Source of the DNA: a virus
IMG/VR virus record: IMGVR_UViG_3300032308_001403
Span: 1-35,018 of that record
Direction: 5' to 3' (one strand)
Length of the DNA: 35,018 nucleotides
The notes under the pieces were generated by a model. The model saw nothing but the letters and a program-made list of their open reading frames with translations, made no database searches and had not been told where the DNA came from. The number at the start of each line of letters is the position of its first letter. Positions within the stretch are counted from its first letter, which is position 1. The position numbers were made by a program, and so were the translations under genes. This document shows, piece by piece, positions 1-35,018 of this stretch.

Positions 1-689
1 AAATTACCAGTGAATTGATCTGAATTTCCTGTATTAAAATTTGATCCTAAAGTTATTGTGTTGGCATTGTTGTTTACCCATGAAAATGAATTCATAACAA
101 AAGAACCTATTGTTACACCGTTCTTATACCCTTTAAATATTAAACTTGTTCTATTTAATGTCATACACCAAAAAGCCCATTGGTATCTTCGTTCGGCATT
201 AGATACTTCAGGAACAAGAACTGTAGGGGCCGGAGTAAAATATCCAAAACCCCCGTTTGAACCTTGTACATTTACACCTCCTGTAGAGTCGTAGGGTTGT
301 CCATCAAAAATAAACTGATATATTCTATAATTAGCTTGTGGAGAAAATTGGTTACCGGTATTCCATATATTCCATAGTTCTATGTAACCATTTGGGGTCC
401 TAGGTCCTGTTCTTTTTGTCCAAGCACATACAGTAAAAAAATTACCAGTATCTTTTGTTCTACTGTTAACAGGCATTGAAGCATAATCATCAGTTCCATC
501 AAAAGATATACTACCTCCTCCATCTGTTGAATAAGCAGGCCCATTTAACAATGTCATATTATTTCCAACACCGCTTAAATCATACACAGTAGAACCACTA
601 CCAGGATATGATGCTAAATTAGCAGGGTCTATTAAAAATATAGATCCACTAGTAACAGCAGATCTTCTTGATCCAAAACTATATGCCAC
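1..689 (-). CDS. LamG/concanavalin-like tail or adhesin protein, C-terminus beyond the window
   Basis: An open frame of about 229 codons runs off the left edge. It starts at a GTG (687-689). An in-frame TAA at 693-695, two codons upstream, excludes a longer start. The GTG lies inside the end of the upstream fibre gene (11-base overlap), suggesting translational coupling. The protein opens AYSFGSRRSA and then shows a LamG/concanavalin-A-like jelly-roll pattern: IFLIDPANLASYPGSG, VYDLSGVGNNMTLLNGP, SISFDGTDDY, then FTVCAWTKR, WAFWCMTLNR and KNGVTIGSF. Such domains are common in phage tail fibres and bind glycans. Its place at the end of a fibre gene run supports a role in host-surface binding. 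The domain call is by pattern only; ligand and full length are unknown. Confidence 0.75.
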   Translation of the reverse strand, partial: MAYSFGSRRSAVTSGSIFLIDPANLASYPGSGSTVYDLSGVGNNMTLLNGPAYSTDGGGSISFDGTDDYASMPVNSRTKDTGNFFTVCAWTKRTGPRTPNGYIELWNIWNTGNQFSPQANYRIYQFIFDGQPYDSTGGVNVQGSNGGFGYFTPAPTVLVPEVSNAERRYQWAFWCMTLNRTSLIFKGYKNGVTIGSFVMNSFSWVNNNANTITLGSNFNTGNSDQFTGN

Positions 690-3516
690 GTATTATTGAT
701 TTTATTTTCCAGTTAGGTGTTGATGTTGATCCGGTTACTACTAAGTTACTACCTGATATAAAAGCCATAAATGTTACTCCTGAAGTATTACCAAAATCTG
801 TTGTTGAATAATCGGTATAATTAGCAGATGAACCACTCCATACTGCTATAAATGTACCTGCTCTAACATTTGCATTATTTCTTACAACGTAGTCTATATA
901 AACACTATCATATGAAGATGTCGGTACGCTACAAATTAAATTTACACTACTAGTGGAAGATAATGGTATTAAATTAGTGGTATTGTATGAAGGAGCGTAA
1001 TAACTTCCCATTAATACAGTACCATCAGAAAATGCTTCTACTACAGGTAATCCCGATGCATCTGATACTACGAATAAAGAACCTGACAATGTATCAGTTA
1101 TTGAGAATAATTCTCCTTGTGAACCTTGTATTAATAAAATAGGTTGCGCAGAACCAGAACCTACTATTACAACTCTTTGTGTACCTGAGCCTGAAATATA
1201 AACTGTTGAAGCAGATATATTACCTGTTACAGTTTGCGAACCAGTTATTACTAAACTTCCGGTTATTACAGCTGTTCCAGTATATGGGAAAGTCGGTGAA
1301 CTACCGGGAGCATTTAAAGCATAAGAAGCAGTTAAAGCATATGAAGAACTTATTGCATTAGATATAGAACCACTGAAATAAGAAGCGGAAACAGCATTTT
1401 GGGCCCAGCTAGCAGTACCAAATAGTGAACCCGTGATGCTACCACTAAAATACGAAGCAGATAACGCGTTTTGAGTCCAACTAGCGGTTCCAAATAGTGA
1501 ACCTGTTATACTACCACTAACTGTCAATGACCCGGTAACAGTATGTATATCGGTTATCGCATTTCCTATTTTTATACCAGTCGAGGTAACAGCAAATTCA
1601 TTTACCAAACCAATATCAACTGAGAGTGATCCGGTTAATCTTAAAAAAGTTCCACTCATAATTAAAGAACCAGTAATATTCTGATTCCCCCTAAATATAT
1701 TTGAACCTGTGGTAGCAAAACTTGCAGATAATCTTTTAAATTCCGCATCATTAGCCCAGCTAGCAGTACCATTTAATGCTCCTGTAATACTACCACTAAT
1801 TAAAAGTGTACCAGTTACTGCATGTATATCAGTTATCGAATTTCCTATTTTTACCCCCGTTGCAGATATCACCAATTGATCGGGTGTACCATTATTTACC
1901 GCGAAAGAACCAGTGACTACTAAACTACCTGTAATAATTGCTGAACCAGTAAATGGAAAAGTACTTCCACCACCTCCGGCTACTGTAATAGGAAAAGTAG
2001 TTCCATCACCTTTTGTAAAAGTAATAGTGTTTGAAACTACTGATGCTGTTACAAGAGCATTTGGTGTATAAGAAGCTGTAGCGGCAGTTATAGCATTTGA
2101 AATAGAACCGCTAAAGAAAGATGCTGTTAAGGCATTTGTAGCCCAAGACGAAGTACCAAATAAAGACCCAGTTATACCGCTACCTGTAACAACTAAAGAG
2201 CCGGTTATTACAGCGATTCCTACAAATGGGAATGTTGCACCTCCACCGCCTGAACCAGTATTTACCGTGATTGGAAATGTAGTTCCATCTCCCTTAGTGA
2301 ATGTTATAATATTTGAGGATACAGATGCTGTTATTAAAGCATTAGGAGTAAATGAAGCTGTAGATGCTAATGATGCTGTTGTTATTAGTGTATCTATATT
2401 TGGATTATATCTTAATCCTCCGTCTACTTGAATAAACCCCGGACCAGATGTATCCACAAATAGAACATTGTGTAATAAATTTTGCGTTGATATAGAAGTA
2501 GATACTTGAAGAGCAAGAGAAGCAGTATTAGCAAATGAAGCTGTTAATGCATAAGACGAACTAATTGAGTTATTAGACCAAGAAGAAGTACCAAATAATG
2601 AGCCTGTTATACTACCACTAACCAATAAGGAACCTGTTACAGTATGTATATCGGTTATCGCATTTCCTATTTTTATTCCGGTAGATGATATAACTAATTC
2701 TTCGGGGCCACCCAAATTTACTCCAAAGGCTCCTGATACTTGTAAACTTCCAGATATATCAACGCTTCCGGTTATAGTTTGATTCCCACGGAATGTATTA
2801 GAACCAGTGGTAGCTAAACTAGCCGATAAAGTTGTGAATATAGGATCTGTTTCTAGGTAGTAAGAAGCAGTTGTAGCTCTCGATGAACTTACGGATACAC
2901 TAGAACTAAGAGAATAACTAGACGTCAAAGCAAAAGATGAACTTACAACGTTGTTAGCCCAACTAGACGTTCCGAATAAAGAACCTGTAAAATTAGTTGC
3001 TGTAACGGGTCCCACTACAGATAATGAACTAGATATATTAACACTACCAGTTATTGTCTGTGTTCCTCTAAATATGTTAGAACCAGTAGTAGCTAAACTA
3101 GCAGATAAAGATGTAAACAGGGGGTCTGTTTCTAAGTAATAAGATGCAGTTATTGCTCTGGAAGAGCTTACAGCCACACTTGAACTTACAGCATAACTAG
3201 AAGTTAATGAATAAGATGAACTTACAACATTATTAGCCCAAGATGAAGTGCCAAATAAAGATCCTGTTATCCCGCTACCTGTAACAACTAAAGATCCCGT
3301 TATAACTGCTGTTCCGTTAAATGGAAACCCGGCCCCTCCCGCATTTAATGCAAATGAAGCGGTTAAAGCATAAGATGAACTAATTGAATTGTTAGACCAA
3401 CTAGCAGTACCAAATAATGACCCGGATATACCATTGGTCACAATCCACGATCCACTTACGATCCCGGAACCGCTTATTAAGACTGAACCTGATATGACCG
3501 GATTATATATTCTCAT
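679..3516 (-). CDS. Large repetitive tail-fibre/adhesin protein (945 aa)
   Basis: A Ser/Thr/Gly/Ala-rich protein built of repeats. The unit GSLFGT[AS]SW followed by alternating ASYALTASYA-type segments occurs seven times, with one variant (GALNGTASW). A second unit, IKIGNAITDIHTVTGS, occurs three times with small changes. This regular beta-prone pattern is typical of trimeric fibre shafts. The last roughly 120 residues (from about SYNTTNLIPL to IKSIIRGI) are non-repetitive and resemble a C-terminal domain found on marine phage fibres, with YIDYVVRNNANVRAGTF as the clearest segment. ATG start 21 bases after an ATATTTATA motif. It shares repeats with the next two upstream genes. The role as a distal fibre or adhesin is inferred from composition and position. 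Confidence 0.75.
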   Translation of the reverse strand: MRIYNPVISGSVLISGSGIVSGSWIVTNGISGSLFGTASWSNNSISSSYALTASFALNAGGAGFPFNGTAVITGSLVVTGSGITGSLFGTSSWANNVVSSSYSLTSSYAVSSSVAVSSSRAITASYYLETDPLFTSLSASLATTGSNIFRGTQTITGSVNISSSLSVVGPVTATNFTGSLFGTSSWANNVVSSSFALTSSYSLSSSVSVSSSRATTASYYLETDPIFTTLSASLATTGSNTFRGNQTITGSVDISGSLQVSGAFGVNLGGPEELVISSTGIKIGNAITDIHTVTGSLLVSGSITGSLFGTSSWSNNSISSSYALTASFANTASLALQVSTSISTQNLLHNVLFVDTSGPGFIQVDGGLRYNPNIDTLITTASLASTASFTPNALITASVSSNIITFTKGDGTTFPITVNTGSGGGGATFPFVGIAVITGSLVVTGSGITGSLFGTSSWATNALTASFFSGSISNAITAATASYTPNALVTASVVSNTITFTKGDGTTFPITVAGGGGSTFPFTGSAIITGSLVVTGSFAVNNGTPDQLVISATGVKIGNSITDIHAVTGTLLISGSITGALNGTASWANDAEFKRLSASFATTGSNIFRGNQNITGSLIMSGTFLRLTGSLSVDIGLVNEFAVTSTGIKIGNAITDIHTVTGSLTVSGSITGSLFGTASWTQNALSASYFSGSITGSLFGTASWAQNAVSASYFSGSISNAISSSYALTASYALNAPGSSPTFPYTGTAVITGSLVITGSQTVTGNISASTVYISGSGTQRVVIVGSGSAQPILLIQGSQGELFSITDTLSGSLFVVSDASGLPVVEAFSDGTVLMGSYYAPSYNTTNLIPLSSTSSVNLICSVPTSSYDSVYIDYVVRNNANVRAGTFIAVWSGSSANYTDYSTTDFGNTSGVTFMAFISGSNLVVTGSTSTPNWKIKSIIRGI
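1538..1575 (-). repeat. 38-bp direct repeat within the fibre gene, copy 1
   Basis: Thirty-eight bases here are identical to 2639-2676. Both copies encode the IKIGNAITD...TVTG unit of the 945-residue fibre protein. A diverged third copy lies near 1813-1850. Nucleotide identity beyond what the protein needs suggests recent duplication or gene conversion. Confidence 0.85.
2639..2676 (-). repeat. 38-bp direct repeat within the fibre gene, copy 2
   Basis: Exact partner of 1538-1575, about 1.1 kb away in the same reading frame. Recombination between the two would delete or duplicate a block of shaft repeats while keeping the frame. Confidence 0.85.
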
Positions 3517-3537
3517 TTTTTATATAGTGTTTATATT

Positions 3538-3546
3538 TATAAATAT
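3538..3546 (-). promoter_or_regulatory. ATATTTATA motif upstream of the 945-aa fibre gene
   Basis: Reads ATATTTATA in the gene direction, ending 21 bases before the ATG at 3516. One of eleven such motifs in short gaps ahead of genes here. Probably a phage promoter element; function not shown. Confidence 0.5.
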
Positions 3547-3548
3547 TT

Positions 3549-4508
3549 TTATTTTTTTATTATAACACTACCGGAAAAATTAAATCCAATATTTAAAAAT
3601 ATTTGATTTGAATTTATTGACTGTATTGTCGTTGGTATTATTTGTTCTTTCCCTATTGAATCATATACTTGTACTACTGGGTAGTCTTCATTTAAATTGT
3701 GGTTTATATTGTAAGAACTAGAACCTGATAAATCTATTTTATAGGAAGAGGATGGGGAATTTAAAGCATACGAAGCAGTTAATGCGTACGAAGCACTTAC
3801 AGCCGCTCCACTACCTTTTGATAATATTGCATAACCACTAATAGGCATTGGAAAATAAACTAATGTTGTATCAGTATTTAAAGAATAAACTTCTTCTGGT
3901 ATAATCTGATAGTAACCACTATTATACACCGTAACAAGTGGAGTAAGGGTATTTAGATTATGACTTATACTCCAAGTAGTATTAGTTGAAGCTTGCGTAT
4001 GTATATATCCTTGATCTAAAATACTTATTGCATAAGAAGCCGTAACTGCATTCTGAGCCCAGCTAGCGGTTCCGAACAAAGATCCAGTTATACCACTACC
4101 TGTAACAACTAAAGATCCAGTTATAACCGCTGAACCACTATACGGAAATCCCGCTCCTCCCCCAGCATTTAAAGCAAATGAAGCAGTTAATGCATATGAT
4201 GCACTAATTGCATTAGTTGCAGTACCTTGAAGTGACCCAGTGAATCCTCCAGTAGCTATTACGCTACCTGAAATAATTAATGAACCACTTATTACACTAC
4301 CAACTATCTGCCAGCTTGCATCAGATGAAGGTGTTGCTGCATCTAATAACACATAAAGAACGCTAGTATCTCGCTGAAATACCACCAATCCTTTATACAC
4401 GTTAGCCGTAGATAATCCGAGTCTAGCTGTTCTATCAGCTAGACTAAACCTGGCATCTACTGCTTCTGTGCTTGTTACGTTAAATCCACTAGGTAATACT
4501 ATAGGCAT
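3549..4508 (-). CDS. Tail-fibre-like structural protein (319 aa)
   Basis: The first roughly 75 residues (MPIVLPSGFNVTSTEAVDAR... to SSDASWQIVG) form a conserved opening seen on phage fibre or baseplate-attached proteins; the region mentions no enzyme motif. A short run of the GSLFGTASW repeat follows (about residues 85-165), shared with both neighbours. Then come two related C-terminal modules, each containing HNLN followed by P-x-VxVY and II-P: one around TWSISHNLNTLTPLVTVY and one around YNINHNLNEDYPVVQVYD. They look like a duplicated beta-sandwich unit. The gene starts 10 bases after the end of the previous gene and likely belongs to its transcript. Called a fibre or fibre-connector component; the exact place in the virion is unknown. 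Confidence 0.65.
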   Translation of the reverse strand: MPIVLPSGFNVTSTEAVDARFSLADRTARLGLSTANVYKGLVVFQRDTSVLYVLLDAATPSSDASWQIVGSVISGSLIISGSVIATGGFTGSLQGTATNAISASYALTASFALNAGGGAGFPYSGSAVITGSLVVTGSGITGSLFGTASWAQNAVTASYAISILDQGYIHTQASTNTTWSISHNLNTLTPLVTVYNSGYYQIIPEEVYSLNTDTTLVYFPMPISGYAILSKGSGAAVSASYALTASYALNSPSSSYKIDLSGSSSYNINHNLNEDYPVVQVYDSIGKEQIIPTTIQSINSNQIFLNIGFNFSGSVIIKK

Positions 4509-4518
4509 TTAAATAAGT

Positions 4519-5895
4519 TTAAGTTAAGGCGTATATTATAGTAGTACTAGCACCACCGGCTTGTAATAAATTTGTTCTATAAACCTTATATTCACCAACA
4601 GACGATGAAGTGAAAGCACTTAATACTCCAAATCCACCCGCTGTTATATTAGATAAAAATGCCAAAGAACCATTGTATACAATATAATGGTATCTATCTC
4701 CTGACCAAGTTATAGTAACTGATTGACCAGACGCAGTTGTAGTACCTTTTAATATACTTCCGACAGAAGTGTTCCACAATGATAGGTCGTGTAACTGCCC
4801 CACACTAAAACTAGATGAAGGTGATGACCCCCCTCTTAAACTTCTTATCTTTGTATAAGTCACAGAAGAAGAAGTTACTGTATTTAATTGAGGGATGTTA
4901 TTACCAGATGGAGATTGATAACTTGCTGACGCAACTACAACAATACTAGCAGAACCAGTCAAGGCATTTACAACCACAATGGGTGAACTACTAGGTACAG
5001 TGTTCAAATTTATTTGGTTCCATGAATTAGCGGAACTATATGAGGCAGAGAAATCCACACTACCGGTTGCTCCTTGTTCTATCTGGTTTGAAGCGGCACC
5101 TAACTGAACTGTCACAGAAGAAGAAATCAATGGTGCTGCAGGATTTGTTTTAGCTAAAGTGCCAGCTAGTGATGCGCTTTTAATCAAGATTGAACCATCT
5201 GAAGGATTACTAGCGGTTATAAATAAATTATAAGTGTGACTACCTGATGTAGAAGTAGGGTATATCAAACTTGTACCTGTGCCGGTTTGAGATAATAAAA
5301 CACTGCCTTCAAATATAGAAGCAGATATTAAAGTATATCCCCCGTTTGACCACGCGGCTGAAGCAGTATAAGCATCGAGAATCTGGTTAAATCTATCAGT
5401 ATCAAAGGTGGAATTAAAAGAAAAAGATGATATAGAATGCGTTGCCGGTGCCCCAAAAATAAATTTTAATCTCCCATTAGTAAAATCTACAGCAACATTT
5501 GCGTCATAATCTAGTACTTCTATCTGAGATAAAGATTGTATGCTATTTGTTACATATTGTATGTTAGATAAATCTGCATAAGAAGAAGAAATCGAATTTA
5601 TCGCCCAACTAGCAGTACCAAATAAACTACCTGTTATACCATTGGTTACTGTCAGTGAACCTGATATAACAGTATTACCTATAAGGGTGTGATTAGACCC
5701 GGATATTGTTAGAGAGCCAGTATTTAATGCATTTGAAATAATAAATTCCTCAATAGATTCACCGAATGAACTGCTTTTTTTAAGGAACATTTTACCATCA
5801 TACGTGTTGATGGCAACTTCCCCTAATGAAAGTTGGGATATGTCGGGTTTGTTACCAGAAATGGAACTTCTGCGTAATTTTACTATCTGAGGCAT
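4519..5895 (-). CDS. Tail-fibre protein with Mtd-N-like start (458 aa)
   Basis: The first 50 residues (KLRRSSISGNKPDISQLSLG then GEVAINTYDGKMF) match the pattern of the N-terminal attachment domain found on many phage fibres and on the Bordetella phage major tropism determinant. One GSLFGTASW repeat follows. The middle is Ser/Thr-rich and beta-prone. The C-terminal about 110 residues, from IRSLRGGSSPSSSFS to LQAGGASTTIIYALT, contain RYHYIVYNG and YKVYRTN and resemble a C-terminal domain common on fibres of marine and Bacteroidota phages. ATG at 5895, 35 bases after an ATATTTATA motif and downstream of a 14-bp palindrome. Likely the first gene of a fibre transcript. Confidence 0.7.
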   Translation of the reverse strand: MPQIVKLRRSSISGNKPDISQLSLGEVAINTYDGKMFLKKSSSFGESIEEFIISNALNTGSLTISGSNHTLIGNTVISGSLTVTNGITGSLFGTASWAINSISSSYADLSNIQYVTNSIQSLSQIEVLDYDANVAVDFTNGRLKFIFGAPATHSISSFSFNSTFDTDRFNQILDAYTASAAWSNGGYTLISASIFEGSVLLSQTGTGTSLIYPTSTSGSHTYNLFITASNPSDGSILIKSASLAGTLAKTNPAAPLISSSVTVQLGAASNQIEQGATGSVDFSASYSSANSWNQINLNTVPSSSPIVVVNALTGSASIVVVASASYQSPSGNNIPQLNTVTSSSVTYTKIRSLRGGSSPSSSFSVGQLHDLSLWNTSVGSILKGTTTASGQSVTITWSGDRYHYIVYNGSLAFLSNITAGGFGVLSAFTSSSVGEYKVYRTNLLQAGGASTTIIYALT

Positions 5896-5913
5896 ATATA
5901 TGCATTATGTTAA

Positions 5914-5927
5914 GGTCTATATAGACC
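5914..5927. promoter_or_regulatory. 14-bp perfect palindrome, possible operator
   Basis: GGTCTATATAGACC is a perfect inverted repeat, three bases downstream (gene direction) of the ATATTTATA motif at 5931-5939 and 18 bases before the ATG of the 458-residue fibre gene. Its place where transcription would start suits an operator or a short mRNA hairpin. Confidence 0.35.
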
Positions 5928-5930
5928 AAA

Positions 5931-5939
5931 TATAAATAT
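5931..5939 (-). promoter_or_regulatory. ATATTTATA motif upstream of the 458-aa fibre gene
   Basis: Reads ATATTTATA on the minus strand, 35 bases before the ATG at 5895. The sequence just after it (TATATTTG) also resembles a Bacteroidota -7 box, but no TTTG -33 box is at the right distance. Confidence 0.5.
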
Positions 5940-5949
5940 CAATAAAACT

Positions 5950-6207
5950 TTAAAAAGATTCATCGCCAGCGTCTACTATGGAGTTGCTTCCGGTATCGGC
6001 GAATGTACCTAATCCGAATATGCTTAAAGAACCGCTACCATTTCCAGGTGCTAAATAAGAAGAACTTATTATTTGTGATCCTAATACTGTTATGACCGGA
6101 TCAGATGTGGATTGTATAAACACAGTACTACCCGTAACATCAAATGTTCCCGATACACTCAAATTAGTAAATCTACCAATTATTTGTTTTGCAGCTAATC
6201 TTGCCAT
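5950..6207 (-). CDS. Small structural protein of the fibre run (85 aa)
   Basis: Not assigned to a family. The composition (Ser, Thr, Gly, Val-rich; VSGTFDVTGSTVFIQS then GSLSIFGLGTFADTGSN) resembles pieces of the neighbouring fibre proteins, so a small fibre or baseplate component is likely. Its ATG overlaps the stop of the gp15-like gene by one base (TAATG arrangement), a sign of translational coupling. The acidic C-terminus ends DAGDESF. No signal peptide, membrane segment or catalytic motif is visible. It is the last gene before the ATATTTATA motif at 5931, so it probably closes the neck/sheath-terminator transcript. Confidence 0.55.
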   Translation of the reverse strand: MARLAAKQIIGRFTNLSVSGTFDVTGSTVFIQSTSDPVITVLGSQIISSSYLAPGNGSGSLSIFGLGTFADTGSNSIVDAGDESF

Positions 6208-7469
6208 TATTGTACTAGTTTTCCGTTTACTACTATTTCATCAGACGAATCAAATGTGTATCCAACTAAATTTGAATTTACCGTCCATACTAAATTGCTT
6301 CCGACTTGCGCAAAAGAAACAACAGCATTAGAAGTTACCGTCTGACCATTAACTAAGAATATAAAACTATCTAAAGATGGCGCAACTAACCCTGATCCAA
6401 CTGGTGGTTGTAATATAGAAGCGTTCAAGAAGGTGGCCGTATTAGAAGTTATCACATCAGCGTTAATAGTTTTAACAGTACTTAAATAAGTAAGTATTTC
6501 AGGGCTTACACCTCCCCCGCCGCCTCCTATGTTTATTATATTCACGTTACCCCCAGCATCAACATATTGTTTTTGAACTTCATTCTTTCCAGCGGAAGGA
6601 GCTGATGTGAACGCCATAGCACCCCCATCAACTGTTTCCAAAGTAAAAACAACTTGTGATTTAGTTAAAGTTTTAGGTTTAGATGCCAAAAATTTATTTA
6701 TATTATCAGGTATAATATACCCATTTATCATTAGACTGAAAGTAGACATACATCTCCTATCCTGACCATTTGCTATCTCTTGTATTATAGGATAACTATC
6801 GATTTTAGCCTTATAGTTGAATTTATTTGGTCTCCCCCAGTAAGAATCCGATTTAAAACTTATAGCCTCTAATATTCGATTTAAATCGCTCATAAAGCTA
6901 GTATAGACCGTACAAGTATATTGCAATGTATAATAATCCGGTACTACTATATTTTCTATTTCTTGAACTGGTATTCTATTAGTCAGTACGGAAAAGCTAT
7001 CATACATATTTTTTTTACTAAACTTTTTAGTATAAGATTGATATACATGAACTTCATTTCCGTCTAATTTATTACCCAATGTTCTATTTCTCTCCATATT
7101 ATCCCTTTTTATAGTTATTATAGGGAAAATTATTTTACCATCTTTGTCTCTATATTCGCCATTTTTTTGTGCAGAATCCCATCTTTCAGGATTTGCATAC
7201 ATGACAGGTATATTTACTTTGGTACCATTTTCTATAACAAAGGGTTTAATTTCATTATTAAAATAATATAATATAGCTTCGTCTATCTGTTCAAATCCTA
7301 TACTTATATTTTTCAATTCGTCGTCACGCAAAGAAATATCTTCGCCTCTCTTATAATTGCCGACATCAGGTTTAGTACCGGAAATTAAAGGTTCAACAAT
7401 ATCATTAGATATTTCCTTTGCACTTTTAGGTTTATTTTTTATTACAGATTTCCTTCCGGCACTCGGCAT
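6207..7469 (-). CDS. 15: gp15-like tail sheath stabiliser/terminator with C-terminal extension
   Basis: Residues about 60-285 follow the T4 gp15 plan: an early VNIPVMYANPERW segment (T4 has VPITYASKEHF), a central PIITIKRDNMERNR, then DYYTLQYTCTVYTSFMSDL and ILEAISFKSDSYWG, then the closing RCMSTFSLMINGYIIPD. In T4, gp15 forms a hexameric ring capping the tail tube and sheath and binding the neck. Here it is 420 residues against 272 in T4. The extra C-terminal part has a glycine run (IGGGGGGV) and ends in a fibre-like segment (FIFLVNGQTV ... DEIVVNGKLVQ). It sits directly after gp14- and gp13-like genes, as in T4, one base from the gp14-like gene. The family call rests on pattern and gene order. 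Confidence 0.72.
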   Translation of the reverse strand: MPSAGRKSVIKNKPKSAKEISNDIVEPLISGTKPDVGNYKRGEDISLRDDELKNISIGFEQIDEAILYYFNNEIKPFVIENGTKVNIPVMYANPERWDSAQKNGEYRDKDGKIIFPIITIKRDNMERNRTLGNKLDGNEVHVYQSYTKKFSKKNMYDSFSVLTNRIPVQEIENIVVPDYYTLQYTCTVYTSFMSDLNRILEAISFKSDSYWGRPNKFNYKAKIDSYPIIQEIANGQDRRCMSTFSLMINGYIIPDNINKFLASKPKTLTKSQVVFTLETVDGGAMAFTSAPSAGKNEVQKQYVDAGGNVNIINIGGGGGGVSPEILTYLSTVKTINADVITSNTATFLNASILQPPVGSGLVAPSLDSFIFLVNGQTVTSNAVVSFAQVGSNLVWTVNSNLVGYTFDSSDEIVVNGKLVQ

Positions 7470-7470
7470 T

Positions 7471-7962
7471 TTATCTAGATTTTATTATATTTAATTTATT
7501 CACCGAAGTTAGATGTGATTGGCATATCATAGACCATGATTCACCATATTTTTGTAAGTCGCTTTCTAAAGAATACTCGGGAGTCTTACCCATTACTCTT
7601 TGGTTTTCCACAACTAAATCTACTTCGTAATATCCTTCTTGCCAACAAACTATATCCCCTGCTTCAGGTAATAAATTTAAATTTATCAATTCGTCTCTCA
7701 AAAATCTAAAATTAACATTTCGAGAAATATTTTTACCGTAATCTTCGTCATCAGCCTGTTGTTCTTGTGATTCACATAAACAAGTCAATAAGACTGGATT
7801 GAAGTACATTTTATTAAGAGACTCTCCGTAAATGTTAGTAGCAGATTCTTTTATTGATATTTTATAGTACAAAACTTCTTGGGCTATTATTTTATTTAAT
7901 AATTGCCTATTGTGATGTCTAAAGAAACTTCTTGCTTTTGGACCCCCGTAAAGCGCACACAT
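7471..7962 (-). CDS. 14: gp14-like neck protein (163 aa)
   Basis: The pattern follows T4 gp14: an N-terminal LYYKISIKES..NIYGES (T4: CYYIPREFVKIDKVFGED), a central short NVNFRFLRDELINLNLLP, then PEAGDIVCWQEGYYEVDLV (T4: PKEGDLIYFPMDNSLFEI), then a closing stretch. T4 gp14 is a neck component which, with gp13, joins the filled head to the tail. This protein lacks the C-terminal roughly 90 residues of the 256-residue T4 version, as is usual in distant relatives. It lies between gp13-like and gp15-like genes, the same order as T4. A degenerate CTATTTATA sits in the end of gp13 about 33 bases before its ATG. Similarity is weak, so position carries much of the call. Confidence 0.65.
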   Translation of the reverse strand: MCALYGGPKARSFFRHHNRQLLNKIIAQEVLYYKISIKESATNIYGESLNKMYFNPVLLTCLCESQEQQADDEDYGKNISRNVNFRFLRDELINLNLLPEAGDIVCWQEGYYEVDLVVENQRVMGKTPEYSLESDLQKYGESWSMICQSHLTSVNKLNIIKSR

Positions 7963-7987
7963 TTATTTTAATTTAAATTGTTTTTTA

Positions 7988-9160
7988 TTATCTTATATAA
8001 ATAGGCATCGGGAAATCAACCAAAGAATCTCTTAACGAGTTAGCTTCTGCTGCTTTCTTTTCCATTTGCTTTTGTCTAGAAGTATCGTCAAATGTAGCTC
8101 TCAATTGTTCAATTAGAGCCGTTTTTTCCTGGTTTGCTTGGTCTATAAGGGTTTGGCCATTAAGAGTTGTTTCAGAGCCAGGAACAGGGATAGAATTGTA
8201 AACACCACGTATATTTCCCAATGTTTCTTTAGCAACTGAAAAAGCATAATCAAATACCCATTTTTTAGCTGGACCATTTATTTGATTATAAGTTACGATA
8301 CTAAAGGGGACGTTACTAACATTTGTTATAAGATTGTTTCTGCTATCTTTAACTGTAGACCCTCTTTCCGACTTTTTGATATATTCAAAAAATAAAGTTC
8401 TATCAGAAGGAGGTATAGGAAATATTCTTAATTTATTATTTTTTAATTCAAAAGTATATGCCGATCTACGTATCTGATCATTGAATTCAATTGCTTGAAC
8501 TTTTAGCACGTCAAAATAGATAGGCATTAACATAAAGTTAATACCGGGTGACATTTGCCCAAAACCAAACATATCCATCAAAGATTGTAAACTAGTACCA
8601 GTGCCGGCATATGGGTCAAAATATCTAACAATAGCGGGAGGAGCTTCAAAAAATATTCTTTTAATTTCTATTTCGTCTCCAAGTTGTACAACCATAGACT
8701 GACTGGCCCAAGCGTTTAAATCATAATTTTGTATACCGGCTTTTAATGCTAAGGAACCAGTGTAATAATTGATATTACCACCAGAACCCACTTCAGCTCC
8801 ATAAGATTGGGCCATTCTTATTATATTCCCTACATTGGGGTCTATTAGTCCTGTATTAAGATTTCCGGCACTCCCAGTTGGATTACCTTCTAAAGAAATA
8901 TAATTCTCTCTAATTTTGTATTCGTATAATTCTTTGCTATAAACTGTTACTGCGTCTTCTAAGGCAGCATAAAAGTTTATATCTTGCATTTCAACCTCCA
9001 TTATAGGATAACCTAATTTTCTGGCAGCAAAAGTAGCAAATCTAGGCCCATCTATTTGAAACTGGGTGTCTAAATCGTAATAAGCAAAAGGGGTATTACC
9101 GCTTATAGGTAAGCGGGGTACAGATTCATCGTAATATAGAATTTCAATCTGAGTACTCAC
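7988..9160 (-). CDS. 13: gp13-like neck protein (390 aa)
   Basis: The N-terminal part has NTPFAYYDLDTQFQIDG then AARKLGYPIMEVEMQDINFY, matching the T4 gp13 segment where a short helix precedes [20 protein letters not shown]. The C-terminal part (about residues 300-360) has KKWVFDYAFSVAKETLG and TTLNGQTLIDQANQEKTALI, closely matching T4 KDYATALAKELNGQI and [20 protein letters not shown]. T4 gp13 is a neck protein bound beneath the portal after packaging. It is longer than T4 (390 vs 309) owing to a Gly/Tyr-rich central insert. The start is GTG at 9160, 12 bases from an ATATTTATA motif. It is the first gene of the neck-fibre transcript, divergent from the plus-strand island. Confidence 0.8.
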   Translation of the reverse strand: MSTQIEILYYDESVPRLPISGNTPFAYYDLDTQFQIDGPRFATFAARKLGYPIMEVEMQDINFYAALEDAVTVYSKELYEYKIRENYISLEGNPTGSAGNLNTGLIDPNVGNIIRMAQSYGAEVGSGGNINYYTGSLALKAGIQNYDLNAWASQSMVVQLGDEIEIKRIFFEAPPAIVRYFDPYAGTGTSLQSLMDMFGFGQMSPGINFMLMPIYFDVLKVQAIEFNDQIRRSAYTFELKNNKLRIFPIPPSDRTLFFEYIKKSERGSTVKDSRNNLITNVSNVPFSIVTYNQINGPAKKWVFDYAFSVAKETLGNIRGVYNSIPVPGSETTLNGQTLIDQANQEKTALIEQLRATFDDTSRQKQMEKKAAEANSLRDSLVDFPMPIYIR

Positions 9161-9172
9161 AGTTTATTTATA

Positions 9173-9181
9173 TATAAATAT
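9173..9181 (-). promoter_or_regulatory. ATATTTATA motif upstream of the gp13-like gene
   Basis: Minus-strand ATATTTATA, 12 bases before the GTG at 9160. It is embedded in a larger palindrome (9165-9180, TATTTATATATAAATA), so direction cannot be read from this copy alone. Confidence 0.5.
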
Positions 9182-9218
9182 CGGAAAATATTCTTATAAT
9201 TTTTATTCTATAAACAAT

Positions 9219-9226
9219 ATATTTAT
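9219..9226 (+). promoter_or_regulatory. ATATTTAT motif on the plus strand before the 83-aa gene
   Basis: Plus-strand ATATATTTATTATAG closely resembles the minus-strand copy at 11661-11668. It lies 39 bases before the ATG at 9266. Because the motif flips with the only plus-strand genes, it supports a directional role. Confidence 0.5.
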
Positions 9227-9265
9227 TATAGTAAAGAGGTTTTATACAAATCGAAATTCAAATTT

Positions 9266-9517
9266 ATGAACGAGAAATTTAATCCGCAAGATAAAGTTAC
9301 GCTAGATATACCTCTATTTATAAGACTTTTAGAATACGCTAGAGAAGATGCAAAAACAGACATGGATTTGCATAATGTCACTGAAAATATAATAAAATTG
9401 AGTCAAAGTGGTCAAACACTCAGCATGAATAGCTATAATAAGATAGTTAAAAAAGAACCGCAAGAGAAGATACAGGAATGGACAAGATTCCAAAAACTTG
9501 CAAATATCATCAATTAA
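9266..9517 (+). CDS. Small conserved phage protein (83 aa)
   Basis: The family function is unknown. The segment LDIPLFIRLLEYAREDAKT then DMDLHNVTENIIKLS resembles a short protein I recall from other T4-like marine and Bacteroidota phages. It is mostly helical and charged, with no membrane segment. The end (RFQKLANIIN) closely resembles the end of the gp22-like scaffold (RWQKLAGIIK), which hints at a shared binding partner in head assembly. It is one of only two plus-strand genes, followed 59 bases later by phoH, so the pair probably shares a transcript. ATG start with an A/T-rich leader and no clear ribosome-binding site. Confidence 0.7.
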   Translation: MNEKFNPQDKVTLDIPLFIRLLEYAREDAKTDMDLHNVTENIIKLSQSGQTLSMNSYNKIVKKEPQEKIQEWTRFQKLANIIN

Positions 9518-9576
9518 TGGTGATTGTAACAATACCTTATTTTTTTAATATTTTTTACTGATTTTAAATTTAAATT

Positions 9577-10263
9577 ATGACGTCCAAAATACATACCGAC
9601 GATGTATACAATCAAAAGAAAATCCTGAAATCCCCAATAAAATTTAAAATAAGTTTAGATGAACCCCAAAAAGAAGTTGTAGAATTTATAAAAAGATATA
9701 AGATATCTCTTATTCTAGCTGACCCGGGTTGTGGTAAAACTACAATATCTATGTACCACGCTTTATCCGAACTTAGAAAGAAAAATAAAGAAAAAATAAT
9801 AATAACAAAACCTATAGTAGAAATAGGTACAAGTATAGGTTATCTACCGGGTCCACAAGCCGAAAAAATCGCATCTTATATGGAAAGTTACGAAACGATC
9901 ATCGATAAGATTGTAGGTATTCCTGAGAAAGAAAAACTCTTTAGAGAAGAGAAAATAATATTTAAACCAATACAGTATGTAAGAGGTAACAACTTTGAAG
10001 ATGCTATAATCATATTTGACGAAGCACAAGGGTGTTCTTTACATGAAATTATTTCTTTTGTTACTAGAGTTAGTGATAGTTCAGATTTAATAGTATTGGC
10101 TGATCCATATCAATCCGACATTAAAAAATCTGGTATATTTGACTTTATTAAAATAGTTAATAAAATCGATGAGATAGGAGTTAGACATTTAGATGAGTCC
10201 TTCCAAAAAAGATCCGCTCTCATACAGAAATTATACAAAGAATATAAGAATTACATTTCTTAA
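9577..10263 (+). CDS. phoH: PhoH-like P-loop ATPase (228 aa)
   Basis: Walker A is ADPGCGKTTIS (residues 48-58). Walker B is IIIFDEAQ (144-151). Between them are the PhoH hallmarks ITKPIVEIGTSIGYLPG, the counterpart of TRPAVEAGEKLGFLPG, and IQYVRGNNFEDA. After Walker B, FVTRVSDSSDLIVLADPYQ matches the family LTRIG...TGDxxQ motif. PhoH-like proteins are ATPases common in marine T4-like phages; some are linked to phosphate stress or RNA metabolism, but the phage role is not settled. The length is close to the ATPase core alone, with no extra RNA-binding domain visible. The stop codon overlaps the stop of the convergent homing endonuclease gene by three bases in a shared TTAA. Confidence 0.9.
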   Translation: MTSKIHTDDVYNQKKILKSPIKFKISLDEPQKEVVEFIKRYKISLILADPGCGKTTISMYHALSELRKKNKEKIIITKPIVEIGTSIGYLPGPQAEKIASYMESYETIIDKIVGIPEKEKLFREEKIIFKPIQYVRGNNFEDAIIIFDEAQGCSLHEIISFVTRVSDSSDLIVLADPYQSDIKKSGIFDFIKIVNKIDEIGVRHLDESFQKRSALIQKLYKEYKNYIS

Positions 10264-11636
10264 TTACAGAATTCATATTTTAAATTACCGGAGTCCCATA
10301 CTCTGAAATACCCTCTTTCTGTCATTATTTGGTATTCAGTTTTTTCTTTGTCATATCCTTCTTTTATAAGTTTATGTTTTGTAAACATATATCGATTAAA
10401 CTTATGATTTGATTTAACATAAAAATAACCGGGTTCTGTATATCCAATAAATTCCATTTTTAAATTTTTATATAAATTTCCCAGACTCCAATCTCTATTA
10501 GCATAAGACATAATATATTTTGGATTGTATTTTTTAATAAAAAATTGATACATTTTTGTGGCACCCCCCACAACTATTGTTTCTTTTTTGGTGCAAAATC
10601 TAGCTAATTCATAATTGTCTTCTATATGTGATAATCCCGTAGCCTTTCTTAATTTAGAAAATGTCATAACTGAAACTAGCTCATTATTGTAAAATAAACC
10701 TATTCTTGTTTTTGCAACGGTGCTACCTTGTAAATGGTTTTGATTTAAAAATATATTAGATTCTAAAGACGATATTTCTTTTATTTCACATTTTCTAGCA
10801 TATATTTTATTTTCTATTAATCCTAGTATTGATTTTAAATTAGATAAAATTATATTTTTTTTCTTCATATAATCACATTCCCATATATGTATTAACCGTA
10901 TTCCTTTTTGTTGACATTCTTCTGTCTTTTTTTTATGAAAATTTTTTTTCTTGAATAAATCACTATGAAATCTATTTCCATTAAATTCTATAGCTATTTT
11001 TAAATCTGGTAAAAAAATATCTAATTCTAAACCTGAAAGAATATTTCTATCAGATTGAACTATATTTTTGACACCTAATGTTTTCAGATATTCTACTATT
11101 TCTTTTTCGGGATTTGAAGGACCTGGGTTAAAAAATACACCATTTTCTTCTATTCTTTTAATAGCTGATTTTCTCATTTTTTCTTTTTGTTCTGGAGTGT
11201 TATACCTATATCCCGGTTTATTATTATTGTGTCCAGAAATCATTAATCTAGAATATTGCACATCTCCCTTATCATTTTTACCATTTTTAATCAATTCGAC
11301 TTTAGCTCCACAACCACAGCTACACACTGGATGTACTCCATTAAAAAAATATTTTATAAAATAATCTTTCCAATCAAACTCGTGTTTTCTTAAATGATGC
11401 ATTAAATGTCTATGAGATAAAAGAGATGAATTACATATTTGACATACAATTCCACTTACTTTTGTTTTTTCTACGTGTGTTAAATATTTTTTTCTAAATT
11501 CCCCATATTTTTCTGCATATTCATTCGAACTTATTTTATTATGTTTGTGTTGCAAATGACTCGGCATTCCACTTGCCGGTATGTCTTGTTTACAAATTCG
11601 ACAATTTATTATTGTGTTATCTTTTATTCTTTTCAT
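10260..11636 (-). CDS. Free-standing Vsr/EDxHD-type homing endonuclease with zinc fingers
   Basis: Domains in order: a C2H2-like finger (C12, C15, H27, H30/H32), a second finger (C65, C68, H81, H85), a Cys cluster (CSCGC, 105-109), then a Vsr-like nuclease core. The core has E179, D206 in LELDIFLPDLKIAIEFNG, E217, H224 and a closing HIWECDY (250-256), matching the EDxHD homing endonuclease pattern. The last roughly 170 residues (NQNHLQGSTVAKTRIGLFYN, LARFCTKKE, IMSYANRDWSLGNLYKN) are a domain often fused to phage homing nucleases. It is inserted just after gp23 and its terminator, with its own ATATTTAT motif. It is very A+T-rich (10861-10920 has 17 G+C of 60), unlike gp23. A selfish mobile gene is the best reading. 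Confidence 0.85.
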   Translation of the reverse strand: MKRIKDNTIINCRICKQDIPASGMPSHLQHKHNKISSNEYAEKYGEFRKKYLTHVEKTKVSGIVCQICNSSLLSHRHLMHHLRKHEFDWKDYFIKYFFNGVHPVCSCGCGAKVELIKNGKNDKGDVQYSRLMISGHNNNKPGYRYNTPEQKEKMRKSAIKRIEENGVFFNPGPSNPEKEIVEYLKTLGVKNIVQSDRNILSGLELDIFLPDLKIAIEFNGNRFHSDLFKKKNFHKKKTEECQQKGIRLIHIWECDYMKKKNIILSNLKSILGLIENKIYARKCEIKEISSLESNIFLNQNHLQGSTVAKTRIGLFYNNELVSVMTFSKLRKATGLSHIEDNYELARFCTKKETIVVGGATKMYQFFIKKYNPKYIMSYANRDWSLGNLYKNLKMEFIGYTEPGYFYVKSNHKFNRYMFTKHKLIKEGYDKEKTEYQIMTERGYFRVWDSGNLKYEFCN

Positions 11637-11660
11637 GCTAAAAAAATGTTTATTCCTATA

Positions 11661-11668
11661 ATAAATAT
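11661..11668 (-). promoter_or_regulatory. ATATTTAT motif upstream of the homing endonuclease
   Basis: Minus-strand ATATATTTATTATAGG, 24 bases before the ATG at 11636 and just beyond the gp23 terminator, so the endonuclease may have its own transcript. Confidence 0.5.
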
Positions 11669-11681
11669 ATAAAAAATGAAT

Positions 11682-11715
11682 AAAAAAAGACCAACTAATT
11701 AAAGTTGGTCTTTTT
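11682..11715 (-). terminator. Strong intrinsic terminator after gp23
   Basis: A 13-bp perfect stem (11684-11696 with 11703-11715; core AGACCAACT / AGTTGGTCT) has a six-base loop and a run of T on either strand. It lies 22 bases past the gp23 stop codon in the gene direction. It can work both ways, but the position fits ending the capsid transcript. Confidence 0.88.
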
Positions 11716-11736
11716 ATTATCCTATAATTATATTAA

Positions 11737-13386
11737 TTACAGTACTGTGTTCAGATCGGCTACTTCAACTATACCGAAAAATTCAGGACGCAACATCTTT
11801 TTAGCATATCGTGTCATTAAACCTTTCCGAGGAGTGAAGCTATTAGGATCATAAACAAGTGGAGTCATGATCAGCGGAATATAAGGACAGAATGCAGCTC
11901 CGGTTTCAAGGAATTGACTTCCTTTATAAGCCATGAGGATCATGTTCTCTGTCATGTACGGGTTAACATACACTTTATAGCGGCTGTTCAATTGACCGGC
12001 TTTGTGAGAGCCCATTGCGAATTCTTCTTTAGAACCGTCTGTATCAGCAGCATATCCAGGGATAGACTCGATGATAGTAGCGATAGAAGGAGAAGTCATC
12101 AATACGTTGGCTTGACCACGCAAAGTCTTCTTGTGAATAGTACGTGCAACGCTTTGGATCTTAGTACCCAAAGTAGCGAACCACTGACCTTGAGTGTTGT
12201 AGTATCCACCAGAACCAGCAGCAAGGGTGCTGAAAGTATTGGTATTGGCGTTGAAGAATACGTTAGATTGTGCAGACCATACGGATACGGTGTTAGCATT
12301 TTCAATCAACATATCGATAATTTCCAGATCGATTTCAAGAGAGATGTACTCGCTCAAAGTGCTAGTCAGTTCAGCCTCAGCATCCAGAGACTGGTATGCA
12401 TTAAGGTCTTGGCTGAATTCCGGAGTCCATTGTGCTTTTAACTTTTTAGTTTTAGCAACAACAGCTTCAGAACGCAATTCAACGTTAATCTCAGGGATAG
12501 CAGCACTACCGGTTAAAGGAGTAGCCATTCTATCTTCGAAATCACCACGGCTGTTATCTCTTGGTTGTACACTAAAGTATACAGTACCGGAGATAGAGGC
12601 ACTAGTGGCAAGAGTAGCAGATGCACTTACAACGAAAGACAATGTATCGTTTAATGGGTTGTAGGTGGTAAATTCTGCAAAGGTTACAGCTTCATTCAAG
12701 CTTGATCCAGTCAGTACGAATGAACGTACACCGTTAGTATCCAAGCTAGGGAGAGTTAAAGAAGCAGTAGGTAAGCTAAGAACACGCAAAGTACTAGCTG
12801 CAATAGAAGCACTATAAGTACTGTTAAAGTTAACTGCAGAATAAGAAGCAGTGGTCAAAGTAAAACGACCAGAACCGTTAAGATGGTTGCTAGAGAATCC
12901 AAAACGACCAGATCCATATAAACCTCCAGTTGGGTCAACGTTTTTAACGTTAGTTGTTCCGTACATACTATCGTTTACGTTGAAACGGCTAGTAGCACCA
13001 CCACTAATGAAAGGATTTTGTGATCCGTATTTAAATTCTAGGAAGAACACCAGACCGGCAGGAAGGGTCATTGGTTGTACGCTAACAAATTGCTTGGCGG
13101 ATACGTCAGCAAAAATCTTACGTACTAAAGGCAAGGCAACGCCAGCCCATTGATCACCAGTACCAACGGTAAAACTACCACCAGTACCAGTTTGTGAAGC
13201 TTCAAGAACAAGTTCTTTAGCTTGGTTTTCAAGAATGATAGCCATTCTTTCTTTTCCGTATGCGGAGTCAGTAAGGTCTTTACCTTCTAACAATCCACTC
13301 TTTTCCCATTTTTTAACGAGACGTTGTGCCTCGGACATCATGGAATGATACGGGTTGGATGATTCTAAAAGTGATTGAACATTCAT
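11737..13386 (-). CDS. 23: gp23-like major capsid protein (549 aa)
   Basis: The N-terminal 65 residues form the gp23 prohead region: LVKKWEKSGLLEG (24-35) and MAIILENQAKELVLEAS. The mature part opens with WAGVALPLVRKIF (80-92) and VSVQPMTLPAGLVFFLEFKYG (two halves around residue 104), hallmark T4 gp23 segments. T4 gp23 is cut by gp21 after an (L/I)xE site near residue 65; here E62 (VLE) or E53 (ILE) are candidates. Length is close to the 521 of T4. It contains a Ser/Thr-rich insert around residues 140-290. Base composition is visibly richer in G+C than neighbours (12001-12060: 27 of 60), as expected for a very highly expressed gene. It follows gp22 and ends at a strong terminator. Confidence 0.95.
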   Translation of the reverse strand: MNVQSLLESSNPYHSMMSEAQRLVKKWEKSGLLEGKDLTDSAYGKERMAIILENQAKELVLEASQTGTGGSFTVGTGDQWAGVALPLVRKIFADVSAKQFVSVQPMTLPAGLVFFLEFKYGSQNPFISGGATSRFNVNDSMYGTTNVKNVDPTGGLYGSGRFGFSSNHLNGSGRFTLTTASYSAVNFNSTYSASIAASTLRVLSLPTASLTLPSLDTNGVRSFVLTGSSLNEAVTFAEFTTYNPLNDTLSFVVSASATLATSASISGTVYFSVQPRDNSRGDFEDRMATPLTGSAAIPEINVELRSEAVVAKTKKLKAQWTPEFSQDLNAYQSLDAEAELTSTLSEYISLEIDLEIIDMLIENANTVSVWSAQSNVFFNANTNTFSTLAAGSGGYYNTQGQWFATLGTKIQSVARTIHKKTLRGQANVLMTSPSIATIIESIPGYAADTDGSKEEFAMGSHKAGQLNSRYKVYVNPYMTENMILMAYKGSQFLETGAAFCPYIPLIMTPLVYDPNSFTPRKGLMTRYAKKMLRPEFFGIVEVADLNTVL

Positions 13387-13413
13387 TTTTTTTTGTTTTT
13401 GTTTTTTATTTTT
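13387..13413 (-). promoter_or_regulatory. G-free A-rich leader directly before the gp23 start codon
   Basis: The 27 bases between the gp22 stop and the gp23 ATG are almost all A on the coding strand, with a few C and T and no G. There is no Shine-Dalgarno. A-rich unstructured leaders raise translation in Bacteroidota, which fits the most abundant virion protein. Confidence 0.5.
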
Positions 13414-14709
13414 TTATTTTATGATTCCAGCTAATTTTTGCCATCTTGCAACTGTTGCATCTCCTTCTGTGATTATCTTACCTTTATTGGTAGATGTACC
13501 AGCAGATTTAGAAGCATAAGATCTTACTCCGAAAGACTCTTTAAGATTACTAGGTTTAGTAGTTTTCTTAACAACAAAAGTTTCATTCAAAGCTTCGTAA
13601 ACAAGTTTAGCTTCTTTAGTTGTTTTAACCTTGTCAAAAGCAGACATCACTTTTATTTTTTGTGATTCACTCAGATCAAGATTTTTCAAAATCTTATTGA
13701 AATACAGCAATTTAGCATTAATTAAATTGGTTTCATTAATTTTCTTAACTAAGGTTTTAACTTGTTTTCTAGTTTCTTGTAACTCTTCCATTGCTGATTT
13801 GTTACTAGGAATTGTAGAATACCCTGTTTTTTCATACTTACCACCTGGTCCTACTGATTTAGGAGAAAGCTCGTCATCGTAGAATTTCTTCAGTTTTTTA
13901 AGTTTGTCTTTACCAACTGAGGCAATTTTTTTCATGAGGTCTTTAGGGTCAACTGCTTCTTCCATATCTTCTTCGTCGATATTGTAGCTTTCGTCTTCCA
14001 TTTCCTCATCGTCTTCTTGCTTTTTCTTTTCGTCTAACTCATCATTCATTTCAGCTAATAGAGCTTCGAGATCGAGTTCTTCTTCCATTGCATCTGGATC
14101 ATTTTCAGGATCGTTATCACCGTCTGCTTGGTTTTTTTTCATTTCTTTAAACCAAGATTTTTCACCTTTTGCACTTTTTGTAGAAGGAGTTTCTCTTTCA
14201 TCGTACTCGTTAACTTCATCTTCATCTTCTTCGTCTTTTTCTTGAAGATCTTTTCTTTTGTTAGAATGAGAAGCTTTTTGGGGAATCTCGTAGTAAGTGT
14301 CATCGCTATCCTCTGCATTGTCTACATGGGGATTTTTTCTTTCTTTGTACTCATCTACTTTTTCGTCCTCATCTTCTTCGTCTTCCATTTCAGCTAAAAT
14401 AGCATCAATATCGAGAGACTCGTCAGTAGATTCTTCTTCATCAGACTCTTCTTCTGATTCTTCATCTTCTGATTCTTCTTTCTCATGATCCATTTTAGAT
14501 TTCTTGGATTTACGAGCTTCGAATTCAAATTCTTCATTTTTTTCATCTTCGTCATCCATGTCATCAGCCTCTTCTTGCAATTTGGCGCTCAACATTGACT
14601 TCAATTTTGAATCAAAAGTTTCATTCAAACTCGCTTTTGCATTTTCGATAGCCATTTTCTTAATGACATCAGCGTCTGCAATAACGTCTTTCAAAAAGTC
14701 GTTTTTCAT
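13414..14709 (-). CDS. 22: gp22-like prohead core scaffold (431 aa)
   Basis: No enzyme motif. Residues about 45-260 are extremely rich in Glu, Asp, Lys and Ser (runs such as EESEDEESEEESDEEESTDE), and the C-terminal half is helical (METRKQVKTLVKKI-like and LLYFNKILKNLDLSESQKIK). It ends VARWQKLAGIIK. Position between the gp21 protease and gp23 capsid genes is the T4 position of gp22, the main core scaffold protein that gp21 degrades. It is longer than T4 gp22 (269), mainly through the acidic repeats. The start is ATG at 14709, after a 157-base leader region holding a hairpin and an ATATTTAT motif. The call rests on gene order, composition and the C-terminal motif. Confidence 0.78.
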   Translation of the reverse strand: MKNDFLKDVIADADVIKKMAIENAKASLNETFDSKLKSMLSAKLQEEADDMDDEDEKNEEFEFEARKSKKSKMDHEKEESEDEESEEESDEEESTDESLDIDAILAEMEDEEDEDEKVDEYKERKNPHVDNAEDSDDTYYEIPQKASHSNKRKDLQEKDEEDEDEVNEYDERETPSTKSAKGEKSWFKEMKKNQADGDNDPENDPDAMEEELDLEALLAEMNDELDEKKKQEDDEEMEDESYNIDEEDMEEAVDPKDLMKKIASVGKDKLKKLKKFYDDELSPKSVGPGGKYEKTGYSTIPSNKSAMEELQETRKQVKTLVKKINETNLINAKLLYFNKILKNLDLSESQKIKVMSAFDKVKTTKEAKLVYEALNETFVVKKTTKPSNLKESFGVRSYASKSAGTSTNKGKIITEGDATVARWQKLAGIIK

Positions 14710-14780
14710 TTTTTCCTTAAATTTTTTACGGGATTTGCTTTTATTCAGAAAAGCAATGTGAATATTTTCTAATAGAATAA

Positions 14781-14799
14781 ACTTCTTATGATAAGAAGT
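14781..14799 (-). other. Inverted repeat in the gp22 leader (hairpin)
   Basis: ACTTCTTATCATAAGAAGT forms an eight-base-pair perfect stem with a three-base loop. It lies 20 bases downstream of the ATATTTAT motif and 71 bases before the gp22 ATG, so it would sit at the 5' end of the gp22-gp23 mRNA. It may stabilise the message, or weakly terminate transcripts arriving from gp21 (a short T-rich stretch follows). Confidence 0.45.
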
Positions 14800-14818
14800 A
14801 TTGATGGGTTCTATAACA

Positions 14819-14826
14819 ATAAATAT
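14819..14826 (-). promoter_or_regulatory. ATATTTAT motif upstream of gp22
   Basis: Minus-strand GTATATTTATTGTTATAG in the largest gap of the window, 109 bases before the gp22 ATG. It implies a separate gp22-gp23 transcript with an unusually long leader. Confidence 0.45.
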
Positions 14827-14866
14827 ACGAAGATATATTAAAAAATAATAAATTCAAAAAATAATA

Positions 14867-15511
14867 TTAATTATTTTCCATAACGCAGCTACAAACGCCA
14901 CTATTATTACAAATAATTTCTCTTATTATTTCGTCTATTTTTGAATATTTGTAATATTGTTGCCCATCGGCGCTTTCATTTAACCCTATAGGTTTCATAT
15001 TAGATCCTTGCGTAGATTCAAATGAAACTAGATCCCAAGTAAGAAGATTAAAATCATCATTTACTTTTACTGAACCATCACCTAGGTCTTCTGTACTACC
15101 CATACCACGAGAACTTATACCAACTGGTATACCTCTTTTTAAGAGACCAGCTGCTATTCTACCGGCTGGGAATTCAGGCCCATCTAATATCTCTACATCA
15201 CCATATACTTCGTTACCTTTCCAATATATTTCTTTTATGTTATGAGAAACATTTTTAAGATTTACCACGGGTGAATCATCGTGATCTAGTTCTCCTAATG
15301 CACGATTACTCCTAACCATAGTATCAATATACTTTTTTATTTCTCTTTCAAGAATAGGTTTGGGGTAAATTCTTTTATTTCTGTTTTCTGAGTCAGCACG
15401 TTGTAATAAGACGTTTCTTATAATCATCGGTCCACCACCTTGTCCTATAGCTTCATTAATCTGCTGTGGCGATAGTTTTAACTCAAAATATTCATATAAT
15501 GGTTGATTCAT
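14867..15511 (-). CDS. 21: gp21-like prohead core protease (214 aa)
   Basis: Serine protease of the T4 gp21 type (MEROPS S77). Visible hallmarks: LLQRADSENRNKRIYPK (35-51), LGELDHDDSPVVNL with H77 in the histidine position, VSHNIKEIYWKGNEVYGDVE (88-107), GRIAAGLLKRGIPVGISSRG with S133/S134 in the nucleophile position, and NLLTWDLVSFEST. Length equals the T4 enzyme (212). In T4 it sits in the prohead core, is activated on assembly, and cuts scaffold, capsid and internal proteins after (L/I)xE before destroying itself. It lies between the large head-cluster gene and gp22, as in T4. The Cys-containing C-terminus (CNNSGVCSCV) may be its own addition. Confidence 0.92.
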   Translation of the reverse strand: MNQPLYEYFELKLSPQQINEAIGQGGGPMIIRNVLLQRADSENRNKRIYPKPILEREIKKYIDTMVRSNRALGELDHDDSPVVNLKNVSHNIKEIYWKGNEVYGDVEILDGPEFPAGRIAAGLLKRGIPVGISSRGMGSTEDLGDGSVKVNDDFNLLTWDLVSFESTQGSNMKPIGLNESADGQQYYKYSKIDEIIREIICNNSGVCSCVMENN

Positions 15512-15516
15512 ATTAA

Positions 15517-18500
15517 TTATTTATTCAAATTATCTGATAGTGTATGGAACGCTTTTATCACATCTTTATCTTTCTCACCATTTGCAACAGCTGTACCTAA
15601 TATCCTAGCAGCTGCTACAGATTTAACAGATTGTATAGAATACTTTCCAGCTAATACATTTTTTGCTATTTCTTTAGGATCCATATCCTGCATAGCTTTT
15701 ATATATTCTTGAACACCTGTAGTATCATTTTCCTCGCTAATTCCTTTAAATTCATAGTCGTTAACACCGGGAATATGTTTCCAATTAGAATTATTTCTTG
15801 GGTCTCTAGCTTTACTCATAACCTCGTCTTTAGATAATACTATAAATCCACGATTATTGAATTGCTTTTTAAAATCGGTAGCAGACGATTTATCTTGCCA
15901 TCCAGTTATTATCTTTTTATCTTTACCATCTACAACGTAAAAATTATATGAAGGTTTATTTAAATCTCCGGATGGTTTTTTTCCCTCTTCATATTGGGAC
16001 ATATCAGATGATACTGTGCTTCTGTTATTAGGAGAAGGTAAATTATCTTTTTGACCATAGATAATTTGTTTATCTTTGGGGGCGTAATGGTTAAATATTT
16101 TTACTCCGACCTTACCCAATCTGTTAACTAAATTCATAGCAACGTCATGCTTAGTTTGACCCATTCTTTTGACATAGTCGTCTTTATTATCATCAAAATA
16201 CCATTCATATCTCTTCATCAAATCATCTAACTTCTTAGCTAAAACGTCGGGTCCAGCTGTCATATCACCGTCTATTTCCTCATTTAACTTTTTTTTTACA
16301 ATATTTTTTATAGCTTCTTTGAGCTTTTCGGTTTTATCCGCGTCAGGGTACACTTGATTAATAGCTGAAGAAAGACTAGGGTCAGTAACTGAAAGAAGTT
16401 CTTTTTCGTTACCATCTTTATCTACATAGTACCCAGATTTTTTATCCGGGGCTATTACAAGTTTAGTTCCGTTTGCAAAATAAATATGAAATTCTCCTTT
16501 CTTATTTTTAGAACCATTAGATAAGATTCCAAATACATTAATTTTTTCGTCAGGTTTATTGCCTTTTACTACAAAATTAACTCTAGAACCTATCTTATCA
16601 CTTATGGGAGAATTGTCTTTTTCTTCTTTTTTTATTGTTTTATTTTCAGAATCTAACTCATCTGCTTTCTTCACATTACTTTTATAATTGTTTATATCTA
16701 CTTTAGGACCCATAACAGGAGAAAGTATTTTTTTAATAGAAACATTTATAGATAAATACAAGTTGCTTGAAACGAAGAATAAAGGTTTTTTATTACCATT
16801 TTTTTCTACTAAATATACTGATACTTTAGCATCATCTTCGCTTTTTATGTCGGCTTCTACTATAATCTGATTATCCCCTGATATATAATATATGTGTTTG
16901 TTTACAATAGGATAATTAAGTTTTTCACTATTTTCTTGTTCTAGTTTAAGTTCATATCTAGTAAACCTAGATTGTATAGGATTTTCTTTAGAATTTTCTA
17001 GAGTATATACGATTCTGTCCCTAATTGAAAGAACATTATTTTCATCAGATCCTACTGAAGCTGGTTTGTTACTAACATCGGGTTTTGTTGAACCTTTAAG
17101 TTTACTATATGGTTTTTCATTATCTGAAAATGTAGGATCCCCTTCTAACGGATATGTTTCCCCATTAGGTGTAACATAATAATGTTTTTTTCCATCTTGT
17201 GTACTTCTAAGTAATCCGTCAAATTCTGGCCCTCTTTCTAAGTATGTGTATAAAGGAAACACTTTGTCACCATTAGATAATTCTTTTTCATCGGGCGATA
17301 CAAAAGTTTCCGGTTTAAATTCTATTTTACCGTCTTTTTTATAATTAAAACGTACTGTTTTAAACTTCTCTCCTTTAGTAAATATTTTTTCCGGATTGGT
17401 AGTATCAAATCTATTTCCTTTAAGAACTTTTTCGGCACCCTTACCAGCTTTTGATGGGGCTTTCTTTTCTGGGGAAGATTTATCAGTTGTTACAACTCTA
17501 GTCAATTTTTTTTCACCTGCTTTAGCAGAACTGTCAATTTTTATATTATCTATAGCATCACTAGTTATCATTTTCAACAATCTATCCGTTGAAACATTTG
17601 AAAAATTATCTTTCTTTTCAGAATTAGCATATTCAATAGATGCTTCAAAAGGTTTTAATTGTGTCTCGGTTGCGTTAGTATCTTTCGGTTTAGAGATTGT
17701 TCTTACAGGTCCTTTATTCAGTTTGATATTACTTTTTATTTTTTCTGCAGCTTTATCACCGATCATAGCTGAAAAATCAAATCCGCTTTTTAATTTTATA
17801 TAATACAGTTGTTTTGAAACACTAGCTATAGATTGACGCGCTGATCTATCGCCAGATAACCCATATTTAGTACCGGTTGCAAAATCTACATTTTTAGATG
17901 AATCATTTTTAGCAGCACTTTTCACTTTTGTAAAAACAGTATCTTTTGCAGATTTTGTTTTTTCTTGACCGGGTTCTACGGAAATTTGTTCTATATCATA
18001 ATCTTTAACTATTTCCAAAAGATCTTTTATATTCACACTTTGTTTTTGTGTTCCTTCGGAGGTTTTTATTGTCATATTTATTTTTTCATCTCCGCCGAAA
18101 TGTAAATATGGTATATTTAAAGCATCATTTGGTAAGGTCACATTATCTTCCTTGTCAGTTTTAACTTCTATTTCTTTCATAGAAGATATTGGAAACTGTT
18201 TATCATTAAATAGATTTTTTTGTTTTGGTGTCAAATATACCAAAACTTCATCGTTTGAATCTTTAAATTTAACAATATAAAATTTGCTATCGGAATAAAG
18301 ATTTTGCGATTTTTTCTCATCAGCTTCTTTAATAGCCTTTACCCCAACAGGTTTTTTACTAGCTTTAGTATCAATTTTTTTAGTACCGTCAGCTTTATAC
18401 TTTTCAATACCTTTGGGAGACTTCATTTGGTTATTTGGGTCTTTTAAAGAGTCTTTTTTCTTTGAGTCTACTTCCATCGGAAGATCTGTTCTTTTAGCTG

Positions 18501-18909
18501 GTTTTTTAGCACCCGTCAAAAGTCTAGTATAATAAATGTCGTCGTTCTGTATATTTTTTAAAGCTTTTGCTTTAGCTTTTTCAACATCTTTACACAATGC
18601 ATATTCAACACGCCATCCACGCTCAAACTCATAATAATTTATTTGATCGATAGTTTTCTTTTTTTGTTCTTTATCGAAATTTTTAAAAGAATTCATCGTT
18701 CCAACAAAATCAAATTTTTTAATAGCGGATTCAGGTTTTACCTCTTCAGATAAAAATTGCTTGGATTTCAATATATGAACAGCATCATCGTAAGAAGTGG
18801 TATTGGTTATATATTGTCTAGAAATGTCATTTTTTCTTAAAAAATACAGGAAGTCATTTTTAGACATTTCTTCTTTCAATACTTTGTTATAAAATTCTTG
18901 AATAGTCAT
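15517..18909 (-). CDS. Very large lysine-rich head-cluster protein, possible internal head protein (1130 aa)
   Basis: No family recognised. The N-terminus MTIQEFYNKVLKEEM resembles the T4 capsid-targeting sequence (MKTYQEFIAEA) and includes LKE, a gp21-type (L/I)xE site. A conserved-looking N-terminal segment follows (YEFERGWRVEYALCKDVEKA, about residues 92-111), then long Lys/Ser/Asp-rich stretches. Two separated modules look folded: YWDD-like RYEWYFDDNKDDYVKRMGQ with VNRLGKVGVKIFNHY, and FYVVDGKDKKIITGWQDKSS. The C-terminus is helical. It lies between the portal side genes and gp21, the slot held in T4 by the small core proteins gp67 and gp68, but is many times larger. A prohead-core or packaged internal protein is an inference from place and leader. 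Confidence 0.6.
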   Translation of the reverse strand: MTIQEFYNKVLKEEMSKNDFLYFLRKNDISRQYITNTTSYDDAVHILKSKQFLSEEVKPESAIKKFDFVGTMNSFKNFDKEQKKKTIDQINYYEFERGWRVEYALCKDVEKAKAKALKNIQNDDIYYTRLLTGAKKPAKRTDLPMEVDSKKKDSLKDPNNQMKSPKGIEKYKADGTKKIDTKASKKPVGVKAIKEADEKKSQNLYSDSKFYIVKFKDSNDEVLVYLTPKQKNLFNDKQFPISSMKEIEVKTDKEDNVTLPNDALNIPYLHFGGDEKINMTIKTSEGTQKQSVNIKDLLEIVKDYDIEQISVEPGQEKTKSAKDTVFTKVKSAAKNDSSKNVDFATGTKYGLSGDRSARQSIASVSKQLYYIKLKSGFDFSAMIGDKAAEKIKSNIKLNKGPVRTISKPKDTNATETQLKPFEASIEYANSEKKDNFSNVSTDRLLKMITSDAIDNIKIDSSAKAGEKKLTRVVTTDKSSPEKKAPSKAGKGAEKVLKGNRFDTTNPEKIFTKGEKFKTVRFNYKKDGKIEFKPETFVSPDEKELSNGDKVFPLYTYLERGPEFDGLLRSTQDGKKHYYVTPNGETYPLEGDPTFSDNEKPYSKLKGSTKPDVSNKPASVGSDENNVLSIRDRIVYTLENSKENPIQSRFTRYELKLEQENSEKLNYPIVNKHIYYISGDNQIIVEADIKSEDDAKVSVYLVEKNGNKKPLFFVSSNLYLSINVSIKKILSPVMGPKVDINNYKSNVKKADELDSENKTIKKEEKDNSPISDKIGSRVNFVVKGNKPDEKINVFGILSNGSKNKKGEFHIYFANGTKLVIAPDKKSGYYVDKDGNEKELLSVTDPSLSSAINQVYPDADKTEKLKEAIKNIVKKKLNEEIDGDMTAGPDVLAKKLDDLMKRYEWYFDDNKDDYVKRMGQTKHDVAMNLVNRLGKVGVKIFNHYAPKDKQIIYGQKDNLPSPNNRSTVSSDMSQYEEGKKPSGDLNKPSYNFYVVDGKDKKIITGWQDKSSATDFKKQFNNRGFIVLSKDEVMSKARDPRNNSNWKHIPGVNDYEFKGISEENDTTGVQEYIKAMQDMDPKEIAKNVLAGKYSIQSVKSVAAARILGTAVANGEKDKDVIKAFHTLSDNLNK

Positions 18910-18926
18910 TTTATCTGTTTTTATAT

Positions 18927-19310
18927 TTATTTTTTATATTTTTTATAGTAACCATTCAGCAATTTCATAAGTTCTTTGATATCATCCAAAAGATCTTCGG
19001 CTTCTTCTCCACCTTTTTTCTTTTTTAAAGAACTAGCTTTTTTTCCTATTTTTGCTAATTTTTTTATTTTTTCTCGACACAAATCTAATAATTCAGATGA
19101 TACGTCGTCTATATCATATAAATATCCAGTATCTTTTGACACTTCTTCTTTAACTCCCCTAATCAACAAAAGACCCTTTTTTCTTTTCTGCGTGGTGCCA
19201 CCACCTCCAGCAAAAGCATATTTAGTCGCCATTCCTTCTCCACTTCCTGGTTGAGCCGTGGCTCCTGTACCCGTAGCAGATAATTCTTTTAAACTATTTT
19301 TATTGGCCAT
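18927..19310 (-). CDS. Small basic head-cluster protein (127 aa)
   Basis: Unrecognised. The N-terminal half is Gly/Thr/Ala-rich and flexible (ATGTGATAQPGSGEGMATKY, then AFAGGGGTTQKRKKG). The C-terminal half is helical and highly charged (LCREKIKKLAKIGKKASS, then LLDDIKELMKLLNGYYKKYKK). No membrane segment. It sits six bases after the 280-residue gene, between portal and protease, where T4 encodes the prohead core proteins gp67 and gp68, so a small core or internal DNA-binding protein is possible. ATG start with no ribosome-binding site visible. Confidence 0.6.
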   Translation of the reverse strand: MANKNSLKELSATGTGATAQPGSGEGMATKYAFAGGGGTTQKRKKGLLLIRGVKEEVSKDTGYLYDIDDVSSELLDLCREKIKKLAKIGKKASSLKKKKGGEEAEDLLDDIKELMKLLNGYYKKYKK

Positions 19311-19316
19311 CCTAGA

Positions 19317-20159
19317 TTATAAATTTTTTATTTCTTTGATTAGTTCGTAATAATATAATAGATTATGAACGTCTTTCTCTGTAACTTGTTTATTATCGGG
19401 GATAGGCTGGATTAAATTAGTTATTTCGTTCATTTTAACATTTCTAGTCTCGTCTGAACTTTTTCTAGTGTATTTCTTTATTTCTCTTTTAACAAGCGTA
19501 TATTGTTCATTTATATACTTTTTCAAGTTGTTATTAGTAGAAATATTATTTATGTATTCTTTAAGAAGCATTTTTTGATCTAGGTTCAAATCTTCATATT
19601 TCTCATTAAATTTCTTAACGGCCAATTTATAAATCAATGCTTTAGTACCTCTATCATAATTTTTATATTGTTCCATTATAGTGTCTTCAACACCCTTATC
19701 TTCTTTCTTGACCATGTTTTCTAATATGGTCAATTTATACTCAGAATACTTTTCTGCATCTATAGAGCTGGAATCATGCATTTCAAAAATTATGTATATA
19801 GATGCTAGATTTTTATAATTTTCTACTTTACTTTTGAAGAAATCTTCTATATTATAGTTTGATTTTATCTCAGAAATTAAATCGTATTTTTGTTTTTTGA
19901 GAGCACCTTTGTTCAATTTTTTTCTCGCCTCTAATACAGAAGAAATTAATAAATTAGCTTTTTGTTCTGAAATATTAGTGTTTCTTACTAAAGTTTCATA
20001 TAATTTATATTCTTTATAAATTTCAGTATTATTGAAGTATTTTTTTAAAATATCTACGGCTTTCGAATCTTTATTATTTAAAGTATCCGTTGTTATCTGG
20101 TGAACTAAAAGTTCAAATAACAATCCGATATTTCTTAATTTATTATGTTTTACTTTCAT
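19317..20159 (-). CDS. Conserved helical head-cluster protein (280 aa)
   Basis: The opening KHNKLRNIGLLFELLVHQIT with TLNNKDSKAVDILKKYF resembles a conserved protein beside the portal gene in other distant T4-like phages; I know no function for it. The whole protein is predicted helical and rich in Lys, Glu and Asn, with coiled-coil-like stretches such as LISSVLEARKKLNKGALKKQ. No catalytic or membrane motif is seen. It starts 19 bases after an ATATTTATA motif and heads the transcript 280 aa - 127 aa - 1130 aa - gp21. A role in prohead initiation or core assembly is plausible from position only. Confidence 0.65.
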   Translation of the reverse strand: MKVKHNKLRNIGLLFELLVHQITTDTLNNKDSKAVDILKKYFNNTEIYKEYKLYETLVRNTNISEQKANLLISSVLEARKKLNKGALKKQKYDLISEIKSNYNIEDFFKSKVENYKNLASIYIIFEMHDSSSIDAEKYSEYKLTILENMVKKEDKGVEDTIMEQYKNYDRGTKALIYKLAVKKFNEKYEDLNLDQKMLLKEYINNISTNNNLKKYINEQYTLVKREIKKYTRKSSDETRNVKMNEITNLIQPIPDNKQVTEKDVHNLLYYYELIKEIKNL

Positions 20160-20178
20160 TTTGATAATATGATACTAC

Positions 20179-20187
20179 TATAAATAT
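20179..20187 (-). promoter_or_regulatory. ATATTTATA motif upstream of the 280-aa gene
   Basis: Minus-strand AATATTTATAGTAG, 19 bases before the ATG at 20159. It splits the portal gene from the head-core and protease genes into separate transcripts. Confidence 0.5.
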
Positions 20188-20201
20188 TATTAATTTGCTT
20201 C

Positions 20202-22067
20202 TTACAATATATTTCTTTCATCTAAAAAGTCGGCTTCTTCATTTTTAGCCTCAAAAATGGTGAGTTTTTTCTTTTTGAACTTATCATCGAGATTAGAAAT
20301 AAGGTTTTTATTTTTGAACACCTCATTTTCTAGTGCCATAGCACGAGTTTTTATTTTATTTTTACCACCATCATCTCCTCTCTTAGCGTCTTCTTTCCCT
20401 AAAGGATCTCGCCCAAAAGCTGATTTATCAGTAGTGTATATCGAAGCTTTTTCTTTAGGTCTTCCTGGGCCAGGTAGATTTTTATCTTCATCATATTCAT
20501 TTGGAATATTCTTATCTCCCTTGGCATTTCTGTTATATATTGAAGCAAGGTCATGTGGTGTGCCATATGATTCACCAGATTCCATTGGGTCATTTCCTTC
20601 TGTCTCAATTTGGTTTTCTCTATATTTTCTTTTAGCGTCTTCTCTTATCAAATCTCTTTCTTTATTAAGTTCATCATCGCTCATTTCCCAAATTTTATCG
20701 GCAATCCAATCCGTTGATCTTATTCTTTTTTCAGATAAATCTGCAGCCAACTGAGCTTTTTCTTTTAGTAATGCTATTTTTTCCTGCTCATATATAATTG
20801 ACGGGCTATTAAGACTCAATTCAAAATTTACCAAATCAGCGTCTTCATATCCTTGTACGTATAAATGTACTAAAGCTATTTTATTTAATTCACTAACAGT
20901 GATTCTTTGTATTCTTTCTATTGTTCTACCAAAACGTAAATCAAGTGCACTAATAGTAGATTTACCATTGAGTTCATCTGAATAGTTTAAAAAAGCTTTT
21001 GGAACTTTTAAAGAACCAAGAAGTAAATCTCTCAAAAACTCAACGTCTTCTATACCCGCATACTCCAATCCTTTTGTGGTATCAATTTTAGTGGTGGTGT
21101 CGCCTGGTCTAACCGGAATATAAAAATCTTCTAGCATGTTCTGAACATTAAATTTCAGATTATAATCACCTGTTTGTTGGTCAAAAAAAGGTGTTTTTTT
21201 CATTTCAGTAACCATTTTTTCCATAAATGCAGGAACTTCATTAGGAGGAATATTACCAACATTCACATAAAAAACTCTCTTTTCGGGGGCCCTCATAATA
21301 CGATGTAGTAACATCGCATCAAGCATAAGAATGTATTGTTTAAAATACTTTCTTGCTGGTTCAAGATAACTTCTACCATACGGTAAATAGTTGGTATCAG
21401 TTAATAATCTAAAATGAGCTATTTCAAAATTTTCAAATGTTTCTTTATTTTTATTTGTAGATAAAGTACCACCTGTAACAGAAATAGGGTCGTATATAAA
21501 ACGAACATAAGCGGGATTATTTAGATCTTTACCTTCTTCACGAATCATATCGTATGTAGATAATGGATAAGCGCCAGTAATACCGTATTTTTCGGCAATA
21601 TTCATTTTAAGAAAAAGATCACCGTATTTACACATCGACCGTATCCACATAGATAAGTTAAATTCAATATTTAATATATCATAAAACAGATTGTACAATA
21701 TTTTTTGAATATTTTCATTAGTACTTCTAATTTTTAATACTTCATTTGTCTCACCTTTTAAAGTAGATTCTTCGCAAACTATATCTAATATATTAGCTAC
21801 AATACCATCTGTGTCCATTACGTCATATTCTTGGTATAATTGCTGACGAAGCATTTGATAGTTCATACCGGGATTATACTGCATTCTATTACCTGCTTTG
21901 TATAATCTAGAGAACCTATCTATCATTGTATTATTAGTAGAAAGGTTTCCAAAAGACTGTATTCTTTCAGTGTCTATAACTTTTAACTGATTCCCACCGA
22001 CATTTCTAACTACCACGTCGGTAGAAAACATTCGTTTGAGTCGCGGGAATAAACTTTTGTCTGCCAT
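20202..22067 (-). CDS. 20: gp20-like portal vertex protein (621 aa)
   Basis: Classic T4 gp20 pattern: YDVMDTDGIVANILDIVCEE (81-100), NLSMWIRSMCKYGDLFLKMN (137-156), EIAHFRLLTDTNYLPYGRSY (215-234), RIMRAPEKRVFYVNVGN (256-272), then YNPSTGD-type and KVPKAFLNY segments. The portal is a dodecameric ring at one capsid vertex. It nucleates the prohead, passes DNA during packaging with gp17 and later binds the gp13/gp14 neck. It is longer than T4 (524), mostly from a polar C-terminal tail after about residue 480 (with LASIYNRNAKGDKN and LPGPGRPKEKASIY). The ATG is 37 bases after an ATATTTATA motif. It directly follows the terminase gene, as in T4 where 17 and 20 are near each other. Confidence 0.95.
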   Translation of the reverse strand: MADKSLFPRLKRMFSTDVVVRNVGGNQLKVIDTERIQSFGNLSTNNTMIDRFSRLYKAGNRMQYNPGMNYQMLRQQLYQEYDVMDTDGIVANILDIVCEESTLKGETNEVLKIRSTNENIQKILYNLFYDILNIEFNLSMWIRSMCKYGDLFLKMNIAEKYGITGAYPLSTYDMIREEGKDLNNPAYVRFIYDPISVTGGTLSTNKNKETFENFEIAHFRLLTDTNYLPYGRSYLEPARKYFKQYILMLDAMLLHRIMRAPEKRVFYVNVGNIPPNEVPAFMEKMVTEMKKTPFFDQQTGDYNLKFNVQNMLEDFYIPVRPGDTTTKIDTTKGLEYAGIEDVEFLRDLLLGSLKVPKAFLNYSDELNGKSTISALDLRFGRTIERIQRITVSELNKIALVHLYVQGYEDADLVNFELSLNSPSIIYEQEKIALLKEKAQLAADLSEKRIRSTDWIADKIWEMSDDELNKERDLIREDAKRKYRENQIETEGNDPMESGESYGTPHDLASIYNRNAKGDKNIPNEYDEDKNLPGPGRPKEKASIYTTDKSAFGRDPLGKEDAKRGDDGGKNKIKTRAMALENEVFKNKNLISNLDDKFKKKKLTIFEAKNEEADFLDERNIL

Positions 22068-22104
22068 ATTATCAGTTATTTATTTTTTAATTATTATTTG
22101 TATA

Positions 22105-22113
22105 TATAAATAT
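22105..22113 (-). promoter_or_regulatory. ATATTTATA motif upstream of the portal gene
   Basis: Minus-strand ATATATTTATATATAC, 37 bases before the portal ATG at 22067, in the 56-base gap after the terminase stop. Confidence 0.5.
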
Positions 22114-22123
22114 ATAAAAATTA

Positions 22124-24895
22124 TCACAAAACTAGCCAAGATATATCTTCCATTTGACCGTTAATGTTCATTTTATACGGATCATTTGTTCTACTTGGCT
22201 CACTTCTATATGCCAATGGTGTGGCTTTCCGAAAGTTGCTTAATACCGCTTTTTGGACTTCTATACCGTCTGATCTATACTGAACAGCGCTATCCCTAAG
22301 ATATAAACCTATCGCATAAGGGATAACTAAATCATCATTATATCCATACTGAGATTGTGGTTTCCCATTCTTCCATATAAAACTATTCATTTCTGAAACA
22401 GTTCTTGAAGAACGTATTATTACGCTATGTTCTTTAACATATTGTCTAAAAGCATGTAATATCAGAGGTCTTGTTTTAGTGCTGCAAGTAAACCCTGGAG
22501 TCATTTTAGATATATCATTTTCATAGTATTTAGCTATATACTCATTAACATTAGACGAATCGCCTTTAGGTGAATAATATATGTTATTATACCCCATTTC
22601 TATAATATCAGAAATAGTAGTTTGCCCAATACCTGTATTTTCAACTATTAAAAGAGCATTATTGTATTCTATAGCTAAAGATACAGCCATCCTAGATAAT
22701 AATTTTGTATCTATATTACCCTTAAATTCTGCTACTTGTGAACCAGAAAATATATCTATTACTTGTATCGCAGAAAAGTCTTGCGAATCACCTCGTGAAG
22801 TATCTACTACAATCATATAGGTTCTACCTATAGCAGCTTCTTCCCATACCCATAAATCATTGTTTGCACCCCTAGTAAGAAGAGGATTTTCAATTCTTTC
22901 TCTGTAATATTGTAAATCATCAGAATCAAAATATGTATCACCAGAATTCAAGAAATCACAGTCACAATTATGTACAACAAAATGCTCTGTAATATACGTA
23001 TGGTCTACATCTACTTCAATATTATAAACTTTTATATTTTCAGTAGAAATATCTTTATATAATTTATTGTAAATAAACCCATTTTTTTGAATTTCTTTAT
23101 CTATTCGTGGATATTCTCTTAAATCATATATAGATGATATTTTTTTATCTACACAATCTAAATCTTTTGAGTTTGCCAAAAATATTTGATATGATTTTGC
23201 AGTAGTATATTCTAAATCTCTATTATTAAATTTTGCTATTTTTTCAGGTTTTGTATTAATATATAACCCGTAAACCCCCATACCATTTAAAATAAATTTT
23301 ACATCATATAATAAATTTATAGATGTTGTAGTAAATCCTTTTTTATATTTTTTTAATACGCATCCATCTCCTTTGAATATACCGTCAATAACCCCTTTCG
23401 CATATTCCATATTCATATTTTCATAAGAAAGAGACGATAATTTTTTAGAATAACAATCATTACCTTCTGTTAAAAGTCCAATTAATCCTGAAAATATTTG
23501 AGAACAAAAGTCAAGATTTGCACCATTATTATTATTTTTTTTATGAATTTTAGCGTCAATATTAAATCTTTTTTTTATTATATCGCTTATATCCGCGGGC
23601 CAATCATTTAACTCTGTTTTATAATTAAAACTAAATGTTACTCTATTTTGTACTTTTGATCCCTCGGCCAAGTATAATCCGACGATCAACCCGAGATTAT
23701 AATCTAATTCTATAATTTTTGGAAACCTTTTTTTATGTTTTCTATCATTTACATAAAAATATTCTCCATCTTCAACAATTTTAAAAAATGGTGATTTTAT
23801 TAAATTATTTATCGAAACATACTTTATTTTTTCTTTTAAAAATTTATTATTAACTACGCTTGGAAGCATTTGTTTGTTTTCAATTTCGGCAATAGGAACC
23901 CAATTGTTTTCTTTTAAAAAAGGATGATTTTCAGTAACAAATCTTTTTATAGGATTTACAGAAGAATGTATTGTATATCCAGATTCTACTTCATGTGACA
24001 TGGTATTCAATACTTTTCTAAAAACTCCAGTATGAGACAAAACTTCATCACCTACAACAATTTCAGATATTTTAATTAATCCTCGTTTTGTATATATTCT
24101 GGTATCACCTTCAAAGCATTCCTGCGCTGCTAATTTAGCTCCTAATTCTCTATCCTGAGCATCTCTCCACGCTTGGTTTCTTTCTGGATGTAAGCTCCAC
24201 GGAAGTCTAACAGGTATAAAATCATTATCTTGTAATTCTGCGTCTATCCATTGTTTATTAAACCAGTTAGAAACACCATTTGGAGTAGATAAAACTATAG
24301 CTTGTCCACCGGTAGCCAATGTTTGTTGCGCTGAACCCCAAAGTTCATCAGCATTATCTATAAATGCTGCTTCATCTAATATCAAAACGTTAGCTGTAAT
24401 ACCTCTAGCACTATCCGATGCTCCAGACGCTGCTTTAATTTTTGAACCATTCTTTAGAACCAATGATAATTTATTGTCTTCTAATGCTTCTGTTGAACCT
24501 TCTCTTAACCAAGATGGTAGATTTTTATATCCAAATCTAACTTTATCTACTATATTTTTAGCTTTTTCTTGTGTTGGCGCCAGAGCTAATATTGATTGGT
24601 CTTTTTTAAATATCAGGAGCCATAACGCATATCCAGCACATAAAGTAGTTATACCTAATTGTCTAGATTTTAATATTAATAAGCGGTCTTTAGTATGAAA
24701 TAAGTTTAGTAACTGAGACTGGAATTGATATAACTCAAATAGAGATCTGCCTTTAGAAGTCGTCTGAATAAAGACGTATTTCTTCATAAAGTATATTGGG
24801 CTTTTAGCGCATTTTTCGTATTCGGCTTTTATTATATCTTTTATAGAAAAATTTTGGGCTTCTGACATATTTTTTATTTTAGTCTCAATTTCCAA
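22124..24895 (-). CDS. 17: gp17-like terminase large subunit, interrupted by an intein (923 aa precursor)
   Basis: The ATPase part has the terminase P-loop LILKSRQLGITT (about 73-84) and Walker B LILDEAAFID (171-180), followed by LSTPNGVSNWFNKQW. The nuclease part has TYMIVVDTSRGD (D698), ALLIVENTGIGQT (E752) and YGYNDDLVIPYAI (D854/D855), the three-acid RNase H-like set. Residues 260-643 are an in-frame intein, so the spliced enzyme is 539 residues, near T4 gp17 (610). gp17 docks on the portal, hydrolyses ATP to drive DNA into the head and cuts the concatemer. An alternative start at M10 (24868, MSEAQNFSIKD) would remove a 22-base overlap with the upstream gene and may be the true one. No ATATTTAT motif precedes it, so it probably shares a transcript with upstream genes. 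Confidence 0.95.
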   Translation of the reverse strand: MEIETKIKNMSEAQNFSIKDIIKAEYEKCAKSPIYFMKKYVFIQTTSKGRSLFELYQFQSQLLNLFHTKDRLLILKSRQLGITTLCAGYALWLLIFKKDQSILALAPTQEKAKNIVDKVRFGYKNLPSWLREGSTEALEDNKLSLVLKNGSKIKAASGASDSARGITANVLILDEAAFIDNADELWGSAQQTLATGGQAIVLSTPNGVSNWFNKQWIDAELQDNDFIPVRLPWSLHPERNQAWRDAQDRELGAKLAAQECFEGDTRIYTKRGLIKISEIVVGDEVLSHTGVFRKVLNTMSHEVESGYTIHSSVNPIKRFVTENHPFLKENNWVPIAEIENKQMLPSVVNNKFLKEKIKYVSINNLIKSPFFKIVEDGEYFYVNDRKHKKRFPKIIELDYNLGLIVGLYLAEGSKVQNRVTFSFNYKTELNDWPADISDIIKKRFNIDAKIHKKNNNNGANLDFCSQIFSGLIGLLTEGNDCYSKKLSSLSYENMNMEYAKGVIDGIFKGDGCVLKKYKKGFTTTSINLLYDVKFILNGMGVYGLYINTKPEKIAKFNNRDLEYTTAKSYQIFLANSKDLDCVDKKISSIYDLREYPRIDKEIQKNGFIYNKLYKDISTENIKVYNIEVDVDHTYITEHFVVHNCDCDFLNSGDTYFDSDDLQYYRERIENPLLTRGANNDLWVWEEAAIGRTYMIVVDTSRGDSQDFSAIQVIDIFSGSQVAEFKGNIDTKLLSRMAVSLAIEYNNALLIVENTGIGQTTISDIIEMGYNNIYYSPKGDSSNVNEYIAKYYENDISKMTPGFTCSTKTRPLILHAFRQYVKEHSVIIRSSRTVSEMNSFIWKNGKPQSQYGYNDDLVIPYAIGLYLRDSAVQYRSDGIEVQKAVLSNFRKATPLAYRSEPSRTNDPYKMNINGQMEDISWLVL
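22967..24118 (-). mobile_element. Intein with LAGLIDADG endonuclease domain inside gp17 (384 aa)
   Basis: It begins at C260 with CFEGDTRIYTKRGLIKISEI (splicing block A). Block B is TENHPFL (T321, H324). Two LAGLIDADG motifs follow: LGLIVGLYLAEG (401-412) and AKGVIDGIFKGDG (499-511). It ends VDVDHTYITEHFVVHN (block F and G, H642 and N643), with C644 as the first C-extein residue. All splicing residues are present, so protein splicing should be active. It sits between AAQE and CDCDF in the link between the ATPase and nuclease parts of the terminase. Excision gives a continuous gp17 sequence. The two-motif nuclease indicates a mobile, homing intein. Intein function is by motif; activity is untested. 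Confidence 0.95.
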
Positions 24896-25536
24896 TAGGT
24901 TGAAATACCATATTGAATTTGACCATTATAACCAACACTTAATTGATATATTTTATCTTTTTTATCTTTATATAAAAGTCCTACATGTGCCATTGATACT
25001 GGATTAACAGTATTACCATATAGTCCTCCACCAATATATAATTGTCTAGTTGGTACATATGGATTAGTTATAGTAATTGTTTTTGTAACTTCGGGTATAG
25101 ATAAATCTGCGATCATCTGACTACCCAAAAGGTTATTTTGAGAAATAGTATCTATTATTTTAACTTTACCGTAAGCGTGTTTAAATTCAGTAGTATAAAT
25201 ATTTTTAGAATAATATTTATCCCCTAATTCCACATATTTTTTATATAGACTTGAACAATTTTGCGATGTGTCAACTAAAGGTGTATTAGAGGTATCTTTT
25301 CTCCAAAAAGTGTCAATAATAACTATTGGGGGCTTAGGTTTAGCTTTTGCGTATATGGTTGTATCATGATAGACAGTGTCTATTTTTATTTCTATTTTAG
25401 GTTTACTGTCTACGATTGGTTTACCACCACATCTTTGTAATAGTACAACCGCCACTAATACGAATATTATTACGTATAAAAAATTGTTTTTTAAAAAATT
25501 CATTTTATTTATTTTTAGTTTTATTAAAAAATTCAT
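24874..25536 (-). CDS. Membrane-anchored protein, DUF6808/spanin-like (220 aa)
   Basis: One N-terminal membrane helix (NNFLYVIIFVLVAVVLLQ, about residues 17-34) is followed by RCGG, then a Pro/Lys/Asp-rich stalk with KIEIKIDTVYHDTT and KPKPPIVIIDT. The C-terminal part is beta-rich (YIGGGLYGNTVNPVSMAHVG, YQLSVGYNGQIQYGIS, then YWKLRLK). This plan resembles Bacteroidota phage proteins called DUF6808, sometimes suggested to act as spanins in lysis, but the link is uncertain. LQRC is a poor lipobox. The first 11 residues (MNFLIKLKINK) come from a 33-bp tandem duplication; the original start is probably the second MNFL at 25503. It ends 22 bases inside the longest terminase frame. Confidence 0.6.
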   Translation of the reverse strand: MNFLIKLKINKMNFLKNNFLYVIIFVLVAVVLLQRCGGKPIVDSKPKIEIKIDTVYHDTTIYAKAKPKPPIVIIDTFWRKDTSNTPLVDTSQNCSSLYKKYVELGDKYYSKNIYTTEFKHAYGKVKIIDTISQNNLLGSQMIADLSIPEVTKTITITNPYVPTRQLYIGGGLYGNTVNPVSMAHVGLLYKDKKDKIYQLSVGYNGQIQYGISTYWKLRLK

Positions 25537-25557
25537 TTTATTTATTTTTAGTTTTAT
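25491..25557 (-). repeat. 33-bp tandem duplication across a gene junction
   Basis: Positions 25491-25524 and 25524-25557 carry the same 34-base string with a 33-base period. The unit holds the end of the metalloprotease-like gene (KTKNK and stop) and the start of the next (MNFL). The second copy reads through as KLKINKMNFL because 33 is a multiple of three. Confidence 0.9.
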
Positions 25558-25951
25558 CTTCCCAGTCTCTAAACATCATGTTTCCGAGCAAATATGCTTC
25601 TTCTTCCATTTTTCTAAGATGTTTATCGTTTTGTGCGTATTTTGGATCGCTTCCTATATTCTCCAATTTACTAAATTTCCCTTCTAAATTTTGTTTGTGA
25701 TGGATCATCTCATGTGCAAACGATCTTAATATATCTTTCGGGTGTCTATTTTCAGTAAAAAGTGCTATACTACTATCTTGCGGATTATAATAAGCTGTTT
25801 TACCAAATATATCGCTGGCGTTATCACTGTCTTTTTTTATCTGTAAACTAGGGAAGGGTCTAACTTTTAAACCGTTTTCATCCATATATTTACATATTTC
25901 TAATATATGAGGTAAAATATTATGTCCCGATACTTCAATATTTTTTTTCAT
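25538..25951 (-). CDS. HExxH zinc metalloprotease-like protein (137 aa)
   Basis: Contains FAHEMIHHKQNLEG with the zinc motif HEMIH (H80-H84, E81 as base) and a later EEEAY (116-120) that could provide the third ligand, as in gluzincins. Before the motif are GKTAYYNPQDSSIALFTENR and PKDILRSF, a layout seen in small phage proteins of the SprT/M48 neighbourhood. No signal peptide or membrane segment, so it would act in the cytoplasm or be a virion component. Substrate unknown. It starts five bases after the previous gene and ends one base before the membrane-protein gene. The motif is clear; the active-protease claim is inference. Confidence 0.7.
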   Translation of the reverse strand: MKKNIEVSGHNILPHILEICKYMDENGLKVRPFPSLQIKKDSDNASDIFGKTAYYNPQDSSIALFTENRHPKDILRSFAHEMIHHKQNLEGKFSKLENIGSDPKYAQNDKHLRKMEEEAYLLGNMMFRDWEDKTKNK

Positions 25952-25956
25952 ATTTG

Positions 25957-26487
25957 TTATTTTTTAGGTTCTTCTTCGGGAGGCGCTTGGTCTTCAGGAG
26001 CCTCATCTGGGGCTGGTTCTTCCTCATCTCCCTGTTGTGATGGTATATTTTCATTACCGACCCCCAAAGGTCTAGTTTTCATCAATCGTTGTATATACTC
26101 TAGACATTGTTCATATTCAGACATATTAGAAATTGAGTATGATTTACCAGAAACTAATACAGTAAACGCCTGGTAAGGCTTATAGTCATCGGGGTTATTG
26201 TTTTGGTCAGGTGACGGGGTATATTTTATATCAAAATAATTGCCATTTTTTATTGCTATTCTGAACGTAGTAGGTTTATAAGATATACATTTTATATCAG
26301 ATACAATATTTCTTATTTGTTCTTTAGTTTTTTCATTTACAGTTTCACTAGTACACAAAAGTCTAGCTAAAACATTTGTAACTTTTTTAGATTTTTTTAA
26401 AATCTTTTCCATATCGGATTCTGTTTCGATAGGCTTTTCTTCTTCGTACAATTTGTATCTAAATATTTCGTAGTAGTTTAATTTCAT
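25957..26487 (-). CDS. Unknown protein with CTS-like leader and acidic Pro-rich tail (176 aa)
   Basis: Unrecognised. The leader MKLNYYEIFRYKLYEEE ends in an LYE (L-x-E) site and resembles the leaders of several neighbours. The middle (about 30-145) is compact, with helical KVTNVLARLLCTSE and beta-prone TTFRIAIKNGNYFDIKYT and AFTVLVSGKSYSIS. The C-terminus from about residue 150 is disordered and acidic with Pro/Glu repeats (EEEPAPDEAPEDQAPP). Tightly packed between the membrane-GAF-like and metalloprotease-like genes (gaps of 3 and 5 bases). May be packaged in the head if the leader is functional; otherwise no function can be given. Confidence 0.6.
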   Translation of the reverse strand: MKLNYYEIFRYKLYEEEKPIETESDMEKILKKSKKVTNVLARLLCTSETVNEKTKEQIRNIVSDIKCISYKPTTFRIAIKNGNYFDIKYTPSPDQNNNPDDYKPYQAFTVLVSGKSYSISNMSEYEQCLEYIQRLMKTRPLGVGNENIPSQQGDEEEPAPDEAPEDQAPPEEEPKK

Positions 26488-26490
26488 ATA

Positions 26491-27087
26491 TTATAATTGG
26501 GATACTAATACCTCTATTCTATTTACTTGTGCTGATAACCAGGCTAATTCTTCGGGATTAAAATTTCTATCTTTATCTTTAAATCCAACAACTAGTATTC
26601 CGCTCCATTTATAACCTTTTTTTATGTTCCTAACTTTGCATAATATACATGTGTTTATATCATACGATTTATATAGGAGACTTAATCTGTCTTGGTAATG
26701 TGATTCATATACAACTAATATACCGTCGTCAGATTCACGAAGCATTTTGATATGTCTTTTAAAAGTTATAGTTGGGATAGATTGTAATTGAGTTATGTTT
26801 GACTCAAAATTATCATGATTTTCTTCTACCATCATAGATAATTTTTTCATATGATAATTGTCAAAAGTTATTTCGCCATTATGAAAGGCATAATAATTTA
26901 TTCTAGAAGGATTAAAGTTGTCTTTTATTTCAGATATTATCGGTTTTAATAGATCATCATAATCTAAATCTGTTAAATCTGGCTTTTTTTTACTATTAAT
27001 TTTTTTTTCTAAGTAAAATCCTGTTAAAGTGGCAGCTGCTGTTATTAAACTTCCTGCTATACTAGCTAAAATTTGACTAATATCCAT
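26491..27087 (-). CDS. Membrane-anchored protein with GAF-like domain (198 aa)
   Basis: An N-terminal membrane helix (ILASIAGSLITAAATLTGFY, about residues 6-25) is followed by a short Lys/Asp linker (KKINSKKKPDLTDLDYDDL) and a C-terminal domain of about 140 residues. That domain shows RINYYAFHNGEITFDNYH, KLSMMVEENHDNF, DGILVVYESHYQDR and WSGILVVGFKDKDRNF, with a closing helix, a pattern reminiscent of GAF sensor domains. Similar membrane-plus-FHNG proteins occur in cyanophages, without known function. It would sit in the inner membrane with the domain in the cytoplasm. The ATG is 23 bases after an ATATTTATA motif, so it heads the transcript that runs into the terminase. Confidence 0.6.
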   Translation of the reverse strand: MDISQILASIAGSLITAAATLTGFYLEKKINSKKKPDLTDLDYDDLLKPIISEIKDNFNPSRINYYAFHNGEITFDNYHMKKLSMMVEENHDNFESNITQLQSIPTITFKRHIKMLRESDDGILVVYESHYQDRLSLLYKSYDINTCILCKVRNIKKGYKWSGILVVGFKDKDRNFNPEELAWLSAQVNRIEVLVSQL

Positions 27088-27110
27088 ATATATTAATTAA
27101 TGCGTTTAAT

Positions 27111-27119
27111 TATAAATAT
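27111..27119 (-). promoter_or_regulatory. ATATTTATA motif upstream of the membrane-GAF-like gene
   Basis: Minus-strand AAATATTTATAATTAAAC, 23 bases before the ATG at 27087, within the 39-base gap after the previous gene. Confidence 0.5.
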
Positions 27120-27126
27120 TTTAAAT

Positions 27127-27390
27127 TTATACTATTTTCTTGATTTTTATTTTTAAATCCGTTTTTCCTTTAATTACTCTGTGCCAAACACCCTTTTTTA
27201 TGTATATAGTATTTTTTATATTTATTGGTGTTTTATTTTCTTCTTGATACATCCAATCGTTTTCTTCTAAAGCTTCTACAATCCTATCTTCTCTGTCTCT
27301 ATGCCATACGAGATCATGTGGCTCAGAATCTTTAGAAAAAAATCTTTCATAAAAACCGTTTTCTATTTTTTCATTATACGGCTTCTTCAT
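27127..27390 (-). CDS. Small cupin-like conserved phage protein (about 87 aa)
   Basis: The segment HDLVWHRDREDRIVEALEEN followed by TPINIKNTIYIKKGVWHRVI and KTDLKIKI resembles a small beta-barrel (cupin-like) protein family found in cyanophages and other T4-like phages. Its two His-containing stretches (VWHRD and VWHRV) could bind a metal. Function unknown. The frame is open up to 27468, but the ATG at 27390 (MKKPYNEKIENG) gives only a 17-base overlap with the upstream gene and fits the conserved region; a start at 27468 would overlap it by 95 bases. It is the last gene before a new ATATTTATA motif. Confidence 0.6.
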   Translation of the reverse strand: MKKPYNEKIENGFYERFFSKDSEPHDLVWHRDREDRIVEALEENDWMYQEENKTPINIKNTIYIKKGVWHRVIKGKTDLKIKIKKIV

Positions 27391-28264
27391 TTTTTTTGTA
27401 TATGATGATTTGAGAACCATCTCCTTCTCTAGAAGGGATAGGATTTTTTTCAATCTCTTTAAATTCATATTTACTAGGTAGATTTTTATCTAGTAAAACT
27501 TTTACTAATTTCTTTCTTCCTTCTGATAATGGGTTTATTAAAATTCTATCCCAATCTTTATTTTGTTCTAAAAAATCTAGAGTTATTTTCATAACTGTAG
27601 CGTTAACTTTTAAAGCTTGATTTTCATTAGTTAACGCTGTAAAATAATCTTTATTTGTAGTAATATATATTCTCTCATAATAATTAAGTTCGTCTTTTAA
27701 AGTATGTTTGAATATAACAGAATAGTTTGTACCAGCGGATATTGTAAAATCGTATTTCCAATTTTTTCCACCCATAAATTTGTAGTCATATGCATTACTT
27801 AAATCGAGTGTTAACTCGTTTAAACCGCTATATTTTCTATATATTAAAATCGATCCGTCCTCTTCGACTTCATCATAAAAATATTTACTAGGTAAATTTT
27901 TATCTAGTAAAACTTTTACTAATTTTTTTCTTCCTTCTGATAATGGGGCTATCAAAATCATATACCAATCTTTATTTTTTGATAAAAAATCTAGAGTTAT
28001 TTTCATGACTGTAGCATTAACTTTCAAAGCTTGATTTTCATTAGTTAATGTCAGACCAGCGGGATCAGTATTTTTATTTGTGGTATGATATATCCTTTCA
28101 TAAGAATTAGAATCACCATCTGATAAGGGCACGAATTCGACAGAATATTTTGTACCAGTGGATATTTCAAAATTATATTCCCAATTTGTGCCACCCACAA
28201 ATTTATAATCGTAAGCATTACTTAGATCTAAAGTTATTTCAAGTAATATTTGTCTTAAATTCAT
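27374..28264 (-). CDS. Two-module tandem-duplicated protein with CTS-like leader (296 aa)
   Basis: After a ten-residue leader (MNLRQILLEI), the protein is two copies of one module: residues 10-146 and 151-291. Each copy opens [IL]TLDLSNAYDYKF and contains NENQALKVNATVMKITLDF and PLSEGRKKLVKVLLDKNLPS, nearly identical between copies. Both copies are preceded by an (L/I)xE site (LLE at 7-9, LNE at 148-150), the T4 gp21 cleavage consensus. No family recognised and no catalytic motif found. The DNA copies are also very similar, so the duplication is recent. It begins two bases after the DUF5872-like gene and overlaps the cupin-like gene by 17 bases. Confidence 0.7.
   Translation of the reverse strand: MNLRQILLEITLDLSNAYDYKFVGGTNWEYNFEISTGTKYSVEFVPLSDGDSNSYERIYHTTNKNTDPAGLTLTNENQALKVNATVMKITLDFLSKNKDWYMILIAPLSEGRKKLVKVLLDKNLPSKYFYDEVEEDGSILIYRKYSGLNELTLDLSNAYDYKFMGGKNWKYDFTISAGTNYSVIFKHTLKDELNYYERIYITTNKDYFTALTNENQALKVNATVMKITLDFLEQNKDWDRILINPLSEGRKKLVKVLLDKNLPSKYEFKEIEKNPIPSREGDGSQIIIYKKNEEAV
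27392..28237 (-). repeat. Tandem in-frame duplication (two modules of about 140 codons)
   Basis: Module 1 lies at about 27827-28237 and module 2 at about 27392-27814. The central parts match almost base for base, for example around 27480-27530 and 27890-27945 (TCTAGTAAAACTTTTACTAA in both, plus strand). The frame is preserved across the junction. Confidence 0.85.
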
Positions 28265-28266
28265 TA

Positions 28267-28908
28267 TTATTTGATATTTACAAATCTAACAGTACCATAA
28301 ATATTATCTAATACCGCTTTCATACTTGAATTGGGGTTTAGTTTTTTTATGAATTTATTAATACTATTAACAAAATTTGTAGTCATTTTTGCCCCAGTAT
28401 TCTTTTTATAAGAATTAGAAAAACCTTTATCGAATGGTACTAAACCAAATTTACCATTGGGTTTAGTTATAAAAAACAATATTTGATTATCTGTTATTTC
28501 AGTTATTAAAGATGGCTCATTATAATCTTCGTTTGTTTTGCCCCATTTCTTCCCTTTACCGGGGTCTCCGCATCTTGAAGGGGTTGGTCTACATGAAGGA
28601 TATTTAGCCCGATTTTCGCCTTTCTGACGTCCACAGGACTTACATTTTTTTCTACCTGTTTTAGGGTCTTCCTTACAAGTATTACAATCTACCCAACCCT
28701 TAGATTTACCGCCAGCACCTTTTCTAGAGAACCATTTATGTAATGATTCGTCTTCCTTTAAGCCCTTCCAAATCTTACCTTTTCGACATTGTACTATAGC
28801 TCCAGAACGATATGCAGAAGGCTTATCGTATTTGCGTCTAGCAATACGAAGACATCTGTCGTCTTGTTGTTCATCTAGTAATTCTAAAAGTATATCTTTT
28901 AATTTCAT
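28267..28908 (-). CDS. DUF5872-like zinc-binding protein with CTS-like leader (213 aa)
   Basis: Residues about 50-115 match a domain known as DUF5872: SLHKWFSRKGAGGKSKGWVD, CNTCKEDPKTGRKKCKSCGR, then GENRAKYPSCRPTPSRCGD. The spaced Cys residues (CNTC, CKSC, SC, RC) suggest zinc binding. This domain occurs in phages and large eukaryotic viruses, with no known function. A leader (MKLKDILLELLDEQQ) with LLE precedes it, resembling several neighbouring genes. The C-terminal part (ITDNQILFFITKPNGKFGLV onward) is beta-then-helical and unrecognised. It is the middle of a packed run whose gaps are a few bases, so all are likely on one transcript. Confidence 0.7.
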   Translation of the reverse strand: MKLKDILLELLDEQQDDRCLRIARRKYDKPSAYRSGAIVQCRKGKIWKGLKEDESLHKWFSRKGAGGKSKGWVDCNTCKEDPKTGRKKCKSCGRQKGENRAKYPSCRPTPSRCGDPGKGKKWGKTNEDYNEPSLITEITDNQILFFITKPNGKFGLVPFDKGFSNSYKKNTGAKMTTNFVNSINKFIKKLNPNSSMKAVLDNIYGTVRFVNIK

Positions 28909-28919
28909 TGTTTATATTG

Positions 28920-29513
28920 TTACCAATATCCTGTAAAATTAGATTTTAATCCAAGCATAGCGGCATACCGAGGAAGTCGGCACGACCAGTAGTTGGCCAT
29001 GGTTTTATCTTTTGCTTGCGCACATTTGTGTCTAGCGGCAAATGATTTCCGGGCTTTAGGATCGTTAATTTTTGCTTTCAAACCAGTTGTATCTCCAAAT
29101 GATACTTTTTTAATACCTCCACCCGGTTTCTTAACGAATACGTAGAATTTCTTACTTCCACCGCGTTTAGGCTTATTTAATTGTACCTTTTTACCTTGAT
29201 GTTTTGCTTCTGTCAATTGTTCAACTGACATTGGAAAATCTAAAGGCACTTTAATTCCATTATAATATCCAAAATTACCTAAATCTGTATACTCAAGCAT
29301 GGAAGATTCTTCTTCATTTAACGATATATAACCTTTTTCATATAAAGCTCTCGCCTCAGTAAAAAGATTAAAATATTCCATTGAAGAAGGTCTATATATG
29401 TTTTCCGTTAGAGGTATATCATTTTCATAATGATACATTAATCCTTCTGAAATCACATCTTTATAGCAATCACATTCTTGAGTAATTTCTTTTAATATTT
29501 TTTTGAATTCCAT
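28920..29513 (-). CDS. Conserved phage protein with CTS-like leader (197 aa)
   Basis: The C-terminal half, from about residue 115, holds QLNKPKRGGSKKFYVFVKK-type text, then KKVSFGDTTGLKAKINDPKA, RKSFAARHKCAQAKDKTMAN and YWSCRLPRY. The same block occurs in proteins of T4-like cyanophages and marine phages of unknown function. Conserved Cys (HKCAQ, WSCR) and many Lys/Arg suggest a small metal- or nucleic-acid-binding unit. The N-terminus MEFKKILKEITQECDCY has the leader pattern with LKE. The middle is acidic and Leu/Tyr-rich. No membrane segment. Placed inside the packed unknown-gene run; if the leader is functional, the protein would be carried in the head. Confidence 0.65.
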   Translation of the reverse strand: MEFKKILKEITQECDCYKDVISEGLMYHYENDIPLTENIYRPSSMEYFNLFTEARALYEKGYISLNEEESSMLEYTDLGNFGYYNGIKVPLDFPMSVEQLTEAKHQGKKVQLNKPKRGGSKKFYVFVKKPGGGIKKVSFGDTTGLKAKINDPKARKSFAARHKCAQAKDKTMANYWSCRLPRYAAMLGLKSNFTGYW

Positions 29514-29534
29514 TAAAATTGAATTTTAATATTA

Positions 29535-30395
29535 TTATTTTTTACCATCCATGAAATGACCAACTTGATCCATCAGTTCTGATGCTTTAGCAATATGGTC
29601 TTGTACCCAAGCGTCTAATTGAGATTCGTCTTTTAGATCTTTAGATATTTTATCAGCATACCCGGCAATTTTTTTCAATTGCACCTTTGCCATTTGTCCT
29701 TCGGGGTCTTTTTGTTCATCCATTCCTTTTACATCAGTATCTTTGGGTAAATCTTCTTTTTGAATAAGCTTTATTGCAGTTGACAATTTTCTAATAATAT
29801 CTTGATACACATCATCATTAAGTTTTTTCATGATACTTTTGGGGTCTTCAATATTATATTTATCTTTTGTTATGTGTACTCCGAAAGTGTGGTTAGATGC
29901 CCCCCGATCAGTTACCTTTAAGAAAACGTTATCTACGCCTTTAGAAATTTCTGTTTCAAAATCAGTATCTTTAAATATGTTCTCTATTTTAGTTTTAACA
30001 GCAGGTGATACTTGTGTGGAAAAAGTAGCTGATTGTTTTACTCTTTTTTTTGCTGATAAAGTGTCACCCCGAAGATAATCATCGGCTGCACGATCAAGTG
30101 CTTTATCAGTAGCTCTGGTTCTCAATTCAGGAGAAAGTTCTTGAAGATTAGAAGCTTCTTTTATTCTTTTGATATTTTTCCACATAGCTGCAGCTGCTAT
30201 TTTTTTTCCTTTTTCTCCGCCACCGGCAGATTTAGCCACTTTTTCAAAACCTTTACCTTTTTTACCTATATCCTTACCGGCTTTCGCTTTTTTTGATACA
30301 GCGGATTTTTGTTTTTTTGTTAAACCAGAAGAAGGTTTTTTAACTTTTTTTGCCTCTTCGATAATACTGTCTTTAAAGATGTGTGAAAGTTTCAT
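29535..30395 (-). CDS. Basic protein with CTS-like leader and conserved C-terminal helical domain (286 aa)
   Basis: The leader MKLSHIFKDSIIEEAKK (with IIE and IEE) is followed by a very Lys/Ala/Gly-rich part: LTKKQKSAVSKKAKAGKDIG, KKGKGFEKVAKSAGGGEKGK, KIAAAAMWKN. Similar basic stretches ending in AAMWKN occur in cyanophage proteins. The middle has beta-like TDRGASNHTFGVHITKDKY. The end (KIAGYADKISKDLKDESQLD then AWVQDHIAKASELMDQVGHF) matches a conserved phage helical domain with AWVQDxIAKA. DNA binding inside the head is plausible from charge. No catalytic motif seen. Function unknown. Confidence 0.65.
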   Translation of the reverse strand: MKLSHIFKDSIIEEAKKVKKPSSGLTKKQKSAVSKKAKAGKDIGKKGKGFEKVAKSAGGGEKGKKIAAAAMWKNIKRIKEASNLQELSPELRTRATDKALDRAADDYLRGDTLSAKKRVKQSATFSTQVSPAVKTKIENIFKDTDFETEISKGVDNVFLKVTDRGASNHTFGVHITKDKYNIEDPKSIMKKLNDDVYQDIIRKLSTAIKLIQKEDLPKDTDVKGMDEQKDPEGQMAKVQLKKIAGYADKISKDLKDESQLDAWVQDHIAKASELMDQVGHFMDGKK

Positions 30396-30398
30396 TTT

Positions 30399-30989
30399 TT
30401 ATTTATTTATTGGGTTATTATTTACTCTTTCGGCTAACTCATCTAACTCTTTTTTCCAGATTTCAGCTATTTTCTTTTTATTCATCCCACCTTCAAAATC
30501 TTCAATATCGCCTTGCTCAGTTACAAATTGTTCAGTTTTCGACTCCATAAATTCTTCTATGAATTGTTTGGCTTCTTCAATATGAGTTAGAATATTATTG
30601 TTTATTATATTATCAGCGTAGTCAATATATTTTCCTTCTAATTTTAATTTAGATTCATGTGATATAATACAACCATAACATTTTTTATAAAGAGGATACA
30701 TTTTTTTATCCATCTTATCTTTCATTGTTTTCTTACATTCGGGGCATAGTAGAGGCATTCGCATCAGCATTTTAACTTCGTCTAACTTAGTATAAGTTTG
30801 CTTTATACCATCTTTTATAGTCCACATTTTACTATTTTCTTCCCATATATCTCCTTCTACATGTTCAACATAAGATTTACTGTAACCAACTTGAGTAGAG
30901 ACAGAGTCTCCATATTTTTTAGTGATTATATTTCTTAATCTTCTTAAATCTTTTTCTTTAAAATCCTTTTTTAGTAACGTGTCAGACAT
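30399..30989 (-). CDS. Conserved phage protein with Cys4 zinc-ribbon-like motif (196 aa)
   Basis: Pattern: DLRRLRNIITKKYGDS, VGYSKSYVEHVEGDIWEENS, KMWTIKDGIKQTY, then LLCPECKKTM (two Cys) and YKKCYGCIISHE (two Cys), the four making a probable zinc site (around residues 82-107). Then KLKLEGKYIDYADNI. Proteins of this pattern occur in cyanophages near structural genes; function is unknown. The C-terminal part is acidic and helical (IEEAKQFIEEFMESKTEQF). It begins 12 bases after the nucleotidyltransferase gene and ends three bases before the next. Unlike its downstream neighbours it has no CTS-like leader, so it likely works outside the head. Confidence 0.65.
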   Translation of the reverse strand: MSDTLLKKDFKEKDLRRLRNIITKKYGDSVSTQVGYSKSYVEHVEGDIWEENSKMWTIKDGIKQTYTKLDEVKMLMRMPLLCPECKKTMKDKMDKKMYPLYKKCYGCIISHESKLKLEGKYIDYADNIINNNILTHIEEAKQFIEEFMESKTEQFVTEQGDIEDFEGGMNKKKIAEIWKKELDELAERVNNNPINK

Positions 30990-31001
30990 AGATATTATAT
31001 T

Positions 31002-31613
31002 TTATTTTAATTTTAAAACTGTTTTCCAAAAACCATCGCTAAACATATTGGCATATCTTTCGGTAAGTTCATCGTAAGACTCATTATCTTCTTTTTTAGC
31101 AGACTGATCCATTATTTCCCAAGATCTTTTCTGTTGGTCTTTGCTGCAAGTGAGAGGCAACATCGTATTAAAAATGTTTTTGTCGCCATTTAAAAAGGCG
31201 TCCATCATTTTTTTAGATTTTTGACGATATTGAGAGGGTATTATTTCTATTTCGTAGTTCTGAAAGGGTTCAAAATACTCAGAAAGTTTTTTATTTTTAG
31301 CTGCTTTTTCGTCTAACGCTAAGTGGCAAACCATGTCAGGTTGCTCACTCAGCAAATTATAGACTTCGACCATAGAATTGGCATTTTTTGCCTTATGGTA
31401 ACGTAAACCGAAAGTGGGTTCTGTTTTAAAGAATATATCCCACAAATCAGCTTTTTGTTGTTGTGAAATTTCACCGGGTGTATTTTTACCCAAAACTATA
31501 CATACTTCAGTTATATTCTCTTTATTAGATAACCATTTCGCCACATCTAGATGATATCTAGTAGGCGGATTAAAATCCCCTATATAAAAACAGACTCCAT
31601 TTCTACTCAGCAT
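31002..31613 (-). CDS. Nucleotidyltransferase-like (NMNAT/cytidylyltransferase fold) protein (203 aa)
   Basis: The N-terminus GVCFYIGDFNPPTRYHLDVA (6-25) has the nucleotidyltransferase signature: a first beta-strand, then NPPTxxH in place of the (H/T)xGH motif, with T18 and H21 as the nucleotide-binding pair. The part PQYRQKSK-like SQYRQKSKKMMDAFLNGDKN then FNTMLP matches the family C-terminal S/TGTxxR plus 'gdxxxFxxxLP' tail. The family joins nucleotides to small phosphates (for example NMN adenylyltransferase in NAD synthesis or cytidylyltransferases); the substrate cannot be read here. It is first in its transcript, 21 bases after an ATATTTATA motif. Phage versions could serve NAD metabolism or modify cell components. 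Confidence 0.75.
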   Translation of the reverse strand: MLSRNGVCFYIGDFNPPTRYHLDVAKWLSNKENITEVCIVLGKNTPGEISQQQKADLWDIFFKTEPTFGLRYHKAKNANSMVEVYNLLSEQPDMVCHLALDEKAAKNKKLSEYFEPFQNYEIEIIPSQYRQKSKKMMDAFLNGDKNIFNTMLPLTCSKDQQKRSWEIMDQSAKKEDNESYDELTERYANMFSDGFWKTVLKLK

Positions 31614-31634
31614 GATAATATATATATTTACTTA

Positions 31635-31643
31635 TATAAATAT
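31635..31643 (-). promoter_or_regulatory. ATATTTATA motif upstream of the nucleotidyltransferase gene
   Basis: Minus-strand AGATATTTATATAAGTAA, 21 bases before the ATG at 31613, just after the previous gene ends (31648). Confidence 0.5.
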
Positions 31644-31647
31644 CTGC

Positions 31648-32199
31648 TTATCCTTTTAAAAGAGTCTGTTTATAAGTGGAGGTTGAATTTTTAATAACAG
31701 GTGATAATTCTATATTTTCATACAATTCTCCAGTATCAGGATTTAAAATATTTCCAACCGGATATGTACTTTTTATAGTTTTTAGAAAAGCTTCTCTTTC
31801 TTTTCTTTTTTCAGCCAATTTTTGTTCTTCTTTTTTATAATAAGCCCATAAAGGATCATTTGTAGCTGAGTAATCTATAGTTGGGACGCTTTCCGTTATC
31901 TCCATTTTAGTACCATTTTTAGTAACAAAAGACTTACCATCATCAGAATTCAATGTAATCTCTTCCCTAACTAGATCTACGAAAGAATTATGACCCGTTT
32001 CATCTGTCAATTCTTTTATTTGTTTATGTACTTCATCTACGAATTTGAACATTTCAGCCGCTTTAGTGGCTTGCATTTTGCCTTCCATTATTTCTTCATA
32101 TATTTTATTTGCTGCCACTAATACGCCGTATTTTGAGATTGAAGGCAGTTCATACTTAGTATCAGTTATCTTAAATAAGAAATTTTTTTCTTTTTTCAT
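31648..32199 (-). CDS. Conserved phage protein of unknown function (183 aa)
   Basis: No function known. It resembles a small phage family with a helical N-terminal half (AANKIYEEIMEGKMQATKAA, EMFKFVDEVHKQIKELTDE) and a C-terminal part with FVTKNGTKMEITESVPTIDY, then NDPLWAYYKKEEQKLAEKRK and EREAFLKTI, a run that recurs in other phage genomes. Its ATG overlaps the primase stop by four bases (32196-32199), so the two are translationally coupled and share the host-type promoter. A link to replication is implied by pairing with primase. No membrane segment and no Cys-based motif. Confidence 0.65.
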   Translation of the reverse strand: MKKEKNFLFKITDTKYELPSISKYGVLVAANKIYEEIMEGKMQATKAAEMFKFVDEVHKQIKELTDETGHNSFVDLVREEITLNSDDGKSFVTKNGTKMEITESVPTIDYSATNDPLWAYYKKEEQKLAEKRKEREAFLKTIKSTYPVGNILNPDTGELYENIELSPVIKNSTSTYKQTLLKG

Positions 32200-33137
32200 A
32201 TTGTTTTAAATTTTAATTCTATTATATTATTTAATGTGAGTGGTTTTGCTTTTTGAATAAGATTTGTAAATTCTACGTGCCCCATATCAGCGGGATCTTT
32301 TTCAGAAGGTTCTATTAAAAAAACCTTTTTACCATAAGATAGAAAAGTTTTACAATGTTCTAAAGCTGTTTTTAGTGCATCAGTATCCATTGCAATATAT
32401 ATTTTTTTAACATCTGATTCTAATAATTTCTTCATCAGATTTTTAGTTATCTGTTTACCTAAAAGGGGGATACAATTCCTTTTTATGGCAATCATATCGA
32501 ATACACCTTCGCATAAAACTACAGGAACTTTCCAATTTATAAAAAGTTCAAATGGTATTATATCTCTAGATATCTCCGGAAACTTGTATTTATATTTTAC
32601 TTCGGGATCAAAGCTCCTGGCTACAAAATAGTTTACGGAACCCTTTGCGTCAAAAGAAGGTATTATTATTCGCTCACCATAACTTCCTTCTGAACAGAAT
32701 CCTATTCGATATTTAATTACATCTTCTTGTGTTATTCCTCTATTTTTCAGGTATAGTCTAGCGTGTCTAGCTAAAATGTCAGATTTTTTAGCTTCGGGTA
32801 AGAAAACATATTCTTCCGGTAATTTACCATTAAAGGTCTCAATTCTATCGTCCCAATTTTTTCTTACTATTATCTTGTCTAGGTCGCTTAAAACCTCATT
32901 AGATGCTCCAATCTTACGAAGGAGTGTTCTTATATATCTACCTTTCGTACCGCAAACCCAACAAGCATATTTATTTTGTCCTTCAATATCAGTTTGAATA
33001 TCTACTTCTAACTTCATTTTAGAAGTATTATAAGTAGGACAATCCTTAAAAGGACAGTGATATTTCCTATTAGTTCGGCTTGATTTTACGCCTTTTCCCA
33101 AAATTGAGTCCAATAAACCAGATAATATATTCTCCAT
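32196..33137 (-). CDS. 61: gp61/DnaG-like DNA primase (313 aa)
   Basis: An N-terminal zinc finger has C28, C33, C59 and C62 (HCPFKDCP and CWVCG). The TOPRIM-type catalytic core has VPVVLCEGVFDMIAI (E210) and KKIYIAMDTDALKT (D251, D253). Between them are LKNRGITQEDVIKYRIGFCS and GERIIIPSFDAKGSVNYFVA, standard in phage DnaG-like primases. Length is near T4 gp61 (342). The enzyme makes short RNA primers for lagging-strand synthesis with the gp41-type helicase, which is not in this window. The gene starts 8 bases after a Bacteroidota-type promoter, the only one found here, suggesting early expression by host RNA polymerase. Its stop overlaps the next gene's start. Confidence 0.9.
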   Translation of the reverse strand: MENILSGLLDSILGKGVKSSRTNRKYHCPFKDCPTYNTSKMKLEVDIQTDIEGQNKYACWVCGTKGRYIRTLLRKIGASNEVLSDLDKIIVRKNWDDRIETFNGKLPEEYVFLPEAKKSDILARHARLYLKNRGITQEDVIKYRIGFCSEGSYGERIIIPSFDAKGSVNYFVARSFDPEVKYKYKFPEISRDIIPFELFINWKVPVVLCEGVFDMIAIKRNCIPLLGKQITKNLMKKLLESDVKKIYIAMDTDALKTALEHCKTFLSYGKKVFLIEPSEKDPADMGHVEFTNLIQKAKPLTLNNIIELKFKTI

Positions 33138-33144
33138 ATACTTG

Positions 33145-33176
33145 CAAAGATACGGAAATATTTAAGTTATACCAAA
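33145..33176 (-). promoter_or_regulatory. Bacteroidota-type promoter for the primase operon
   Basis: Minus-strand TTTG (33173-33176), then 20 bases, then TATCTTTG (33145-33152). This fits the Bacteroidota -33 TTTG / -7 TAnnTTTG consensus, with the usual spacing. It lies just before the primase ATG (33137). The -33 box overlaps the end of the GIY-YIG gene. Confidence 0.8.
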
Positions 33177-33604
33177 TCTTTTTTGAAAAATTTACCTAAT
33201 ATATTAGAACAGTAGCAATTATCTGACTCTAAACATCCTTCTAGTATCTGATGCCTGAGTTCTTGGTAGGTTGTTTGTTTTTTATTAAAGCAAATATATA
33301 TTATTTCTCTAATAAAAAGATCTTTCCCGTATTTTTTTATATCTTCTTTTAATACTGGCTCAGAACCGTAGTATGACATCCAATCACTCTCTTTTATTAC
33401 TAACTTCTTTTTAGGAACACGTCCTTTACCTTTATATTCTAAAATCTCTTTTTTTGTTAAAGGGATATTTCTCTCAGAATATATATTTTTTTTACCTATA
33501 TAAAATTTACCAGTTTCTTTATGAGTTATTTTGTATATAAAAGCGTGAATATGCTCAGGTAAATCTAATACAGATTCCACCTTTTTATTTTTGTAAAACC
33601 ACAT
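33167..33604 (-). CDS. GIY-YIG-type nuclease-like protein (145 aa)
   Basis: HAFIYKITHKETGKFYIGKK (about 19-38) matches the GIY-YIG start (IYKI ... KFYIGKK), followed by the segment DWMSYYGSEPVLKEDIKKYG with a family-typical W..YYGS. Later, FIREIIYICFNKKQTTYQEL and the closing CYCSNIL complete the common phage GIY-YIG pattern. Phage members include homing endonucleases and host-DNA-degrading nucleases; which one this is cannot be told. The ATG overlaps the stop of the upstream small structural gene by one base (TAATG), so it is co-translated with a structural operon rather than inserted with its own promoter. No zinc-finger DNA-binding domain is attached. Confidence 0.72.
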   Translation of the reverse strand: MWFYKNKKVESVLDLPEHIHAFIYKITHKETGKFYIGKKNIYSERNIPLTKKEILEYKGKGRVPKKKLVIKESDWMSYYGSEPVLKEDIKKYGKDLFIREIIYICFNKKQTTYQELRHQILEGCLESDNCYCSNILGKFFKKDLV

Positions 33605-33909
33605 TACATATCTAATTTAAGTATGATATTTAAATCAGTATTATAAGTCATAGGTAAAGGTTGTGACATTTTTCCTATGGCTAAAAGCTGATTTTCGTCA
33701 TTATACAACCCAACCATTGTGACATAAGGATTAAATATTGACCCAGTTGCAAATGTTTTTAAATTCTCATTGCTACCCGTTTGCAGAAGAGAGGGATTAT
33801 ATGAATAATTATATTCATGGTCTTTTATGGTACATTTAACAGTTTTTTCAAATATTAAATGTTCATTTTTAAAAGACATTTGAAAATTACAAGTGTTTAT
33901 ATTTGCCAT
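33604..33909 (-). CDS. Small conserved structural protein (101 aa)
   Basis: The pattern YNYSYNPSLLQTGSNENLKT, FATGSIFNPYVTMVGLYND and QLLAIGKMSQPLPM matches a small all-beta protein that recurs in fibre/baseplate gene clusters of marine and Bacteroidota phages. It has no membrane segment or catalytic motif. Its partner gene upstream is a Thr-Pro-rich structural protein. The stop overlaps the next ATG by one base. A tail, baseplate or fibre accessory role is inferred from these neighbours; no direct evidence of virion location is available from sequence. Confidence 0.65.
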   Translation of the reverse strand: MANINTCNFQMSFKNEHLIFEKTVKCTIKDHEYNYSYNPSLLQTGSNENLKTFATGSIFNPYVTMVGLYNDENQLLAIGKMSQPLPMTYNTDLNIILKLDM

Positions 33910-33919
33910 ATATTAAAAA

Positions 33920-34741
33920 TTAACATGTTCCTCCGGTAGAACTATCTCTAGCACATCCTATAGCTGATATAGAAGCAGTGGCACCATTTATACTTATGAT
34001 AGTAGCTGATAATGAAGTTGCAGAAGAATAACTATTGTTAGTTACCGCTAATGTTGTAACACTCGCGATACTTGACGGCATGGTTATAGTACAATCTACA
34101 GTTATATTAAAGCCATGGTATGAAGTATCTGACCAACAAGGAGATGAAACTGACCCACCAACTCCATCTGGGCTTCCAATTGTAAGATCGGCTCTTGTAA
34201 AATTATTTGAAACTTTTGCTATTATACCGCCAAATGAAGCTCTAACTATAACAATATCACCCTCTGTACCACCCGTTATTGTAAACCCTGAATATGACGT
34301 AACACAGTTACCGCTTGTCAGAGTAATATTGTATGGTGTTGCTGTCTTAGTAGGCGTTGAAGTAGGCAGACTAGTCAGCGTAGGCGTGCTAGTTGATGTA
34401 CCGGTTACGGTAGGTGTACTAGTCAAAGTAGGCGTTAACGTTGGCGTATTTGTAGGTGTAGCAGTCAACGTTGGTGTTAATGTAGGCGTTGAAACAGGTG
34501 TTCCAGTTGGTGTTGTAGTTGGTGTAGGTGTTGGTAGAGGTAAATAATAATTTTCAATATTATTACAGTAAAGATTTGCATTCAACACAGAAATAACAAG
34601 AGAATTGTCAGGAATATTCATATCTATTCCAACTTTCATCTCTTGCAAAGTCTTATTAGTATAATAAATAACCGAGTCTACAAATATTGTATAAGGACCA
34701 GGAGACGTTGTACTAGATGGAACACTTAATCTTAGATTCAT
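33920..34741 (-). CDS. Thr-Pro-rich structural or adhesin protein (273 aa)
   Basis: Three parts: an N-terminal domain of about 65 residues ([20 protein letters not shown], then [20 protein letters not shown]), a long Thr-Pro-rich linker (residues 68-136, units such as [15 protein letters not shown]) and a C-terminal beta-rich domain ([36 protein letters not shown]). Such Pro-Thr linkers act as stiff rods and are common in phage fibre proteins of Bacteroidota and marine phages. Two Cys pairs in the C-terminal domain (NCVTS, PCWSD, DCTI, GCARD, TC at the end) suggest disulphides or metal sites. The ATG is 16 bases after an ATATTTATA motif. The exact virion role is unknown. Confidence 0.65.
34334..34540 (-). 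repeat. Thr-Pro codon repeat in the structural gene
   Basis: About 207 bases encode residues 68-136, alternating Thr and Pro with occasional Ser, Ala, Leu and Val. The DNA repeats are imperfect six-base units (ACNCCN) in several sub-blocks, which would favour length changes by slippage. Confidence 0.8.
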
Positions 34742-34757
34742 TAAAAATTACCTTTTA

Positions 34758-34766
34758 TATAAATAT
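34758..34766 (-). promoter_or_regulatory. ATATTTATA motif upstream of the Thr-Pro-rich gene
   Basis: Minus-strand GATATATTTATATAAAAGG, 16 bases before the ATG at 34741, within a 52-base gap. Confidence 0.5.
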
Positions 34767-34793
34767 ATCAATATCTGCATTTAAATCTCGATT

Positions 34794-35018
34794 TTAACAC
34801 TCTCGCCTTAACTCTGCGGGATAATGATCAAACCTATGATGTTCTGTGGGGGTTAAAAGTAGCAGACCGGGATTTATTTCTCCTTTTACTGTTTCTTGGT
34901 ATACTTGTGACATTAGAACTTGTTCATATGGATATTGGAATTTAGTTTTTATGTAACATTTGTGATTACCCTTCTTAGATAATACTATTGGCCAATTACA
35001 TAAAAAGATTTCTCCGGA
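34794..35018 (-). CDS. C-terminus of an unknown protein, N-terminus beyond the window
   Basis: An open frame of 74 codons before a stop (34794-34796) runs in from the right edge. The visible residues include GEIFLCNWPIVLSKKGNHKC, YIKTKFQYPYEQVLMSQVYQ, ETVKGEINPGLLLLTPTEHH and end RFDHYPAELRREC. It is unrecognised. The sequence is well formed, charged and coherent, and it lies on the same strand as its neighbour with the ATATTTATA motif in between, so it is a real gene end and not noise. No function can be given. Confidence 0.6.
   Translation of the reverse strand, partial: SGEIFLCNWPIVLSKKGNHKCYIKTKFQYPYEQVLMSQVYQETVKGEINPGLLLLTPTEHHRFDHYPAELRREC

Follow-up and report, generated by a model that had tools for sequence, protein, structure and literature searches.

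Inteins in phage terminase genes are common. The terminases of mycobacteriophages carry them at seven sites, and several of the inteins TerL1-a to -e, TerL6-f and Pham3880-g splice and encode active endonucleases (PMC5050341). Further terminase inteins are described in crAss-like phages (PMC7886860), in Campylobacter phage IBB_35 (PMC3322345), in Salmonella phage Mooltan (PMC6486243) and, with LAGLIDADG, in the Klebsiella phages RaK2 and K64-1 (PMC5259590). A separate class is formed by the split inteins AceL-TerL and GOS-TerL, with N-terminal parts of 25 and 37 residues, respectively (PMC11766414). In architecture, the intein described below resembles TliVMA and PhoVMA (PMC8966425; structures 7qsu and 7qst) as well as PI-SceI, all of which combine a HINT splicing domain with a LAGLIDADG endonuclease; the host gene of these three is VMA, encoding a subunit of a proton-pump ATPase, and their identity to our intein is 12–16% in structural alignments. 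PhoVMA has naturally lost its catalytic acids (PMC8966425), as have some relatives of the intein studied here.

The DNA under analysis, referred to as the window, is an IMG/VR virus record of 35,018 bases. It displays a minus-strand T4-like head and packaging cluster encoding the major head protein, the head maturation protease, the portal and the large terminase (TerL). The TerL reading frame (22124–24895, minus strand; 923 residues counted from a TTG start) is of the T4 gp17 type, with an ATPase and a nuclease half (phrog_2, 9.6e-42; gp17 in PDB entry 3ezk, 1.7e-28), and the portal, protease and major head genes close by lend support to this family assignment. Among annotated phages, the nearest TerL is that of Flavobacterium phage immuto. 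Residues 260–643 of the frame constitute an in-frame insert of 1,152 bases without a stop codon. The features of the locus, all on the minus strand, are:

24119–24868, minus strand: ATPase half of TerL (N-extein), counted from the probable ATG, ending in LAAQE
22967–24118, minus strand: intein of 384 residues, its HINT splicing domain enclosing a LAGLIDADG endonuclease
24116–24118, minus strand: Cys1, the N-terminal splice nucleophile, invariant in 14 of 14 aligned inteins
23924–23935, minus strand: Block B, TENH, with T62 and H65 of the intein, both invariant in the aligned inteins
23660–23686, minus strand: LAGLIDADG motif 1, IVGLYLAEG, with the presumed catalytic acid E152 at 23663–23665
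23363–23389, minus strand: LAGLIDADG motif 2, IDGIFKGDG, with the presumed catalytic acid D251 at 23366–23368
22967–22972, minus strand: Block G, His383-Asn384, at the C-terminal splice junction
22964–22966, minus strand: Cys+1, the second nucleophile, with which the C-extein begins
22127–22966, minus strand: TerL C-extein (nuclease half), beginning with CDCDF; stop codon at 22124–22126
20202–22067, minus strand: portal (gp20) gene, without interruption in the window

Translation of TerL most likely begins at an ATG (24868) that lies nine codons downstream of the TTG; this position aligns with the starts of two relatives (contigs L003 and L009) and leaves the upstream gene without overlap. An insert-free or ligated TerL would consequently comprise 530 residues; the 539 residues given in an earlier, sequence-only reading of this DNA have to be amended.

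Several neighboring features are recorded as observations in their own right. The TerL Walker A region (24644–24667, minus strand) reads KSRQLGITT. The usual Walker A lysine is absent in the window and its close relatives, which have GITT or GIST in place of the GKTT of T4, with a lysine just before SRQ instead. Adjoining the major head gene is a 458-residue protein of the homing/HNH endonuclease family (10260–11636, minus strand; phrog_3339, 2.5e-105). A SegE-like GIY-YIG endonuclease is encoded at 33167–33604, minus strand (Pfam PF19835, 1.8e-25; the best PHROG is named NAD synthetase). Two frames of the head/tail cluster (15517–18909 and 679–3516, minus strand; 1,130 and 945 residues) have no confident Pfam or PHROG match.

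The coordinates, length and open frame of the insert as first proposed all hold, and so do the splicing residues C260, T321/H324, H642, N643 and C644 (residue numbers count from the TTG). Both LAGLIDADG motifs claimed for the insert were found as well, with E152 and D251 intact; we take these two to be the catalytic acids from their place in the motif. Cys1 is present in the window intein and in every same-site relative, and H383, N384 and Cys+1 stand at the C-terminal junction of the window. The intein matches LAGLIDADG_3 with 34.0 bits (curated cut-off 22.5) and TIGR01443, intein_Cterm, with 19.3 bits (curated cut-off 15.6); matches to TIGR01445 (N-terminal block), Pfam Intein_splicing and Hint_2 are below their curated cut-offs. 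As the first two matches exceed their cut-offs and a homologous insert occurs at the identical position in 23 other contigs, the insert is not a product of chance. Its G+C content is 25%, versus 33–34% in both flanks, and no repeats judged to be relevant flank the insert.

An AlphaFold2 model of the intein, computed from 14 window and locus sequences as input, reaches a pLDDT of 89.1 and a pTM of 0.90. Its HINT fold matches solved inteins; Foldseek ranks TliVMA, an endonuclease-bearing intein, highest (4.5e-17), followed by PI-SceI, PhoVMA, PI-PkoII, PI-PfuI and the free nuclease I-DmoI. A profile of seven intein relatives run against PDB sequences finds the gp41-1 intein and, weakly, PI-SceI and I-DmoI; the Cat-TerL chain 6dsl is absent from the PDB matches of the window intein. 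Sequence analysis thereby confirms the insert as a class 1 intein with a two-motif LAGLIDADG endonuclease, for which splicing is predicted.

By alignment, the junction corresponds to about E351/H352 of T4 gp17, close to the flexible hinge described for this protein (PMC3012670). The site had been placed in the link between the ATPase and nuclease halves; it does adjoin the linker, but falls where the ATPase half ends. When gp17 is divided at the linker, ATPase and nuclease functions persist and translocation is abolished (PMC3012670), from which we infer that an unspliced intein near this position would block packaging.

A related intein is found at the exact junction AAQE/CDCDF in 23 further IMG/VR contigs, namely 22 contigs and the fragment L017. 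Together with the window and leaving this fragment aside, the same-site set comprises 13 lineages. All homologues, searched for with the intein alone and as alignments, have junctions of the form QE/C and HN/CD. The nearest homologous intein (L004/L009) is 53% identical to that of the window. No near-identical copy was found in a different phage background, contig L002, 99.9% identical over 7.9 kb, representing the phage of the window itself. Outside of terminases only weak matches appear, with 22–26% identity in the longer IMG/VR sequences and mostly below 30% in phage records, and none of them is informative. The search of bacterial genomes yields two weak matches, one of which, L217, is a short unrelated protein with a HINT domain.

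Intein-free alleles with an uninterrupted site exist. TerL reads straight through the site in contig L003 (about 66% identical to the window overall, 73% in the N-terminal half), in Flavobacterium phage immuto, in Microcystis phage Mel-JY01 and in a huge-phage contig. The prediction that joining the flanks restores a continuous gp17 at AAQE/CDCDF agrees with L003, immuto and Mel-JY01, and the comparison with insert-free relatives proposed at the time now extends to at least 71 with a clean, uninterrupted TerL at the site. A search with the N-extein, which is blind to occupancy, lists among its matches 71 empty sites, one split intein, no intein of the window type and 8 sites that are not assessable, so that the sample consists of 72 assessable relatives among the matches listed and the true frequency is uncertain. 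A non-redundant TerL set holds, among the matches listed, 82 empty genes, 12 with an intein and one with a split intein, and is biased in both directions (the A2 pattern AA[QR]ECDC favors empty genes, the A3 search favors inteins). The target DNA is strongly conserved among empty relatives, with the consensus GCAGCACAAGAA/TGTGATTGTGATTTT. Given 23 same-site contigs as against at least 71 relatives with a clean TerL, the intein is therefore optional, old and patchily distributed.

The exact site QE/CDCD looks undescribed. The sequence-only reading knew of no intein there, which is consistent with our search of 50,697 annotated phage records and the literature, InBase and nr lying outside this search; inteins two residues away are known. 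With the window intein as query, no TerL is matched in the 50,697 records, and no mycobacteriophage terminase is among the matches. The mycobacteriophage inteins reside in other terminase families and at other sites, Pham3880 lacking a P-loop. Mooltan, RaK2 and K64-1 likewise carry inteins in a T4-type TerL; these, however, sit in Walker A between GK and TT, about 180 residues upstream of the window site. In IBB_35, TerL has one break around the Walker A region and another near model position 154, but is unbroken across the site of the window.

AceL-TerL, GOS-TerL and Cat-TerL (PMC11766414; structure 6dsl) share with the window intein the location in large terminase genes from aquatic metagenomes. 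They are split and have a short N-terminal part (25–37 residues), whereas the window intein is continuous, bears a nested LAGLIDADG nuclease and lies at QE/CDCD. It does not fall into the AceL/GOS-TerL class, being continuous and at the QE/C site rather than split before the second cysteine (QECD/C). A member of that class is found in contig L206 (3986–6739), where a fractured TerL includes a 37-residue N-intein, a separate reading frame, which may encode a nuclease, and a C-intein at QECD/CDFL that matches the consensus intein CatC (1.7e-12). This is a split intein of the AceL/GOS-TerL type, located two residues downstream of the window site; judging from family membership, AceL and GOS presumably occupy the site of L206.

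In the TerL tree, intein presence changes by gain or loss at least 7 times; with starred branches alone, the minimum is 4. The trees of intein and N-extein agree at well-supported forks, and the groups window/L009/L112, L113/L121, L115/L118 and L114/L116/L117 are well supported in both. Transfer between distant terminases was considered as a candidate and set aside, no clear case being seen at the supported forks; nor does the tree comparison bear out a misplaced L112 intein. The agreement speaks for prolonged vertical inheritance accompanied by losses, rather than for transfer that was frequent and recent. Most simply, these sequences would reflect an old intein that has mostly been passed down together with TerL and has frequently been lost, and that may have been gained locally.

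Relatives also carry inserts in the portal (gp20) gene, at differing places in five lineages (L003, L119, L122/L123/L124, L125/L126 and L116). An HNH-type portal intein of 1,296 bases is present in L123 (about 6281–7576) and absent from L120 (at about 6281), the two contigs being 99.2–99.5% identical on both sides; the junction IIADE/CTLKN of L120 corresponds to IIADE[CLGAD...YTHN]CTLKN in L123. Portal inteins at three further positions are:

L003, 6647–9769: portal intein, HNH-like
L119, 6092–9106: portal intein, HNH-like
L125, 5929–8880: portal intein, LAGLIDADG type with GGG as first motif

Portal inserts are more common along with a TerL intein (3/11 versus 1/65; Fisher p 0.009, related lineages not being independent).

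A set of six contigs (L120–L124 and L127) harbors near-identical TerL inteins:

L120, L121, L123 and L127, 4001–5104 in each: TerL intein
L122, 179–1282: TerL intein
L124, 2965–4068: TerL intein

These inteins differ at four codons only, namely residue 30 (T/I), one silent position, E152K and D250G. L122 retains both catalytic acids; L120, L121 and L127 have K152, and L123 and L124 have G250. An intact allele thus occurs alongside two distinct dead ones in a single near-identical phage population. The catalytic acids account for two of the three amino-acid changes among 368 codons, for which random chance is about 9e-5, a figure noticed post hoc in a small sample and affected by a possible common source of the contigs. 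In the same comparison, the counts of silent and amino-acid changes are 9 and 2 for the TerL exteins and 1 and 3 for the intein. The same two acids have been lost independently elsewhere, one through D to G in L116/L013, the other through E to K in L125/L126, and all of these losses are single-base changes. L116 and L013 themselves differ by two bases in 5 kb, and both differences alter an amino acid of the endonuclease region.

Loss of nuclease function with the splicing residues kept, as it appears from these sequences, would fit the homing-cycle model (PMC8966425), and the clustering of changes on the two catalytic residues may point to selection against cleavage. That selection acts against nuclease activity while the intein itself persists, the dead element perhaps being reused for DNA binding or for blocking active copies, is a speculation that we regard as quite improbable.

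For the window itself, we consider it very probable that a class 1 intein with a LAGLIDADG homing endonuclease resides in the conserved TerL motif AAQE/CDCDF of a T4-related phage, as a selfish and tolerated element that does not regulate packaging. This assessment draws on its anatomy, its same-site homologues, the empty sites and the intact catalytic residues, all evident at the level of sequence; splicing, DNA cutting and homing are activities that the window intein would be expected to have. After translation, the intein would excise itself via the Cys1/Asn384/Cys+1 pathway and join the halves into a TerL of 530 residues. In a co-infecting phage whose TerL gene lacks the insert, the endonuclease of the intein would cleave that gene at the AAQE/CDCDF motif, and repair of the cut gene would copy the intein in.

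A reading of the insert as a native TerL domain or extension, which its in-frame position and unbroken reading frame might allow, is almost inconceivable, because fold, motifs, precise empty sites and the flanking Cys and His-Asn-Cys residues all fit an intein. Somewhat closer to the data is a copy that splices and is inherited vertically with TerL, its endonuclease being inactive or without targets, so that homing would have ceased to matter. The congruence of intein and extein trees at supported forks and the point losses of catalytic acids in sister lineages speak for it; yet E152 and D251 are both intact in the window, most lineages keep both acids, and the plentiful vacant sites imply that the target is not saturated, which makes this reading unlikely.

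The sequence-only reading had further proposed that the intein could serve as a timing check on packaging. Spelled out, this would be a domesticated switch whose splicing is delayed to late infection so that early packaging is prevented. The site does lie in an essential motor protein whose assembly the intein would block until removed, complex formation of mycobacteriophage TerL has been argued to need splicing (PMC5050341), and the element persists over long divergence, as the 53% identity to L009 illustrates. A need for splicing before TerL assembles is, however, true of any intein at this site and no evidence of regulation. The proposal sits poorly with relatives that package without the intein (71 of 72 assessable among the matches listed are empty, the remaining one having a different, split intein, and the close relative L003 is empty too). 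No feature of conditional splicing was identified, and the intact endonuclease of the window copy is what mobile elements, unlike domesticated ones, should have. We therefore see no support for a timing switch, rate it as highly improbable, and retain the selfish, tolerated homing intein as the preferred reading.

The window intein is ordinary in kind and apparently new in site. It would add an apparently undescribed homing-intein site to the T4-type packaging motor, with a diverged family of alleles and many empty relatives, and one TerL motif has been struck by members of two distinct intein families, at positions that lie two residues from each other. The nuclease-intact copy in the window, with a known empty target site, makes homing directly testable. 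Moreover, sister phages with either an intact or a disabled nuclease allele coexist in one near-identical population and may render the homing cycle of an intein observable in nature.
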